From Blastococcus sp. Marseille-P5729 (lineage in GTDB: Bacteria; Actinomycetota; Actinomycetes; Mycobacteriales; Antricoccaceae): a stretch of 64,000 nt of DNA. A model generated the notes under the pieces. That model saw only the letters and a list, made by a program, of their open reading frames with translations. It made no database searches and had not been told where the DNA came from. Both the position numbers and the translations under genes were made by a program. Numbering within the stretch: position 1 is the first letter of the stretch; each line of letters starts with the position of its first letter. Where the stretch lies: positions 372,001 to 436,000 of the forward strand of contig NZ_OMPO01000002.1 in NCBI RefSeq assembly GCF_900292035.1, given 5' to 3'. This document shows positions 1 to 64,000 of this stretch, one piece after another.

Positions 1-290
1 AGGGCACCGTGATTGTCGCGCGAGACAGAATCGGAGTGGGAACCGGTAGCAAGATTGCGGAATATGTCACGATACGTGACGCGGACCACGATAGGTCAGT
101 ACCCCTCTCCCACTTGGCATTTCGGCAGAAGCCAGTGACCATTGGGCGCAAGGTCTGGGTAGCCGCACAGGCAATCGTTCTGTCGGGGGTAAGTATCGGC
201 GACTGTGCCACCGTGGCCGCCGGCGCGGTAGTGACGCGCGACGTGTCTCCGGGAACCACAGTAGCTGGAGTCCCGGCGAAACCTATCTAA
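1..290 (+). CDS. Sugar O-/N-acyltransferase, left-handed beta-helix, 5' end outside window
   Basis: This is the C-terminal part of a hexapeptide-repeat acyltransferase; the reading frame is open to the left edge, so the true start lies upstream. The visible 93 or so residues show the repeated [LIV]-G-x4 pattern (VTIGRKVWVAA, VSIGDCATVAAGAVV) and end in GVPAKPI, the usual C-terminus of WcaF/CysE-like acetyltransferases. Such enzymes acetylate sugars during capsule or O-antigen synthesis using acetyl-CoA in the cytoplasm. It heads a polysaccharide cluster on the same strand as the polymerase and flippase. The acceptor sugar cannot be deduced. It could be a PglD-like acetyltransferase serving the aminosugar pathway at 7.1-10.1 kb, but nothing seen decides this. 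Confidence 0.85.
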   Translation, partial: GTVIVARDRIGVGTGSKIAEYVTIRDADHDRSVPLSHLAFRQKPVTIGRKVWVAAQAIVLSGVSIGDCATVAAGAVVTRDVSPGTTVAGVPAKPI

Positions 291-478
291 ACCGACGATG
301 TGTGCAACGCGCCCCCCCCGGCCCGCCGGCGCTCCTGCATTCGATCAGTTCGCGGTGCTTGCGTCAGAGCAAGGAACTGCCGCTAGGCGGTATCCACCGC
401 GTCCAGTGACGACACCCGTCTCCCACCGGGTCGAGCCGCAGCGAATGCGTCCACGCCGCCGTCGGGTAGTCTTTCAAA

Positions 479-1951
479 GTGCGGCAAATTCGACTGATGC
501 CATTGGCGATTCTCGGTCTTCTGTTGCTTGGTAGGGACCCGCTTCTTAGGTCGAGCTTGACGACGATGGCAGCGGTCGCGACAGCCGTCCTTGTGCTCGT
601 CATGCTCTCAGTCGTTCGCTCCAGCCGCTTCGGCGTCTGGAGCATGGGATTCTGGTATCTGGTGATCCTGGCGCTATTCCATCTCGGATTAGCGATCCCG
701 CTCGGCTTCGGATACTCGGGCGCGGGGGTGAATTCCGCATACGTGACGTCCTGGTTTGGTCGACACTCATTTCGAGTTGAGGCGACCTACCTAGCCACAC
801 TCGCCACGGCGGCGGTGGGAGCCGGGTACACCGCGCTCGCCTCCAGCCGCCGCGTGGAAACCTCTTCGAAACCTACCCGGTTTGGATCCGAGGGCCCTAT
901 CGGGGCAGCCCTGACTGTCGGCGGCACGGCACTTACTGTGGTGTATCTTGCTCTGACCAACACTGCAGCGTTGACGGGCATCAGCCGCATGAAGTTTGTG
1001 GAGACCGCATCGTCCGTTGGCGTGGAGACGATCGGTGCACTATCAGTGGCCTTGGGTGCTCTACTACTTGCGACCGCACAGGCGTCCCGAACTCGGACAC
1101 TTGGAATGATCGCAGTTGTTGTCTTCGGGTCCTGGGCGTTGAGCACGGGCGCTCGCAGTCTCATCATGTACACCGCGGTGGCAATGCTACTGGTCGCGAT
1201 CCGCTTGCGACCACTTCCGAAGCGCCGCGTTGCCCTAGGCGTGGGCGCATTCGGTCTAGTTTGTGTGTCGCTGGTCGGGTTCTATCGGGTCGACGGCCTC
1301 GCGCGTGCGCAGATTGGAGCGGATGCGCTAAACCCGTTAGCCGCTATCACGGAGATGGGCGGCTCAATCCGACCCCTCATCGAGAACCTGAATTACAACC
1401 ACAGGCTTGACGAGGAACCCCTCTGGGGGATCACGTATGTCGCGACGATTATAAGGACTGGGGAGCGGTTGGCCGGGCTACCTCGCGCTGGTGCTCTGCA
1501 GGACCCCCGCGTGCCTGGAAGCGAGATCGTTCAGCGGGTTGACACGTATCAAATTGGCTACTCTGCAGTTGCCGAGGCCTATCGAAACTGGCGCACCCCG
1601 GGTGTGGTCCTCGTCTTCGGACTCTTCGGATTCATTCTTCGGCGGATCGATTCATCTGACCGCCAAGACACAGCGCGACTCCTGGCGTCGGGTGTGATCT
1701 TCTTGGCACTGATCCAACACGTGCGTCAGCCTTCGAACCAGGAATTGCCCATTCTATTAACCGGACTCCTACTTGCTCTCGGCCTCTCAATAATAGGCCC
1801 TGTATCACGTCGGAGACGGAATGAAGAGAACGCTGGTCTCCCTTCCACAGAGCGAGCTGTGTTCATTTCTGGACCGTCTACGCGGGCAGCCGGACCAGTA
1901 ACCACTGACAACTATCTATCACCATCCGATTTGCCAACTCTTGGAAGTTGA
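479..1951 (+). CDS. Wzy-like polysaccharide repeat-unit polymerase
   Basis: A 490-residue protein made of about ten to twelve hydrophobic segments with a large polar loop (about residues 270-345), the layout of O-antigen/oligosaccharide repeat-unit polymerases, which join lipid-linked repeat units on the outer face of the membrane. Sequence conservation in this family is poor, so the call rests on topology, length and neighbours (acyltransferase before, flippase after). The start is uncertain: GTG at 479 or ATG at 497, both just before the first membrane segment. It overlaps or abuts the flippase gene, so the two are probably co-translated. The 188 bases upstream (291-478) hold no recognisable gene. 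Many A/T-ending codons, unlike the housekeeping genes later in the window, fit an exchanged polysaccharide cluster. Confidence 0.75.
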   Translation: MRQIRLMPLAILGLLLLGRDPLLRSSLTTMAAVATAVLVLVMLSVVRSSRFGVWSMGFWYLVILALFHLGLAIPLGFGYSGAGVNSAYVTSWFGRHSFRVEATYLATLATAAVGAGYTALASSRRVETSSKPTRFGSEGPIGAALTVGGTALTVVYLALTNTAALTGISRMKFVETASSVGVETIGALSVALGALLLATAQASRTRTLGMIAVVVFGSWALSTGARSLIMYTAVAMLLVAIRLRPLPKRRVALGVGAFGLVCVSLVGFYRVDGLARAQIGADALNPLAAITEMGGSIRPLIENLNYNHRLDEEPLWGITYVATIIRTGERLAGLPRAGALQDPRVPGSEIVQRVDTYQIGYSAVAEAYRNWRTPGVVLVFGLFGFILRRIDSSDRQDTARLLASGVIFLALIQHVRQPSNQELPILLTGLLLALGLSIIGPVSRRRRNEENAGLPSTERAVFISGPSTRAAGPVTTDNYLSPSDLPTLGS

Positions 1952-1958
1952 GAGCTTG

Positions 1959-3347
1959 ATGACAGGTGTCGCTCGGCGATTCGGATCCACTGCACTGATT
2001 TTTCTCTTGGGAACCGCTGCGTCGCGGCTTCTCGGGCTAGCCCTATTGCCGATCTATGTGCGAATGCTTAGTCCAGCCCAGTACGGCGAGTACGACCTTT
2101 GGATGACGCTCATAAACTTTGCCGCCCCAATTGCCTTCTTCCAGGTCTGGGACGGGATCTATCGTTATTATTTCGATTTGGCGAGCCCAACCGCACTAGT
2201 TACGAACGGCTTGATACTCATGGGGATCGGTGCTTCGATCTTTGTGACAATCTCGACGACTCTATTTGTCGCCTGGAATGCTCCTGCGCCACTAACGCTA
2301 TTCCTTTACGGTTCGTCTCTATCCATTCAGTACTTTCTGGGATACTTGGCGCGGGCGGAGCTGCGAAACACCCTGTTCGTGCTCTCCGGAGTTGTCAACA
2401 CCCTAGTGGGCGCCTGCGCCTCAGTGGCGTTACTCAACTGGACAGAGCTCGGGATCAGTGGAATCTTTATTGGAATGACAGTTGGCAACGCGGTTCAGAT
2501 AGGAACCATCGCTATAGTTATGAGACCGCTCAGAATGCTTGAGTGGTCTGCACGCGATCAAGCACTTCAGCGTAGACTTCTTAGGTTTTCCTTGCCCCTG
2601 TGCCTAGCTTCAACAGCATATTGGCTCCTCACGGGCTTTACTAGGTTTGCGTTGGTCAAGTTCGATGACCAAACGGCTAATGGTCTGTTCGCCGTTGCTG
2701 ACCGATTTGGATTCGCCGTCACTCTCACATCGACGGTTATCGTCTACGCATGGCAGGAACTGGTCTACTCGGAGCACGGCGAGCCTGATTCAAGAAGGCG
2801 GCGAGCTTCCTTCCTACAGTGGCTGGTGGCGGGAGTTCTGCTCGTAGGAGCCGCGTCCACGGTCATCGTGGCTCTTCTCTTTGACTGGGTCATCTCCCCG
2901 AACTTTTCTCGCGCCTACGCCCTCGTCCCAATGACCCTCTTAGCGGCGGTTATGAATACCATCTCCAATCTCATTGGTGTCGTCCTGATGTCCGATCTCC
3001 GAACCGCGACTCTCCTTGTAAGTACGACGGTCGGGGCAGTCGTGAACGTGGTGCTATGCCTCGTTCTGATCCCCCGGTGGGGCGCCGCCGGGGGCGCGGT
3101 CGCGTTACTTATCGGCTTGACAACTATGACGTTCCTTCGAGTCCTTGAGGGCCGTCGGCAGGAGGTGCTAGCGTCGCTGGGTTGGCCGGCAGGCTGCGCC
3201 GCGGTGGGACTCGTGTGCAGCATTGCCGCCTATCTGTCGCGTATGCCCTCCGCTCAGTTTGCAATGGCTGCGCTGATCTTAGTGTCGAGCTGCTTCGTCG
3301 CGACGCATGTGCATCGCGCCATGCGACCACCCGCACCCGGCGCGTGA
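1959..3347 (+). CDS. Wzx-like polysaccharide flippase (MOP/MATE superfamily)
   Basis: A 462-residue integral membrane protein with about 12-14 predicted helices. The N-terminus (GTAASRLLGLALLPIYVRML) and the following SPAQYGEYDL are typical of the polysaccharide-transport branch of the MOP exporters, which flip undecaprenyl-linked repeat units to the periplasmic face. I chose ATG at 1959, 8 bases after the polymerase stop; an in-frame TTG at 1941 would overlap that gene by 11 bases. It carries TTA leucine codons and other A/T-ending codons. It ends 36 bases before the convergent glycosyltransferase gene. Together with the polymerase and the Wzz/BY-kinase at 10.4 kb it forms a complete Wzx/Wzy-dependent assembly route. 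Confidence 0.85.
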   Translation: MTGVARRFGSTALIFLLGTAASRLLGLALLPIYVRMLSPAQYGEYDLWMTLINFAAPIAFFQVWDGIYRYYFDLASPTALVTNGLILMGIGASIFVTISTTLFVAWNAPAPLTLFLYGSSLSIQYFLGYLARAELRNTLFVLSGVVNTLVGACASVALLNWTELGISGIFIGMTVGNAVQIGTIAIVMRPLRMLEWSARDQALQRRLLRFSLPLCLASTAYWLLTGFTRFALVKFDDQTANGLFAVADRFGFAVTLTSTVIVYAWQELVYSEHGEPDSRRRRASFLQWLVAGVLLVGAASTVIVALLFDWVISPNFSRAYALVPMTLLAAVMNTISNLIGVVLMSDLRTATLLVSTTVGAVVNVVLCLVLIPRWGAAGGAVALLIGLTTMTFLRVLEGRRQEVLASLGWPAGCAAVGLVCSIAAYLSRMPSAQFAMAALILVSSCFVATHVHRAMRPPAPGA

Positions 3348-3383
3348 TCTGCGGGAGGGCCTGACCGCTCTAGCGGAGCAACC

Positions 3384-4490
3384 TCATCCAAAGTGGCCAG
3401 TCGAATCAATCGTGTACAAGCGCGTGAACGACTGAGCGAACTGATCCATGGAGAATGGCGAGGCTTGGAAAGTACGCAATGCTACTTCAAGAGGTGGGCG
3501 GGCCGACAAAGCCTTCTCTAGGGCATCGGCCCATTCCTGATCGTCGGCGGCCAACGAAACGCAGTGGACCCACGGAAACCAACTCGCGATCCAGCGCGAA
3601 CCTGCGATGTCTGAACTAACCACCGGAAGACCAATTGCCGCAGCCTCAATTACAACGGAGGGAAGGCCTTCCCGCACAGACGTTAAGAGAAGCGCCGATG
3701 CCCCCGCCAATTCATCCCCGATGTCAGACGTCGGGCCACTGAAGGCAACGTATCCTTTGACATCCAAATGAGTCGCTCTTTCTAGGACGGCGCAATCGAT
3801 TTGGATGTCTCTCGGCCCCACGATACGCAGCGTCGCAGGGCCGTGCCTATCTCTATAGGCCGCGAGAACCGCGGGCATCCGTGAGAGATTCTTTTCCGAC
3901 GACGCCCGGCCTAGTGAAAGGAAGATTCTTGCCGACACTTCCGGAAGCGGTTCGTAACGACTACGGGATGGCACGAATCCGTTCGGTATCACTAGTGCCC
4001 TGTTGTCCTGGGACAGATGCTTTGAGTAGCCCTCGCTCAGCGCCGACGGAGAAACACCGACAATGTTTGTCGCGTTCCAATAGATGAGTTGCCTCATAAC
4101 CGCGCGATAGAGCCTTCGCCGTATCGATGATGGTCTCCCATCGCCGTCGCTGTGAAAGTGCGCGATTCGGACACGAACTCCAGCGAGACGAGCTACCGAG
4201 AGGATCAGCCCCGAGAATGTCGCGACATGGGATTGGATTGCGTGCGGTCTCGTAGCCCGGAGGTGAAGAAAGAGCTTCAAGGGAAACAGCGGCCCTGCTC
4301 GCAGTGGCGACACTGTGGCGCCAATTGCGCGAAATGAGTCGGCGAGGCTCCCTTCCTTTCCAGATAGGGTCACAAAGTCAGCCTCGAGCCCTTTGGCTGC
4401 TAGGCAGCCAACCAAGTCGCGCATTCGCAATTCTGTGCCACCAGTCTCGAGTATGCCAAGAACGTGCGTGATTCGAATGGGTCGATTCAC
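3384..4490 (-). CDS. Glycosyltransferase, GT4 family (GT-B fold)
   Basis: 368 residues. The N-terminal domain opens with ITHVLGILETGGTELRMRDL, the GT4 nucleotide-binding turn followed by the GG(T/A)E acceptor-side motif. The C-terminal domain carries EGLPSVVIEAAAIGLPVV, the E-x7-E motif that contacts the donor nucleotide-sugar. It would transfer a sugar from an NDP-sugar to a lipid-linked oligosaccharide on the cytoplasmic face. Its start ATG at 4490 overlaps the stop of the next upstream gene (ends 4487) by four bases, so the two are translationally coupled. Donor and acceptor cannot be read from sequence. It is the last gene of the leftward operon that begins with the CapD-like dehydratase at 10.1 kb. 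Confidence 0.88.
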   Translation of the reverse strand: MNRPIRITHVLGILETGGTELRMRDLVGCLAAKGLEADFVTLSGKEGSLADSFRAIGATVSPLRAGPLFPLKLFLHLRATRPHAIQSHVATFSGLILSVARLAGVRVRIAHFHSDGDGRPSSIRRRLYRAVMRQLIYWNATNIVGVSPSALSEGYSKHLSQDNRALVIPNGFVPSRSRYEPLPEVSARIFLSLGRASSEKNLSRMPAVLAAYRDRHGPATLRIVGPRDIQIDCAVLERATHLDVKGYVAFSGPTSDIGDELAGASALLLTSVREGLPSVVIEAAAIGLPVVSSDIAGSRWIASWFPWVHCVSLAADDQEWADALEKALSARPPLEVALRTFQASPFSMDQFAQSFTRLYTIDSTGHFG

Positions 4491-5614
4491 TTGACTACCT
4501 CTGCGGCGAAAGCCTTCTCTTCGGACCTGGCAGACTGAAGCAAGTCATGTGCGACCCCCCAATTTCGGGCGCCTTCTCTTCGTCGGAAGTCCAGGTCCGC
4601 GACGAATACGCTCAGGACAGCCACTAGCTCGGGCGTATTTCTCGGCCGTGCTATCGCGTGACTCGGAAGTACCTCCGGCACACCACCAACCGACGTAGCG
4701 ACACACGGAAGACCGACCGACATCGCTTCTATCAGTGCTCTCGGCATTCCCTCTGCCCACGATGCAAGTACAAAAAGATCTGCATCGAGGTACGCGTCCG
4801 TAAGCTCCGTCTCATCCAGTTGCCCGAGCGCGACCACTTCGATTCCTGCGCCGCTGGTCTCAAGGAGATCGTCGGCCAGTCGACCTGAGCCAGCTACACG
4901 CAATTCGATCTCGACTCCCGTCACTTCTGACGTCGCCTCGAGGGCGACTATTAGATCCGCAACACCCTTGTAGGGGCGATCTAGGCTTCCTACCGTCAGA
5001 ACCTTTAAGCGCCGCCCGGCCGTCGGCGTCAGAACAGCCCGGCCCCGGCGAGATATGCCGTCCGTGATTGCGAACTGTCGGACATAGTCTGGCGAGGGAT
5101 ACCGAGTCTGCAGGTAGGAGCTGGTTACATATCTCACGACAGACGCGCGTTTCAGCGCCCAGGTCATAGCTGCCGTCACCACGGTTCGAATAGCTTTACC
5201 TCTTAGCCCGGGGATTACGTCTTCGGCCAGCGCAGCCATCGGATCGCCGACGACCACGCACACCAATCGGCGTCGAAGGAGCACGGCCACAGGCGCAAGA
5301 AGCGAACCGAAGAAGCTTGGTTCGTAGATAATTACCGCCTTCGCCAGGCTGAGCGCCCCCAAGGCTCGGGCCAGCGATCCTAGACCTCGCACCGCAACAA
5401 AGTCTTTCGCCCCGTCGACAACGGGCTGGCCACCCGACTCGTCCGTGCACCCACGTAACACCAGAGTCAGATGAGACACATCAGCCACACAATCCAGGGC
5501 CGATGCGCGCTGTCGCCCGAGGACTCGCCCCTCCGCCACCCACCCACGTGCCTCCAAAATCGCTACGACGCGGATGCCGTCGGTCTCGTCGGCAGATCTG
5601 CCTGGGCGGCGCAT
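4487..5614 (-). CDS. Glycosyltransferase, GT4 family
   Basis: About 375-395 residues, GT-B fold. The donor-site segment EGMPRALIEAMSVGLPCVAT gives the E-x7-E motif, and a KVLTVGSLDRPYKGVADL strand marks the start of the C-terminal Rossmann domain. It presumably adds one sugar of the exported repeat unit. The start is ambiguous: ATG at 5614 leaves a 14-base gap after the preceding gene, while in-frame GTG 5665 or TTG 5674 would overlap that gene by up to 46 bases. The N-terminal 20 residues of the long form are Arg/Ala-rich and outside the usual GT4 start, which favours the shorter form. No donor specificity can be assigned. Confidence 0.85.
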   Translation of the reverse strand: MRRPGRSADETDGIRVVAILEARGWVAEGRVLGRQRASALDCVADVSHLTLVLRGCTDESGGQPVVDGAKDFVAVRGLGSLARALGALSLAKAVIIYEPSFFGSLLAPVAVLLRRRLVCVVVGDPMAALAEDVIPGLRGKAIRTVVTAAMTWALKRASVVRYVTSSYLQTRYPSPDYVRQFAITDGISRRGRAVLTPTAGRRLKVLTVGSLDRPYKGVADLIVALEATSEVTGVEIELRVAGSGRLADDLLETSGAGIEVVALGQLDETELTDAYLDADLFVLASWAEGMPRALIEAMSVGLPCVATSVGGVPEVLPSHAIARPRNTPELVAVLSVFVADLDFRRREGARNWGVAHDLLQSARSEEKAFAAEVVK

Positions 5615-5628
5615 CCTCGTCGCCGAGG

Positions 5629-6840
5629 CTATGCGCCTTCGCGCAGCTCTAAGAACTCTCGCCACTTCGTCCAAACCCTCTCGCGCACGAATCTGTCGAT
5701 TATCATCTGCCTTCCGGCCCGACCGGCGGCTCGATCCTGATCAATGTCGCGCTCAAGCCACGCAGACACCCGGGCTGCAAATTCTTGATCGTTACCCTGC
5801 GGTACAGTCCATCCGGTGACTCCATCGATCACCGCGTCGACGGTTCCAGTCGCCGCAGACGCAATCACCGGTAGGCCACAGGCGGCAGCCTCAAGCACCA
5901 CCGTCGGCAGACCTTCCCGCCGCGTCGGGAGGATCAACAGGTCACTTGCACGGAAAACGTCGGCGACGTCGTCACGCCGACCCAAGTAGGCGACGCTCGG
6001 CGTCGACAAAAGCACCTGAATCTGTACAATGTCCGCTCGATCGTAGGGCTCTAACGCTCCAGCGACGGCGAGGGTTGCCGACTTCGTGAGGGCTAATCGC
6101 TTAGCCACAGCAACTAATGCCCGCAGACCCTTGTCGCGGTTTAGGCGCCCAACAAACAGGACGACGGGCAGGTGATGCGGTATGCCTAACTTTGCGCGAG
6201 CCTCTCGCTTTTCGCTCGCCTCGGCCGGACGGAAAGCCTCAACGTCTACTCCGTTCGCCGACCCATAGCCGAGGACCTGAACCTTGGCGGCAGGCGCAAG
6301 GCGATCTGCGATCACACGGTTACGAACGCTGGGGCTCACGGCGACGACATCGGTGGAAAGAAGGCAAACAAGGCGCTCGATTAGGATCAGCAACTGACGG
6401 CCAGCGCCGGAAAGCCCCTCATATCGTAGACCATGAAGCAGATAGACCCGTCGAGGAACCCCCGACACGCGACATGCTATCGACCCGAGTAGGCCCATTT
6501 TCGGCGTCCCCATTACAGACACATCGGGGCGGACCCGCCGTACTACGGCGATCACGCGAAGGAGCGCACGGAAATCTGCTAAGAATGACGGAGACCTCTC
6601 GATCGGGATGTGGTGGACGACGGCCGAGTTCTGTCGTGCCATCTCCCTGAGTTGAGCATCCGCGCTGCTCGCCAGGTGAGTCGCGAGACCATTAGCGGAG
6701 AGGAACGCGAGTTGCCCGTCGAGGAACGCGAGAGCAGTCTCCGGTGCTGTAACACCAAACAGAACCGTCCGCCGCTTCTCCGCAACGCCGTTCTCGTCGA
6801 CACTCCTCGCGGAACGCGACAACTTCGCCACGCGCTTCAT
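5629..6840 (-). CDS. Glycosyltransferase, GT4 family, PglA/WcfS-like
   Basis: 403 residues. N-terminal features GTPKMGLLGSIACRVSGVPR and YLLHGLRYEG resemble the PglA-type branch that adds HexNAc to a lipid-linked bacillosamine-like sugar. The C-terminal half has LFVGRLNRDKGL and REGLPTVVLEAAACGLPVI (E-x7-E). I chose ATG at 6840 because GGAGG lies 9 bases upstream (6851-6856 on the minus strand) and because this ATG overlaps the TGA of the small upstream reading frame; a longer in-frame extension to 6963 has no family support. With CapD-like and DegT-like genes upstream, a diacetamido-trideoxy-hexose acceptor is plausible but inferred. Confidence 0.85.
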   Translation of the reverse strand: MKRVAKLSRSARSVDENGVAEKRRTVLFGVTAPETALAFLDGQLAFLSANGLATHLASSADAQLREMARQNSAVVHHIPIERSPSFLADFRALLRVIAVVRRVRPDVSVMGTPKMGLLGSIACRVSGVPRRVYLLHGLRYEGLSGAGRQLLILIERLVCLLSTDVVAVSPSVRNRVIADRLAPAAKVQVLGYGSANGVDVEAFRPAEASEKREARAKLGIPHHLPVVLFVGRLNRDKGLRALVAVAKRLALTKSATLAVAGALEPYDRADIVQIQVLLSTPSVAYLGRRDDVADVFRASDLLILPTRREGLPTVVLEAAACGLPVIASAATGTVDAVIDGVTGWTVPQGNDQEFAARVSAWLERDIDQDRAAGRAGRQMIIDRFVRERVWTKWREFLELREGA

Positions 6841-7178
6841 CGTGCGGTAACCTCCTTCACGAATCCCATCGCAGTCACGAAAAAGGTTGGCCCCGCTACA
6901 GACAACCTCAAGCACTTGGTCCAGACCGCCACCCCATCTGCAAATAGGTCGCCAATCCCACACGCGGCTATTCCCCGCCGCGGCCAGGCATTAGTTCGGA
7001 CGCGTTCGTGTATCGCCGAGAATCTACCGAACTTGCGCACCCGGCTGACACGCCGGTGGACACCGAATGAGAACATGGCGTTCGAACCGCTTGGTGGACG
7101 CGGGGCAGTACCCCTGCGAAGCGGACGACAGTTTACGACGGCCGAAGCACTTCGAGTGGGGGTAACTGCCAGTCTCAT
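6837..7178 (-). CDS. Small unrecognised protein wedged between aminotransferase and glycosyltransferase
   Basis: A 113-residue reading frame whose ATG (7178) overlaps the stop of the DegT aminotransferase in an ATGA, and whose own TGA (6837) overlaps the ATG of the PglA-like glycosyltransferase in a second ATGA. Such double start/stop overlap is typical of real translationally coupled genes. The product is basic (many Arg), with a short hydrophobic stretch near the C-terminus (SVAGPTFFVTAMGFV), and matches no family I know. Third-position G+C is about 60 percent by my hand count, similar to its neighbours. The slot is where an initiating phosphoglycosyltransferase (PglC) or acetyltransferase often sits, but neither motif set is present. 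It may be a remnant of one, a novel small gene, or chance. Confidence 0.4.
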   Translation of the reverse strand: MRLAVTPTRSASAVVNCRPLRRGTAPRPPSGSNAMFSFGVHRRVSRVRKFGRFSAIHERVRTNAWPRRGIAACGIGDLFADGVAVWTKCLRLSVAGPTFFVTAMGFVKEVTAR

Positions 7179-8332
7179 CGCTTCAGCAACTCCATAACGG
7201 CATCGTCGATGCGATTGAGCTCCGTTGGGGTAAGGGCCGATCCGCTTGGCATTGTGATCCCAGTCCGGAACAGCCGTTCTGCGCTCCCATCAGTGAATGA
7301 GCGTCGGCCGCGGAACACCGGCTGGAGATGCATAGGTTTCCACAGCGGGCGCGTCTCAAGTCCGGCGGCGGCGAATGAGCTCACGATCTCGTCGGCGTCC
7401 CACCTCTCCACGCTCTCATCCACCAGTATCGCGGTTAGCCAGCAGTTGTCAGAGAGATCGCCGTCACGCTGAAAGATCTCGATACCGGGAGCCTGTGCGA
7501 AGAGTTCGGCGTAGTGCTCTCGGTGCGCCCGTCGTGTCGCCATCATCGATTCGAGTCGGCTGAGCTGCGCCCGTCCGAGAGCGGCGAGCAAATTGCTCAT
7601 TCGGTAGTTGAAGCCGATCTCCGAGTGCTCGTAATGGCGCGCTGGTTGGCGTGCTTGCGTACTCAGGTACCGAACTCGTTCCGCTAGCACCTCGTCATCA
7701 GTTACAAGGGCGCCACCGCCACTCGTCGTGATGATCTTGTTGCCATTGAACGAGAGCACCGCGCTCTGCCCGAATGAGCCGGCTGGTTTGCCGCGATGAT
7801 TGGCGCCCAAGGACTCTGCCGCGTCGGATACGAGCGGAATCCGGTAGTGCGCTGCCAGCGGCTCGAGGCGTGAATAGTCAGCGCATCGCCCAAGCAGATC
7901 GACCGGAACCACCGCAGCGATGTCTTCTCCTTCGGCCCGTAGCGTCTCGATGGCAACCTGCAGTAGTTCAGGCGAGAGATTTCCCGTCTCGGGCTCGCAG
8001 TCTACGAACACGACCTGGGCGCCTGTGTAATGCGCCGCGTTCGCTGTGGCCACGAACGTCATCGTCGGCACGATCACAATGCGGCCAGGTCGCGCACCTG
8101 CCTCGAGCAGTGCCAAGTGGAGGGCTGCGGTTCCTGAACTCAGCGCCACTGCGTGTCCTCGTCCGCACCTCGCAGCGAGTTCTCTCTCGAACGCGTCGAC
8201 CTCAGGTCCGAGTGGGGCAATCCAGCCGCCATCGACTGCCCGGAGTAGAGCCGCACGTTCGTCATCGCCTACGTCCGGCGACGAAAGGTAAATGCGTTCA
8301 GCCTCAGACACGCGCCGACTCACCTCTGTCAC
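7175..8332 (-). CDS. DegT/DnrJ/EryC1 sugar aminotransferase (PglE-like)
   Basis: A PLP-dependent fold-type I aminotransferase of 385 residues acting on nucleotide-linked 4-keto sugars. It begins ERIYLSSPDVGDDERAAL, has the substrate/PLP segment SSGTAALHLAL (about residues 60-70), and the PLP-lysine segment FNGNKIITTSGGGALV (Lys about residue 197). With the dehydratase encoded immediately upstream it would convert UDP-4-keto-6-deoxy-GlcNAc to UDP-4-amino-4,6-dideoxy-GlcNAc, the bacillosamine branch. GTG at 8332 overlaps the dehydratase gene by 29 bases; in-frame GTGs at 8323 and 8311 are alternatives. Its stop overlaps the next ATG. Confidence 0.9.
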   Translation of the reverse strand: MTEVSRRVSEAERIYLSSPDVGDDERAALLRAVDGGWIAPLGPEVDAFERELAARCGRGHAVALSSGTAALHLALLEAGARPGRIVIVPTMTFVATANAAHYTGAQVVFVDCEPETGNLSPELLQVAIETLRAEGEDIAAVVPVDLLGRCADYSRLEPLAAHYRIPLVSDAAESLGANHRGKPAGSFGQSAVLSFNGNKIITTSGGGALVTDDEVLAERVRYLSTQARQPARHYEHSEIGFNYRMSNLLAALGRAQLSRLESMMATRRAHREHYAELFAQAPGIEIFQRDGDLSDNCWLTAILVDESVERWDADEIVSSFAAAGLETRPLWKPMHLQPVFRGRRSFTDGSAERLFRTGITMPSGSALTPTELNRIDDAVMELLKR

Positions 8333-10133
8333 GAGTCATCTGTTCGCAGACACTCTGGAGGGACAGCGACAAATCGTTGGGCCGTTCAGCCAGTATCCAG
8401 CTGGCCACCTGAGGATCTACGAACGGGACTTCGACGTGCGAGATCAAGGGGTGTCTATCCCGGCGTACTGTCTCCTGGAGGCCGACCAAGTCTTCGTGTA
8501 GCTTCTCGCCACCGCGTAGTCCCGTGTACTTGATCTCGATCGGCTCACCGGACAGCGCTATCAACTGCCTCGCGACGTAGTCGATTCTGATCGGATCACC
8601 CATGTCGAGCACGAGGGCCTCGCCTTCTGAGCCTACGGCTGCGGCCTGGATAACGAGTTGAACCGCCTCAGGGATGGTCATGAAGTAGCGCGTCACGTCG
8701 GGGTGAGTGACGGTGACCGGCCCACCCTCGGCGATCTGTCGCGCGAAAGTCTCCAACACCGAACCTCGGCTGCCCAGCACATTGCCGAACCGCACGCTGA
8801 TGTAGGTGCCGTCGGCTACGCCCGCCATGTGGGCTGTGAGTCCTTCGGCGATCCTCTTCGTATACCCGAGAACGCTTTCCGGGTTGGCCGCCTTGTCGGT
8901 CGAGATGTTGACGAACCGCTCCACGCCTACCCGGTTGGCTGCGTTGAGTACGTTGAGCGTACCCAGGATGTTGGTCTTCACGCCCTCGGCCGGATACTGC
9001 TCGAGCATCGGGAGGTGCTTGAGCGCGGCAGCGTGAAAGACGACCTCGGGACGCCGATCATCGAAGATCGCATCAAGAACGTCCGCTTCGCGGATGTCGC
9101 ACAGCAGCATGTCTGGCGAATCGAGCATGCCGTGCCCATAGATGCTCAGCTGCACCGAATGCAGCGCAGACTCGTCGCGGTCGAGCATCAGCAACTGCGC
9201 CGGGCTGAAGGCACTGATCTGTCGGCACAACTCGGACCCGATCGACCCGCCCGCGCCCGTTACCAGGACACGCTTTCCGTCGATATAGTCCGCGATCGAG
9301 CGAAGGTCGGTATCGATCTGCTTCCGGCCAAGGACGTCGTCCACGTTGATGTCTCGCAGATCCCGAATGCCGACCTGGCCGCGGAAGAGCTCGTTGACCG
9401 ACGGCAACACCTTCACGTCCAGACCAGCCGGTTGGGCGATGGCCGAGACCCGCTGGAAGAGCTCGCGGTCCGCCGAGGGGACGGCGACGATGACCATCCG
9501 CGCATCCACCTCATCAGCCACCTCGACGAGATCGTCGATTCGGCCTTTTACGGGAACTCCGCTGATCTTGAGATGTCGTTTCGCTTTGTCGTCGTCCAGC
9601 AGCGCGACCGGTAGCCACGGGCTGGTCGGCGTCCGCAGCATCGAGCCGATGACCTGTCGGCCGGCGTTGCCCGCGCCGATCACGACCACTCGAGTGTCAC
9701 GTTGTGAGGCCGCACGGAGGTCGTCGGTGAACGTCATCGCCCGGTAGGTGGATCGCCCCAGGATCATGAGCACGAGCGCGAGCAGCGTCGTGAGGATCGG
9801 AACGCTCCGCGGGATCAGCTGCCAGAAGAAGTTGGCGAAGAAGACGACGGCACCGCTGATGAGAGCCACACCGCTGAGCAGAACGGTCTCGTCGACGGTG
9901 GCAAGTGTCGCGCGGCCCTGATGGAGTCGCACGAACCTGCCGACCAACAAGTAGATCGCGATCAGCAGGAGCGCGATGAAACCAACCCGGCGCCAGGAGA
10001 TCGCCTCCGGGTTAAGCTCGAGGCGGACGAGCGCAGCGATCCCCGAGGCAGCCAGCCACATGACCGCGTCGAACACGACGAGCGTGACGACACGGTTGCG
10101 GCGTAGGATCGTGCTGATATTTCCAGGCACCAT
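8304..10133 (-). CDS. Nucleotide-sugar 4,6-dehydratase, CapD/PglF/WbpM type
   Basis: About 609 residues (622 if TTG 10172 is used). The N-terminus has four membrane helices, then a CoA-binding-like Rossmann domain (VVVIGAGNAGRQVI), then the SDR dehydratase domain with the NAD motif VLVTGAGGSIGSELCRQ (about residue 305 of the long form). The catalytic region around NISTDKAANPESVLGYTKR has Lys in place of Tyr or Met, as in this family. It would make UDP-4-keto-6-deoxy-HexNAc from UDP-GlcNAc at the inner membrane surface. I prefer ATG 10133. It is the first gene of the leftward operon ending at 3384 and is divergent from the BY-kinase gene, sharing a spacer of about 230 bases that must hold both promoters. 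Confidence 0.9.
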   Translation of the reverse strand: MVPGNISTILRRNRVVTLVVFDAVMWLAASGIAALVRLELNPEAISWRRVGFIALLLIAIYLLVGRFVRLHQGRATLATVDETVLLSGVALISGAVVFFANFFWQLIPRSVPILTTLLALVLMILGRSTYRAMTFTDDLRAASQRDTRVVVIGAGNAGRQVIGSMLRTPTSPWLPVALLDDDKAKRHLKISGVPVKGRIDDLVEVADEVDARMVIVAVPSADRELFQRVSAIAQPAGLDVKVLPSVNELFRGQVGIRDLRDINVDDVLGRKQIDTDLRSIADYIDGKRVLVTGAGGSIGSELCRQISAFSPAQLLMLDRDESALHSVQLSIYGHGMLDSPDMLLCDIREADVLDAIFDDRRPEVVFHAAALKHLPMLEQYPAEGVKTNILGTLNVLNAANRVGVERFVNISTDKAANPESVLGYTKRIAEGLTAHMAGVADGTYISVRFGNVLGSRGSVLETFARQIAEGGPVTVTHPDVTRYFMTIPEAVQLVIQAAAVGSEGEALVLDMGDPIRIDYVARQLIALSGEPIEIKYTGLRGGEKLHEDLVGLQETVRRDRHPLISHVEVPFVDPQVASWILAERPNDLSLSLQSVCEQMTRDRGESARV

Positions 10134-10366
10134 AGGCCGAAGCTTCTTTCGTGGAGCAAGGGCAAGGGGCAACTCCGGCCAGACTGTGCCCGGCCAGATA
10201 CCACTTCTTCACGCAAACACGTATCTTACGTAGATGAGGACTCCTTAGCGAGTCATTGAACATCGAACTAGGTCACAGAACAACTACGACGACCGTGTAT
10301 CGCTCCGGCGTCCGACCTGGAATACTCTTCACATTGTCTTGACCTCGAATGCCCGAAGGCGGTCTG

Positions 10367-12142
10367 GTGGAACTTCGCGACTATCTGCGGATCATTCGGC
10401 AGCAGTGGCTTCTGATCGTCTCCTGCGTCCTCATCGCGATCGCGGCGGCGGCCCTGGTGACCTTGCGGGCCACCCCGCAGTACCAGTCCACGGCCTCGCT
10501 CTTTGTCTCGACGCCCCAGTCTGATGGCGGTTCGGCGTCGTACCAAGGCGGGCTCTTCTCGCAGCAGCGCGTGTCGTCGTACGCGGACCTCATCAAGGGC
10601 AAGCAGATCGCCCAGCGAGTCGTGGACAAGCTTGACCTCGATGAGTCGGCGTCCTCCCTCGCGAGTCGGGTGAGCGCCACCGTCGTCCCCGAGACTGTGA
10701 TCCTCAACGTCACCGTGCAGGACTCCGATCCGCAGCAGGCGCAGAAGCTCGCCGAGGCAATCGCGCAGGAGTTCACCGTCTTCGTCAGCGAGCTCGAGAC
10801 GACGCCGGGTGCGGAGAACGCCCCGATCAAGGCGACCATCGTCGACCCGCCCACCGTGCCCACCACCGCGGTCAGCCCTCAGCCGCTGCGCAACTTCGGA
10901 CTCGCCGCGATCCTCGGCCTTCTCGTCGGCATCGGCCTCGCCATACTACGAGAGATGCTCGACAACACGGTCAAGAACACCGACGCGCTCCGCGAGGCGT
11001 CCGGCGCGGCCAACCTGGGCAGCGTCTTCTACGACCCCAAGGCCGCGACGCGGCCACTGGTCACCCAGCTCGACTCGCACGCGCCGCGTGCCGAGGCCTT
11101 CCGCGTGCTGCGGACCAACCTGCAGTTCATCGACGTCGACAGCGCCAGCAAGGTCTTCATCATGACCTCGCCGCTGCCCGGCGACGGCAAGTCGACCACC
11201 GCGGTGAACCTCGCCATCACCCTCGCCCAGGCCGGTCAGCGCACGGTGCTCATCGAGGGTGATCTGCGACGTCCCAAGACCTCCGAGTACCTGGGTCTCG
11301 AGAGCAAGGTCGGTCTGACGACCGTCCTCATCGGAAAGGTTGACCTCGACGACGCGATCCAGCCCTGGGGTGAGGACGGACTGCACGTCATCTCCTCCGG
11401 CGCGATCCCGCCCAACCCCGCTGAGCTCCTGCAGTCGCGGCAGATGGGGACCGTCCTCGAGCGGCTGCGCCGTCACTACGACGTCGTCCTCATCGACGCT
11501 CCCCCGCTGCTGCCGGTCGCCGATGCCGCGGTTCTCTCGCGCCAGGCCGACGGCGCGATTCTCGTCGTCCGCCACGGCAAGACCACCCGTGACCAGGTCT
11601 CCGCTGCCGTCGAACGGCTGCATTCCGTCGACGCCGAGCTGCTCGGCACCGTTTTCAACCGCACCCCCAGCAAGGGACGCGGCGGCTACGGGTACGGGTA
11701 CGGGTACGGATACGGATACGGGTATGCACCCAGCGACGACGCCGAGGTCATCGACGACGCCGCGTTCACCCGCTCAAAGCGTCGCGCCAGTTCTGCCGAC
11801 GAGGAGAAGCCGCGCGCAGCCGAGCCGGCGCCGGAGATGCTTGAGCCTGCGCACGACGCCGTCGTGGGGCATCCTCGGATGCCCAACCGCGAGGATCTCG
11901 CGCTGGAGGACGAGTACCCCACCGACGAGCAGCCCGCCGTCGACGTCCCTCCCGTCGAGCAGCCGGCCCACGCCGGTCGCTCCACCCAGTTCGAGCGGGC
12001 TATCGCCCGCTCGGGGCTGTCCGACACCCGCCCAGAGCGGGCCGAGGCCTCCGCCTCCGCCCGGTCGGGCGCGAACTCTCAGCCTCCGGCGCGCAGGCGC
12101 CGTTCGGTCGGCGACTTCCTGGCGAAGGAGTCCGGCGAGTAG
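10367..12142 (+). CDS. Wzz-BY-kinase: polysaccharide co-polymerase fused to tyrosine kinase
   Basis: About 591 residues. Residues 1-210 are a Wzz/chain-length domain between two membrane helices (ELRDYLRIIRQQW near the start; a second helix about 180-200). The kinase has Walker A SPLPGDGKSTTAVNLA, Walker A' VLIEGDLRRPK and Walker B VVLIDAPPLLPVAD. After the kinase comes a tract of seven to eight Tyr-Gly units (DNA 11684-11727), the probable autophosphorylation cluster, and then an unusual acidic, Pro-rich extension of about 130 residues ending in a basic tail. GTG 10367 has GAAGG seven bases upstream and gives the family-typical N-terminus; ATG 10349 would add six residues. It controls export and chain length together with the phosphatase encoded convergently. 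Confidence 0.92.
   Translation: MELRDYLRIIRQQWLLIVSCVLIAIAAAALVTLRATPQYQSTASLFVSTPQSDGGSASYQGGLFSQQRVSSYADLIKGKQIAQRVVDKLDLDESASSLASRVSATVVPETVILNVTVQDSDPQQAQKLAEAIAQEFTVFVSELETTPGAENAPIKATIVDPPTVPTTAVSPQPLRNFGLAAILGLLVGIGLAILREMLDNTVKNTDALREASGAANLGSVFYDPKAATRPLVTQLDSHAPRAEAFRVLRTNLQFIDVDSASKVFIMTSPLPGDGKSTTAVNLAITLAQAGQRTVLIEGDLRRPKTSEYLGLESKVGLTTVLIGKVDLDDAIQPWGEDGLHVISSGAIPPNPAELLQSRQMGTVLERLRRHYDVVLIDAPPLLPVADAAVLSRQADGAILVVRHGKTTRDQVSAAVERLHSVDAELLGTVFNRTPSKGRGGYGYGYGYGYGYGYAPSDDAEVIDDAAFTRSKRRASSADEEKPRAAEPAPEMLEPAHDAVVGHPRMPNREDLALEDEYPTDEQPAVDVPPVEQPAHAGRSTQFERAIARSGLSDTRPERAEASASARSGANSQPPARRRRSVGDFLAKESGE
11684..11727 (+). repeat. In-frame hexanucleotide repeat coding (Tyr-Gly)n
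   Basis: Tandem TACGGG/TACGGA hexamers inside the BY-kinase gene encode alternating Tyr and Gly. Because the unit is six bases, gain or loss of units keeps the frame and only changes the number of tyrosines, so the tract could vary between strains without inactivating the protein. Confidence 0.85.
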
Positions 12143-12152
12143 CTGCCGGCTC

Positions 12153-12312
12153 GCGGCGTCTCGGCGTCGCTCGTGCCTCGCTCGCTCGACGACCGTTAAT
12201 GGCCTGGTTGCGGACGTTGTTGGCCTGCGGCGTCTCGGCGTCGCTCGTGCCTCGCTCGCTCGACGACCGTGGGGTTTCGCCCGACGACCGTGGGGTTCTC
12301 GTTCGACGGGCG
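12153..12312. repeat. Family A interspersed repeat, two copies, plus GACCGTGGGGTT units
   Basis: Two identical 44-base copies (12153-12196 and 12227-12270) share the core GCGTCTCGGCGTCGCTCG and end CTCGACGACCGT. They are followed by short tandem units containing CGACGACCGTGGGGTT (from 12261 and again from 12282) and a diverged third unit up to about 12312. The spacer separates the convergent kinase and phosphatase genes. A third, diverged copy lies at 15271-15316 between another convergent gene pair. No protein signal is seen here. Confidence 0.8.
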
Positions 12313-12317
12313 TGGGG

Positions 12318-12872
12318 TTAGGGGTAGGTGCAGCGGGAGAGGGCGTCGGCAAGGACCTTCATGCATTCGTGGATCTCGGCCATCGCGACCTGGTGCTGCT
12401 CGGTGGTGCCGCCGTAGGGGTCGACCACGTCGAAGTCGGTAATCTCGGCGCCGCCGCGGTGCCTGTAGGCTGCAGCCACCAGTTCCCTGGCCGACTCGTA
12501 CTCCTTCGAGTCGAGCGAGACCAGGTGCGCGAACTCCTTCATCGTGAACGTGCGCCGCAGCCCGCGCGGGAACCGCTCCACCAGCTCGCTGCGGTGCTCC
12601 TTGGTCGCCGTCAGGATCAGGCTCCCGTCACTGACGATGCGGTCGTTCAATGGCCGCGACGAGAAATCCTCGGACAGCCCACCGAGACCCTCTAGGGCTG
12701 CGGCCGCGTCGGGGTCCATCGGGGAGGCATCCCAGCCGCGGACACCGGCAGACCGGATCCTGATGCGCAGCGCGTCGGACAGGTCGCGCTGGGAGAGCTC
12801 AAGCGCCAGCAGACGCTCCGCGCCGGGTGACCGGCAGATGTTCGCGGTGCAGACCATCAGCACGTCGAACAC
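12318..12872 (-). CDS. Low-molecular-weight protein tyrosine phosphatase (Wzb-like)
   Basis: About 184 residues. The catalytic P-loop VCTANICRSPGAERLL near the N-terminus gives C-x5-R-S, and VVDPYGGTTEQHQVAM near the C-terminus supplies the general-acid Asp in the D-P motif of this family. It removes phosphate from the tyrosine cluster of the BY-kinase, resetting polymer export. The gene is convergent with the kinase gene, only about 175 bases away. I prefer GTG 12872 (AGGA seven bases upstream, family-like length); in-frame GTG codons upstream, to 12917, would add up to 15 residues without similarity to the family. Confidence 0.9.
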   Translation of the reverse strand: MFDVLMVCTANICRSPGAERLLALELSQRDLSDALRIRIRSAGVRGWDASPMDPDAAAALEGLGGLSEDFSSRPLNDRIVSDGSLILTATKEHRSELVERFPRGLRRTFTMKEFAHLVSLDSKEYESARELVAAAYRHRGGAEITDFDVVDPYGGTTEQHQVAMAEIHECMKVLADALSRCTYP

Positions 12873-13036
12873 GTCGCTGTCCTGACGCACCGGATCCACC
12901 ACCGGCCCTAACTCCACGTCACACCGCCGTCCCTAACCCCACTTCACCTCATCGCACTGATCCCTGAGGATCAGGCACATCCTGTACCAGTTCCCACGAT
13001 ATGACCGCCCGCTCGCCCGGCGTTGCGCCGCCCGCC

Positions 13037-13924
13037 CTAGTTCCACGTTGCGCCGCCGTCCGAGCTCAGATGAGCCTGACCATCGACCGTCGCGACGACG
13101 AGCTGGCCGATCGCGTCCAGCGCCTGCGGCGTCGTGCCCTGGATGCAGCCGACCGGGCTCCAGGTGACGCCACCGTCCGTCGTCCGGGACACCTCGGCTC
13201 CGCACTGCTCCCCCACGGAGAGCGCGTAACCATTGCGGCTGCTCAAGAAGGACACGCTCGCGATGTCGGCGAGAGTGCCCGCGGTCTGCCACTCCGCGCC
13301 CGCGTCGGCGGTCGATCGCACGGTGTCGTCCTCGCACGCGATGAAGACGGCGTCCCGGCTCAGCACCGACAACGACACCGGCTGGCAGCCCGGATCGACC
13401 GGACCGTCCGGGCCAATCAGCCCGTCGCCCTCCGGCGCGAGATGCCAGGTGCCCTCAGAGGGGCCCTTCGACCAGGTCTCTCCCCCGTCCACCGACTGAT
13501 AGAGAGCAGGCTTGCACTCGTGGTCGGCGCCGACATATTGCAGGTTCGCTTGCGACTTCGCGATCACGCGCAGGATGCCCGGCGTCGTGCCAGCGACCGT
13601 CTCGAAGGTCTGCCCCCCGTCCGTCGAGACCTCGAGTACCGCAGGCGGCCCGCCCTCGCAGGAGCCCGTCGTGGCCCGAAGGACGCTGTTGTCGGATCCC
13701 ATCGACACCAACGCAAGCCCGTTCGCGGACGGCGTCCCCGCAGCGCTCGGCGACCCGCCTCCAGTGGGGCTGGTGGCGTCGTCCGGCCCGGCCGACGTGG
13801 TGGCGCTCTGCGTCTCCGCGCTGGCGGCATCACCACTGCGCGTGTGCCGGAAGGCCAGATACACCAGGACGATGTCGACGATGACGAAAGCGGCAAGGGC
13901 GATCGGCACCCATCTCTTCTTCAT
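13037..13924 (-). CDS. Membrane-anchored extracellular BNR/Asp-box repeat protein
   Basis: 295 residues: a basic N-terminus (MKKRW), one membrane helix (about 7-26) acting as signal anchor, a Ser/Thr/Gly-rich linker to about residue 70, then a beta-propeller-like domain with at least four Asp-box motifs (STDGGQTF, SVDGGETW, TTDGGVTW, SSDGGATW) and a degenerate fifth. Such repeats occur in sialidases and photosystem assembly factor-like propellers, but the sialidase catalytic Arg/Tyr set is not recognisable, so enzymatic activity is not claimed. The start ATG 13924 is preceded by GAGG. It is divergent from the LCP gene, placing it among envelope functions. Confidence 0.72.
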   Translation of the reverse strand: MKKRWVPIALAAFVIVDIVLVYLAFRHTRSGDAASAETQSATTSAGPDDATSPTGGGSPSAAGTPSANGLALVSMGSDNSVLRATTGSCEGGPPAVLEVSTDGGQTFETVAGTTPGILRVIAKSQANLQYVGADHECKPALYQSVDGGETWSKGPSEGTWHLAPEGDGLIGPDGPVDPGCQPVSLSVLSRDAVFIACEDDTVRSTADAGAEWQTAGTLADIASVSFLSSRNGYALSVGEQCGAEVSRTTDGGVTWSPVGCIQGTTPQALDAIGQLVVATVDGQAHLSSDGGATWN

Positions 13925-14113
13925 GGTCGTCCTCGCTGTGGCACTGGATCAGACGGTCGTTCTCCTGGACACTACCGGGATTGCCCCAGTTGACCGGCGA
14001 GGCGCGGCCGCGGTGCGATACTGCTGACAGTCCCCGACGCCCGACATCCGCTCCCCATACAGTGTCCTAGGCCGCGATGAGCACGCGAGCCGCCGAGACG
14101 AGGTCCATCACCC

Positions 14114-15220
14114 ATGGCACGAGGCCAGTACGACGACGAAGCCGACAACCTGCGGCTCGACGAGATCGGCGGCACCGACGAATCGGCGGACGATCGCGCG
14201 TCGGACGGCAAGCGCAAGGGCTTCTTCGCTCGGCACAAGGTGCTGACCACGTTCCTGGTGCTGATCGGACTGCTTGTCGGCTCGGTGGTCGGATTCGCCT
14301 TCTACCTGAACTCCAAGCTCTCGGACGTCGACACCTACGTCAGCAAGCTTGACGACAAGGACCGGGTGCCCAAGGCGTCGGCTCCCCCGGGCCAGAGCGG
14401 CCCGCCGCCGGTGAACATCCTGCTGCTCGGCGCCGACGCCACCAGCGGGAAGTCCATCGCGGAGCTGGTCGCCGCCGACACCTGGGACGCAGGCTCGATG
14501 CGCTCCGACACGATCATGATGGTGCACATCCCCTCGGATCGATCACGGGTCTACCTGATGTCCTTTCCCCGCGACTCCTGGGTGAACATCCCCGGCCGCA
14601 GCGGCAACGACAAGATCAACGCGGCCTTCTCATATGGCGGCCCCGACCTCGCCCTGCAGACCGTCGAGCAGTACTCGCAGGTGCACATCGACCACGTGAT
14701 GATGATCGACTGGGAGGGCTTCAAGGATCTCACCGACGCCCTCGGTGGGGTCTCGCTGCACGAGCCCGGCCAGGGCCAGGTGAAAATGAACGGCGAGCAG
14801 GCCCTGGAGTACGTACGAACCCGAAAGTCCTTGCCCAACGGCGACTTTGACCGGATCAAGCGGCAGCAGAACTTCCTGCGCCAGCTCATGGCGCAGACCG
14901 TCGACAGCCTCTCGATCACCGACCCGCTGATGCTCGCCGACGTCCTGAACGCCATCACCAGCAACACCACCGTGGACGCCAGCTTCACCCCCTCGGTGAT
15001 GCGCGACCTCGCGTGGGAGCTGCGCGGCATCAAGACCGGCAACGTCACCTTCTTCACCGTGCCCACCAACGGCACCGGCATGGAGGGTGACCAGTCCGTC
15101 GTCTACCTCGACGACGCCGCGAACAAGGAGCTGTTCAAGGCCGTCAACGAAGGCCTGCTCCCCCAGTACCTGAACAGCAACCCGCCGGACTCACTACCGG
15201 ACCCCACCAACGTGAACTAG
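14114..15220 (+). CDS. LytR-CpsA-Psr (LCP) family glycopolymer transferase
   Basis: 368 residues: an acidic cytoplasmic tail (1-35), one membrane helix (about 43-66) and an extracytoplasmic LCP domain. Family signatures include NILLLGAD, the Asp/Arg-containing SMRSDTIMMVHI, SFPRDSWVNIPG, KINAAFSYGGP and the C-terminal EYVRTRKSLPNGDFDRIKRQ. LCP enzymes move undecaprenyl-linked glycopolymers onto peptidoglycan (or arabinogalactan in mycolata), so this may attach the polymer made by the preceding cluster. The ATG lies 11 bases after GACGAGG. It is a complete copy at normal length. Confidence 0.93.
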   Translation: MARGQYDDEADNLRLDEIGGTDESADDRASDGKRKGFFARHKVLTTFLVLIGLLVGSVVGFAFYLNSKLSDVDTYVSKLDDKDRVPKASAPPGQSGPPPVNILLLGADATSGKSIAELVAADTWDAGSMRSDTIMMVHIPSDRSRVYLMSFPRDSWVNIPGRSGNDKINAAFSYGGPDLALQTVEQYSQVHIDHVMMIDWEGFKDLTDALGGVSLHEPGQGQVKMNGEQALEYVRTRKSLPNGDFDRIKRQQNFLRQLMAQTVDSLSITDPLMLADVLNAITSNTTVDASFTPSVMRDLAWELRGIKTGNVTFFTVPTNGTGMEGDQSVVYLDDAANKELFKAVNEGLLPQYLNSNPPDSLPDPTNVN

Positions 15221-15270
15221 GGCAGCTGCCGGCCGGATCTTCCCCCGACGGTGGTCCTCACTTCGGCTTA

Positions 15271-15345
15271 CGGCGTCTCGGCGTCGGTCGCTGGCGCTCC
15301 CTCGCTCGACGACCGTAGGAGGGGGCGACGACCGTAGGAGGGGGC
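15271..15345. repeat. Family A repeat, third copy
   Basis: CGGCGTCTCGGCGTCGGTCG to CTCGCTCGACGACCGT (15271-15316) matches the two copies near 12.2 kb with changes in the middle, then GGCGACGACCGTAGGAGGGG repeats its end. It again lies between convergent genes (the LCP gene and the monooxygenase-hydrolase). A role as transcription end or as a simple interspersed repeat is inference. Confidence 0.7.
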
Positions 15346-15372
15346 GCGAGGACCCGAGAGAACTCGGCGACC

Positions 15373-17517
15373 TCAGAGGTCGGCGGCCCAATCGCTGATC
15401 CGACTCAGCGCCTCGTCGGCCTCCGGCAGGAACTCGAACAACGGGAACACGTGCACCGAATCGTCGATGAAGTAGCGGGTGACCTCGACGCCGGCCTGCT
15501 CGGCGCGTTCGGCCAGCCGGGTCGCGTCGTCGTAAAGCACCTCGCCGTCGGTCGCGGCAATGAACAGCGGCGGTAGGCCGGTCAGGTCGCCGTAAACCGG
15601 CGAGACGAGCGGGTCGGTGGGCTCGTGGGTCTGGATGTACATGGCGGCCATCGCGGTCAGGCTGTCGCGGTTGGACGCCGGATCCTGGCCGTCGTATGTC
15701 GTGACGCTGGGTGAGGACAACGTGAGGTCTGCGAACGGGCAAATCGAGATAATGCCAGCGGGCAGCTCATCCCCAGCGCCCCGCAATGCCAGCGCGGTCG
15801 CCACCGCCAAACCGCCGCCAGAAGACTCGCCGGACAACAAGACGCGCGAGGCCGCGACCCCGTCGGCGACCAAGGCCCGATAGGCGCTCACCGCGTCATC
15901 CAATGCCGCGGGGTAGGCGTCCTCCGGAGCCCGCCGGTAGTCGATCACCATGCACGTGCCGCGCACCGCGGCGGCCAGCCGTGCGGCGTACTCCACGGAC
16001 GAAGTCGCGGATCCGATGACGTAACCGCCGCCGTGCAGATGAAGGATGACCGGGCCGTTAGCATCACCGTCCGGAGGGGTCACCTTAAGTCCACGCACGC
16101 GGCCAAGATCGACTCGCTCGACCTGCACGTCGTCCGGCACCGGGAAGCTTGTCTGCAGGAACCGGTCGTAGCCTTCGCGCATGCCGTCGTGACCGCGTGC
16201 CAGGTCCTCCTGCGTGAGCGCCGACCGCCACATGTCGTGCGCGCGTTGGCTCTCGGGACGCTTCTTCTTCGTACCCTCCCGCGCACCGGACAGCCCCACG
16301 ACGTGATCGGCAGGCTCGAGCACTGTCTTGGTGATGTCGTAGTTCATGGCGAAGGCCCAGGTCGTCTTGGCCATCGGATCGATTCGGATCATGCCTTGGA
16401 ACCGGCCGTTGCGGACCCGCACCCGGTCTGGGTCCGCCTCGTGCACCATCTTCACCATCGCTCGCGAACCAGCCTGCACGCGAGCCGTGCGCGGGCGACG
16501 ACGCGCCTCGTAGTCCATAAGCGCCGCTTCGATGGTCGCGTGCTGCGGGTCAGTGAGGCAGTGAGCGAGAGCCCATGCGTCCTCCATCGCCTGGCACGCG
16601 CCCTGGGCCAGGAAGGGCACCATCGCGTGCGCCGCGTCGCCCATCAGACTGATCCGGCCCTGCGTCCACCAGTCCAGCGGGTCGCGGTAGTACATGCCGG
16701 TGATGAAGCCGGTGTCGATGGCTTCGAGCATTGCCCGGGCGCGGGGCTCCGCGTCCTGGAAGGAGGCCATCATCTCGTCGAGATTGCCGGTCTCGGTCCA
16801 GTTCTCGCGGCTGATCTCAGTGGCGGGCACCGAGGCCAGCACGCTGTACAGAACCCCGGGGCGCACCCAGTAGGTGATCAGCGTGCGCCCAGGGCCGAAC
16901 CAGTAGTTGCCCTTCTCCGGCAGGTCCAGGTCGGCGATGCGGTCAGCGGGAATGAGCCCACGCCACATCAGGATGTCGGCAAAGTGCCTCGGTTCCTCCC
17001 CACGCAGATTTGTGCGGACGACGGAGTGGATGCCGTCGGCACCGATGACCGCATCGCCACGGACCCGCTCGCCGCTGTCGAGCTCCGCCCACGCGCCGTC
17101 GTCATCCTGGCCCACCGAGACCACCTTCGCACCGGTTCGAATGACCTCGGCTGGGACGGCGCCGGCGAGCAGCTTGATGAGGTCGGCTCGGTGGATGTTG
17201 TACAACGGGGCGCCGTACAGCTCGTCGGCAGCAGCGCCGAAGGGGAACTCGATCAGCTGCTGGCCTGTGCGCAGATCGCGTGCGTCAAAGGACTCGGGCT
17301 TGACCGCTTGAGCAGCGAGCGACTCCTCCAGATTGAGCTGGCGCAGCACATGGACGCCGTTCGCCGCGATCTGGATGCCCGCGCCGGTCTCGGTCACGTC
17401 GTCGGTGCGCTCGAGGAGGGTGACCTGCGCGCCCTTCTTCAACAGCGATGCGGCGGCGGTCAACCCGCCAATGCCGCCGCCGACGATGACGACATGCGGT
17501 GAGCGGTTTTCGGGCAC
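15373..17517 (-). CDS. Fusion of FAD-dependent monooxygenase and HSL-type alpha/beta hydrolase
   Basis: 714 residues in one uninterrupted frame. Residues 1-400 are a class A flavoprotein hydroxylase: the FAD dinucleotide motif HVVIVGGGIGGLTAAASLL (8-26), the DG motif (GADGIHSVVR, 159-168) and GDAAHAMVPF (293-302) for FAD ribityl binding. Residues 460-714 are a hormone-sensitive-lipase-like hydrolase: oxyanion HGGG at 495-498, nucleophile GESSG (Ser565), and probable Asp and His in AATDGEVLYDD and DDSVHVF. The substrate is probably an aromatic or ester compound that is hydroxylated and then hydrolysed; this is inference. Divergent TetR gene and shared operator suggest substrate-inducible control. 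The linker (about 400-460) is charged. Confidence 0.88.
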   Translation of the reverse strand: MPENRSPHVVIVGGGIGGLTAAASLLKKGAQVTLLERTDDVTETGAGIQIAANGVHVLRQLNLEESLAAQAVKPESFDARDLRTGQQLIEFPFGAAADELYGAPLYNIHRADLIKLLAGAVPAEVIRTGAKVVSVGQDDDGAWAELDSGERVRGDAVIGADGIHSVVRTNLRGEEPRHFADILMWRGLIPADRIADLDLPEKGNYWFGPGRTLITYWVRPGVLYSVLASVPATEISRENWTETGNLDEMMASFQDAEPRARAMLEAIDTGFITGMYYRDPLDWWTQGRISLMGDAAHAMVPFLAQGACQAMEDAWALAHCLTDPQHATIEAALMDYEARRRPRTARVQAGSRAMVKMVHEADPDRVRVRNGRFQGMIRIDPMAKTTWAFAMNYDITKTVLEPADHVVGLSGAREGTKKKRPESQRAHDMWRSALTQEDLARGHDGMREGYDRFLQTSFPVPDDVQVERVDLGRVRGLKVTPPDGDANGPVILHLHGGGYVIGSATSSVEYAARLAAAVRGTCMVIDYRRAPEDAYPAALDDAVSAYRALVADGVAASRVLLSGESSGGGLAVATALALRGAGDELPAGIISICPFADLTLSSPSVTTYDGQDPASNRDSLTAMAAMYIQTHEPTDPLVSPVYGDLTGLPPLFIAATDGEVLYDDATRLAERAEQAGVEVTRYFIDDSVHVFPLFEFLPEADEALSRISDWAADL

Positions 17518-17534
17518 GGGTTCTCCTGGGTAAC

Positions 17535-17586
17535 GAGTTAAGCGCTTCGACTTAATATGCGATACTTAAGTCGAAGTACTTAACTC
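17535..17586. promoter_or_regulatory. Large inverted-repeat operator between monooxygenase-hydrolase and TetR genes
   Basis: Left arm 17535-17555 and right arm 17566-17586 are reverse complements over 21 bases with two mismatches, separated by ten bases. Each arm contains TTAAG and CTTCGACTTAA (or its complement). Position between divergent start codons makes it the likely binding site of the adjacent TetR protein, probably as two dimers. Confidence 0.85.
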
Positions 17587-17602
17587 TGTCAAGGGAGGCG
17601 TC

Positions 17603-18304
17603 GTGTCCCCTCGCGTTACCGCACGGGCGCCGCGCTCGGACAGCGAGGCGACCAAAAACCGGATCAAAGTGGCCGCACAAAGACTATTTGCGGTGCGCGG
17701 AGTGGATGGCGTCTCCGTGCAGGAGATCGTCACGGCCGCCGGTCAGCGGAACAACGGTTCGGTGCACTACCACTTCGGCGGCAAGGACGCGCTGGTGCGA
17801 GAGCTCGTGGCGGACGGCGCCCGAACGATCAACCAAACCCGCCTTCGGATGCTCGCCGATCTCGAGACCGGCACGGAGCCTTTCGGTCTGCGCGACGTGG
17901 TCGAAGCCCTGGTCAAGCCGGTGCTGGAGATTCGGCGCCCGGATGGCACACTCGATCTGACCTACCTGCGGTTCGTCACTAACGTTCAACTCAACCATCG
18001 TCCACTGCTCCGGGAAGCGCTCGACAGCAAGCTGAACACTGGCTACCGGCGGTGCCTCGATCTCATCCGCTCGCGAGCCGACGACTGGCTACCCCAGGTG
18101 CCGGCGCCGCTGCTCGACCAGCGGATCTCCTTTACCGGGATCTACGCGAATGCAATCCTCTCCGCGCGGGAGGCGCATCTCGCGGGTGACGATTCCGGGC
18201 GGCTGTGGACGCCGGCAAACTCCGTCGTCAACGTCATCGATTCGTTGGTCGCGGTCCTGGAGTCCGAGCCGTCGAGCGGCGCTATCCAACTGCTGTCCGA
18301 CTAA
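17603..18304 (+). CDS. TetR/AcrR family transcriptional regulator
   Basis: 233 residues. The N-terminal helix-turn-helix is clear: KNRIKVAAQRLFAVRGVDGV then VQEIVTAAGQRNNGSVHYHF, ending HFGGKDAL, the standard TetR recognition helix and capping segment. The C-terminal ligand domain is specific to this subgroup. GTG 17603 follows GGGAGG at a good distance. It is encoded back-to-back with the monooxygenase-hydrolase, sharing the 17535-17586 inverted repeat, so it most likely represses both genes until its ligand (perhaps the enzyme substrate) is present. Confidence 0.92.
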   Translation: MSPRVTARAPRSDSEATKNRIKVAAQRLFAVRGVDGVSVQEIVTAAGQRNNGSVHYHFGGKDALVRELVADGARTINQTRLRMLADLETGTEPFGLRDVVEALVKPVLEIRRPDGTLDLTYLRFVTNVQLNHRPLLREALDSKLNTGYRRCLDLIRSRADDWLPQVPAPLLDQRISFTGIYANAILSAREAHLAGDDSGRLWTPANSVVNVIDSLVAVLESEPSSGAIQLLSD

Positions 18305-18356
18305 CGTCATTGCGACGGGCAGAAATGTGGGCTCTTTCTTTGATGTTGTCTTGCGG

Positions 18357-19286
18357 CTAGCGCGACATCCGCGCTTGGTGCCAGGCGAGGGTCTCCTTCA
18401 GTCCGTCTCTCAGCGGGATCTCGGGCAGGGCCGGGAACAGTCGGCGGAGCAATGCGTCGCCCGCGAGCGAGTGCCGAATCTCGCCCTCACGGGGCTCCTG
18501 ATGGGTCACTTGAATCGATTGCCCAGCTATTTCTTCTAGTAGACCCACTAGTTCTAGAAGTGACGTCTGCGTTCCGAGTGCCAAGTTCACCGGCCGATCG
18601 ATGTCGGCCCGACGCTCTACTGCGTCGAGGAGGATGCGGCAGACTGCGCGCACGTGCACAAAGTCTCGTGTCTGAAGCCCGTCGCCATAAATCGTCAGGG
18701 GTCGACCATGCACCAGCGCATCCAGAAAGGCCGGGATCACGGCGGCGTACACGTGATCCGCTGGTTGCCCGGGGCCATAGACGTTGAAGAACCGGAACGC
18801 CGCGGTGGGCAATCCGTAGCTCTCCGAATAGGCCCTCGCATACTGTTCGGTCGCCACTTTCGACACAGCGTATGGACTCAGGGGCGCCAGCCAGGACGAC
18901 TCGTTGAGTGGCAGCGAGGAATTCGACCCGTACACCGCGCTCGACGACGCGACGGTCACCTGTGACACTCCGAGATGCCGAGCCGCGTCCAACACCTCCA
19001 GGGTGCCGCGCACATTGACCTCGTTCGTCGCGAGCGGGTCTTCGATACTCAGCGGCACGCTCGCGATCGCCGCAAGGTGCACGACCGCGTCCGCGTCCGC
19101 CAGTGCTTCGTCGAGCGCCGGGCGATCGAGGATCGACGCGTGCAGGAAGCGATGCTCCACCTGTAGATTCTCCCGATCACCGGTCGACAAATCGTCAATG
19201 ATCGTGATCTCGTGACCTCGGGCGACCGCGAGCGTCGCGAGGTTGGAGCCGATGAAGCCCGCGCCGCCAGTGATAGTCAATCGCAT
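18357..19286 (-). CDS. NAD-dependent sugar epimerase/dehydratase (GalE-like SDR)
   Basis: 309 residues, extended short-chain dehydrogenase. The NAD motif ITGGAGFIGSNLATLA is at residues 4-19; the catalytic set is a Ser in SSSAVYG and Tyr/Lys in SPYAVSKVATEQYA. PVNLALGTQTSLLELV is typical of UDP-glucose 4-epimerase-like proteins. It probably interconverts or dehydrates a UDP-hexose for glycan synthesis; the exact sugar cannot be assigned. ATG 19286 has GGAGG seven bases upstream. It stands alone, convergent with the TetR gene. Confidence 0.87.
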   Translation of the reverse strand: MRLTITGGAGFIGSNLATLAVARGHEITIIDDLSTGDRENLQVEHRFLHASILDRPALDEALADADAVVHLAAIASVPLSIEDPLATNEVNVRGTLEVLDAARHLGVSQVTVASSSAVYGSNSSLPLNESSWLAPLSPYAVSKVATEQYARAYSESYGLPTAAFRFFNVYGPGQPADHVYAAVIPAFLDALVHGRPLTIYGDGLQTRDFVHVRAVCRILLDAVERRADIDRPVNLALGTQTSLLELVGLLEEIAGQSIQVTHQEPREGEIRHSLAGDALLRRLFPALPEIPLRDGLKETLAWHQARMSR

Positions 19287-19410
19287 CCGGCCTCCATCGC
19301 CAGGTTTCGGCGAAGGATAACACTCGCATCCTCGTTATCTGCCGCATGGGTTGCACGGTGTGAGCATCGGCGCGCTTTGACCACTTACTCATGCAGAAGT
19401 TCGTATCCTC

Positions 19411-20753
19411 GTGCGCATGCCCTCACCTCGGAGCACTGTGCGCGAACGCGGCAGCGGCTCCCGATTGGCGAGCACGCGGACGGCGCCCGCGGTACAGGTT
19501 CTCGTCGTGCTGGTCCTGGTGGCGGTGCTCGCGCCAGCGGCGTACGCCGCCCCGTCGAGCTCCTCGGAATCGTCAGGCTCGTCCAGTTCGCCCACGATCG
19601 ACTCGGCCGCGCCCACCCGACGTCCCCTCCCGCCACCCTTCCACCGCAGGGCCACGGCCCCGGCGGCGTCACCATCGGCGGACCGGAGCTCGACACGCGC
19701 GGCCAGGTTCTCTACGAGGGCGCCGCCCCGCTGCCGGCTGACCTCAACACCCGAGCGCTCGTCGTCGCCGACCTGACCACCGGCCAGATCCTCGCCGCGC
19801 AGGACCCGCACGGTCGCTACTACCCCGCCAGCACCCTGAAGATGCTGACCTTCCTCGCGCTCTACCCGCACCTCGACCCCAACCAGGTGCTCACCGCCAC
19901 CTTCGAGGACGCCTCCGTCGAGGGCAGCCGCGTCGGCATCGTGGAGAACGGCCAGTACACCGTCGCCCAGCTGTGGACGGCGCTCATGCTGCAGTCCGGA
20001 AACGACGCCGCCAAGATGCTCACCGACGCGGCCGGGGGCCAGGACGTCGTCCTGGACCTGATGAACGCCAAGGCCGAGCAGCTGCAGGCCTACGACACCC
20101 TCGCTGGGACGACGTCCGGGCTGGACGTCGCCGGGCAAAGCTCCTCGGCGTACGACCTGGCGCTGTTCATCCGCGAGATCGTCCGCGACCCGACGCTGCG
20201 CTCGATCGCCGGCCAGCTGCTCGGCGAGCTCCCGGCGCAGCCGCCGAAATACCCGGCCCCCATGAGCTACGGCAACCAGAACCAGCTGATGCTGGCCTAC
20301 CCCGGGGCCATCGCCGGCAAGACCGGCTTCACCGACGCGGCCCGGCACACCTTCGCCGCGGCCGCCGAGCGCAACGGCCGGACCATCGCCGTCACCCTCA
20401 TGCAGGCCGAGCACCAGCCCAAGCCCACCTGGCAGCAGGCAGCGGCGCTGCTCGACTGGGCCTTCGCCGCCCCGGTGGACGCCTCCGGCGCCGGCCGGCT
20501 GGTCGAGCCCGGCGAGGCCTCGCCCGAGCCGCCGTCGTCCGCCTCGAGCTCTCCCGTCGCGCCACAGGCGGCCGCCGACCGCGGCGCGAGCGGGCGCCCG
20601 GCCGTCGTAGGCCTGTCGGACTCCGGCGACCGCGAGATGACCACCTGGCCACTGCTGCCGATCCTCGGCGTCCTGCTGCTGGTCGCCGTCTGGATCGCTG
20701 CCCCGTCACGCCGTGCGGCGAAGGCCCAGGCCGGTGCCCACGAGCAGCGCTGA
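19411..20753 (+). CDS. D-alanyl-D-alanine carboxypeptidase (peptidase S11), frame-broken after the signal peptide
   Basis: The catalytic domain is intact: SxxK in ASTLKMLTF, SGN in LMLQSGNDAAKM and KTG in AGKTGFTDAA, followed by an Ala/Pro/Ser stretch, one C-terminal membrane helix and a basic tail, the layout of secreted cell-wall carboxypeptidases. The export signal (GTG 19411 or ATG 19417; hydrophobic VLVVLVLVAVLAPAAYAAPS) is in a different frame from the catalytic part. To join them the frame must move by -1, as if one base were missing, somewhere within about 19560-19645 in C-rich DNA. The catalytic frame has no signal peptide of its own upstream. Either a sequencing error, a real mutation, or (less likely) recoding. 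Confidence 0.8.
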
Positions 20754-20767
20754 GTAGCGCGGAGCGG

Positions 20768-20785
20768 CTCCACCTGTCGGTGGAG
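20768..20785 (+). terminator. Short hairpin after the carboxypeptidase gene
   Basis: CTCCACC-TGTC-GGTGGAG forms a perfect seven-base-pair stem 15 bases after the stop codon. No U-tract follows, so termination is only possible; the next gene starts 48 bases later on the same strand. Confidence 0.4.
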
Positions 20786-20832
20786 GTGAGTATCGTCGCG
20801 AGTGCCTGACCGCCAGCAGCCGAGAGGACCCG

Positions 20833-23800
20833 ATGGCTCGTCGTACCAGCGCCCGACAGCCCGGCGCCCGCGGGGTGCTACCCCACTGGATCATCGACAT
20901 CACCGATATGGATCTGGTCACCGTCTTCGGCCCCGCGGCGGTCCAGCGCGGCGCTGCGTACCAGCGCAGCGGCGCCGTGTCCGGACTTCGCTCGGTCGAG
21001 CACGAGCTACAGGCAACGGTGACCGGGACCAAGCGCTATCAGAGCTGGGCGTGGCTCGAGGACGACAACGACCCGAGCTCGGTCTGCGGCACGTGCTCCT
21101 GCCCCGTCGGCGTGGACTGCAAGCACGTGGTCGCAGCCTTGCTCGAGGCCCGACACCGGCTCACCTCGGGCACGCCCCGGCCGGTTGGCCAAGAACGCGC
21201 ACCGCGCCCGTCGTGGCGCGCCCTGCTCGACCCGGTCGTCGCCGCCTCCAGCGACCCGACGACCGCCGTCCCGCTCGGGCTGCTCATCGAGGAAGCCCCC
21301 GACCGCAGCCGCCCCGGCTCCGACGCGACCCGCCTGCGGATCCGCCCGGTGCAACCCGGCACGACGCGTCCCTGGGTCAAGGGGCCGATCAGCTGGTCAG
21401 CGCTGCGCTACCTGACGTCCGCGCGCGACCACGAGCCCCGACAGATCGAGGCTCTGCACGGGATCTGGAACGCACGCAACGCGCCGTCGTGGTACGAGCC
21501 CACCGACTGGCTCTGGCTGAACGATTTCGGCCCCGCGATCTGGCGGGCCCTCCGGTACGCGCAGGACGCGGGCCTGTCGTTCGTCACGCATGCCGCGAAG
21601 CCGCACCCGGTCCGGCTGCTGCCCGACTCGGTCAGCGTGCACATGGATGCCCGTCGGGACGCCGACGGTGCGCTGCTGCTGCGCACGTCCGTCCCCCTGC
21701 CAGACCCGGCCGGCCGGGTCCACCCGCTCGGCAACCCGCCGCATGGCGTGTTCGCGTCGTCCGGGGACGGGCTGCTGCTGGCCGAGCTCAGGGACCCGCT
21801 CTCCGGGCCGGTCGGGGCGCTGCTCGAGCAGGCCGACGAGATCCGGGTGCCCGCCGCGGACGCCGGAGCCTTCCTCGCGCACTACTACCCCGCACTGCTC
21901 CGGCAGGCAACGGTCGAGTCCACGGACGGCAGCGTGCACTTCCCGTCGTACGGCCCCGCCCGCCTGGGACTGCAGGTGCATAGCAGCGGGGCTCACCGGC
22001 TGCAGCTGCGTTGGTGCTTCCGGTACGCCGTCGACGACCAGGTCCACGAGGTGCCGCTCATCGCCGCGGCCGGGCAGCCCGCGGCGGTGAGCGTCGTACC
22101 GCGCGACCGGGACGCCGAAGAACGTCTGCTCGCCAGCCTCGACGTCCTCGGCCAGGTCCCCGGGCTGCTCACCCCGCTGCCGGGAAAGACGCGGCTGGGA
22201 GTAGTGGTGGAGCCGCAGCTGCAGGGGTGGGCCACGGCGGTCTTCGTCCGCGACGTGCTGCCCGGCCTCCAGGCCCGCGACGACATCGACGTGACCGTCA
22301 TCGGCGAGCTGCTCGACTACGCCGAGAGCGTCGAGCCGCCCCGGATCGAGGTCGCGACCCGCGACCCAGCACCAGGCGCATCCCCCGACTGGTTCGGCCT
22401 CGCGATCTCCGTCAGCGTCGACGGTCGAGAAGTCCCCCTGACGCAGCTGCTGAGCGCCCTCGCCCAGGGTGACGACCGGCTGCTCATGGACGACGGCACG
22501 TGGTTCAGCCTGCAGCGGCAGGAGCTACAGGCACTGCGGGAACTCGTCGAGGAGGCGCGGGCCATTCAGGATCGGCCGAGCGAAAGCCTGCGGGTGAACC
22601 GGTATCAGGCCGGCTTCTGGGAGGACCTCGCCGCCATCGCCACCGTCACCGACCAGAGCGAGCGCTGGTCGCGCAGCGTCGGCGCGCTGCTGGCCATCGA
22701 CGAGCTGCCCAGGCCCGACCAACCGGCCGGGATCACGGCAACCCTGCGCGACTACCAGCTGGCCGGTTACCAATGGCTGTCGTTCCTGTGGGACCACGAG
22801 CTCGGCGGGATCCTGGCCGACGACATGGGTCTGGGCAAGACGCTGCAGGCCCTCGCCGCGCTCGAACGCGCCCGGGCCGACGGCCGGCTCACCCCCGACC
22901 GGCCGGCTCTCGTCGTGGCGCCGACCAGCGTCGTGGCGACCTGGCAACGGGAGGCGGCGCGCTTCGCCCCCGACCTGCAGGTAGCCCCGATCACCTCGAC
23001 CAGCAAGCGGTCCGGGCGCACGCTCGCCGAGGCCACCGACGGCGCTCACCTCGTGGTCACGTCGTACGCCCTGCTGCGCATCGAGGCCGATCAGTTCACC
23101 GCGCGGGCGTGGCACGCGTTGATCCTCGACGAGGCGCAGGCGGTCAAGAATCACCAGTCCCGTGGCCATCAGGTCGCCCGGCTCGTCGCGGCGCCGATCA
23201 AGCTGGCGATCACCGGCACGCCGCTGGAGAACTCGCTCATGGACCTGTGGGCGCTGCTGTCGATCACCGCTCCTGGGCTGCTGCCCTGCCCGAAGCGCTT
23301 CGGCGAGTTGTTCCGCAAGCCGATCGAGGCCGGCCAGTCCCCCGACCAGCTCGATCGGCTCCGCCGGCGGATCCGGCCGCTGATGCTGCGGCGCACCAAG
23401 GACGCGGTCGCCGCCGACCTACCGCCGAAGATCGAGCAGATCCTCACCGTGCCGCTCAACCCCGCCCACCGCCGCGTCTACGACACCCATCTGCAGCGCG
23501 AGCGGCAACGCATCCTCGGGCTGCTCGCGGACGTCAACCGCAACCGGGTCGCGATCCTGACCGGGCTCACCCGGCTGCGCCAGCTCGCCCTCGACGTCCA
23601 CCTGGTCGATCCCGACCTGCCGGCGAGCATCGCGCCGTCCAAGGTCGACACCCTCATCGAGCACATCGCCGAGCTCGCGGCCGAGGGGCATCGGTGCCTG
23701 GTGTTCAGCCAGTTCACCCGGTTCCTCGCCGTGGTCCGCGACCAGCTCGCCCTCGACTACGTCTACCTCGACGGGCGCACCCGTGACCGGCCGCGGCGGA

Positions 23801-24132
23801 TCGCGCAGTTCACCGAGGGTGATGCGCCGGTGTTCCTGATCAGCCTCAAGGCCGGCGGCGCCGGACTCACCCTCACCGAGGCCGACTACGTCTTCGTGCT
23901 CGACCCGTGGTGGAACCCCGCAGTCGAGGCGCAGGCGGTGGACCGCACCCACCGCATCGGGCAGGACAAGACGGTCATGGTCTACCGCCTGGTCGCCGAG
24001 GACACCATCGAGGAGAAGGTCGTCGCGCTGCAGGCACACAAGCGCGAGCTGTTCGAGAAGGTCATCGAGGACGGCGGCCTGATGGCGGCCCCGCTGACCG
24101 CCGACGACATCCGGGGCCTGCTCGACGCATGA
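20833..24132 (+). CDS. SWIM zinc-finger SNF2-family DNA translocase/helicase
   Basis: 1099 residues. The N-terminal region carries a SWIM finger, CGTCSCPVGVDCKH (about residues 93-106; C-x-C-xn-C-x-H), followed by a bacterial SNF2-associated domain. The ATPase spans about residues 635-1090: Walker A ADDMGLGKTLQALAAL, DEAQ box LILDEAQAVKN, ITGTPLENS (motif III), and the C-terminal lobe with VFSQFTRF, ISLKAGGAGLTLTEADYV and DPWWNPAVEAQAVDRTHRIG (motifs V-VI). It would move along double-stranded DNA to remodel bound proteins; its cellular role is not known. ATG 20833 follows GAGAGGA. Single gene, complete. Confidence 0.93.
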   Translation: MARRTSARQPGARGVLPHWIIDITDMDLVTVFGPAAVQRGAAYQRSGAVSGLRSVEHELQATVTGTKRYQSWAWLEDDNDPSSVCGTCSCPVGVDCKHVVAALLEARHRLTSGTPRPVGQERAPRPSWRALLDPVVAASSDPTTAVPLGLLIEEAPDRSRPGSDATRLRIRPVQPGTTRPWVKGPISWSALRYLTSARDHEPRQIEALHGIWNARNAPSWYEPTDWLWLNDFGPAIWRALRYAQDAGLSFVTHAAKPHPVRLLPDSVSVHMDARRDADGALLLRTSVPLPDPAGRVHPLGNPPHGVFASSGDGLLLAELRDPLSGPVGALLEQADEIRVPAADAGAFLAHYYPALLRQATVESTDGSVHFPSYGPARLGLQVHSSGAHRLQLRWCFRYAVDDQVHEVPLIAAAGQPAAVSVVPRDRDAEERLLASLDVLGQVPGLLTPLPGKTRLGVVVEPQLQGWATAVFVRDVLPGLQARDDIDVTVIGELLDYAESVEPPRIEVATRDPAPGASPDWFGLAISVSVDGREVPLTQLLSALAQGDDRLLMDDGTWFSLQRQELQALRELVEEARAIQDRPSESLRVNRYQAGFWEDLAAIATVTDQSERWSRSVGALLAIDELPRPDQPAGITATLRDYQLAGYQWLSFLWDHELGGILADDMGLGKTLQALAALERARADGRLTPDRPALVVAPTSVVATWQREAARFAPDLQVAPITSTSKRSGRTLAEATDGAHLVVTSYALLRIEADQFTARAWHALILDEAQAVKNHQSRGHQVARLVAAPIKLAITGTPLENSLMDLWALLSITAPGLLPCPKRFGELFRKPIEAGQSPDQLDRLRRRIRPLMLRRTKDAVAADLPPKIEQILTVPLNPAHRRVYDTHLQRERQRILGLLADVNRNRVAILTGLTRLRQLALDVHLVDPDLPASIAPSKVDTLIEHIAELAAEGHRCLVFSQFTRFLAVVRDQLALDYVYLDGRTRDRPRRIAQFTEGDAPVFLISLKAGGAGLTLTEADYVFVLDPWWNPAVEAQAVDRTHRIGQDKTVMVYRLVAEDTIEEKVVALQAHKRELFEKVIEDGGLMAAPLTADDIRGLLDA

Positions 24133-24158
24133 GTGTGCGGGACATGCTGGAGTGAATG

Positions 24159-24206
24159 TCGTGAGGACGATCGGCCCCATAGTGGTACCGGATTCGTCCT
24201 CACGAG
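24159..24206. repeat. Family B palindrome, copy 1
   Basis: TCGTGAGGACGA and TCGTCCTCACGA form a perfect 12-base-pair stem around a centre containing CCCATAGTG. The same arms and centre recur at 30270-30318. Both copies are beyond or between gene ends. Confidence 0.85.
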
Positions 24207-24230
24207 TTTCGCGTGACAGATGGAACAGCA

Positions 24231-24290
24231 GACCCCAGGCGCCGCGCCGAGATCTATGGGGGGATTCATCTCGGCCATGCACCTGGGGTC
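24231..24290. repeat. Family D palindrome, copy 1
   Basis: Left arm 24231-24253 starts GACCCCAGG and ends CGAGAT; right arm 24268-24290 starts ATCTCGG and ends CCTGGGGTC. The arms are imperfect reverse complements. A shorter relative with GACCCCAGGTGC and GGCGAGAT is at 53700-53736. Confidence 0.75.
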
Positions 24291-24458
24291 ACCGCCGTGC
24301 CTCAACGGCACGGACGCCCGCGCGTCGCCGGGGGGAAGACTGCGCGCGAACGGTTACCTACTGTAGTCCCGATTGCCCGATTGCAACCCCGGAGAGACAC
24401 GCGCGTCCGAGCGTTTCGTCACGATCGAGTAGCCCTCGTCGTAAGTCGTTGTACCTGG

Positions 24459-25520
24459 TCAATCGACCTTTCTGCGGACCGGCGTCGCCCCGCCCGCCAC
24501 TGGATGCTCCTGCTCGGGCGCGGCCTCGGTCAGCTCGGCAGTCCACAGTTTGAGCTGGTGTTCCAGCACCGGCCGGCTCGATCCGGTCCAGCACACCACG
24601 ATCAGCAGCCACCGGCACAGCACGTTCACCCACACCAGCAGCACAACCACCGCGCCGAACACACCCGCCGCGGCGCTGCGCGAGATCAGGTTGCCGATGA
24701 ACAGCGCGCCCGCCTGCTTGAGGATCTCGAACCCGACCGCTCCCATCACCGCCCCGCGCAGCACCGCCCGCTTCGAGACGCGCTGCCGCGCCAGCGAGAC
24801 CATCAGGTACTGCAGGATCGCGATGTTGGCGACGATCGCGGCGGCAGTGGCCACGAGCGTGACGAACACCCCCGCTCCCGGTACGTCGTCCAGCCCCAGC
24901 GCCCGCACGATGTGCTCGGTGATGCTGCTCGCCGTGGCGCTCAGCGCGAGCGAGGCGAGCACCGCGATCCCCAGCCCCACCAGCACGACGAGGTCGATCG
25001 CCTTTTCCTTGAACCAGTTGCCGCCACCGGGAGCCTGGCCCCACATGCGCTGGATCGCCACCCGCATGTTGCTGATCCACGCCGTCCCGAGCCAGATCAT
25101 CAGCAGCAGGGACAGGACGCCGATCGCACCGGCGCGGTCCTCGGTCGCGCGCATCGCCTCGATCAGCACGTCCCCGCCGCCGCCGGGGATCTGCTCGGCG
25201 ACCTGCTGGAAGAGCTTCTGCGCGCGGTCGAAGTCCGAGCGCAGCACGAAGCCGAAGACGGACGCCGACAGCAGCAGGATTGGCACCAGCGCGACGAAGG
25301 TCTGGAAGGTCACCGCCGCGGCGTACGAGTCGCCGTTGCGGCGGTCGTAGCGGGTGAGCGTGATGACGAGGTGGTCGAACCACTCCCACCGCCGGCGGGT
25401 CTCGCGGAAACGCAGCGTCCAGCGGCCCGCCTCGTCGTCCGGAACCGGCGCCACCCGCGTGTGCTGGAGGTCCTCGACCCGATGGGCCAGCTCTCGCAAC
25501 GGGAGACGTTCGGCGCTCAC
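24459..25520 (-). CDS. YihY/BrkB family inner-membrane protein
   Basis: 353 residues with about six membrane helices and the family motifs DSYAAAVTFQTFVALVPILL near the first helix, and LGTAWISNMRVAIQRMWG. The family was once called ribonuclease BN but that activity belongs to another protein; function is unknown, perhaps transport or cell-envelope related. I chose GTG 25520 because it overlaps the TGA of the preceding 2H phosphoesterase gene (GTGA) and gives the usual N-terminal length. Third gene of the trpS operon. Confidence 0.88.
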   Translation of the reverse strand: MSAERLPLRELAHRVEDLQHTRVAPVPDDEAGRWTLRFRETRRRWEWFDHLVITLTRYDRRNGDSYAAAVTFQTFVALVPILLLSASVFGFVLRSDFDRAQKLFQQVAEQIPGGGGDVLIEAMRATEDRAGAIGVLSLLLMIWLGTAWISNMRVAIQRMWGQAPGGGNWFKEKAIDLVVLVGLGIAVLASLALSATASSITEHIVRALGLDDVPGAGVFVTLVATAAAIVANIAILQYLMVSLARQRVSKRAVLRGAVMGAVGFEILKQAGALFIGNLISRSAAAGVFGAVVVLLVWVNVLCRWLLIVVCWTGSSRPVLEHQLKLWTAELTEAAPEQEHPVAGGATPVRRKVD

Positions 25521-26149
25521 GGCAGCGCCACCCCCGCCAACGGGAAACGCGCGAGCGGGGGCCAGGTCCCGACGCCGTCCTGCCGATGCGCCCACACATG
25601 GTCGACCAGCAGGTCGGCGCGGAAGCCCTCCAGGCCTTCAAAGGCGGCGTCCAGTGCCTCGGGGTCGACGTCCTGCGCGACGGTCACGTGCGGGGGGTAG
25701 GGGAAGCTGCGGGGCGCGCGCAGCTCGTCGACCAGCAGCCGGTCAGCAAGCAGCTCACAACTGGAGATGCCTTCGGCGACGGCGATGAAGACGACGTCCG
25801 ACACCGGCCGGAAGGTACCGGTGCCGCGCAGCTTCATCTCGAACGGCGGGACCGCCGCGCACCGCTCGCGCAGCGTGCCGAGGATCCGGTCGAGGCCGTC
25901 GTCCGGCACCGGCGTGGGCGGGACCAGGGTGACGTGCGGGGTCACGTGCTCCGCGAGCGCATCGCCGGACCGGCGGCGCCACGCGCGCAGCTCCGCCTCG
26001 TACGGCGGGGGGATCTCGATCGACACGCCCACCGTGACCTGACCGCCCGACTCGTCTAATACGCCTGGCTCGCCTGGGACGGTTGGCGTCCCCGGCACAC
26101 CGGGCACGACTGGCACCCCGGGCACGCCTGGCACGGGCACGGCTGCCAC
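25517..26149 (-). CDS. 2H phosphoesterase (2'-5' RNA ligase/ThpR-like)
   Basis: 210 residues. Two H-x-T motifs (PHVTLVPP and PHVTVAQD) spaced about 95 residues apart are the active site of the LigT/ThpR superfamily, which act on cyclic phosphodiesters or 2'-5' linkages of RNA; the physiological substrate is unknown. The usual domain begins at VGVSIEIPPPYEAEL (about residue 38). Upstream of it the frame encodes a collagen-like run of Val-Pro-Gly units, not seen in the family. GTG 26149 starts two bases after the trpS stop; a downstream in-frame GTG near the domain start is an alternative. Its stop overlaps the YihY start. Confidence 0.85.
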   Translation of the reverse strand: MAAVPVPGVPGVPVVPGVPGTPTVPGEPGVLDESGGQVTVGVSIEIPPPYEAELRAWRRRSGDALAEHVTPHVTLVPPTPVPDDGLDRILGTLRERCAAVPPFEMKLRGTGTFRPVSDVVFIAVAEGISSCELLADRLLVDELRAPRSFPYPPHVTVAQDVDPEALDAAFEGLEGFRADLLVDHVWAHRQDGVGTWPPLARFPLAGVALP

Positions 26150-26151
26150 GG

Positions 26152-27168
26152 CTATCCGATCCGCACGAACCCGACGGCCGCGCTGACCGACTCCATCACC
26201 GGAGCCGCGATGCTACGCGCGCGTTGCGCGCCGTCCCCCATGGCCCGGATCAGCTCGGAGGGGTCCTCGAGCAGCTCCTTGGTGCGGGTCGCGATCGGCT
26301 CAAACTCGGCGACGACGGCGTCCGCCACGTCGGTCTTCAGCGCTCCGTACCCCTTGCCGTCGTAGTCGGCGACCAGCGACTCCGGATCGCGCCCAGTGGC
26401 GGCGCCGAGGATCGACAGCAGGTTGGCTACGCCGGGCTGGGTCTCGCGATCGAACCGGACGACGCCCTCGTTGTCGGTGACCGCGGACTTGATGCGCTTG
26501 GCAATCTGCTTTGGCTCGTCGAGCACGTTGATCATGCCGCCGGCGGTCTGCGCGGACTTGCTCATCTTGCCGGTGGGGTTCTGCAGGTCGACGAACTTCG
26601 CGGTCTCCTTGCGGATGATCGCCTCCGGGACGACGAAGGTCTTGCCGAAGCGCGCGTTGAAGCGCTGCGCGAGGTCGCGGGTCAGCTCGAGGTGCTGACG
26701 CTGGTCCTCACCGACCGGGACACCGGTTGCGTTGTACAGCAGGATATCGGCGGCCATCAGCATCGGATAGGTGAACAATCCGACCGAGGTGTGGTCACTG
26801 CCCTCCTTGCCGGACTTGTCCTTGAACTGCGTCATCCGCCCGGCCTCACCGAAGCCGGTGATGCACTGCAGGATCCACGACAGCTGCGAGTGCTCGGGCA
26901 CGTGCGACTGCACGAACAGCACCGAGCGCTTCGGGTCTATCCCCATCGCCAGCAACTGCGCGTAGCTGACCAGCGTGCGGCGGTGCAGCTGCGCCGGATC
27001 CTGCTGCGCTTCGATGGTGATCGCGTGCAGGTCGACCACGCAGTAGATGCACTCGCTACCCTCCTCCTGCATGCTCACCCAGTGCTTAAGCGCGCCGAAG
27101 TAGTTGCCGAGATGGAACGAGTCCGCGGTCGGCTGGATGCCGGAGAAGACGCGCTGCGCTGAGCTCAC
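26152..27168 (-). CDS. trpS: Tryptophan-tRNA ligase
   Basis: 338 residues, class I aminoacyl-tRNA synthetase that charges tRNA-Trp. The N-terminus [18 protein letters not shown] carries the HIGH-equivalent HLGN, and GKMSKSAQ is the KMSKS loop. [19 protein letters not shown] is the tryptophan-site segment of the family. I chose GTG 27168 because AAAGG lies six bases upstream and homologues start here; the frame extends to 27237 without family similarity. First gene of a three-gene leftward operon with the 2H phosphoesterase and YihY. Confidence 0.95.
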
Positions 27169-27348
27169 TGGTGACCTTTCGAAGAACGCACGTAGGGCAT
27201 CGTCCATTCTCCCACGCCACCGATCGGCGGCGTCCATCGCTAGCGACCGCGAGCCGAATACCGATAGCCGTTAAATTCTTGTAGACAACACCGGACGATC
27301 CAGGTTCAATGTGTCTAATCTGAGAATTTCCTCACACCTGGAGGAGTC

Positions 27349-29130
27349 ATGAAATCCAGCCGCGTCGCCTCCTCTGCAGGCCTTGGCCTCGCACTGTGCA
27401 TCGCCGCCTCATCAACAGCCTTCGCTGACGACGCCGAGACGTCACAGCCTGCTTCCCCGGCGAGTGACCAGTCGGTGTCCGCACCGGACGCTGGGGAGGC
27501 GACCGAGACAGAAGCGGGCACCGAGGCGGCTCCGGATTCCGCGACGGATCCGTCGCCCGAGCCGGGGCCGGCGCCCGCAGCCGAGTCGAAGGCGGCGCCC
27601 GAGCCCGATGCCAACCCGGAACCCGACGCCGAGCCGGCGTCGCCCTCCGATGCCCCAGCCGCACCGCCCGCGACGACGGCCGCCCCGGCGGCTGAAGACG
27701 GCAGTCAGCCGGCGTCCAACGAGAACCCCGCTAAGGCCGCGAACGACGCGGACGACGCTGCCGCGGACGAAGCTGCCGCGGACCAGGCAGGCGCGACGTC
27801 CGTGGCCCCGGCAGACGAACGGGCCGACGCGACGGTTCCCGTCGCGGCCGCAGCGACCATCGGGATCGCGTCGGCCGGCCAGACGGTGACCACCGTCGCA
27901 GACGGCCTCACGCCCTTTCAGCTCGCGCAGTACCTCGCCGGCGCTGGCGTAACGATCTCCAACGTGACGTACACCGGGCATCCCACTGCCGCCGGAATCG
28001 CCGACGGAATCTCTGCGATCGGGCTGGTCGGAGGCGTCGCGCTCTCCAGCGGCTCCCTACAGGTCACCGACGACGACAAGGGTGGCCTCGTCGGCCCGAA
28101 CGAGTCGGCCGGATGGTCTTCGGGCCTGGGCCAGCCGGGTGATTCCGATCTCGACGCGCTGCTCTCCGGAGGGGACGCGACCAACGACGCCGCCGTCCTC
28201 GAGTTTGACGTCGTCCCTACCGGCACCCAGCTGATCTTCCATTACGTGTTCGCCTCCGAGGAGTACAACGAGTGGGTCAACTCGTACAACGACGTGTTCG
28301 GCTTCTACGTCAACGGGGTCAATTGCGCCACCATCAACGGCGCTCCGATCAGCATCAACAACATCAACAAAGACGTGAACTCTGGCTCGTACGTCAACAA
28401 CGACCCCTCCGACTTCGGCGGCACCGCACCCCATGATGTCGAGCCCGACGGATTCACGACCGTGCTGACCTGCTCCGCCTCAGTGAACCCTGGGCAGCCC
28501 AACCGAATCAAGCTCGCGATCGCCGATGCCCGGGACTCAGCGTTTGACACACTGGTGATCATCCAGGCCGGCAGCTTCACCTCCGCGGACCCACCGAAGG
28601 CATCCAACGATGCCTACTCGACCAAGGCCGGCGAGACTCTCGTGGTCGTCGTCCCGGGCCTGGTGGGCAACGACAGCCAGTCCCCCGGTGGTGGCCCGCT
28701 GGCCGCGGTCAAGGTCAGCGACCCGAAGAACGGCACGGTCACGATCAACGCCGACGGCTCGTTCAGCTACGTGCCCAATCCAGGGTTCATCGGTCAGGAC
28801 ACCTTCACCTACCTCGTGACCGATGCCTGGGGTAACTCGAACGTCGCGACCGTGACGATCGACGTGCTCACCGGCGAGGTGACCCCGGTCGTCACGCCCG
28901 CGCAGCCGGTCCCGCCGCCGAAGTCCATCCCCACCCCGGCCACCCAGGGGGCCGGCACGAAGACCACGGGCACGAAGGCCACCCCGGTTCAGGTCAAGAC
29001 CCACGCCTCGGGCGGGCCGAGTCTGGCCGCCACGGGCATCGACCTGTTGCCGCTCGGCTCGATCTCGCTGACCCTGCTCGCCGCAGGCATCGCCGCGACG
29101 ACGGTCGGACGCCGCCGGCAGACAAGCTGA
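27349..29130 (+). CDS. Surface protein with choice-of-anchor L domain and sortase-like tail
   Basis: 593 residues. Signal peptide 1-26 (cleavage after AFA), then a long Ala/Pro/Glu/Asp-rich stalk to about residue 165. A choice-of-anchor L domain (about 170-405) follows, marked by VSSG-like turns and IFHYVFASEEYNEWVNSYND. Next is a cadherin/Ig-like bacterial domain (about 410-505; NGTVTINADGSFSYVPNPGF and GQDTFTYLVTDAWG). The Pro/Thr linker leads to SLAATGIDLLPLGS, one membrane helix and the basic end GRRRQTS. LAATG resembles the LAxTG signal of class E sortases, so wall attachment is likely. GGAGGAG precedes the ATG. Single gene; probably an adhesin, but this is inference. Confidence 0.85.
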   Translation: MKSSRVASSAGLGLALCIAASSTAFADDAETSQPASPASDQSVSAPDAGEATETEAGTEAAPDSATDPSPEPGPAPAAESKAAPEPDANPEPDAEPASPSDAPAAPPATTAAPAAEDGSQPASNENPAKAANDADDAAADEAAADQAGATSVAPADERADATVPVAAAATIGIASAGQTVTTVADGLTPFQLAQYLAGAGVTISNVTYTGHPTAAGIADGISAIGLVGGVALSSGSLQVTDDDKGGLVGPNESAGWSSGLGQPGDSDLDALLSGGDATNDAAVLEFDVVPTGTQLIFHYVFASEEYNEWVNSYNDVFGFYVNGVNCATINGAPISINNINKDVNSGSYVNNDPSDFGGTAPHDVEPDGFTTVLTCSASVNPGQPNRIKLAIADARDSAFDTLVIIQAGSFTSADPPKASNDAYSTKAGETLVVVVPGLVGNDSQSPGGGPLAAVKVSDPKNGTVTINADGSFSYVPNPGFIGQDTFTYLVTDAWGNSNVATVTIDVLTGEVTPVVTPAQPVPPPKSIPTPATQGAGTKTTGTKATPVQVKTHASGGPSLAATGIDLLPLGSISLTLLAAGIAATTVGRRRQTS

Positions 29131-29141
29131 CAGGTGGCGCC

Positions 29142-30209
29142 CTAGGAGAGGGCAGCGAGGAGGAGCGCGTCGACCTCCCGGAAAAGGGTGGACGGCGCGA
29201 TCTGTCGGCCGGCGATCGCACTCACCATCGCGCTCAGCCCCGGCAGCGGCTCGCCGGCATCCGCGCCCTTCTTGCGCGCTCTGGCCTCCAGCGGGTTCTG
29301 TCGGCCACTCCACTTGGCGCACAGCTCGCGCCAAGTCTTGTCCCACGCGCGGTCGATCTCGTTCGCGCTCGGGACGCCGAACCCGTGCCCGACCGGCGCC
29401 GCATGCCGCAGCGCGATCAGCGGCGACTCGACGAACTGGCCGGCGATCGCCAGCCGGTCGGCGAGGTCGGCCTTGTCCCCGGGCAGCGCCTCCCACACCG
29501 CGCATTTCGTGGAGCACGCCCGCAGCGACCGCGGCCGGCCGTCGCCCTCGGTGAGCCCGCAGGTGTGCAGTCCGGTGGCGACTCGCGAGTGGTCGCGGTC
29601 GAGGTACTCGCGCCAGAACCGCTGGTACTCCTCCTGGCTCCACTCCTTGGCCGGGCGGCCGACGCGGATCACCTCGCGCAGCGAGCTGCGGATTGACAGC
29701 GAGTGCGCGCACTCACGGCTGCGCGGGTGATCCCGATCAATCGCCCACAGGCTTCCCTCGCGGGTCACGTGATCGGCCAGCCGCGGCGGATCCCCGGCAT
29801 GGCCCAGATGCGGCTCCCACGCCAGCAGCGGCAGGTACTCACTCATGATGTGGCAGACCATCAGCACACCGGCCAGGTCCCGCTGCCGGTACCGGACCGC
29901 GACCACCTCCAGCATGATCGCGAAGGTCGGCGCCAGTGACTCGAGCGCACCGCGGTCCTTCGCGGTCGGCTGCTGCGGGACGTGCGCCGCGCGCGCCGCG
30001 CGCTCGAGCTCGGCCGGGACGTCGCCCAGCCCGCTCCAGTCCTCGGCGTCCAGGTCGATGATCGACAGCGCGAAGTCGCACAGTTGCTGCGCGGCCCGCC
30101 GCTGCTGGGCCGGGATGTCCAGCCCCGGCAGCAGCGAGCGGACGCCGCGGTAGCTGCCGGCGGCCAGCAGCGCCTGCACGTCCTCGCCCGGGGCCGTCAC
30201 GTCGTCCAC
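29142..30209 (-). CDS. Conserved-looking hypothetical protein, soluble
   Basis: About 355 residues, rich in charged and aromatic residues, no signal peptide or membrane helix. I do not recognise a domain. Features seen: a cluster of Cys/His (ECAHSLS, HTCGL, ACSTKCAVWE) that could bind metal, and a Trp-rich C-terminal third (AWDKTWRELCAKW). The frame stays open upstream to 30293, but that part is the family B palindrome, so translation most likely begins at GTG 30209 or GTG 30200. It ends 12 bases past the convergent surface-protein gene. Confidence 0.6.
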   Translation of the reverse strand: MDDVTAPGEDVQALLAAGSYRGVRSLLPGLDIPAQQRRAAQQLCDFALSIIDLDAEDWSGLGDVPAELERAARAAHVPQQPTAKDRGALESLAPTFAIMLEVVAVRYRQRDLAGVLMVCHIMSEYLPLLAWEPHLGHAGDPPRLADHVTREGSLWAIDRDHPRSRECAHSLSIRSSLREVIRVGRPAKEWSQEEYQRFWREYLDRDHSRVATGLHTCGLTEGDGRPRSLRACSTKCAVWEALPGDKADLADRLAIAGQFVESPLIALRHAAPVGHGFGVPSANEIDRAWDKTWRELCAKWSGRQNPLEARARKKGADAGEPLPGLSAMVSAIAGRQIAPSTLFREVDALLLAALS

Positions 30210-30269
30210 CGCCGTGTCGCGAGGACGCCCGACGTGGTGGGGACATCCCGTCCCGACCTCCGCCACAAT

Positions 30270-30318
30270 CTCGTGAGGACGACCGCGTCCCATAGTGAGA
30301 CCTGATCGTCCTCACGAG
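30270..30318. repeat. Family B palindrome, copy 2
   Basis: CTCGTGAGGACGA (30270-30282) and TCGTCCTCACGAG (30306-30318) form a 13-base-pair stem with centre CCCATAGTG, matching copy 1 at 24159-24206. It lies between two leftward genes, just after the stop of the aminotransferase gene, where it could end transcription. Confidence 0.85.
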
Positions 30319-30333
30319 AGTCGGGCCGGGCCA

Positions 30334-31371
30334 TCAGCAGCCCAGCGCTTCGAGCATCGCGTCGTTCTCGGACGGCGTCCCGATGGTGATGCGGATGCCG
30401 TTGCCGGCGAACGGCCGCCCCATGATCCCGGCGTCCATCAACCGGCCGGCGATCTCGTCGGTTGCCTCGCGAGCGCTGATCCAGACGAAGTTCGCGTGGC
30501 TGTCCGGGACGGCGTACCCGCCCTCACGCAGCCGCGCCGTGACCCGGTCGCGCTCGGCGACCGCCTCGCTGACGCGCACCTGCAGCTCGTCGGCGGCCTG
30601 CAGGGAGGCGACCGCCGCGGCTTGCGCGATGCTGGAGACGCTGAAGGGCATCATCGTCTTGCGGACCACGCCGGCGACCTCCGGGTCCTCGGCGATGAAG
30701 TAGCCGACCCGCAGACCGGCCAGCCCGTACGCCTTCGAGAAGGTGCGCAGCACGCACACGTTCGGCCGGCCCCGCATGATCTCCAGCCCGTCCGGGATCT
30801 CCGGGGAGGTGATGTACTCGCCGTACGCCTCGTCGAGCACCACCAGCACGTGCGGCGGGACGGCATCAAGGAAGCGAGTCAGCTCGTCGCGTCCGACCGC
30901 CGTCCCGGTGGGGTTGTTGGGATTGCAAACGATCACCACGCGGGTCTTGTCGGTGATCTGGGCGAGCATCGCGTCGAGGTCATGGGTCTCCTCGCGCAGC
31001 GGGACCAGCGCGAGGTGCGCGCCGACCACCTCGGCCACGATCGGGTAGGCCTCGAAGGACCGCCAGGCAACCACGACCGCTTCGTCCGGGGTGCAGTAGG
31101 CCTGCAGGATCTGCTCCAGCAGCGTCACCGAGCCGCAGCCGAGCGCGACCTGCTCGGGCGCGACGTCGTACTTCGCACAGATGGCCTCAGTGAGCGCGAG
31201 CGCGCCGTTGTCCGGGTAGCGGTTGACGGTGGCGGCGGCCTCGGCAATGGCCTGGACGACGGACGGCAGCGGCGGGTGCGGGTTCTCGTTGGAGGCCAGC
31301 TTGATCGCTGCGCTCGCACCCGGCTTGTACGCCGCGAGCTCGACGATGGACTTGCGGGCCAGGACGCTCAC
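30334..31371 (-). CDS. HisC-type aminotransferase (histidinol-phosphate or aromatic amino acid)
   Basis: 345 residues, PLP fold-type I. Begins KSIVELAAYKPG; contains KLASNENP, NRYPD, VVIVCNPNNPTGT, the Asp of VVLDEAYGEY and the PLP lysine in TFSKAYGLAGLRVGYF; the C-terminal Arg is in GNGIRITIGT. These fit HisC; the actinobacterial HisC2/Pat subgroup makes phenylalanine from phenylpyruvate, and the lack of other his genes nearby makes that role possible. The choice between the two cannot be made here. Upstream (31403-31540) is a set of tandem repeats. Confidence 0.88.
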   Translation of the reverse strand: MSVLARKSIVELAAYKPGASAAIKLASNENPHPPLPSVVQAIAEAAATVNRYPDNGALALTEAICAKYDVAPEQVALGCGSVTLLEQILQAYCTPDEAVVVAWRSFEAYPIVAEVVGAHLALVPLREETHDLDAMLAQITDKTRVVIVCNPNNPTGTAVGRDELTRFLDAVPPHVLVVLDEAYGEYITSPEIPDGLEIMRGRPNVCVLRTFSKAYGLAGLRVGYFIAEDPEVAGVVRKTMMPFSVSSIAQAAAVASLQAADELQVRVSEAVAERDRVTARLREGGYAVPDSHANFVWISAREATDEIAGRLMDAGIMGRPFAGNGIRITIGTPSENDAMLEALGC

Positions 31372-31439
31372 CTGCGGTACCTCCGAAGCTACGGGGCCCT
31401 TTTGGCGAGAGGGCCCGACCGCTTCAACCTACCCACCAC

Positions 31440-31519
31440 CTGCGGCACGTGACGACTCGCTCTCCCCGCCCCGCGGTGGGTTACGACTCACTCTTCCCAC
31501 CTGCGGTGGGTTACGACTC
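31440..31519. repeat. Tandem repeat of about 30 bases upstream of the HisC-type gene
   Basis: GCGGTGGGTTACGACTC occurs at 31473-31489 and 31503-31519; a degenerate earlier unit reads CTGCGGCACGTGACGACTC. The spacer of 180 bases between the aminotransferase start and the CNNM gene end carries nothing else recognisable. Whether it affects transcription is unknown. Confidence 0.75.
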
Positions 31520-31551
31520 GCGATAGCGAGGCAGAACGTAACGCAGGTGGG

Positions 31552-32874
31552 TCAGGGCTCGTCGTCCTCGTCCTCGGGACGGGCCTTGGCGACGGCCGCG
31601 ACGTGCAGCCGGGCGGCCCGGCGTCCGTCGACCTCGCTCACGGTGAGGACGCCGGTGTGCCGGTCGGTGTCGAAGGTGACCGAGTCGGCGAGCCGGGGCA
31701 CCCGACCCAGCCGCGCCATCACGAACCCGCCCACCGACTCGTACGGCCCCTCGGGCAGCTCGACGCCGGTCAGGGCAGTGAACTCGCCGAGGTTGGTGCC
31801 GCCCTCGATCTCGTAGTCGCCGCTGGCGAGGCGGGACGTCGTCGAGTGGTCCTCGTCGTCATACTCGTCGCGGATGTCGCCAATGATCTCCTCGATGAGG
31901 TCCTCGAGGGTGACGATGCCGTCGGTCCCGCCGTACTCGTCGACGACGATCGCCAGGTGCTGACCACCGCGACGCATCTGGCCCAGTGACTCAAGCACCT
32001 TCTTCGAACCCGGCAGGTGCAGCACCGGCCGGGCGATGTTGCGCACGGTCTGCGAGCGGTCCGAGGGGTCGGCCAGCAGCAGATCGCGGATGTGTACGAA
32101 GCCCACGATGTCGTCCTGGCCGTCGGCGCCGGTCACCGGGTAGCGAGAGTGCGGGGAGTCGCGGGCCTCACGCGTTGCCTTGCTGACCGTCAGCCCACCG
32201 TCGAGGAAGGCGACCTGGCCGCGAGGGAGCATGATCTCGCGGATGTCGCGTTCCCCGGCGTCCAGCACGTCGCCGATCAGCTGACGTTCATCGCGGCTGA
32301 GCGACTCGCTGCTGCCGACGATGGCTCGCAGCTCGTCACCGGACATCTCCTCGCGCGAGGCCTGCGGGTCCCCGCCCAGCAGGCGGACGACGACGTTCGT
32401 CGACTTGCCCAGCAGCCAGATCACCGGCCGGAACACCCGCGCAAGGCGATCCAGGGTCGGTGCTAGCGCCATCGCGATGCCCTCGCTGCGCTGCAGTGCC
32501 AGACGCTTGGGCGTCAGCTCGCCGATCACCAACGAGACGTAGGCGACCGCCAGGGTGACCAGCAGCAGGCTGATCAGCGACGCCGCGGCGTTCGACAAGC
32601 CCCAGCCCATGAGCACCGGCGTGAGGTACTTCCCGAGCCGTTCGGCGCCGAACGCCGCCGACAGGAAGCCCAGCACCGTGACTCCGACCTGGACGACGGC
32701 AAGGAAGCGGTTGGGGTCCTCCAGCAGCCGCTTGAGTCGCTTGCCGCGTTTGCCGCCGAACTCGGCCAGCCGCTGTACCTGGCTGTCACGCAGACTCACC
32801 AGCGCGATCTCGGCGGCCACGAAGAACGAGGCGAGGATGGTGATCCCGAGGACGATCAGGATGTCGACGAGCAC
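31552..32874 (-). CDS. CNNM/CorC-HlyC family transporter-associated protein (hemolysin family)
   Basis: 440 residues. A DUF21/CNNM domain with four membrane helices (1 to about 185; FFVAAEIALVSLRDSQVQRL, VIGELTPKRLALQ) is followed by a CBS pair (about 210-335; SRYPVTG, VGFVHIRDLL, LAIVVDEYGGTDGIVTLEDL) and a CorC_HlyC domain (about 350-430; GDYEIEGGTNLGEF, YESVGGFVMARLGRVP). The family is linked to Mg2+/Co2+ homeostasis; the hemolysin label is historical. GTG 32874 follows GAAAGG. Ends in an acidic tail. Confidence 0.92.
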   Translation of the reverse strand: MLVDILIVLGITILASFFVAAEIALVSLRDSQVQRLAEFGGKRGKRLKRLLEDPNRFLAVVQVGVTVLGFLSAAFGAERLGKYLTPVLMGWGLSNAAASLISLLLVTLAVAYVSLVIGELTPKRLALQRSEGIAMALAPTLDRLARVFRPVIWLLGKSTNVVVRLLGGDPQASREEMSGDELRAIVGSSESLSRDERQLIGDVLDAGERDIREIMLPRGQVAFLDGGLTVSKATREARDSPHSRYPVTGADGQDDIVGFVHIRDLLLADPSDRSQTVRNIARPVLHLPGSKKVLESLGQMRRGGQHLAIVVDEYGGTDGIVTLEDLIEEIIGDIRDEYDDEDHSTTSRLASGDYEIEGGTNLGEFTALTGVELPEGPYESVGGFVMARLGRVPRLADSVTFDTDRHTGVLTVSEVDGRRAARLHVAAVAKARPEDEDDEP

Positions 32875-32978
32875 TGCGCACCTTTCTGGGTGATGGTGTC
32901 AGCCTACTGGCCGCGGCCTGGCATCTGGATCGACGAGCGTGGGTGCCGCTCGGTAACAACGAACGTGTGGGGATCGAC

Positions 32979-33012
32979 GAACGGCCGCCGTCCTGCTGGA
33001 CGGCGGCCGTTC
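32979..33012 (-). terminator. Strong hairpin after citrate synthase gene
   Basis: GAACGGCCGCCGTCC-TGCT-GGACGGCGGCCGTTC: a perfect 15-base-pair stem starting 20 bases beyond the gltA stop. No U-tract follows on either strand, as is common in actinobacteria. Confidence 0.75.
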
Positions 33013-33032
33013 GGCGTACGAGGCGAGAAGGA

Positions 33033-34307
<1,275 letters not shown>

Positions 34308-34549
34308 GAAATCACCAATCTAAGAGACGTACTCCTATTCGTAACGCCTGCCCAGCGGTGGCTAGGTGCAGACATCCACCCGTCAATCTATTCCGCTGCG
34401 GCGCCAGGCGCACCGCCCACCCCCGCACGATGGACGGCGTCCCACCTACTGAGACAGGCAGCCCGCCCGTCGGGTCGTCCGCTTCGGCCCGGCCGTTTGC
34501 GGGTTCGCGCCGCTGTCGACGCCGATGGCGCTATGGAAGACTCGCGCAC

Positions 34550-35359
34550 ATGACTACTTCTCAGGTAACCGGCGGCGACGGCTGCACTCTCAACGTGGTG
34601 ACGGCCGGCCCGGAGGACGGCCCGCTCATCGTCGGCATTCATGGCATCGGCCAGTCGGCCACGGCGTACGCCCCGCTCCTCGACGTCGCCGATGAGCGCG
34701 GCTGGCGCGTGGTGACCTTCGACATGCGTGGGCACGGGGATTCCGACAAGCCGCACGACGCCTACGGCGACTCGCAGCTGTGGGCCGACGACGTGAAGGC
34801 GGTCCTACAGGCTGCGGGAGCGTCGGCCCAGAACCGCGCGACCGTCCTGGCGTGGTCATACGGCGGCGCGGTCATCACCGACTACCTGGCCGTGTACGGC
34901 GCTCAGCTCGTCAAGGCGATCGTCACCCTCGGCGCGACGAACAAGCTCGGCGGACCGGTCGGCGAGTTCGTCACGAAGGAGTTCGGGGCCATGGGCAAGG
35001 CGATCATGACCGACGACACCGGCGCGGTGGCCGAGCAACTGCTGGACATGTGCGCCGCCAAGCCGCTGGACGCCGGTTTCCGGAAGGAGCTGCTCGAGCG
35101 GGCCAAGGCCTGCCCTGCGTACGTCCGCAACGGCATGTTCCGCCGTACCGTCGACAACGACGAGGCGCTCGCGGCCTACGAAGGCGTCGTCCTCGCCACC
35201 CACGGCGACCAGGACCAGATGTTCACCCCCGCCCTCAGCCGCCACATCGCCGACACCGCGAAGAACGGCACCTTCACGCAGTACTCCGAGTGCGGCCACA
35301 TGCCGCTGTGGGATGCCACCGACGAGTTCCTGGCAGATCTGGCCAAGATCGTCGACTGA
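34550..35359 (+). CDS. Alpha/beta hydrolase
   Basis: 269 residues. Oxyanion motif GIHGIGQSA, nucleophile elbow LAWSYGGAVI (Ser in W-S-Y-G-G), acid probably Asp in THGDQDQMFTP, and His in YSECGHMPLWD: the full triad of the common hydrolase fold. Substrate unknown; the nucleophile context resembles esterases and haloperoxidase-like hydrolases. I chose ATG 34550 with GGAAGA upstream; the frame is open back to 34358 but that part lacks family similarity. Divergent from citrate synthase. Confidence 0.88.
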   Translation: MTTSQVTGGDGCTLNVVTAGPEDGPLIVGIHGIGQSATAYAPLLDVADERGWRVVTFDMRGHGDSDKPHDAYGDSQLWADDVKAVLQAAGASAQNRATVLAWSYGGAVITDYLAVYGAQLVKAIVTLGATNKLGGPVGEFVTKEFGAMGKAIMTDDTGAVAEQLLDMCAAKPLDAGFRKELLERAKACPAYVRNGMFRRTVDNDEALAAYEGVVLATHGDQDQMFTPALSRHIADTAKNGTFTQYSECGHMPLWDATDEFLADLAKIVD

Positions 35360-35377
35360 CATCCATTGAACGCCATT

Positions 35378-35422
35378 CGGTTGAAGGATCCGAGCTACCC
35401 GTTCGCTTAGATCCTTCAACCG
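35378..35422. repeat. Family E palindrome, left copy
   Basis: CGGTTGAAGGATC and GATCCTTCAACCG form a perfect 13-base-pair stem; the centre contains CCCGTTCGC. It lies 18 bases after the hydrolase stop. A near-identical element in reversed orientation is at 36455-36502, so the pair brackets the AbiEi/DUF559 gene. Confidence 0.85.
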
Positions 35423-35518
35423 AGCGCGATTCGGCCGCCATGTCCACAGGCGGCCCGCTGTCCACAAACGCACTCATGCGCACTGGCCGGCCGCCGGTTC
35501 GGCCGGTTCAATGCCCGC

Positions 35519-36463
35519 ATGCTCAAGCCTGTTCCCCCGGCGGTCATTCGCCTACTCGAGGAGCAGCGCCAGGTCATTACCCGTCACCAGCTGAACGGCC
35601 TCGCGATGCCTCGTCCGGCGCTGGAGTGGCTGCTGGGCAACGGCACGTGGCAGCGCCTCGACACTGCGGTCTACTACGCCGGACAGGGAGATCCACCGTG
35701 GCTGTCACTGGCGTGGGCTGCCTCGCTCGCGGCCGGTGAGGACGCCGTCCTCTACCGCGAGAGTGCCGCCCACCTTCACGGCTTGCTCGCGACACCACCC
35801 GACCCGATCCAGCTGGTTGTGCCGACCGGTCGCGCCGCGCGGAGCCGCCGCTTCAGTGAGGTCACTCGCTCGCAGACCTCTCGGCGGACGCTGACCGTCA
35901 CCGGGCTCCGGTGTACCGGGGTCGCGGACACGCTCATCGACTGTGCAGCATCGATGGGCGCCCGGGACCTCGAGGCGCTGATCACCGGTGCCTTCCAGCG
36001 GCGAAAGGTGAGCGCGAGCGGGCTCCGCAAGGCCGTCAACGCCATGCGGGCGGTCGCCCAGCGCGAGATCCTCGCCGCAGCGGCGGCGGACGCTCTGGCC
36101 GGTGCGCACAGCGTGCTGGAACTGGACTACCTGCGCAATGTCGAACGCCCGCATGACCTCCCCGTCGGCACTCGCCAGCACAGCCCTCGCAAGGGCGAGT
36201 ACGTCGATGTGTACTACGAGGAGTACGGCGTCATCGTCGAGCTCGACGGATACTCCCCTCACGCCCTCACGCCGTTCCGCGACCAGACTCGCGACAACCG
36301 CAACTCGTCCGATGGAAAGTCCACCCTGCGGTACGGCAGCTTCGACCTGGCGGCGCACGGCTGTGAGGTGGCCATCGAGGTCGCGGAGTTGCTGATCCGA
36401 CGGGGCTGGACCGGCTATCCCGCCGCCTGCCCACGTTGCGATTCCCGAATCCCGCTCGGTTGA
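35519..36463 (+). CDS. AbiEi-like winged-helix protein with C-terminal DUF559 (Vsr-like) domain
   Basis: 314 residues. N-terminus: winged-helix like the AbiEi antitoxin family (QVITRHQLNGLAMPRPALEWLLGNGTWQRLDTAVY). C-terminus (about 215-295): DUF559-type endonuclease-fold segment, YVDVYYEEYGVIVELDGYSP then RDQTRDNRNS and LRYGSFDL, with possible metal ligands Asp/Glu and Asp. A zinc-like C-x-R-C ending (CPRCDSR). Actinobacterial genomes carry many such proteins; nuclease activity and target are unproven. No AbiEii-type toxin gene is adjacent. The gene is bracketed by inverted copies of the family E palindrome, and its stop codon lies inside the right copy. Confidence 0.78.
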   Translation: MLKPVPPAVIRLLEEQRQVITRHQLNGLAMPRPALEWLLGNGTWQRLDTAVYYAGQGDPPWLSLAWAASLAAGEDAVLYRESAAHLHGLLATPPDPIQLVVPTGRAARSRRFSEVTRSQTSRRTLTVTGLRCTGVADTLIDCAASMGARDLEALITGAFQRRKVSASGLRKAVNAMRAVAQREILAAAAADALAGAHSVLELDYLRNVERPHDLPVGTRQHSPRKGEYVDVYYEEYGVIVELDGYSPHALTPFRDQTRDNRNSSDGKSTLRYGSFDLAAHGCEVAIEVAELLIRRGWTGYPAACPRCDSRIPLG

Positions 36464-36502
36464 AGGATCTTGGCGAACGGGTAACCCGGATCCTTCACGC
36501 GA
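36455..36502. repeat. Family E palindrome, right copy (inverted)
   Basis: CGGTTGAAGGATC (36457-36469), centre GGCGAACGGGTA, then GGATCCTTCA. Read on the minus strand of the left copy (35378-35422) the two match over about 45 bases, including the centre. The stop codon of the AbiEi/DUF559 gene is part of the left arm here. Confidence 0.85.
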
Positions 36503-36503
36503 G

Positions 36504-36524
36504 TATATTTGGTCGTGCGACCAA
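36504..36524 (+). promoter_or_regulatory. Probable -10 and palindromic operator of the decayed oxidoreductase operon
   Basis: TATATT (36504-36509) overlaps TTGGTCG-TG-CGACCAA (36509-36524), a perfect 16-base palindrome of the kind bound by TetR-type regulators. It sits nine bases before the abandoned ATG at 36533. No regulator gene is adjacent. Confidence 0.6.
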
Positions 36525-36532
36525 TAGTAGGT

Positions 36533-37012
36533 ATGGCGTGATCGGCGCCGGCACCTCCGGGCGCACCGGCGCGAACGACCTCGCCGCCGGTGGCCTGCGC
36601 GTGCTCATCGTCGAGGCCGGTCGCCGCTACGCGCGGCGCGACTACCCCCGGCACGAGGTCGCCGGCTCCAGCCAGCTGTTCTGGGGCGGCGGGCGCCGAC
36701 GCCGGGATCGACGAGATGCTGCCGTACATGCACGAGGCCGACCGGAGCAGCCTGCTGAGCCTGCTCGACGCGTGCGCCGTCCTGCCCTCGCCGCTGATCC
36801 GGGTGCTTGTCGCCGCGTCGTCCGCTGCCGACTCGGCGCCCGCGCCTGTGGCGGCGCTGCTACGCCTGGCGAACATCGGCATCAAGGGCGTCGTGCACAG
36901 CCTCTACTGGGCCGACCTGGGCATCGGGCGCGTGCACGAGCGCATCGGCTATGGCGCAATGATCGACGACGATGCCTACGAGCAGAGCCTGAGCGAGAGG
37001 AACAGCACGTGA
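36533..37012 (+). pseudogene. Remnant of a GMC-type oxidoreductase joined to a second small gene
   Basis: The FAD-binding motif of a GMC alcohol oxidase/choline dehydrogenase is plain (GVIGAGTSGRTGANDLAAGG, then LRVLIVEAGRRYARRDYPRH), but only some 55 residues remain. The likely original ATG 36533 is now followed at once by TGA, so even the N-terminus is out of frame. After FWGG the sequence jumps into another frame coding IDEMLPYMHEADRSSLLSLL to GYGAMIDDDAYEQSL, about 100 residues that I cannot place and that may be the end of a separate gene. The rest of the oxidoreductase (over 400 residues) is gone. Its end overlaps the aldehyde dehydrogenase start (GTGA), as in an operon. Confidence 0.75.
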
Positions 37013-38075
37013 CCTACCCATCCACCGAGGGGCACGGCGCCACGGTCGAGGGTGTGGTTCAGCGCGCCCGCGCGGGTGCGATCTCGCTTCGCGCGCTCAC
37101 CCCCGACGAACGAGTAGCGCGCTTCCCCGCGCTGCGGGCGGCGACCCTGGAGCGACAGGAGGAGACATCACGATCGTCGCCGAGCAGACGCACAAGGCGC
37201 GCTCGGACATCCTGATGTCGGAGATCTTCGGCGACCTCGACGCGATCAGCTGGTGCGAGAAGAACGCCGCCGACGCGCTCTCAGACGAGAAGGTGCCGAC
37301 GCCGATCGCCTTGATGGGCAAGAAGTCGCGGATCTGGTACGAACCACGCGACGTCCTGCTGGTGATCTCTCCCTTGAACTACCCGTTCTTCCAGGCAATC
37401 GTCCCGATCGTGCAGGCGCTGTCCGCCGGCAACGCCGTCGTCTTAAAGCCGAGCGAGTGGACGCCGCTGGCCGGGCTCGTCGAGTCACTGCTCGAGAGCG
37501 CCGCCATCGCGCCGAACTGGGTGCAGGTCGTGTACGGAGACGCCGAGGTCGGCCGCCAGGTGATCGACCAGCGCCCCGACCAGATCATGTTCACCGGCTC
37601 GATCCGGACCGGTCGGGCGATCCTGACGCGGGCCGCCGAGCATCTCATCCCGGTCGAGGTCATCCAGCGTGCTAACGACTCGGTCTACGGCCTGACGGCG
37701 AGCGTCTGGAGCGCCGACGCCGACCGCGCCGAGCGAGTCGCCCGGGCGCTGCGCGTGGGCGGGGTGTCGATCAACAACGTGATGGCGACCGAGGCGACCC
37801 AGGCGCTGCCGTTCGGCGGCGTGGGCCAGTCCGGGATGGGTCGCTACAAGGGCGTGCACGGGCTGCGCGCGTTCAGCAACCTCAAGTCGGTGATCGTCGA
37901 CAAGGACGGCGACAAGCTCGAGGCGAACTGGTATCCCTACACAGCCAAGAAGTACCGCATGTTCACCGCCATGATGCGGGCGCTGTTCACCGACAGCCCG
38001 GTGAAGCTGGCCAAGTTCGGCGTCCTCGGGACCCGGCTGGAGAGCTACGCGCAGAAGGCGACCCGCCGCCGCTGA
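37009..38075 (+). pseudogene. Aldehyde dehydrogenase remnant lacking the catalytic core
   Basis: N-terminal ALDH residues (RARAGAISLRALTPDERVA) run from GTG 37009 to about 37158, where the frame shifts by -1 into KARSDILMSEIFGDLDAISW. The NAD-binding part is present (VISPLNYPFFQAIVPIVQAL, AVVLKPSEWTPL, QIMFTGSIRTGRAIL). Then EHLIPVE runs straight into IQRANDSVYGLTASVWS: roughly 150 residues are missing, including the catalytic Glu (ELGGK) and Cys. The end (ALPFGGVGQSGMGRYKGVHG) is normal. With a frameshift and this deletion, no activity is expected. It formed an operon with the GMC oxidoreductase, probably an alcohol-to-acid oxidation pair. Confidence 0.85.
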
Positions 38076-38202
38076 GGGACATCACCGAAGTGCACTCGCC
38101 GCCGAAGGAGCGTCTGGCTACGCGGAGCAACGCTCGATGCTGTCATCAGCCCGGCGGGCTTCTGAGAACGCCTGCCGGAGTACGCCGATCGCCCATACCG
38201 CG

Positions 38203-39438
38203 CTACTGTCGTTCTGGCCCGGAGAACTCGCCGTCGCCTGTGGGATAGTCGGTGCGCTGCGTGGAGCCATCGGCACCCATCACCGGATAGGTCGCCTGCT
38301 CACGGGCCGCGATCTCGGTGTCGCTCAATGCGGAGGTCTTGGTGCCACCGGCGAGCTCGTGCAGCAGATAGATCGCGCTGCCGTGCGGCATTTCTCCGGT
38401 GACCGCTGTCCATTCGACACCCGAGACGAAAGGCTTGCCGTCCACCGGTATCTCTACCGTTGCGGTCACCAGCAGGCCCGTGGTGACTCGGTAGCCGAAA
38501 TTCTTGATCGTCTGGCCGGAAATCATGTTGCCCATCGACCAGACAACCCACGTGCCGCGGCCCCCGGGCCCGCCGGGGAGCTGCTCGACCGGTTGGGGCG
38601 TGTGGGAGTGTGAGCCGAGGATCAGGTCCACCTCGCCCGACGCGGCCAGGTGCGCGCCGATCGTCGTCTGCTCGGCGATCGGAGCCGAGACATACTCGGT
38701 ACCCCAGTGCATAGACACGACGACGATGTCGGCACCTAGCTGGCGGGCAGTGGCCGCATCGTCAATCACATCGTTCACGCTGCCTGGGCCGAGATCCCCG
38801 ATGACATTCCACGCCCACGGCATACCGTCCGGTGCTTGGTATCCATTCGTCAGCGTCGTGGCCGCCAGATGCGCGATGCGCACCGCACCAGCGGGAGTGT
38901 CGAGCACGTAGAACTGGATCTGTTCCGCCTCGTCCGCTGTCCGTGCGGTTCCGGCCCATCCGAGCCCGTTCGCGGTGAACGCATCGATGGTGGCAGTGAT
39001 GCCCGGGAACCCGCGGTCCATCGAGTGGTTTGTCGCGGTGGAGCAGCCATCCCATCCGCTGCTCTTTAGCGAGGATGCGATCCCTTCGGGGACGCCGAAC
39101 GCGGGATATGCCGACGGTTTCTCGCCGGGGGGCGCGATCGGCACCTCCATAGCGCACAGCGCCAGGTCGGCCGATTCGATGAACGGCGTGATCCCCGAGA
39201 AGAGCTCGGTGAAGTCGTAATCGCCCGATGGCTGTTTGGCGGCACCGTAGACGTTCTCGTGCGGAAGGATGTCGCCCCCGGCGACGATCGTCGCTTCCGA
39301 CGGCGCAGCCGGCACGGTCACGGTCTGCTCCGAGGAAGTCGCTTCCGGCCCGGTGCCCTTACCGGTGCCAGCGCAGCCGGCCAGGATCAATGTCGTGATC
39401 GCAGCTGTGACCACAACCTTCGCCCCGGTAGTTCTCAC
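38203..39438 (-). CDS. CapA-family lipoprotein (PgsA/CapA metallophosphoesterase fold)
   Basis: 411 residues. Lipobox LILAGCAG after a short helix marks a lipoprotein anchored outside the membrane. The CapA domain (about 50-345) shows the calcineurin-like metal motifs: VAGGDILPHENV, CAMEVPI (E in place of the usual N-E-P), TNHSMDRG, VVSMHWGTEY and LGSHSHTPQPVE. In Bacillus CapA acts in poly-gamma-glutamate capsule assembly; in actinobacteria its substrate is unknown and no capB/capC is nearby. GTG 39438. Monocistronic. Confidence 0.88.
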   Translation of the reverse strand: MRTTGAKVVVTAAITTLILAGCAGTGKGTGPEATSSEQTVTVPAAPSEATIVAGGDILPHENVYGAAKQPSGDYDFTELFSGITPFIESADLALCAMEVPIAPPGEKPSAYPAFGVPEGIASSLKSSGWDGCSTATNHSMDRGFPGITATIDAFTANGLGWAGTARTADEAEQIQFYVLDTPAGAVRIAHLAATTLTNGYQAPDGMPWAWNVIGDLGPGSVNDVIDDAATARQLGADIVVVSMHWGTEYVSAPIAEQTTIGAHLAASGEVDLILGSHSHTPQPVEQLPGGPGGRGTWVVWSMGNMISGQTIKNFGYRVTTGLLVTATVEIPVDGKPFVSGVEWTAVTGEMPHGSAIYLLHELAGGTKTSALSDTEIAAREQATYPVMGADGSTQRTDYPTGDGEFSGPERQ

Positions 39439-39564
39439 TTGCTCATTATGACTCGCGCTAAGTCCTGGTCCCAGGCATGGCAGATGAGTTGGTTTTCAGG
39501 AGCGAGACCTGAGCCCGATTCTGGAACGTGCCGCCCCCTCAAAGAGGGATTCGTTCCAAATCGG

Positions 39565-41055
39565 TCATATCTTGAGGCGTTCGGCGCGCAGGGCGCTGCG
39601 GCGGGCCTTGCCCGCGTCGTCCCGCAGCGGCTCGTCGTTGATCTCGATGGTGCGCGGGCGCTTGTGCGGCGACAGGTGCTCGACCAGATGCCGGTGCACG
39701 TCGTCGAGGTCGGTGCCCGGATCGGCGTGCACGATCGCGTGGATCCGGTTGCCGTACTCCTCATCGGGCAGCCCGATCACCGCGGACGACGTGATCGCCG
39801 GATGCTTGTCGAGCGCGGCCTCGATCTCGGCCGGGAAGACGTTCACGCCGCCGACGAGGATCATGTCGGTCTTGCGGTCGTGCAGGTAGAGGAAGCCGTC
39901 GTCGTCGAACTGGCCGACGTCACCGAGCGACTCCCAGACGATCCCGTCACCGCGGTCGAGGAGCTTGGCATCGGCGCCGACGTAGTGATAGGTCTCGTCC
40001 TTGTCCGGCGTACGGCGCATCCAGAGCTCGCCCGGCGTCCCGGTCGGCACCGGGTTATGGTCCTCGTCGAGCGCCACCATCTCCCCCGAGACGACCTGAC
40101 CGACCGAGCCGCGCCGGGTTAGCCACTCGACGCCGTTGATGACCGTGATCGCCTGGGACTCGGTGCCGGCGTACAGCTCCATGATCGGCTCGGCGCCGAA
40201 CCATTCGATCCAGTGCTCCTTGAGCCACGCTGGGCACGGGGCGCCCATGTGCCACACCGTCTCGATGCTGGAGATGTCGTACCGGCTGCGCACCTTCTCG
40301 GGCAGGTTCCACATCCGCCGCATCATGATCGGGACGACGTACAGCAGCGTGCATCGGTACTTCTCTATATTGCTTAGTACCTGCTCGGGCTCGAAGCGGT
40401 CCATCAGGACGACGTGTCCGCCCCGGGCGAGGGTCTGGTACATGACCATGTGCGGCGCGTTGTGGTGCATCGGCGCCGACACCAGCGAGACCGTGTCGTT
40501 GTCGATCCGCCAGATCTCCAGCCCCGCGTCGTCCACGATCGCCGGCAGTCCCGAGAGGATGATCTTCGGCCGGCCGGTGGACCCGCCGGACGTCGGCGCC
40601 TTCAGCGACGGCGCGAGGACGTCGGGCAGCTCGCCGTCGTACGCCGCGCCGTCCCGCTCCAGATGCGCCACGCTGACCATCTCGGCGCCGAAGTGCTCCG
40701 AGAGCGCCTCGTCACCGACGACAACGGCAGGCTTGGCGATCTCCAGGATCGCCTGGAACTCCGGTACCGCGAGCTTCTGCGACAGCGGCTGCGGGGTGGC
40801 GCCCACGAACCAGGTGGCGAGGTCGGCGACGACGAAGTCCACGCTGTTCCAGAGCGCGATAGTCACCAGATCGCCCTGCTTCGCGCCCCGCGCGGCCATG
40901 CCCCGTGCGGCGAGCTCGGCCCGATCGACGAGCTCCTTCCAGGTCACCGTGGTGCCGGTGGTTGCGTCGGTGACCGCCGGGCGATCGGGCTGCTCGACGG
41001 CGAATCGCCGATAAGCGTGGGCGAGCCACTCAGGCTCGGGCGCGGGAAGAGTCAT
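39565..41055 (-). CDS. AMP-binding acyl-CoA synthetase (ANL superfamily)
   Basis: 496 residues. ATP-binding loop TSGGSTGRPKIIL (A3), MELYAGTESQA (A5), WESLGDVGQFDDDGFLYLHD (A7), RKTDMILVGGVNVFPAEIEA (A8) and near the end the catalytic Lys in RDDAGKARRSALR (A10). It activates a carboxylic acid as acyl-AMP and transfers it to CoA. The pattern is closest to the bile-acid/steroid-side-chain and long-chain acid ligases of actinobacteria, but the acid is not known. The substrate loop YLKYL-type features are absent. Single gene. Confidence 0.9.
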   Translation of the reverse strand: MTLPAPEPEWLAHAYRRFAVEQPDRPAVTDATTGTTVTWKELVDRAELAARGMAARGAKQGDLVTIALWNSVDFVVADLATWFVGATPQPLSQKLAVPEFQAILEIAKPAVVVGDEALSEHFGAEMVSVAHLERDGAAYDGELPDVLAPSLKAPTSGGSTGRPKIILSGLPAIVDDAGLEIWRIDNDTVSLVSAPMHHNAPHMVMYQTLARGGHVVLMDRFEPEQVLSNIEKYRCTLLYVVPIMMRRMWNLPEKVRSRYDISSIETVWHMGAPCPAWLKEHWIEWFGAEPIMELYAGTESQAITVINGVEWLTRRGSVGQVVSGEMVALDEDHNPVPTGTPGELWMRRTPDKDETYHYVGADAKLLDRGDGIVWESLGDVGQFDDDGFLYLHDRKTDMILVGGVNVFPAEIEAALDKHPAITSSAVIGLPDEEYGNRIHAIVHADPGTDLDDVHRHLVEHLSPHKRPRTIEINDEPLRDDAGKARRSALRAERLKI

Positions 41056-41089
41056 GGGACGTTTCTAGCACCACCCGGACGATTAAACA

Positions 41090-41133
41090 GTGCCGGTTTC
41101 GGGCGATGTCGGGATGTGGCCCGAAACCGGCAC
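41090..41133. repeat. Family C palindrome, copy 1
   Basis: GTGCCGGTTTCGGGC (41090-41104) and GCCCGAAACCGGCAC (41119-41133) form a perfect 15-base-pair stem. It lies between isocitrate dehydrogenase (stop at 41153) and the acyl-CoA synthetase start. A second copy is at 50409-50443. Confidence 0.85.
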
Positions 41134-41152
41134 TATTCAACGGTTGGCAGGC

Positions 41153-43658
<2,506 letters not shown>

Positions 43659-44366
43659 ATGGGGCGTCGGGTGATCGCGGCCAGCGTCGCCGTGGTCGCG
43701 CTGTGCCTGGCCGCCGTCGTGATGGTGATTCGCGCGCAGGATCCCGCACCGCAGGCCGGTGATGAGCCCACGCCCGCCTCGATCGCACCGCTTCCAGAAC
43801 AGCACCAGGCGCCCGCGCCGTACGCCCTGACCAAGGAGGAGATCGACCGCTGCGTCGCCGCCGGGCAGTGCGCGCTCGTGCACACCGAGAAGTTCAGCAA
43901 CGCCACGGTCGAGATCTACCAGAAGTACGCCGAGCAGCCCGAGATCCACGTCCTGACCACCGCCGCCGACGGCAAGCCGACGGTCTGGAGCCTGCAGGAC
44001 GAGCACTCCGCGAGCTTCCAGTCGCTGACCTGTGGGCTGGCCAACTGCCTGATGACCGTCATCGTCGGACCCGAGACGATCGCCACGATCGACATGCGGA
44101 TGGTCGCCAGCCAGCTGACCGGCATGATCGAGGGCGCCGCCGTCGGCCCCTCGCTGGCCACGACCGACGTCGACCTCAACGAGGACGGCGTCCTGGACCT
44201 CATCAGCACCGAGCATCTCGTGCAGGCCGACGGCACCGAGGCGCTGTACTACCGCACCTATGTCAACGACGATCGCGCGCTGGTGCCCACGGGCTGCACG
44301 GTCCCCTCGCCGACGCCGACCGCGCCGACCAGTCTGCAGACCCGGGTCTGCCCCGCCGTCCCCTAG
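43659..44366 (+). CDS. Secreted or membrane-anchored hypothetical protein
   Basis: 235 residues: N-terminal membrane helix (about 5-24, GRRVIAASVAVVALCLAAVV), a Pro/Ala linker, and an extracellular domain I do not recognise. Seen in it: four to six cysteines in pairs (RCVAAGQC, CGLANC, GC..VC) suggesting disulphides, and DVDLNEDGVLDLIST, an EF-hand-like Asp/Asn calcium loop as in dockerin or FG-GAP repeats. Ends in a Pro/Thr-rich tail. GGAGG precedes the ATG. Convergent with DUF3017. Confidence 0.72.
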   Translation: MGRRVIAASVAVVALCLAAVVMVIRAQDPAPQAGDEPTPASIAPLPEQHQAPAPYALTKEEIDRCVAAGQCALVHTEKFSNATVEIYQKYAEQPEIHVLTTAADGKPTVWSLQDEHSASFQSLTCGLANCLMTVIVGPETIATIDMRMVASQLTGMIEGAAVGPSLATTDVDLNEDGVLDLISTEHLVQADGTEALYYRTYVNDDRALVPTGCTVPSPTPTAPTSLQTRVCPAVP

Positions 44367-44453
44367 CGACCGCCGCCGGCTACATCTAGGCCGTCTCCTA
44401 GCGCGACCGCCAGTTATGTCTCAGCCGTCGAGCGACCGCCGGCCGCTACATCT
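44366..44453. repeat. Three-unit direct repeat at a convergent gene junction
   Basis: Units beginning GCGACCGCC occur at 44366, 44403 and 44432; the outer two continue to GCTACATCT. The first follows a stop codon directly and the third contains the TAG of the DUF3017 gene on the other strand. Confidence 0.65.
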
Positions 44454-44763
44454 CCCCGCGCGCGACGATCGCCGTCGTGATCAGCGCGGCGCCGAACAGC
44501 AGGCAGAACACCAGATCCGACGTGCGGTTGCGGACCGCCAGCCAACCGGTGAGCCGGCCCGGCAGCAGCGCGCGCACCACGCCCGCGAGCACCATCGAGG
44601 TGCCCATTACCAGCAGGCCCTTGCGCCACTGCCCCAGCCCGACCAGGATCAGCCCAGTCAGCAGGGTGAGCCACACGATGATGTAGAGCGCCTGCCTACG
44701 CAGACCTCCGCGCCATGAGGCCATCCGGTGGCCGGCCGTGCGCGAGACGGGCGGTGCCGGCAT
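44446..44763 (-). CDS. DUF3017 small membrane protein
   Basis: 105 residues with three predicted membrane helices (about 27-43, 50-68, 82-100). Placement three bases after folD and the pattern RRQALYIIVWLTLL with LGQWRKGLLVMGTSMVLAGV fit the DUF3017 family, which is found beside folD in many actinobacteria including mycobacteria (Rv3355c). Function unknown. Probably co-translated with folD. Confidence 0.85.
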   Translation of the reverse strand: MPAPPVSRTAGHRMASWRGGLRRQALYIIVWLTLLTGLILVGLGQWRKGLLVMGTSMVLAGVVRALLPGRLTGWLAVRNRTSDLVFCLLFGAALITTAIVARGEM

Positions 44764-44766
44764 GAC

Positions 44767-45618
44767 TCAGCTGGCCGCGCGCTCGGCCGCCTCGACGACG
44801 TTGAGCAGCAGCATCGCGCGGGTCATCGGTCCGACGCCGCCGGGCATCGGCGCGAGATGGCCCGCGACCTCGCGGACGTCCGGGCTGGTGTCGCCCACGA
44901 GCCCGGCATCGGTACGGTTCGCCGAGACGTCGACCACTGCAGCGCCCGGCTTGATCATGTCGGCGGTGATCAGTCCGGCCGAACCAGCCGCGGCGACGAC
45001 GATGTCGGCGCGGCGGGTGTGCTCAGCGAGATCCTTGGTGCCGGTGTGGCAGATGGTGACGGTGCAGTTCTCGCTCTTGCGGGTCAGCAGCAGGCTCAGT
45101 GGCCGTCCGGCGGTCACGCCGCGGCCCACGATCACGGCGTTCGCCCCGTTGAGGGGGACGTCGTACCGCCGCAGCAGGTCGGCGATCCCGCGCGGCGTGC
45201 ACGGCAGCGGGCCGTCGATCCCGAGCACCAGCTTGCCCAGGCTGACCGGGTGCAGGCCGTCAGCGTCCTTCTCGGGGTCGATCGCTTCGAGGGCGGCGTC
45301 GGCGTCCAGGCCCTTGGGCAGCGGCAGCTGCACGATGTAGCCGGTGCACGCCGGATCGGCGTTGAGCTCGGCGACTGCCTTCATCACGTCGTCCTGGGAG
45401 GCGTCGTCCGGCAGGTCGCGGCGGATGCTGGCGATACCGACCTCCGCGCAGTCGCGGTGCTTGCCCCGAACATAGGCGTGGCTGCCCGGGTCGTCCCCCA
45501 CCAGGATTGTGCCAAGTCCGGGCGTGATGCCCTTGGCACGCAACGACTCGACCCGCTGCTTCAGATCGTCCTTGATCGCTGCCGCCGCAGCCTTGCCGTC
45601 GAGGATCGTCGCGCTCAT
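44767..45618 (-). CDS. folD: Bifunctional methylene-THF dehydrogenase/cyclohydrolase
   Basis: 283 residues. Converts 5,10-methylene-THF through methenyl-THF to 10-formyl-THF, the one-carbon donor for purN and purH encoded nearby. Signatures: [14 protein letters not shown] (catalytic Lys), [26 protein letters not shown], and the NADP-binding [17 protein letters not shown] with [16 protein letters not shown] 45618. Followed three bases later by the DUF3017 gene. Confidence 0.96.
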
Positions 45619-45744
45619 GCGCCCATTCTGTCACGGTCGAGTCACGCGCCCGAATTCGCCGTTCGTCCACGAACCGGCGGTGGCATCGAAGATACTGACT
45701 GTGGATGCCGCGTCTTCCGGCGTCCGGACCGACCTACGGGAGGC

Positions 45745-46329
45745 ATGATGACCAACCCGAACGATCCCTACCGCGGCGGCTATCCCGCCGACCACCGCGA
45801 CCCCTACGGCGCAGACCATCGCGCCCCGCGCGACCCGGCGTACTCCCGCCCGGGCGACCGCGAGGCGTACGTCGACCGCGACCGCATCCTCACCCCCGGC
45901 CAGGAGCGGCTGGCCACCGAACCGAAGCCGAACCCGCTCGCGGGGATCCTGCTGATCATCGGCGGGCTGATGGGCGTGCTGGCGGGGGTGGTCCCGAGCG
46001 GCGGCAGCCAGATCCCGCTGGCCGGCACGATCGATGCCTTCCAGACCGGCGAGACCAACGCGATCGTGCTCGCGGCCGCCATCATCCTCGTGTTCCTGTG
46101 CGGGCTGGGCGCGCTCGCCGCCGGCGCGCAGATGTTCGCGCCGAAGTGGCACGCGGGCCCCGCCCGTACCGGCATGACGCTGGGCATCCTGATGCTCATC
46201 GCGTCACTGGCTGTGGTGATCGTGGCCGGCACCGGCGTCTTCGACAACGCCGGGTTCACCACCTGGATGCTGCTGCTGGCCTGCGTCCCGACCCTCATCG
46301 GCGCCCTGGTCGGCTTCAGCCGCAAGTAG
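45745..46329 (+). CDS. Hypothetical four-helix membrane protein
   Basis: 194 residues. A charged, Tyr/Pro/Asp-rich N-terminus (to about 65; DPYRGGYPADHRDPYGADH) precedes four membrane helices (about 70-88, 106-127, 141-160, 168-187). No family recognised. ATG 45745 or 45748, with GGGAGG upstream. It sits between folD and purH on the opposite strand, convergent with purH. Confidence 0.75.
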   Translation: MMTNPNDPYRGGYPADHRDPYGADHRAPRDPAYSRPGDREAYVDRDRILTPGQERLATEPKPNPLAGILLIIGGLMGVLAGVVPSGGSQIPLAGTIDAFQTGETNAIVLAAAIILVFLCGLGALAAGAQMFAPKWHAGPARTGMTLGILMLIASLAVVIVAGTGVFDNAGFTTWMLLLACVPTLIGALVGFSRK

Positions 46330-46350
46330 CGACCCGCCGCGGCGGCACGT

Positions 46351-46392
46351 TCTGCGGGGCAGCGGAGCACGATAGCGTGCTCACCCCGCAGA
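46351..46392. terminator. Two-part hairpin between convergent genes
   Basis: Outer arms TCTGCGGGG/CCCCGCAGA and inner arms GAGCACG/CGTGCTC around ATAG form a strong stem with a bulge. It lies 22 bases after the membrane-protein stop and 7 bases before the purH stop on the other strand, so it can serve both. Confidence 0.75.
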
Positions 46393-46398
46393 TCGCCG

Positions 46399-47946
46399 CT
46401 AATGGAAGAAGTGGCGGGTGCCGGTGAAGTACATCGTGACGCCGGCCTTGGTCGCGGCCTCGATGACTTCCTCGTCGCGCACCGATCCGCCGGGCTGGAC
46501 GACGGCGCGGACGCCGGCCTTCGCCAGCACCTCGAAGCCGTCCGCGAACGGGAAGAAGGCATCGGATGCCGCAACGGTCCCGCTCACCCGGTCGCCGGCG
46601 CGCTCGACGGCCAGTTTGGCCGAGTCGACGCGGTTGACCTGGCCCATGCCGACGCCGATCGTGGCGCCGCCGGAGGCCAGCAGGATCGCGTTGGATTTCA
46701 CCGCCCGCACCGCACGCCATGCGAACTGCAGGTCGGCGAGGGTCGCCTCGTCGGCGGCGTCCCCCGCGGCCAGGGTCCAGGCGGCCGCCTCGTCACCGGG
46801 CGCATCGATCGCGTCCGCCTGCTGCACCAGCGCGCCACCGGAGATCGGACGCAGCTCCAGCACCGTGCCCTCGACCGGGCCGAGCTCGAGCAGGCGGATG
46901 TTCTTCTTGCCCTGCAGCACCTCTAGCGCGCCGTCCTCGTAACCGGGAGCGATGAGCACCTCGGTGAAGATCTCGGCGACCTGCTTCGCCATCTCGACCG
47001 ACACGGGGCGGTTCGCGGCGATGACCCCGCCGAAGGCCGACAGCGGGTCGCAGGCGTGCGCCTTGCGGTGCGCCTCGGCGATGTCACCGCCGACCGCGAT
47101 GCCGCACGGGTTGGCGTGCTTGATGATGGCGACCGCGGGCTCGCGGAAGTCGTACGCCGCCCGCCGGGCCGCGTCGGCGTCCACGTAGTTGTTGTACGAC
47201 ATGGCCTTGCCGTGCAGCACCTTCGCGTGCGCGATGCCCGGCTCGTCGCTGGTGTAGACCGCAGCCTTCTGGTGCGGGTTCTCGCCATACCGCAGGACGT
47301 CTGAGCGCTGCCACGCGCGGGCCATGAAGTCCGCGAAGCCGCTGTCGTCGGCCGGCGCGTAGGAGCTGGCGAACCAGGTCGAGACCGCCGCGTCGTACGC
47401 CGCGGTATGCGCGAACGCCATGGCCGCCAGTCGCTTGCGCTGCCCGAGGGTGAACCCACCGCCGCGGACGGCGTCCAGCAGCTCGCCGTACTGCTCCGGC
47501 GAGGTGACGACGGCGACGCTGGGATGGTTCTTGGCGGCCGCACGCACCATCGACGGGCCGCCGATGTCGATCTGCTCGACGCACTCGTCCGGCGAGGCGC
47601 CACTGGCGACGGTCTGGGTGAACGGGTAGAGGTTGCAGATGACCAGGTCGAAGGGCTCGACGTCGAGGTCCGCGAGCTGCTGCACGTGAGAGTCGAGCCG
47701 GCGGTCGGCGAGGATTCCGGCGTGCACCTTCGGGTGCAGGGTCTTTACGCGGCCGTCGAGACACTCGGGGAAGCCGGTCAGGTCGGCGACCTCGGTGACG
47801 TCGGCGCCGGCGTCCTTCAGGATGCCCGCGGTCGACCCGGTGGAGACGATCGAGACCCCGGCGTCCTTCAGCCCGGCAGCGAGCTCGGCAAGCCCGGTCT
47901 TGTCGTACACGCTGACCAGCGCGCGCTTGATCGCGATCTTGTCCAT
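46399..47946 (-). CDS. purH: Bifunctional AICAR transformylase/IMP cyclohydrolase
   Basis: 515 residues; last two steps of IMP synthesis. N-terminal IMP cyclohydrolase domain (1 to about 195; [49 protein letters not shown]). C-terminal transformylase with [12 protein letters not shown], the Lys-His pair [25 protein letters not shown] and [20 protein letters not shown], ending with the conserved RHFFH. Sits directly after purN, the mycobacterial order. Confidence 0.97.
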
Positions 47947-48005
47947 GAGTGACCTCTCAGTGCTCCGTGCGGTGGGTTCGGATGCGGTGGTGTTGGCGGT
48001 GGGGT

Positions 48006-48599
48006 TCAGGTGCGGGCGCGCACGAAGGAGGCGATGGTCTCGACCAGCAGGTCGCGCTCGAGGACCTTGATGCGTTCGTGCAGGGACTCTTCGGTGTCGT
48101 CAGCGCGCACCTCGCAGGCGCGCTGCGCGAGGATCGGGCCGGTGTCGATTCCTTCGTCGACGGTGATCACCGAGCAGCCGGTGACCTTTACGCCGTGTGC
48201 CAGGGCGTCGCGGACGGCGTGGGCGCCCGGAAAGCTCGGCAGCAGGGCCGGGTGCGTGTTGATCATCCGCCCGCCGAAGCGGCCGAGGAAGTGCGGTCCG
48301 ACGATCTTCATGAACCCGGCACTCACCACCCAGTCGGGCCGGTGCGCAGCGACCGAGTCGGTCAGGGCGGCGTCCCACTTCTCGCGCGTGTCGTAGTCCC
48401 TCAGGCGGTGCACGAACGCCGGGATTCCGGCGTCCTGGGCGCGCTGCAACCCGGCGATCTGGTCGCGATCGGCACCGACGGCGACCACGCGGGCGCCGTA
48501 CGCCGGGTCGGCGCAAGCGTCCATCAGCGACTGCAGGAGGGTGCCGCTACCGGAGACCAGCACGACGAGGCGCAGCGGGTCAGGTGGATTCTCGGGCAC
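48006..48599 (-). CDS. purN: Phosphoribosylglycinamide formyltransferase
   Basis: 197 residues. Uses 10-formyl-THF to formylate [23 protein letters not shown] is the phosphate-binding start, [20 protein letters not shown] has the catalytic Asn-His, and [13 protein letters not shown] carries the catalytic Asp. I chose GTG 48599 (GGAAG seven bases upstream); the frame is open to 48641 but without similarity. Operon with purH, 60 bases apart. Confidence 0.94.
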
Positions 48600-48688
48600 G
48601 GCTTCCGATGATAGTGGCCGGGCCGGTGTGGCCACGCCCACGGCGTCCTTCGGCGGCCTGCCGCACGTCGTTCGCGGGTGGGCGGCCG

Positions 48689-50275
48689 TCAGCCGGTACG
48701 GCGTACCAGCGTGGCCCCCGCGCCGGAAGGCTCCCGCTCCCCGGTGAGCGGTCGGCCGGTGTCGTTGGCGACCGCCTTGGCGGCCCGCTGCTCGTTCAGC
48801 CGCTTGACGACGCTCAGCGAGGACGACGGGGTCCGCTTGGCCCCGGACGGCGACGGCGGCGGCTCGGCGGCCGAGACCGCGACGGCCGCGCCGGCCAGCT
48901 TCTCCGAGGCCTGCTGCCGCTTGCGGGCGGCAGCGAACTTGCCCGTCCGCGCCAGCCGCCGCATCGCCAGCTTCGAGGCGATGACCGGTCCGCGGGACGG
49001 CGCGGGCTCGATCTCCTCCACCTCGTCACCCTCGTTCGCGGTCAGGTCGGCGGTGGTCTCGATGACCGACAGGGCTCGTCTACGCCGCGCGGCAGCGGCC
49101 GGGGTGAGCGCCTTCGCGGTGGCGATGAACGCGGTGAGCCCGCCGGCGACCAGCAGGATGCCCAGCAGCCACAGCCCGGTACGCAGCGGCGCGGCGCCCA
49201 CCGCGGCGAGCCGCCCGTCGCCCAGGCTGCCGGCGGCGACGACCGCCGCACCGAGCACTGCGGCCGCGGTCAGCAGGCTGCCCATCGCCGTCCCACCGAT
49301 CAGGTTCAGGGGGGTGCGGTGCTCACGCTCGAGGTTGCGGGTCATGGTCAGCGCGCCGACGACGGCGGCAGAGAGCGGGACGAGCGCGACCAGCCAGGTC
49401 AGCAGCCCGGTCGACTGCGGGAGCGCCGCGAACAGTGGGAACGCCGGGAGCGGCTCGCGCTGCACGGCGGTCAGGGAGTAGACCGAACCGGCACCCAGGC
49501 CGAAGCCGGCGCCGCTGCCCAGCGCGGTGGTCAGCAGCATCGCGTTGGGCAGGTAGGCGATGCTGATGCCGACAACGGTCAGCCCGCCGAGCCCGGTCGG
49601 CGCCAGGGAGGCGGTGATCGCGCTGGCCTCGCTGTAGCTGATCACCACCGAGCAGGCGATGACGAGCGCGGACGCCGCCGCGAGCGTCCAGAGGCTGGCC
49701 AGCGCGCCGCGGCAGTAGGCGTACGACGGGCCCGGTAGCGCCGAGACGATGCGGGCGCCGTACCCGCTCTCGCGCAGCATCCCGGCCAGCGGCGCGAGCA
49801 CGGAGATCACGCCCGCGGCGATGGCGACCTCCGTGATCGACAGCAGTTCCGGGCCGGGATAGGCGAGCTCGGTCAGCAGGATCGCGGCCGTCGTGTAGGT
49901 GATCGCCATGGCGGCCGTGCACTCGGCGATCTGCATCGGGGCGCGTAAGGCGCACGCGCGCACCGCGCTACGTCCGGAGCGGTAGAAGAACACGGCGATC
50001 AGGACGGTGATCAGCAGCGGCGGCACGGACAGCGTCCCCCACGACACCGGCAGGCCGACCCCGTGCGCGAGGTACCAGGCCTGGACGGCGACCCGGGCGG
50101 CGTCCAGCGGACCGGCACCGATCGGCCGGTCGACGGCCCAGGAGACCAGGCTCAGCGCGATGAGCAGCACCAGACCGGCCGCCACCACCCCGAGCGCGGA
50201 CACGGCGCCCCAGACGACCCGGTTGCCTTCCGTCCGGCCCTGCGCGGGCACGGTGGGGGAAGTCTGGGCGCTCAC
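48689..50275 (-). CDS. PerM-like (DUF6350) polytopic membrane protein
   Basis: 528 residues; about ten membrane helices to residue 395, then a long Ser/Pro/Ala-rich cytoplasmic tail. Position directly upstream of purN-purH and downstream of an Rv0954-like gene matches M. tuberculosis Rv0955 (PerM), which is needed for cell division and persistence and supports FtsB stability. Sequence features seen by eye are only general (VVWGAVSALGVVAAG, WYLAHGVGLPVSWGTLSVPP), so the identification rests mainly on topology and synteny. GTG 50275. Confidence 0.8.
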   Translation of the reverse strand: MSAQTSPTVPAQGRTEGNRVVWGAVSALGVVAAGLVLLIALSLVSWAVDRPIGAGPLDAARVAVQAWYLAHGVGLPVSWGTLSVPPLLITVLIAVFFYRSGRSAVRACALRAPMQIAECTAAMAITYTTAAILLTELAYPGPELLSITEVAIAAGVISVLAPLAGMLRESGYGARIVSALPGPSYAYCRGALASLWTLAAASALVIACSVVISYSEASAITASLAPTGLGGLTVVGISIAYLPNAMLLTTALGSGAGFGLGAGSVYSLTAVQREPLPAFPLFAALPQSTGLLTWLVALVPLSAAVVGALTMTRNLEREHRTPLNLIGGTAMGSLLTAAAVLGAAVVAAGSLGDGRLAAVGAAPLRTGLWLLGILLVAGGLTAFIATAKALTPAAAARRRRALSVIETTADLTANEGDEVEEIEPAPSRGPVIASKLAMRRLARTGKFAAARKRQQASEKLAGAAVAVSAAEPPPSPSGAKRTPSSSLSVVKRLNEQRAAKAVANDTGRPLTGEREPSGAGATLVRRTG

Positions 50276-50408
50276 CAGAAAAGCCTCACAGAGGCGGGCC
50301 GATTCACCAAGCCTCCACGCCGAGGAGCACTCGACCTCACGCCAGCGTCAACGGTCCGGCGCCCGTCCGCTCGGTGACGAACGGCCGCTGATTCCGGACC
50401 GTTGAGGT

Positions 50409-50443
50409 GTGCCGGTTTCGGGCGCTGTCGCCCGAAACCGCAC
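50409..50443. repeat. Family C palindrome, copy 2
   Basis: GTGCCGGTTTCGGGC and GCCCGAAACCGCAC, one base short of the copy at 41090-41133, with a six-base loop. It is preceded by CCGTTGA, which also flanks copy 1 in reversed orientation (TCAACGG). Confidence 0.85.
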
Positions 50444-50483
50444 AGCACAACCGTCCGGCGTCGGACGGTTGTGCTGTGCGGTT
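50436..50483. terminator. Very strong 22-base-pair hairpin
   Basis: Arms 50436-50457 and 50462-50483 are perfect reverse complements around loop GCGT; core CACAACCGTCCG/CGGACGGTTGTG. Sixteen bases after the stop of the leftward QWGQ-repeat gene. Its 5' end overlaps the family C palindrome, so two alternative hairpins are possible. Confidence 0.8.
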
Positions 50484-50498
50484 GCGAAAGGTGCGGGG

Positions 50499-51326
50499 TT
50501 AGCCCTGCTGGCCCCACTGGCCCTGCTGGGGGTTCTGGCCCCACTGGCCCTGCTGCGGCTGCGCCGGGTGAGCGCCAGTATTCGGCTGGCCCCACTGGCC
50601 CTGCGGCTGCGCGGCATGGCCACCGGTCTGCGGCTGGCTCCACTGGTCCTGCTGGACGGCGGGCTGCCCGCCGGTGGCCGGTGCGCCCCACTGGCCCTGG
50701 CCGGCCGGCTGGCCCCACTGCGCGTTGGCGTTGCCGCCGGTCTTGGGCTGCTTGAGCGCGTACATGATCTCCAGAACCGCGCCCGCGATCGCGGCGAGGA
50801 TCGCCAGCAGCACCAGCCAGGCGCCGATGCTGAACAGGTCGACGGCGTCCAGGCTGGTCAGCCACTCGATCAGACCGAGGAGCGCACCGAGCGCGAGCAG
50901 ACCGCCGGTGACGAAGGCCATCGGGAACGGCAGGTTGAGCGACGGCACGAACAACTCGACCGCCGCGGCGATCGCCGCGAAGACGAACAGGATGAACATG
51001 AAGACGAACAGTCCCGAGTTCCAGGCAGAGAACCCCGGGATGTCGTAGCTGTAGGTCTGACCGTACGCAGTCTCCGTCTCCGTGCCTCCGCCAACGAAGT
51101 TCAGCGACATCGCCAGGATCGAGAACAGCGGGAGGATGAGTGCGATCCACTGACCGGGACGGACGTTCTTGGCGTCGAATCCGGAGTTGGTCTTCGCGTT
51201 GTTGAACCCGGTGGCCGCGGACTGGCCCCAGGTCTGCTGGCCGCCCTGCGGCTGGCCCCACTGGCCACCCTGCGGCTGGCCCCACTGGCCCTGCTCGCCC
51301 GGCTGGCCACCGTTCGGATAAGACAT
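50499..51326 (-). CDS. Rv0954-like membrane protein with GQWGQP repeats
   Basis: 275 residues. Four membrane helices (about 60-78, 103-124, 130-150, 160-182) between two disordered Gln/Gly/Trp/Pro tails built from GQWGQP-type repeats (about five N-terminal, eight C-terminal). The order with perM, purN, purH and sucD matches the M. tuberculosis 34-kDa antigen homologue Rv0954 (DUF5336). A role with PerM in cell division is plausible by synteny. ATG 51326. Confidence 0.8.
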   Translation of the reverse strand: MSYPNGGQPGEQGQWGQPQGGQWGQPQGGQQTWGQSAATGFNNAKTNSGFDAKNVRPGQWIALILPLFSILAMSLNFVGGGTETETAYGQTYSYDIPGFSAWNSGLFVFMFILFVFAAIAAAVELFVPSLNLPFPMAFVTGGLLALGALLGLIEWLTSLDAVDLFSIGAWLVLLAILAAIAGAVLEIMYALKQPKTGGNANAQWGQPAGQGQWGAPATGGQPAVQQDQWSQPQTGGHAAQPQGQWGQPNTGAHPAQPQQGQWGQNPQQGQWGQQG

Positions 51327-51461
51327 CGCTAACCCTTCTGAGAAAGTCTGACGATCAAGGCAACGACTCGGCGCGTCACCAGTTTCCAGCGCTCACACTA
51401 TGCCAAAGACCGTCTGTTCACGTGCACCGCACGCCGATTGACGCGCAACGCATTGGCAACG

Positions 51462-51505
51462 AAAAGGCACCGCTTGCGCCACTGCTTGGACGTTCGCGGT
51501 GCCTT
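51462..51505 (-). terminator. Rho-independent-like terminator of sucCD
   Basis: On the minus strand AAGGCACCGC and GCGGTGCCTT pair over ten bases and are followed by TTTCG, 22 bases after the sucD stop. Confidence 0.8.
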
Positions 51506-51526
51506 CTCGGTTCCCGTAGCCGGCGG

Positions 51527-52405
51527 CTACAGGTTCTTCATGATCTCCTTCATGAGCTCCGCGGTCTCGGACGGCGTCTTGCCGACCTTCACGCCCGCGG
51601 CCTCAAGGGCCTCCTTCTTGGCCTGAGCGGTACCGGCCGAGCCGGAGACGATCGCGCCGGCGTGGCCCATCGTCTTGCCCTCGGGGGCCATGAAGCCCGC
51701 CACATAGCCGACGACCGGCTTGGTGACGTTGGCCTTGATGAAGTCCGCGGCTCGCTCCTCGGCGTCCCCGCCGATCTCGCCAATCATCACGATCGCGACC
51801 GTCTCGGGGTCGGCCTCGAACGCCTCCAGGCAGTCGATGTGGGTGGTGCCGATGACCGGGTCGCCGCCGATGCCGACGGCGGTCGAGATGCCGTAGTCAC
51901 GCAGCTCGTACATCATCTGGTAGGTCAGCGTGCCGGACTTGGAGACCAGGCCGATCTTGCCGGGGCCACTGATGTTGGGGATGATGCCGGCGCTCGAGGA
52001 GCCGGGGGTCTGGACGCCGGGGCAGTTCGGCCCGATGAAGCGGGTCTTCTTGCCCTGCGAGTAGGCGAAGGCCTCGGTGGTGTCGTGCACCGGGATGCCC
52101 TCGGTGATGACGACGGCGAGCGGGATCTCGGCGTCGATCGCCTCCACGATGGCAGCCTTGGCGAAGGCCGGCGGCACGAAGATGACCGTCACGTCGGCGC
52201 CGGTGGCCTCCATGGCCTCCTTCACGGTGGCGAACACGGGGACGCTGGTGCCCTCGAAGTCGACGCTCTGGCCGCCCTTCTTCGGGTTCACGCCGCCGAC
52301 GATGGTGGCACCGTTGCGGATCATGTTGCGGGTGTGCTTCATGCCCTCGGAGCCGGTCATGCCCTGGACGATGATCTTGCTGTCCTTGGTCAGGAAGATA
52401 GCCAT
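51527..52405 (-). CDS. sucD: Succinyl-CoA synthetase, alpha subunit
   Basis: 292 residues. [20 protein letters not shown] is the CoA-binding start, GPNCPGV holds the conserved turn, and the phosphohistidine is in [19 protein letters not shown]. With SucC it makes ATP or GTP from succinyl-CoA in the TCA cycle. ATG 52405 is 18 bases after sucC. A hairpin with a U-tract follows. Confidence 0.97.
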
Positions 52406-52423
52406 GTCTGTTGTCCTGATCCC

Positions 52424-53593
52424 TTACTTGCCAGCGGCCGCGAGCTCGGCGGCCTTGTCGGCGGCGGCGTCCATCGTGTCGACGAACTGCACCAGCGGAT
52501 GGTTGAACTCGTCGAGGATGCGGCGGCCTTCCTCGACGTTGTTGCCGTCGAGTCGGACGACGAGCGGGCGGGTCGCCTTGTCGCCGAGCTGGCCCAGCGC
52601 GGTGACGATGCCGTTGGCGACGGTGTCGCAGGAGGTGATGCCGCCGAAGACGTTGACGAACACCGAGCGGACGTCGGGGTCGGACAGGATCAGACCCAGG
52701 CCGTTGGCCATGACCTCCGCGGACGAGCCGCCTCCGAGGTCGAGGAAGTTGGCCGGCTTCACGCCCCCGTGATTCTCACCGGCGTACGCGACGACATCGA
52801 CGGTCGACATGACCAGCCCGGCGCCGTTGCCCACGATGCCGACCTGGCCATCGAGCTTGACGTAGTTGAGCTCGAGCTCCTTGGCCTTCTGCTCCAGCGG
52901 ATCGACGGCGAACTTGTCCTGCAGCTCGGCGTGGTTCTCGTGCCGGAAGTCGGCGTTGTCGTCGAGGGTGACCTTGCCGTCGAGGGCGATGATCTTGCCG
53001 TTCGGGTCCTTGACCAGCGGGTTGACCTCGACGAGGGTGGCGTCCTCCTTGACGAAGACGGTCCACAGTTTCTGGATCACGTCAGCGACCTGGTCGGCGA
53101 CATCCTCGGGGAACTTCGCCTGCGCGACGATCTGCTTGGCGAGCTCGGCGTCGACGCCCTTGGTCGCATCGACCGGGACCTTCGCCAGCGCCTCGGGGTT
53201 GTTCTTGGCGACCTCTTCGATCTCCACGCCGCCCTCGACCGAGGCCATCGCCAGGAAGGTCCGGTTGGTGCGGTCGAGCAGGTAGGAGAAGTAGTACTCC
53301 TCGGCGATGTCCGAGGCTTCGGCCACGAGCACCTTGTGGACCGTGTGGCCCTTGATGTCCATGCCCAGGATGTCCGTGGCGCGCGCCTCGGCCTCCTCGG
53401 GGGTGTCGGCCAGCTTGACGCCGCCGGCCTTGCCGCGGCCGCCGGTCTTCACCTGGGCCTTCACAACCACCTGACCGCCGATCTTGGTGGCGATCTCCTT
53501 GGCCTGCTCTGGGGTTTCGGCCGTGCCGCCGCCAAGTACCGGTACGTCGTACTTGGCGAACAGGTCACGAGCCTGATACTCGAAAAGATCCAC
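52424..53593 (-). CDS. sucC: Succinyl-CoA synthetase, beta subunit
   Basis: 389 residues with an ATP-grasp domain (1 to about 235) and a CoA-ligase domain. [60 protein letters not shown] and [20 protein letters not shown] are the family blocks; [14 protein letters not shown] lies in the C-terminal domain. GTG 53593. First gene of sucCD; the leftward B12-binding operon ends about 260 bases upstream. Confidence 0.97.
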
Positions 53594-53699
53594 TGTGCGT
53601 CCATTCCTACTCGCGCATCACGCGCATGAGAGTCCCTGACCTGAACCGGACGTGGCCACAGGCCTATCCGTGAGGCTATCGTCCCGCCGTGAGCGCAAC

Positions 53700-53736
53700 G
53701 ACCCCAGGTGCGGCGAGATGGGCCACACCCGGGGTC
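53700..53736. repeat. Family D palindrome, copy 2
   Basis: GACCCCAGGTG and CACCCGGGGTC pair with one mismatch; the left arm continues CGGCGAGAT as in copy 1 at 24231-24290. It lies upstream of sucC. Confidence 0.7.
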
Positions 53737-53777
53737 AGGCACGGGTGGTCGCCCCCGGCGTCCCGCACCCGTGCTTC

Positions 53778-53830
53778 TGCGGTGGGTTGCTCAGGGATAT
53801 CTCCCGACTACCCCTGACGAACCCACCGCA
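53778..53830 (-). terminator. Inverted repeat after the B12-binding gene
   Basis: TGCGGTGGGTT and AACCCACCGCA are perfect 11-base arms, and the inner TCAGGG/CCCTGA adds pairing. It begins 22 bases after the stop of the leftward gene. GCGGTGGGTT is also the core of the tandem repeat at 31.47 kb. Confidence 0.6.
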
Positions 53831-53851
53831 AATCGAGAGCGGATGACGGCG

Positions 53852-54250
53852 CTAGTCGCGAGTGACGTTCTCGCTCACCCAGCCGACGATCTCCTCGGTC
53901 GTCGCGCCGGGGGTGAAGACCTTCTTGACGCCGATCGAGTCGAGCTCGGCAAGGTCCTCCTCGGGAATGATCCCGCCGCCGAAGATGACGACGTCCTCGG
54001 CGTCCTGCTGCTTGAGCAGTTCGGCGACCCGGCGGAACTGGGTCATGTGCGCACCGCTGAGGACCGACAGCCCGACCGCGTCCGCGTCCTCCTGCAGGGT
54101 CGTCTCGACGATCTGCTCAGGCGTCTGGTGCAGGCCGGTGTAGATGACCTCCATGCCGGCATCGCGTAGCGCTCGGGCGACGACCTTCGCTCCTCGGTCG
54201 TGCCCGTCGAGACCGGGCTTGGCAACGACGACACGGATACGCGAGCTCAT
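53852..54250 (-). CDS. Stand-alone cobalamin-binding domain protein (mutase C-terminal type)
   Basis: 132 residues, entirely a B12-binding Rossmann-like domain: [20 protein letters not shown] contains D-G-H-x-x-G, whose His binds cobalt from below, followed by [11 protein letters not shown] and [14 protein letters not shown]. It is almost the C-terminal domain of methylmalonyl-CoA mutase, but no catalytic subunit gene is near. It may pair with a separate mutase subunit, or sense B12. I chose ATG 54250 with AGGAG seven bases upstream. Ten bases after the preceding membrane-protein gene, so in one operon. Confidence 0.92.
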
Positions 54251-54260
54251 AGCTGCTCCT

Positions 54261-55481
54261 CTAGAAGGACGGGTCAGGTTCCTCTGAGCGTAACCGGCGG
54301 GCAGCGCCAGCTCGAACTGTGGCCGAGTAGCCGGCGGCGGCAGCCGCGACCAGACCCGCCGCGAGCAGGAGGTACAGCCGCGGGCCGGGGGTGAGCTCGG
54401 CGCTCGCGGTGGTGTCGCGGGCGTTGGTGAACGCGCTGTAGAGCAGGACAGCGGCCAGACCGCCGAGGGCGGCGACCAGGGTGACCCGGCTGGCCATCGA
54501 ACCGACGATCGCACCGGCGACCACCCAGGAGGCCAGCAGCACGAGGCCGGCGATCAACCCGAACCCGCTCACGCCGAGGACGCTCTTGGGATCCACCTGC
54601 GCGCGGGTCAGCACCAGACCGCTGGGGTCGGTGTATTTCTCGATGCGGGTGATCCCGAGCGGCACGAGATAGGCGGTGACGGCGAGCAGGACGGCGAGGC
54701 CGGCGGCGCCGGCGGGTCCGCGCTGGCCGGCGTCCAGGGGCAGCAGGTCACGCTCGGCGACGTGCCGCCACGCGATCGCGGCCAGGACGCCAGCCACCGC
54801 CAGCAGCGCCCAGCCGGCGATCGCGACCGTGCGGCCGATCTCGGGCTGCATCGTCAGGGTCGTGTGCAGCTCGCCGAAGTAGTACTCGACGACCGCGTGC
54901 GAGCGGGGGCTGGCCCCGGCGTGGAACGCCTGCAGCAGATGCGCCGGCGCCAGGACGGCGATCGGCGCGAGCAGGGCGAGGCCGACGCGTCCTCCGCGGC
55001 CGGTGAGCAGCAGGACGCCGGCGCCGACCCCGGCGGCAAGGATCAGCAGCTGCGCGAGGACCGACCAGATGTTCATCGTCGGCGCGACCCGTTCGCCGTC
55101 CAGCACGATGAACGGCAGGTAGTCGGCCACCACGACCAGGACCGAGCCGAGCGCGGCGAGCAGCCCGGCGCCTCCCATCAGACCGCGGCCCGGCCCGTCG
55201 ACGGGCTGGCGGGAGGTGTACATCCCCAGCTCAAGCGTCGGGGCGTCGGCGGCCGGTCGCCGACGCGCACCCGCACGCCGCGCCGGCGACGTGTCCTGGG
55301 CCGGGTTGGTGCTGCCCTGCCGGGCCGGCTTCGTCCGGACGGTCTGGGCCGGGCGCTTCTTGCGCGCCGACGGGACGGCGGGCTGCTGCCCGGCGGCAGG
55401 CTGCTGCCCGGCGCGCTGCTGGGGGCGGGAACGTCGTACGACGGTAGGCCGCTCGCGCTTGCTCTCGCCTGGTGAGGTCAA
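54261..55481 (-). CDS. Hypothetical polytopic membrane protein with basic N-terminal tail
   Basis: 406 residues. Residues 1-95 are Arg/Pro/Gln-rich and probably disordered; then about eight membrane helices (from [20 protein letters not shown] onwards). No family recognised. Start appears to be TTG 55481 with AAGGAG eight bases before. Co-directional with the B12-binding gene, DUF2786 and pcrA. Confidence 0.72.
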
Positions 55482-55591
55482 CGAATCGACTCCTTCGGGG
55501 TTTCCTCGGGAACGGTAGCAACGTACGCGCCAGCCCTCTGGTTGCGCAGCGCAGCGACGTGGCGGCGATCATCACACCCAGGCGGTGATGC

Positions 55592-56968
55592 TCACGCCTC
55601 CCGCAGCTCACCCGACCGGAGCCGCGCGCGATCCGCGGCTTGCCGGCCGTGAGCAAACCCGGCGTAGTCATAGGCGCCGCGGATGCGCGAGGACTCGAGC
55701 GTCCCGCCGTACAGCTCCTCGACCGCCTCGTCGACCGCGTCGACCTGGCGGCTCAGCACGAGCGCGGCGCTGCCCGCCTCACCGACCACCTCGTCGTTGG
55801 CGACCGACAGCCGCTCCCCGATCCGGGACGCGAAGGCGGCATAGAAGGACGCGCGATACGAGGCGCTGCGGGTGCGGCGGCGGGCGGCACCGGCGGCGCC
55901 GGCCGACTCGTGCGCCAGCGCGTTCTGGGCCTGCACCAGCAACGAGGTGAACAGCAGCTCGGTTACCGCAAGAGCGTCCGAGCTCCCGAGCACGCTGCAC
56001 AGGTCGATCCCCTTCAGGTGGATCGCCCGCGCCCGATTGGCCGCGGCCACCACTCCGAGCAGCGTCGCCTTGGCGTCGGCGTACGGCGCGTCGACCGGAA
56101 TCCGGACGATACGGACGCCGGACGCCGGGTCGTCGTCGGCGGCCAGCAGCGCCTCGTCGATCGCGTGCCGGGTCATCAGCTCCTGCGCCTTGGCGGTGAG
56201 GCTGCTCGCCTCCTCCTCGAACTCGGTGCTCTCGGCCTTCGACAGCAGCTTGCGGATCCGTTCGAGGATCGGATCGCCCGACCCGGTGCGCTCCGGGGCG
56301 CCGATCGTGACCACCAGGTCGGGTCGGCCCGGGGGCGGGATCAACACCTCCAGGCGCGGGATGACGAACAGCCCTTCAAATGCCCGTTTGACCGTCAGGT
56401 AACTGTCGAACCGGTCGAGTCCAGCCCGTTCGCGCCACCGGCCGAGCCAGCCCCCGCGGATCGATTCGTGCTGCTGGCCGAGCTGGCGCACCTGCCCGGC
56501 CCACCGCGGATCGATCGGCTGCCCGGCCCGCTCCTGATCGTCGGCGTGGATCGCGAGCTCGACCAGCGCGGCCGTGCCCGCGTTGGTCTTGCGGCGGACC
56601 TGCCGGACGAGCTCAACCGGCTGCCAGCCGAGCGACCACGCGCGGTCGACGACGTCGATGAGCAGCTCTTGCGCCGCCTGGTCGGCGATGGCGGCCGGCA
56701 GGGTCGTCAGCTGCTCGATCGCCCGCCGGACGGCCGGATGGGTGGGCTCGGGGTTCTGGATGGCCTGCTGCCACAGCGCCGCGGCTCGGTCGTGCTGCCG
56801 CTCGCTGGCGGACGGCGGAGCACCGAGGCCGGGTCCGAACCCGGCGAAGTGCTCGCCGTACGGCGATCCCCCGCTGTACGGCGATCCCCCGCCCGCGGAC
56901 TGACGTGCCGCGCGCTTCGCGCGCTGCTTGGCCTTGGCGGCGCGGCGCGCCTTGTTGTTCTTGCCCAC
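55592..56968 (-). CDS. DUF2786-containing protein
   Basis: 458 residues. A basic start (GKNNKARRAAKAKQRAKRAA), then a DUF2786-type segment in the middle (ILERIRKLLSKAESTEFEEEASSLTAKAQELMTRHAIDEALL). This helical motif resembles those of proteins with phage or stress links; function unknown. The C-terminal part holds a long helical stretch and RRRTRSASYRASFYAAFASR. I chose GTG 56968 with GGAGG nine bases upstream over a longer frame to 57046. Downstream of pcrA with 90 bases between. Confidence 0.85.
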   Translation of the reverse strand: MGKNNKARRAAKAKQRAKRAARQSAGGGSPYSGGSPYGEHFAGFGPGLGAPPSASERQHDRAAALWQQAIQNPEPTHPAVRRAIEQLTTLPAAIADQAAQELLIDVVDRAWSLGWQPVELVRQVRRKTNAGTAALVELAIHADDQERAGQPIDPRWAGQVRQLGQQHESIRGGWLGRWRERAGLDRFDSYLTVKRAFEGLFVIPRLEVLIPPPGRPDLVVTIGAPERTGSGDPILERIRKLLSKAESTEFEEEASSLTAKAQELMTRHAIDEALLAADDDPASGVRIVRIPVDAPYADAKATLLGVVAAANRARAIHLKGIDLCSVLGSSDALAVTELLFTSLLVQAQNALAHESAGAAGAARRRTRSASYRASFYAAFASRIGERLSVANDEVVGEAGSAALVLSRQVDAVDEAVEELYGGTLESSRIRGAYDYAGFAHGRQAADRARLRSGELREA

Positions 56969-57058
56969 GGTCTCTACCTCCGGATCGGGGTTGCAGCTGG
57001 ACTGTGCCAGATCGGGCCGACGGATTCCCAGTTGTCCACAAGGCATCCGGAACGAGGC

Positions 57059-59428
57059 TTACAGCTTCTCCATCGCTCCGGAGGCGTAGCGCAGCATCAG
57101 CCACTTCGGCGGCCCGTCGCCGAAGTCGACCTCGACCTGCTGGCGGTCGCCCTCGCCGCGACTGCCGACGACCTTTCCCATGCCGAACGAATCATGCGTG
57201 ACGCGGTCACCGACCTCCAGCACCAGCAACGGAGCCGGCTTCTTCGCGCCGCGCAGGCCGCCGCGGCTGAGCCCGACTCCTCCCCCGGCGCCGCCGGTCG
57301 CGCCGTAGGTCGTGCCCCGGCCCACCGGCTTGCGGTCGTGGATCGAGCTGATCGACGAGGCGTGCGACCAGTCGATCAGCTCGTCGGGCACCTCGTCGAG
57401 GAACCGGGAGGGCGGGTTGTACGCCGGCTGGCCCCACTGGCCGCGCACCACCGACCGGGTGAGGAAGAGCTTGCGCTGCGCACGGGTGAGCCCGACGTAG
57501 GCCAGGCGCCGCTCCTCCTCGAGCTCCTTGGGCTCGCCCAGCGAACGCAGGTGTGGGAACAGACCGTCCTCCATGCCCGAGAGGAACACGACGGGGAACT
57601 CCAGGCCCTTGGCGGTGTGCAGCGTCATCAGCGTGACGAATGCCTTGTCGGCCGGGTCGGCGTCCGCGTCGGGCAGCTGGTCGGCGTCGGCGACCAGGCT
57701 GACCCGCTCGAGGAACTCGTCGATGCTTCCCTCGGGGTGCAGCACCTCGAACTCGGCGGCCACCGCGACGAGCTCGTTGAGGTTGTCGACCCGGCTGGCA
57801 TCCTGCGGGTCCTCGCTGTCCTCGAGCTCGGCGACATAGCCGGTGCGGGTGAGAATCGCCTCGAGCACCGCCGACGGTCCCGCGCCGGACTCGGCCAGCC
57901 CCCGCAGCCCGTCGATGAGCTCGTTGAACTCCCCGATCAGCTTGACGGCGCGCGGGTTGATCGCCGGCGCCTCCTCGACCCGGTAGAGCGCGTCGGTGAA
58001 GCTGATCCGCTCCCGCGACGACAGCGCCTCGATGCACGCCTCGGCGCGGTCGCCGATGCCGCGCTTGGGGGTGTTCAGGATGCGGCGCAGGCTGACGACG
58101 TCCGCCGGGTTGTTCAGGTACTTCAGGTAGGCCAACGCGTCGCGGATCTCCTTGCGCTCGTAGAAGCGCACCCCGCCGACGACCTTGTAGGGCAGCCCGA
58201 CCCGGATGAAGATCTCCTCGAACACGCGGCTGGAGTTGTTGGTGCGGTAGAAGATCGCGATGTCGTCGAGACGGTGCGTGCCCGCGTCGGTGATCTCGTC
58301 GATCTGCCGCGCGATCCATGCCGCCTCGTCGTGCTCGTTCTCGGCGACATAGCCGTCGATCCGCTCGCCGTCGCCGGCGTCGCTCCACAGGCGCTTGACG
58401 CGCCTATCGACGTTCTTCGAAATGACCGAGTTGGCGGCAGTCAGGATGTTCTGGGTGGAGCGGTAGTTCTGCTCGAGCAGGACGGTGCGCGCCTGCGGGT
58501 AGTCGCGCTCGAATTCCTCGATATTGCGGATGGTCGCGCCGCGGAAGGCGTAGATGGACTGGTCGGCATCGCCGACCACACACAGCTCAGCCGGCGGGAT
58601 GTCGTCCTCGCCGGCGCCGACGAGCTCGCGGATCAGCATGTACTGGGCGTGATTGGTGTCCTGGTACTCATCGACCAGGATGTGCCGGAACCGGCGCCGG
58701 TAGTGCTCGGCGGTGGCCGGGAAGGCCTGCAGCAGGAACACCGTCTGCATGATGAGGTCGTCGAAGTCGAAGGCGTTCGCCTCGCGCAGCCGGCGCTGAT
58801 AGAGCTCGTACGCCTCAGCCTCGACCTTCTGCACCGAGGACTCGGCCTTGGCCTTGAAGGTCTCGTAGTCGATCAGCTCGTTCTTGGCGTTGCCGACGGT
58901 CGCCAGCAGTCGGCGCGGCGGGAAGCGCTTGGGATCGATGTCGAGATCGCGCGCCACCAAGGTCATCAGTCGCTGCGCGTCGGCCTGGTCATAGATGGTG
59001 AAGGACGACTTCATCCCGATCGTCTTGGCCTCGGCCCGAAGAATCCGCACGCACGCCGAGTGGAAGGTCGACACCCACATCGACCGGGCGCGGCCGCCGA
59101 CCATGGCGGCCACCCGTTCCTTCATCTCACCCGCGGCCTTGTTGGTGAAGGTGATCGCCAGGATCGAGCCCGGTGAGACCTGGCGACGATCGAGCAGCCA
59201 GGCGATTCGGCGGGTGAGCACGCGGGTCTTGCCGGACCCGGCTCCGGCGACGACCAGCAGCGGCCCGCCGGAGTGGACCACGGCCTCCCGCTGCTGCGGG
59301 TTGAGGTCGATCAGCAGCGGGTCGTCGGGATCGATCCGCTCTGCCGGCGCCTGCGCGGGGACGGCGAACAACGCCTCGTCGGGCTGCTCGGGGGGAAGCT
59401 GCGGATCGGGGATCTGTGAGTCGGACAT
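57059..59428 (-). CDS. pcrA: UvrD/PcrA-type ATP-dependent DNA helicase
   Basis: 789 residues, superfamily 1A 3'-5' helicase for nucleotide excision repair and clearing of RecA or RNA polymerase. Q-motif LNPQQREAVVHSGGPLLVVA, Walker A AGAGSGKTRVLTRRI, motif Ia AITFTNKAAGEMKERV, motif II HILVDEYQDTNHAQY, motif III VGDADQSIYAFRGA, motif IV LLEQNYRSTQNIL, motif V TLHTAKGLEFPVVFLSGMEDG and motif VI RLAYVGLTRAQRKL. The Tudor-like C-terminal domain ends GDRVTHDSFGMGKVVGSRG. I chose ATG 59428 since the earlier frame to 59755 has no similarity. Divergent from the chorismate mutase leader, as in M. tuberculosis uvrD1/Rv0948c. Confidence 0.95.
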   Translation of the reverse strand: MSDSQIPDPQLPPEQPDEALFAVPAQAPAERIDPDDPLLIDLNPQQREAVVHSGGPLLVVAGAGSGKTRVLTRRIAWLLDRRQVSPGSILAITFTNKAAGEMKERVAAMVGGRARSMWVSTFHSACVRILRAEAKTIGMKSSFTIYDQADAQRLMTLVARDLDIDPKRFPPRRLLATVGNAKNELIDYETFKAKAESSVQKVEAEAYELYQRRLREANAFDFDDLIMQTVFLLQAFPATAEHYRRRFRHILVDEYQDTNHAQYMLIRELVGAGEDDIPPAELCVVGDADQSIYAFRGATIRNIEEFERDYPQARTVLLEQNYRSTQNILTAANSVISKNVDRRVKRLWSDAGDGERIDGYVAENEHDEAAWIARQIDEITDAGTHRLDDIAIFYRTNNSSRVFEEIFIRVGLPYKVVGGVRFYERKEIRDALAYLKYLNNPADVVSLRRILNTPKRGIGDRAEACIEALSSRERISFTDALYRVEEAPAINPRAVKLIGEFNELIDGLRGLAESGAGPSAVLEAILTRTGYVAELEDSEDPQDASRVDNLNELVAVAAEFEVLHPEGSIDEFLERVSLVADADQLPDADADPADKAFVTLMTLHTAKGLEFPVVFLSGMEDGLFPHLRSLGEPKELEEERRLAYVGLTRAQRKLFLTRSVVRGQWGQPAYNPPSRFLDEVPDELIDWSHASSISSIHDRKPVGRGTTYGATGGAGGGVGLSRGGLRGAKKPAPLLVLEVGDRVTHDSFGMGKVVGSRGEGDRQQVEVDFGDGPPKWLMLRYASGAMEKL

Positions 59429-59473
59429 CGCCCGTTCAGGGTACGCGGGTGTGCCGACGCGCAGCGGCTCGGT

Positions 59474-59479
59474 TATGCT
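59474..59479 (+). promoter_or_regulatory. -10 box of a leaderless transcript for the leader peptide
   Basis: TATGCT ends seven bases before GTG 59486, so transcription would begin at or next to the start codon, giving a leaderless mRNA as is common in actinobacteria. The -35 is not clear. Confidence 0.6.
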
Positions 59480-59485
59480 GGCGAC

Positions 59486-59563
59486 GTGACTGCAACGGGC
59501 ACCCGCTTCGTTACGGGCTTCTTCTATGGGACGCCGGCCACGGCTCCTGGTGAAGAGGTCTAG
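59486..59563 (+). CDS. Phe/Tyr-containing leader peptide of a chorismate mutase attenuator
   Basis: A 25-codon frame (GTG 59486, TAG 59561-59563) coding VTATGTRFVTGFFYGTPATA then PGEEV. It has three Phe codons and a Tyr codon within eleven positions (RF-VTG-FFY), too short for any general protein. A strong hairpin (59590-59615) lies between it and the chorismate mutase start, and a -10 box lies at the right distance for a leaderless mRNA. When charged tRNA-Phe is scarce, stalling on the FFY codons would change downstream folding. A similar leader (aroR) upstream of the chorismate mutase gene is, as I recall, reported in Corynebacterium glutamicum. Confidence 0.7.
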   Translation: MTATGTRFVTGFFYGTPATAPGEEV

Positions 59564-59589
59564 TCGGCGTACCGCCCCGACCCCCACCC

Positions 59590-59615
59590 AGCGCTCTGGC
59601 CACGGCCAGGGCGCT
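59590..59615 (+). promoter_or_regulatory. Terminator-like hairpin of the attenuator
   Basis: AGCGCTCTGGC (59590-59600) pairs with GCCAGGGCGCT (59605-59615), 11 base pairs with one G-U, loop of four, then CGTTCGTTCC. It lies 27 bases after the leader stop and 50 before the chorismate mutase start. The competing antiterminator partner was not resolved by eye. Confidence 0.6.
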
Positions 59616-59665
59616 CGTTCGTTCCTGGGGCGTGGTGAGAGCATCTCGATCGAAGGACTGACAAC

Positions 59666-59989
59666 ATGACCACGACCACGCTCCCGACCGCCACCGAGCC
59701 GGCCGCCTCCCGGACCCGTCCCACCCGGGTGGTCACCGAGGAGGAGGCCGCGCACAAGATCACCGTGCTGCGCGACCAGATCGACGCGGTCGACGACGCC
59801 ATCATCCGGCTCATCGACGAGCGCGTCGCGCTCTCCCGCAATGTCGGGGCCCTCCGCGCCGCCGTCGGCGGACCCCGCCTCTCGCTGTCGCGCGAGAACC
59901 AGATCCTCGCCAAGTTCGCTCGCCGGCTCGGCGCGCAGGGCACTCCGCTGGCGATGCTGCTGCTGAAGATCTCCCGCGGGCGCATGTAG
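59666..59989 (+). CDS. Chorismate mutase, AroQ type
   Basis: 107 residues. After a disordered Thr/Ala/Pro-rich start (1-22) comes an AroQ helical bundle: ITVLRDQIDAVDDAIIRLID, RVALSRNVGALRAAVGG, SRENQILAKFARRLG. The early Arg and the R-V-A-L-S segment form part of the active site. It turns chorismate into prephenate, the branch to Phe and Tyr. M. tuberculosis has the same gene (Rv0948c) beside uvrD1, where activity needs binding to DAHP synthase; the same dependence is plausible here because the domain is of the same short kind. Preceded by the leader and attenuator. Confidence 0.93.
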   Translation: MTTTTLPTATEPAASRTRPTRVVTEEEAAHKITVLRDQIDAVDDAIIRLIDERVALSRNVGALRAAVGGPRLSLSRENQILAKFARRLGAQGTPLAMLLLKISRGRM

Positions 59990-60078
59990 CGACGCCGCCC
60001 GGGTGCCCGGCGGAACGGGCCGGTGGCTAACCTACGTCGCAGAGGACGCCAGCCCGAACGACCCGCCGAGGTGCCCCG

Positions 60079-61154
60079 ATGTCTGCCCAGCCGCCGAGTG
60101 ACGACTCGCAGCTCCCCCAGCTGCGGCGATTCCGCTTCGACCCCGACAGCGGGAAGGTGCCCCGCGAGGTCGATCCGGCAGCGGCGCAGCCGCAGAGCCC
60201 AGCCACCGAGCCGGCTACCGATCGGGACGGCACTCGCGAGATCCCGGCATCCCACCGCGCGGACGCCGACGAACTGCGAGACGGCGACGCTGGAGCGTTC
60301 GATGAGCCCGAGCGGCACGGCGACACCGGGCTCGACGATCCGGACCGGGTGCTGGCGGACGCCGATCGCGCCTTGGACCGGACCGGACACCAGCGCACCT
60401 CGACCGCCGTCACCGGGGCCGGCCGAACCACCCGCCGCCCGCCACCCCCGGGCCCGAGCTCTCCCGGCCCGACCGGCACGACCGTCCCGGACACTCCGTT
60501 GCGTCCGGGGCGCCCGGCCGCCCGCCGTCCGGCCCGCCGAGCGCCCCGGCATCGAGCGATGCACCCCATCGGCCGTCGTCCGTGCCGTGGCTGATCGCCG
60601 GCATCGCCGCCGCAGCGGTGATCGCGCTGGTGGTCTGGCTGGTCACCAGCTCTGGCTCGGACGACGAGGCCGACGCGGACGGCTCCGGACCGCAGAGCGG
60701 CACCGCCACCGAGGCCGTCGAGACCGGCGCGTGGGCCGACGGGGTGTGCCAGCAGCTGACCGCCTACGAGACCGCCGCGATGCCTCTGAAGGCCGAGGCC
60801 ACGAAGGCCGCGGCCGCCACGGGTGGCGCGTTCTCGGCCGAGGCCGCCAAGGACATGCAGCGCGAAGCCGGTGAGCTGCTGTCCGATCTGAGCACGACCC
60901 TCGGCGAGCTCCCGGCACCGTCCGACGAGTCGGTCGCCGCGGTGCACGATCAGCTGCTGACGGACGTCGCCGAGACTGCGGACTCGACCCAGGCCAGCGG
61001 CAACGGCGCCATCGGCTCTCCGCGGGACACCGCCGCGGACGTCGTCACCTCACTGGGAGTGCCGGTCGAGGCCTTCCTCACCGCGACCGACGAGCTCACC
61101 GACGAGCAGTTCGAACCCATCGCGGCGACCGCGTCCTGCTCGGGTCTGCTCTAG
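60079..61154 (+). CDS. Single-pass membrane protein, frame-broken in a C-rich stretch
   Basis: Two frames appear to be one gene. From ATG 60079 a polar cytoplasmic part (RRFRFDPDSGKVPREVDP and acidic runs) goes on to about 60430, where the G/C-rich stretch CCACCCCCGGGCCC occurs. A second frame, -1 relative to it, then continues smoothly with Pro/Ser-rich residues, a membrane helix (PWLIAGIAAAAVIALVVWLV) and an extracellular helical domain up to 61154 (CQQLTAYETAAMPL; last Cys in TASCSGLL). The first frame alone would end at 60594 with Arg-rich nonsense. A one-base deletion in the C run is the simplest cause. No family is recognised; a soluble two-Cys extracellular domain is the main feature. 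Confidence 0.65.
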
Positions 61155-61163
61155 GTGCTCGGG

Positions 61164-61202
61164 TCTGCTCTAGGACCGGGGACCCCGGTCTAGGACCGGG
61201 GG
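61164..61202. repeat. Direct and inverted repeat at a convergent junction
   Basis: TCTAGGACCGGGG occurs twice and ACCGGGG-ACCCCGGT forms a short palindrome between them, just beyond the membrane-protein stop and before the guaA stop. Confidence 0.55.
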
Positions 61203-61209
61203 ACGCTGG

Positions 61210-62807
<1,598 letters not shown>

Positions 62808-62811
<4 letters not shown>

Positions 62812-63590
62812 TCGGGGTCGGTCAGCAGGAGGTCGGCGAGGCGGTCCAGGTCGCTCTCGCTCAGGCCACGGTCGAGCAGGAACTGGCGCGCGCCGCCGTA
62901 GCTCTCCTGGATCCAGTCCAGCAGCAGCCGCATCGTCTCGGGCTTGCTGGCCTGCAGCGCCACGCTCGACTGGTCGATCTCGGTGTAGGTACCCAGAGCG
63001 TGCAGTCGCTGGATGATGGCCGCGACCGCCGGGTCCGAGGCGGCGTAGTCCTCGATCACGGCGTCGTCGGGCACCCCGAGCGCGGACAGCAGCACCGCGA
63101 CCACCGAGCCGGTGCGGTCCTTGCCGGCGGCGCAGTGGATCAGCGCCGGCAGCGCGTTGGGGCGCAACAGCTCGCTGATCGCCGAGACGATGGCCGCGCC
63201 GTCCGCGGTGGTGAAGTACCCGCGGTAGTACTCGGCGCGCACCTCGTCCATCGGGCGGCCGGCCGCGGCCTCAAGCATCTCGCGCAGGCCGGGAGCGGTC
63301 TGCCGCTCGCTGCTGGCGATCGGGATGTTGACGTGGACGACGTGGTCGACCGCCAGCAGCCCGATGCCCTCCTCGGTCGACTCGCGCGGGTAGCGCAGGT
63401 CTACGATCGTGCGCAGCCCGCGCTCGTCGAGCAGCTGCCGTGCGCCGGCCTCGGTGAGAAACTGCGGGCTGTCCATCCGGTACACCAGACCTTCGCGGAC
63501 CCGACGTCCGTCCCCGGTCTGGATGCCGCCGAGGTCGCGGGCGTTCAGCGCGCCGTCGAGCTCGACCCTGCGGTCGCCGGCCGCGCTCAC
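62808..63590 (-). CDS. Tyrosine-protein phosphatase (PtpB-like, Tyr_phosphatase3 family)
   Basis: 260 residues. N-terminus [17 protein letters not shown] and RIVYRMDSP-like block; catalytic P-loop [20 protein letters not shown] (C-x5-R-T) about residue 140; then a helical lid and [17 protein letters not shown]. This family, which includes M. tuberculosis PtpB, acts on phosphotyrosine, phosphoserine or phosphoinositides; natural substrate unknown. GTG 63590 overlaps the guaB3 stop, and the TGA overlaps the guaA start, so guaB3-phosphatase-guaA are co-translated. An odd position for a phosphatase. Confidence 0.9.
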
Positions 63591-64000
63591 CGCTGCTCGC
63601 TCTCTGCCAGCATGAGCTCCACCCGCTGGAAGTCCTTCAGCTCGTTGTAGCCGCACTTGGCCATCGCGCGGCGCAGCGCGCCGAAGACGTTCTGGGTGCC
63701 GTCCGGCCGGTCCGCCGGCCCACGCAGCACCCGCTCCATCGGGACCCTGCGCTCGTACGGCGCGGCCGCGTAGTGCCCGCGCGGCAGGTCGGGGTGGCTG
63801 GCCGCCGGCTCCCACCACGCTCCCCCGCCGGGCGCCTCCTCAGCCGCCGACAGCATGGTGCCCAGCATGACGGCGTCCGCGCCGCAGGCGATCGCACGAG
63901 CGATGTCACCGGCGCTCTCGATGTCGCCGTGGGCGATGATGTGCACATACCGGCCGCCGGTCTCGTCGAGATAGTCGCGGCGGGCCGCGGCGGCGTCGAT
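63587..64000 (-). CDS. GuaB3-type IMP dehydrogenase-related protein, 5' end outside window
   Basis: The C-terminal 137 residues of a GuaB3-family protein. RRDYLDETGGRYVHIIAHGD and IACGADAVMLGTMLSAAEE are the TIM-barrel phosphate-binding end of the IMPDH fold; the tail PRGHYAAAPYERRVPMERVL and FGALRRAMAKCGYNELKDFQ is typical of GuaB3, not of the main GuaB (no Cys-loop seen in this part). GuaB3 proteins act in guanine nucleotide salvage or as GMP reductase-like enzymes in some species. The start lies beyond position 64000. First known gene of the operon with the phosphatase and guaA. Confidence 0.88.
   Translation of the reverse strand: MDAAAARRDYLDETGGRYVHIIAHGDIESAGDIARAIACGADAVMLGTMLSAAEEAPGGGAWWEPAASHPDLPRGHYAAAPYERRVPMERVLRGPADRPDGTQNVFGALRRAMAKCGYNELKDFQRVELMLAESEQR

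Follow-up and report, generated by a model that had tools for sequence, protein, structure and literature searches.

The window analysed here, a 64,000-nucleotide stretch of the Blastococcus sp. Marseille-P5729 genome, carries one open reading frame in which a class A flavin hydroxylase and a family IV esterase are joined in a single polypeptide. The fusion is real, conserved and uncommon. We propose, with a probability of roughly 0.55, that it is a bifunctional catabolic enzyme that arose by a single old fusion, hydrolyzes an aromatic ester, then hydroxylates the ring, and is controlled by a TetR-family regulator. The features on which this reading draws are as follows.

14114-15220: LCP-family gene, flanking the fusion/TetR pair
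15373..17517, minus strand: fused flavin hydroxylase-esterase, 714 aa, GTG start, one open frame
15376..16197, minus strand: family IV (HSL, GESSG variant) esterase domain, residues ~441-714, with S565, E659 and H689
16198..16317, minus strand: linker, residues ~401-440, conserved in core fusions, low pLDDT
16318..17517, minus strand: class A FAD monooxygenase domain, residues ~1-400, from Pfam, PDB match and structural alignment, with R186, T212, Y216 and D294
17535..17586, no strand assigned: operator candidate, an inverted repeat of overlapping 18-bp TTAAN10TTAA units at 17538, 17552 and 17566
17603..18304, plus strand: divergent TetR-family regulator, 233 aa (TetR_N, PF00440, E 2.9e-10)
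18357-19286: epimerase gene, flanking the fusion/TetR pair

Both domains are complete. Pfam places FAD_binding_3 at residues 9-347 (E 5.5e-28) and Abhydrolase_3 at residues 491-692 (E 5.5e-50) in the same frame, each scoring far above its cut-off. The three motifs that define class A flavoprotein monooxygenases (GxGxxG, DG and GD) lie within one FAD domain, as GGGIGG from residue 13, GADG from residue 159 and GDAAH with D294. The C-terminal part has the motif set expected of a family IV (HSL) esterase, namely HGGG from residue 495, the nucleophile in GES565SG, the acid E659 and H689. Thus the initial annotation, which described a complete class A hydroxylase and a complete HSL-type hydrolase (HGGG, GESSG) on one 714-residue chain, was correct. 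The sequence AGGAGA lies a few bases 5' of the GTG start; a promoter and terminator scan of 15150-17700 gave no match. The GC content of the fusion gene, 67.5%, matches that of the window (67.6%), so there is no sign of recent import; that of the TetR gene is 65.0%. An AlphaFold model built from 18 sequences has a mean pLDDT of 76 and a pTM of 0.63, with pLDDT below 50 at residues 368-385 and 405-427. The model is good enough for the predicted hydroxylase fold, and the linker is too low in pLDDT to bear on channelling.

Colinear fused homologues were found in six other lineages. Two genomes of the same family encode them in a single open frame at 73% and 70% identity, so that three of the five genomes of the window's family carry the fusion. 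One-frame homologues also occur in Aeromicrobium sp. Leaf350 (57% identical), in a betaproteobacterial MAG (55%) and, in a divergent form (38%), on Bradyrhizobium plasmids, where seven records are near-identical at the protein level. The plasmid PPGU19_p3 of Paraburkholderia has a copy with the same domain order and 57% identity that is frameshifted in the esterase part; the shift in this Paraburkholderia sp. PGU19 copy falls just past GESSG (L115:11540-11760), and the PLSDB table lists no gene there. We refer to the fusions of the window, its two same-family relatives, Aeromicrobium, the MAG and Paraburkholderia as the core group, with Bradyrhizobium outside it. Within the core group, the six fusions have 47-83% identity across the linker region (residues 386-450), and the Bradyrhizobium linker gave no blast match to it.

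These homologues dispose of the concern, raised with the initial annotation, that a lost stop codon or an assembly error had joined two adjacent genes that are always separate elsewhere. We found nothing in favor of such an artefact, and all that the Paraburkholderia frameshift shows is that a break in the frame can occur. Against it stand the same domain order in six other lineages, in a single open frame in five of them, and the conservation of the linker throughout the core group, which leave the artefact with practically no probability. The suggestion that the two activities usually reside in separate proteins also proved sound. Full-length fusion matches, at the thresholds used and counted apart from the genomes used as centers and the window's own family, numbered 0 of 396 genomes from the phylum, 0 of 295 from the Aeromicrobium family, 0 of 399 from the MAG's order and 0 of 397 from the order to which the window belongs; the two genes are normally separate. 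Another rare flavoenzyme fusion was seen in genome G059, from that order: an HpxO-like FAD monooxygenase with a condensation/PapA-type acyltransferase domain C-terminal to it, in one frame of 824 aa (L101:121-2592).

All seven fusions fall into a single clade both in the hydroxylase tree (63 domains, support 99/95) and in the esterase tree (36 domains, support 100/99), which included few standalone esterases. A single fusion event is the simplest history, supported by both domain trees, with later patchy spread across actinobacteria and proteobacteria; plasmids carry the fusion in two of the three lineages of the latter. Viral contigs contained no relative, and we rejected phage-borne spread. 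The placement of Bradyrhizobium is the least sure, since a long branch leads to it (1.27 and 1.16 changes per site in the two domain trees). An independent fusion in Bradyrhizobium is nonetheless not favored, in that both trees group it with the other fusions despite the long branch and the small sample of standalone esterases.

The closest match of the N-terminal part in a PDB search is tropone 2-monooxygenase TrlE (PDB 8rqh, 1.4e-66), followed in NCBIfam and PDB by decarboxylating vanillate and 4-hydroxybenzoate hydroxylases, NicC and 3HB6H. Structural alignment of the predicted model places residues 4-400 nearest the same folds, with Z 51.7 and an rmsd of 1.8 over 379 residues for TrlE, and Z 47.6 and an rmsd of 2.2 for 3HB6H. 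Active-site residues were located by alignment to NicC, TrlE and vanillate hydroxylase. R186 and Y216 of the fusion correspond to R185 and Y217 of TrlE, for which substrate-site roles have been described (PMC11110157, PMC6043778); Y216 is also the equivalent of Y217 in 3HB6H (PDB 4bk1) and of the substrate-binding Tyr215 in NicC (PDB 5eow). T212, by contrast, occupies the position of His213 in 3HB6H and TrlE and of His211 in NicC. At this His-x3-Tyr position the six core fusions have Thr, Ser or Asn, and Bradyrhizobium keeps both His and Tyr. TrlE retains His213 and has no esterase domain.

Two specific identities were rejected on these grounds. The fusion scores 262.7 bits against the 3HB6H model NF006021, which has a cut-off of 459, its His213-Tyr217 pair is not kept, and its genome has no match to the gentisate dioxygenase model TIGR02272; since the His of the pair is replaced and that dioxygenase match is missing from the genome, the fusion should not be called a 3-hydroxybenzoate 6-hydroxylase, and its substrate is probably not 3-hydroxybenzoate. 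(A search of relatives with NF006021 at 1e-130 gave no match, and the control was equally silent.) NicC shares the family but differs at His47 (Gln49 in the fusion) and at the His of KPHMAQG (Phe302), as well as in the His211-Tyr215 substrate pair, where His has become Thr212. Thr212 in place of His means that the pocket differs from those of both enzymes. Replacing the His does not abolish activity: minor product formation persists in TrlE variants H213E and H213Q, and the catalytic role of this residue has been called subsidiary (PMC11110157).

In the PDB search the C-terminal part matches family IV esterases best, with EstD11 at 1.8e-62. With EstD11 (PDB 7at0) and the GESAG subgroup (NF058651) it shares HGGG, GESxG and the Ser/acid/His positions; it differs from them in being the C-terminal domain of a flavoenzyme, in its GESSG motif and in its score against NF058651, 240 bits with a cut-off of 430. 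A two-gene version of the system lies on a plasmid of Comamonadaceae OTU4NAUVB1, where the same two domain families are adjacent on one strand but encoded separately, each domain being only ~31% identical to the fusion. On this leaf-associated plasmid a flavin oxidoreductase gene precedes the Abhydrolase_3 gene (L117:7965-10511), and a DUF3237 gene and a tannase/feruloyl-esterase-family gene are nearby.

In the reaction sequence that we favor, the C-terminal esterase would free a small aromatic acid or phenol from an ester, the N-terminal NAD(P)H- and FAD-dependent monooxygenase would hydroxylate the released ring, and the activated product would pass to later ring cleavage. The aromatic nature of the substrate is suggested by the hydroxylase's neighbors, which are aromatic-acid and tropone hydroxylases, and by R186 and Y216, which are kept from their substrate site. 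An electron-rich ring is a requirement of the class A hydroxylases in this branch, most of which also depend on an acid anchor, and the ester is therefore most likely cut first; this order is chemically more plausible than hydroxylation followed by hydrolysis, although the domain neighbors alone do not fix it. With ipso-hydroxylating enzymes and a tropone monooxygenase among the nearest relatives, the opposite order may be considered, in which an ipso, ring-expanding or Baeyer-Villiger-like step makes an ester or lactone that the esterase domain then opens. The ranking of TrlE and the decarboxylating hydroxylases as closest relatives favors such a scheme, as does the more distantly related 2-methyl-3-hydroxypyridine-5-carboxylate oxygenase, which oxygenates and opens its ring; BVMO pathways commonly couple an ester-forming oxygenase to an esterase, and the lost His213 suggests an unusual substrate. 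Most of the closest characterized family members, however, make phenols rather than esters, and the Bradyrhizobium fusion, with its His-Tyr pair and a gentisate-dioxygenase-like neighbor, fits plain hydroxylation. We consider oxygenation before hydrolysis unlikely.

The intergenic region between the fusion and TetR genes points to a dedicated switch. This gap of 85 bases has a GC content of 47% and holds four TTAA at a 14-bp period (17538, 17552, 17566 and 17580), forming the three overlapping 18-bp units. The inverted repeat 17535-17555/17566-17586, with 21-nt arms that are 90% complementary and a 10-nt gap, is the outer view of this array. With up to two mismatches the pattern TTAASTN6ASTTAA occurs three times in the window, always in the gap, against 0.18 expected. 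The strict pattern is found once in each of the corresponding gaps of the window, the MAG (TTAAGTATAATGACTTAA) and Paraburkholderia (TTAACTAAACTGAGTTAA); these are the same three gaps from which the pattern was derived, and its presence there is consequently not an independent test. The stronger points for a candidate operator are that the pattern is unique in the genome and that the four fusion loci lacking this TetR do not have it. Across the 3.33 Mb genome, with one mismatch allowed, the pattern occurs at two places only, both in the fusion-TetR gap, and the reversed control pattern gave zero.

Divergent TetR homologues flank the two betaproteobacterial fusions, at 43% identity in the MAG and 47% in Paraburkholderia, and no homologous TetR stands beside the other fusions. 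Genomes G002, G001 and Aeromicrobium yielded no TetR homologue; G003 and G004 have weak ones only. The TetR_N domain, together with a palindromic site common to the divergent gaps of homologous pairs, is consistent with membership of the TetR repressors. From this arrangement and the candidate operator we infer that TetR would repress both genes from tandem TTAASTN6ASTTAA sites and that the substrate, or a product of an early step, would release it. The divergent TetR gene and large inverted repeat noted earlier are both there, and as a unit they are kept in two other fusion loci, with a motif unique in the genome. Their interpretation as a compact inducible catabolic module stands in part: the catabolic role fits the neighborhoods of relatives and the compact unit is present in the window, the MAG and Paraburkholderia, but the other fusions have no adjacent TetR homologue.

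Neighboring genes of the relatives fit aromatic catabolism. The Bradyrhizobium fusion adjoins a cupin resembling gentisate 1,2-dioxygenase (7e-75, below cut-off) and two fumarylacetoacetate-hydrolase (FAH)-family genes, in a locus that also has SDRs and a regulator with a weak PcaR/PcaU family match. The MAG locus encodes a dienelactone hydrolase, a Glyoxalase/Dioxygenase-superfamily protein, an Amidohydro_2 protein and several solute-binding proteins. At the Aeromicrobium locus there are a Peripla_BP_6 binding protein accompanied by ABC uptake components, and both an aldehyde and an alcohol dehydrogenase. Because these neighborhoods differ, the fusions may not share a substrate. The exception to the catabolic pattern is G003, where the fusion is followed by genes for a type III polyketide synthase, an ICMT and a second FAD_binding_3 protein. 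One might conclude from it, and from the fact that TrlE is itself biosynthetic (PMC11110157), that the fusion serves biosynthesis or tailoring rather than catabolism. No such cluster occurs at the window, MAG, Aeromicrobium, Paraburkholderia or Bradyrhizobium loci, and we judge this role to be very improbable.

Beside the window copy itself, no ring-cleavage, transporter or other pathway genes were seen. This is one reason to ask whether the two domains do unrelated or loosely linked jobs, such as detoxifying xenobiotic esters and phenols, with fusion serving co-expression and equal dosage. Family IV esterases are promiscuous, and the predicted model, with its low-pLDDT linker, does not support channelling, which the initial annotation had implied together with one substrate shared by both domains and hydroxylation ahead of hydrolysis; neither of these two found support either. 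Such independence is hard to reconcile with a single fusion kept across phyla and with the recurrent catabolic neighborhoods and dedicated candidate operator, and we assign it a low probability, preferring a bifunctional catabolic enzyme.

Other features of the surrounding DNA were recorded. A short intergenic repeat containing CTCGCTCGACGACCG occurs at three places in the window (15296-15345, 12176-12195 and 12250-12269); a similar sequence lies 5' of the fusion in a sister species (L119), perhaps as a shared intergenic repeat element. By eye, a 597-aa frame at 10349-12142 with a GYGYGYGYGYG run near its C-terminus, and a short frame on the opposite strand at 12318-12917 resembling a low-molecular-weight tyrosine phosphatase, together give the impression of a polysaccharide tyrosine-kinase locus.

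Fusions between enzymes that act in successive steps have precedent, and both parts of this protein come from known families; their combination seems to be undescribed in the open-access papers searched, a limited check in which no paper described a fused monooxygenase-esterase. It is possible, though we would put it at less than even odds, that the fusions constitute a previously undescribed family, lacking the His in its core members, that catalyzes both the oxygenation and the ester hydrolysis of one compound and is exchanged between actinobacteria and proteobacteria, some members being accompanied by a TetR switch of their own. The fusion is a ready candidate for a bifunctional biocatalyst, and the TetR/candidate operator pair, its site being unique in the genome, could serve as a sensor when its ligand has been identified. 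The fusion may also help in naming family IV esterases and 3HB6H-like hydroxylases, many of which are unassigned, as the presence of oxygenase and esterase on one chain suggests that both reactions belong to one pathway.

Follow-up and report, generated by a model that had tools for sequence, protein, structure and literature searches.

Proposed regulation of aroQ by its upstream region

The locus examined here raises the question of whether the short reading frame and the hairpin ahead of aroQ, which encodes an intracellular AroQ-type chorismate mutase, form a regulatory device and, if so, of what kind. We addressed this in the window (the whole stretch of 64,000 nucleotides analysed) and by comparison with other genomes. 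The arrangement had been proposed, in a sequence-only reading, to represent ribosome-mediated attenuation governed by Phe-tRNA charging. Conservation of the leader and hairpin, together with a covarying anti-terminator, supports this proposal. Judged from these comparisons, the element is very probably (with a probability of about 0.9) a transcription attenuator of the trp/pheA type, mediated by the ribosome and acting on aroQ.

Organization of the locus

The features identified are collected in Table 1. The individual parts named in the earlier reading are all present: a -10 box immediately before a 25-codon GTG-started frame containing RF...FFY, an 11 bp hairpin, an AroQ gene and a neighbouring uvrD gene. 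Six nucleotides (GGCGAC) separate TATGCT from the GTG at 59486, and the hairpin includes one G-U pair. The nearest solved relatives of the window AroQ are the Mycobacterium tuberculosis Rv0948c chorismate mutase structures (for example, 2qbv; E 1.6e-12). Since pcrA/uvrD is divergent, no upstream gene on the forward strand needs the terminator. The terminator lies between the sole intergenic promoter seen and aroQ and thus has only the leader available to terminate. Downstream of aroQ are an ORF of 171 amino acids (60079-60594) with no Pfam match and, following it, a second ORF (60582-61154).

Table 1. Features of the aroQ leader region in the window
Feature	Position	Strand	Basis
pcrA/uvrD helicase gene, divergent	57059-59428	-	ORF identified as PcrA/UvrD
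-10 promoter box TATGCT	59474-59479	+	Sequence; spacing of 6-7 nt kept in relatives
Leader ORF, GTG start, 25 codons, TAG stop (59561-59563): MTATGTRFVTGFFYGTPATAPGEEV	59486-59563	+	Sequence
Sensing codons Phe8 (59507-59509), Phe12 (59519-59521), Phe13 (59522-59524), Tyr14 (59525-59527)	59507-59527	+	
Protector hairpin 1:2 within the leader ORF, 59528-59536 with 59541-59548	59528-59548	+	Homologous helix covaries in alignment A1
Anti-terminator strand (element A), CCGGCCACGG; partner 59594-59601, 7 of 8 positions paired	59534-59543	+	
Terminator hairpin 3:4, arms AGCGCUCUGGC (59590-59600) and GCCAGGGCGCU (59605-59615), loop CACG	59590-59615	+	Homologous helix covaries
Weak, interrupted U-tract 3' of the terminator hairpin, CGUUCGUUCC	59616-59625	+	Sequence
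Shine-Dalgarno-like GAAGGA ahead of aroQ (putative)	59652-59657	+	Inferred from sequence
aroQ, AroQ-type chorismate mutase (107 aa), predicted regulated gene	59666-59989	+	Pfam CM_2, E 5.9e-11

Taken by itself, the window hairpin is unexceptional (folding z = -1.46; 13 of 200 shuffled sequences fold equally well), and a search of the region 57000-62000 with 4227 Rfam models gave no match at E values up to 1. A single-sequence z of only -1.46 would suit a chance pairing of an unremarkable ORF with a GC-rich hairpin in a GC-rich genome. The order-wide and class-wide conservation with covariation described below already refutes this explanation, to which we attach a negligible probability. The U-tract of the window is not clean. 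In relatives, U-runs are found at the same place: UUUUUU in locus L003, UUUUU in L004, and others in L009, L024 and further loci.

Conservation of the leader upstream of AroQ

An AroQ protein search of 200 genomes from the order to which the window belongs gave 181 positives, and the upstream DNA was read for 90 loci, which span 16 families. Of these 90 upstream regions, 85, distributed over 15 families, contain a leader ORF that includes an aromatic block, and the device is the same throughout: a leaderless-type start, the aromatic block, a stop codon, a hairpin and, often, a U-run. Both Phe and Tyr lie within a four-codon sensing block in 82 of the 85 leaders, and the sensing codons vary synonymously between them (TTT/TTC, TAC/TAT). 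Start codons are mostly GTG. Of the 79 leaders scored, 71 have a -10-like NANNNT whose end lies 6-7 nt upstream of the start codon. This spacing agrees well with a leaderless start, and transcription in the window would then begin at about GTG59486.

The five exceptions (L051-L054 and L058) all belong to two genera, g38 and g41, of family f7 and have no leader upstream of AroQ; here the leader seems to have been lost or replaced. Weak model matches elsewhere in the g38 and g41 genomes (L227-L230) precede neither AroQ nor a DAHP synthase gene. Another genus of the same family, g9, is probably Mycobacterium, since its AroQ matches the Rv0948c structures at 137 bits. In named genomes (Geodermatophilaceae, Micromonosporaceae and others) the element lies upstream of AroQ at 78 of 80 loci; of the two exceptions, L149 has hardly any sequence upstream. 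Leader types and contigs shared with these named genomes assign f16 to Geodermatophilaceae and f15 to Micromonosporaceae.

The wide conservation suggested by the sequence-only reading is therefore borne out, both by the 85 leaders in 15 families and by class-wide matches to a covariance model (see below). By the same reading, attenuation would be supported if the FFY codons and the hairpin, and not the spacer, were conserved. This pattern holds across the 15 families with one refinement: the codons after FFY are conserved too, because they form hairpin 1:2. The commonest form of the leader is xRFFYGYRxPVPV, with FFYGTPATAP or FFYRxxATAP in the family of the window.

The GYRxPVP that commonly follows FFY is strikingly conserved, as it would be if the small ORF encoded a functional micropeptide and the peptide itself were the conserved entity. 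Its codons, commonly GGG UAC CGG nnn CCG GUG CCC, make both hairpin 1:2 and the anti-terminator strand. Moreover, the peptide differs in the family of the window (GTPATAP), yet a comparable hairpin is found at the same place, and it differs again in f15g39 (GTDRPSRRSS), where the anti-terminator pairing is kept. Retention of hairpin and pairing where the peptide differs indicates a constraint on the RNA rather than on the peptide, and we regard a micropeptide as highly improbable.

Three mutually exclusive helices

The mechanism needs an anti-terminator, which was absent from the earlier reading and was found by covariation and folding. Element A, which comprises the loop and the 3' half of hairpin 1:2, has a partner in fixed register, the 5' arm of the terminator (pairing 2:3). 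Lowest-energy automatic picking of terminators often took wrong, larger hairpins, and terminator arms were therefore anchored by motif. The motif was picked by eye, which could bias the count towards this register; an alignment made with MAFFT (A1; 36 sequences, of which three f1 rows are misplaced) gave the same result.

In A1, 87.5% of positions in the 1:2 and terminator helices are paired, compared with 31-58% in slid registers. Double changes occur at 9 pairs of these helices, against 4.2 in shuffled alignments (reached in 0 of 500), and amount to 28 double-change cells against 8.8. For the anti-terminator helix pairing is 81.5%, slid versions reaching at most 67%, and the covariation score is 0.289 compared with 0.159 (sd 0.019) after shuffling (again 0 of 500). 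Kinship alone can lift sequences above shuffles in the absence of any structure, and for this reason we also swapped anti-terminator partners. Exchange across families lowered the count from 107.0 pairs to 95.1 (sd 3.1; p at most 0.002, 20 draws), and exchange across genera lowered it from 295.5 to 258.4 (sd 5.1).

Examples of compensation within the anti-terminator are GGAGUCCGG/CCGGGCUCC in f15g17, AUCGUCCG/CGGGCGAU in f15g39, UUGUCCGG/CCGGGCAA in f15g56 and GGACUCCGG/CCGGAGUCC in f14. In f14 and f7, the terminator 5' arm carries a base that is bulged against its own 3' arm and is paired in the anti-terminator; in f14 this base is an A, paired only there. Comparison of raw duplex energies between families is a blunt measure (Wilcoxon p 0.048), because GC-rich arms pair with almost anything, and in families f2, f3, f8, f9, f11 and f13 native duplex energies were not clearly better than those with foreign partners. 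Counting pairs in a fixed register is clearer. On this comparative evidence, hairpin 1:2, the anti-terminator and the terminator are three helices that would exclude one another in the manner of an attenuator.

The same leader and the same stalling could also act through a translational output (exposure of the aroQ ribosome site) or a Rho-dependent one (exposure of a Rho site) instead of intrinsic termination; an output of this sort has been reported for the mycobacterial Cys leaders. The U-tracts are imperfect in the window and in mycobacterium-like relatives, and mycobacterial cys leaders without terminators are known (PMC1262725), both of which would fit such an output. We nevertheless consider it improbable, since a strong GC hairpin is present in most families, in many of them with a U-run after it, and since the partner of the anti-terminator is the 5' arm of this hairpin and not the aroQ ribosome site.

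Ribosome position and folding

The ribosome was assumed to reach 15 nt forward from the first P-site base. When the A site holds the second Phe codon, the front edge of the ribosome stops immediately short of element A. In 81 of the 85 leaders the stop codon is 11-17 nt past element A, so that a ribosome at the stop would mask element A wholly or partly.

Masked folds were calculated for 12 leaders, including that of the window. In all 12, a stall at the second Phe codon allowed 7-10 anti-terminator base pairs to form before synthesis of the terminator 3' arm. The complete leader folded into the terminator when the ribosome sat at the stop codon and also when there was none. A stall at Tyr gave fewer anti-terminator pairs in every leader (3-7, compared with 7-10 for Phe). 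With the 3' arm included, equilibrium favoured the terminator in 8 of the 12 folds despite the Phe-stalled ribosome, and in 3 of the 12 leaders the anti-terminator appeared transiently without any ribosome. These two results imply that kinetics must contribute to the switch, which is the usual assumption for attenuators.

Proposed mechanism

The leader, its sensing codons, the three exclusive helices and the ribosome geometry are established by comparison of sequences. They supply what characterizes an attenuator of the trp/pheA type at the sequence level: a leader with Phe and Tyr codons, a terminator and an anti-terminator exclusive with it. From this arrangement we infer that initiation is leaderless, that transcription does terminate and that the device responds to Phe. 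RNA polymerase would initiate at GTG59486, give or take a base, and the ribosome would load onto the leaderless 5' end. With ample charging of Phe-tRNA, and perhaps to a smaller extent of Tyr-tRNA, the ribosome would reach the stop codon, where it would mask element A or leave it shut in hairpin 1:2. With element A unavailable, the terminator hairpin would form and transcription would end. When Phe-tRNA is scarce, the ribosome would stall at Phe12/Phe13. Its front edge would then cover the 5' strand of hairpin 1:2 and free element A to pair with the 5' arm of the terminator, and the polymerase would read on into aroQ. Chorismate mutase would most likely be switched on, therefore, only when charged Phe-tRNA is short.

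Distribution and DAHP synthase leaders

The covariance model R1 finds a single credible copy in the genome of the window, at this locus (E 3.9e-7; the next match has E 0.048), and no such leader was found at the DAHP synthase (PF01474) and prephenate dehydratase loci of this genome. Over 297 genomes of the class, 29 of the 30 best matches lie before AroQ. Among these 29 are matches in large Streptomyces-like genomes (f33), whose leaders include MLTQTTFLFTYGNRPTGCHGRAA; at L145, from the named Streptomyces sp. MspMP-M5, the leader is MFQQQSFAFTYGTGPSGCHGRAA. The remaining one of the best 30, L203, precedes a DAHP synthase gene (PF00793, E 4.4e-81), and its leader adds Trp: MQRNFWRFYGYRPDTPVACRALR.

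DAHP synthase is also found downstream of L207-L213, L215-L219 and L221-L225 (72-100% identical to the L213 protein by tblastn), and in most of these leaders codons for Phe, Trp and Tyr all occur within the block or close to it. Trp-adding blocks include NFWRFYGYRP, WSFWYGDGPV and RWFGYF (in L203, L207-L213, L224, L225 (f31), L217, L219 and L221 (f28)). In L218 (f43) the block, FRFFSYG, has Phe and Tyr only. A terminator follows both the Trp-adding leaders and L218. The DAHP synthase leaders L222, L223, L234 (f41), L215 and L216 (f52) have Phe and Tyr with no Trp in the block; those of f41 and f52 are TYFFGHLPGAP, SYFSYRHLPGAP and TYFYGYRPGV.

Most weak R1 matches are false: among 20 that were inspected, nearly all with E of about 1e-4 or weaker, only two (L234 and L239) precede a target gene. 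A strong match, L214 (E 2.6e-8), is probably false as well; here a coding sequence ends in NSFGFGGHN ahead of a terminator and so resembles an aromatic block with its hairpin. A false match at this E value means that the R1 model alone is no proof.

DAHP synthase, the entry enzyme of the pathway, is apparently tuned to several aromatic amino acids, and the codon content of the leader tends to follow the place of the enzyme in the pathway. On balance, we favour the view that one widespread actinobacterial RNA scaffold serves as an exchangeable aromatic-amino-acid sensor, with Phe and Tyr only before chorismate mutase and often also Trp before DAHP synthase. The scaffold may be one of the main means by which transcription of the Phe/Tyr branch is controlled, mycobacterium-like genomes included. 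The attenuator would supply a control mechanism for an Rv0948c-related chorismate mutase in a large bacterial group that includes antibiotic producers. Particular codons and base pairs follow from the model as sites at which mutation should affect regulation, and through them Phe/Tyr flux might be adjusted in actinobacterial production strains.

Comparison with known systems

The pheL-pheA system of Escherichia coli has a leader initiated from a Shine-Dalgarno sequence, a target gene in which chorismate mutase is fused to prephenate dehydratase, and an unrelated sequence, and differs in these respects from the element described here. The two share Phe leader codons, transcription termination (predicted in the window) and a target containing chorismate mutase (CM-PDT; PMC11802643).

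Surveys of attenuation in actinobacteria describe Trp, Leu, Ile/Val, Cys and other leaders, and make no mention of one for chorismate mutase (PMC1262725, PMC8079986, PMC5784534). The leaderless leaders of Streptomyces lividans (trpL, leuL, ilvL, thrL and metL; none of the eight leaders in the survey is of the Phe/Tyr type; PMC8079986), the leaderless leader peptide of M. tuberculosis ilvB1 (PMC13236596) and the mycobacterial Cys sORFs resemble the arrangement predicted for the window: the leader ORF begins at the 5' end or close to it and lies ahead of an amino-acid gene. A terminator is present, as predicted here, in trpL1, ilvL and ilvB1. All of these concern other amino acids.

The nearest known system in the literature searched is aroR/aroF of Corynebacterium glutamicum, which the sequence-only reading had named as a related device. 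It is indeed an actinobacterial Phe/Tyr leader peptide attached to an aromatic-pathway gene, and is described as a ribosome-mediated attenuator responding to Phe limitation (Neshat et al. 2014, as cited in PMC11802643). As far as PMC4046766 and PMC11802643 describe the locus, aroR precedes aroF, a DAHP synthase gene (cg1129), and not a chorismate mutase gene as in the window. Its block is Phe-Tyr-Phe, and the comparison concerns leader and target. A leader peptide for chorismate mutase or Rv0948c was not found in the literature searched, the coverage of which is incomplete. Within that literature, the element would be a classical attenuator that is new for a chorismate mutase gene. Its informative parts are the covarying structure, the breadth of its distribution and the Trp-containing variant ahead of DAHP synthase.
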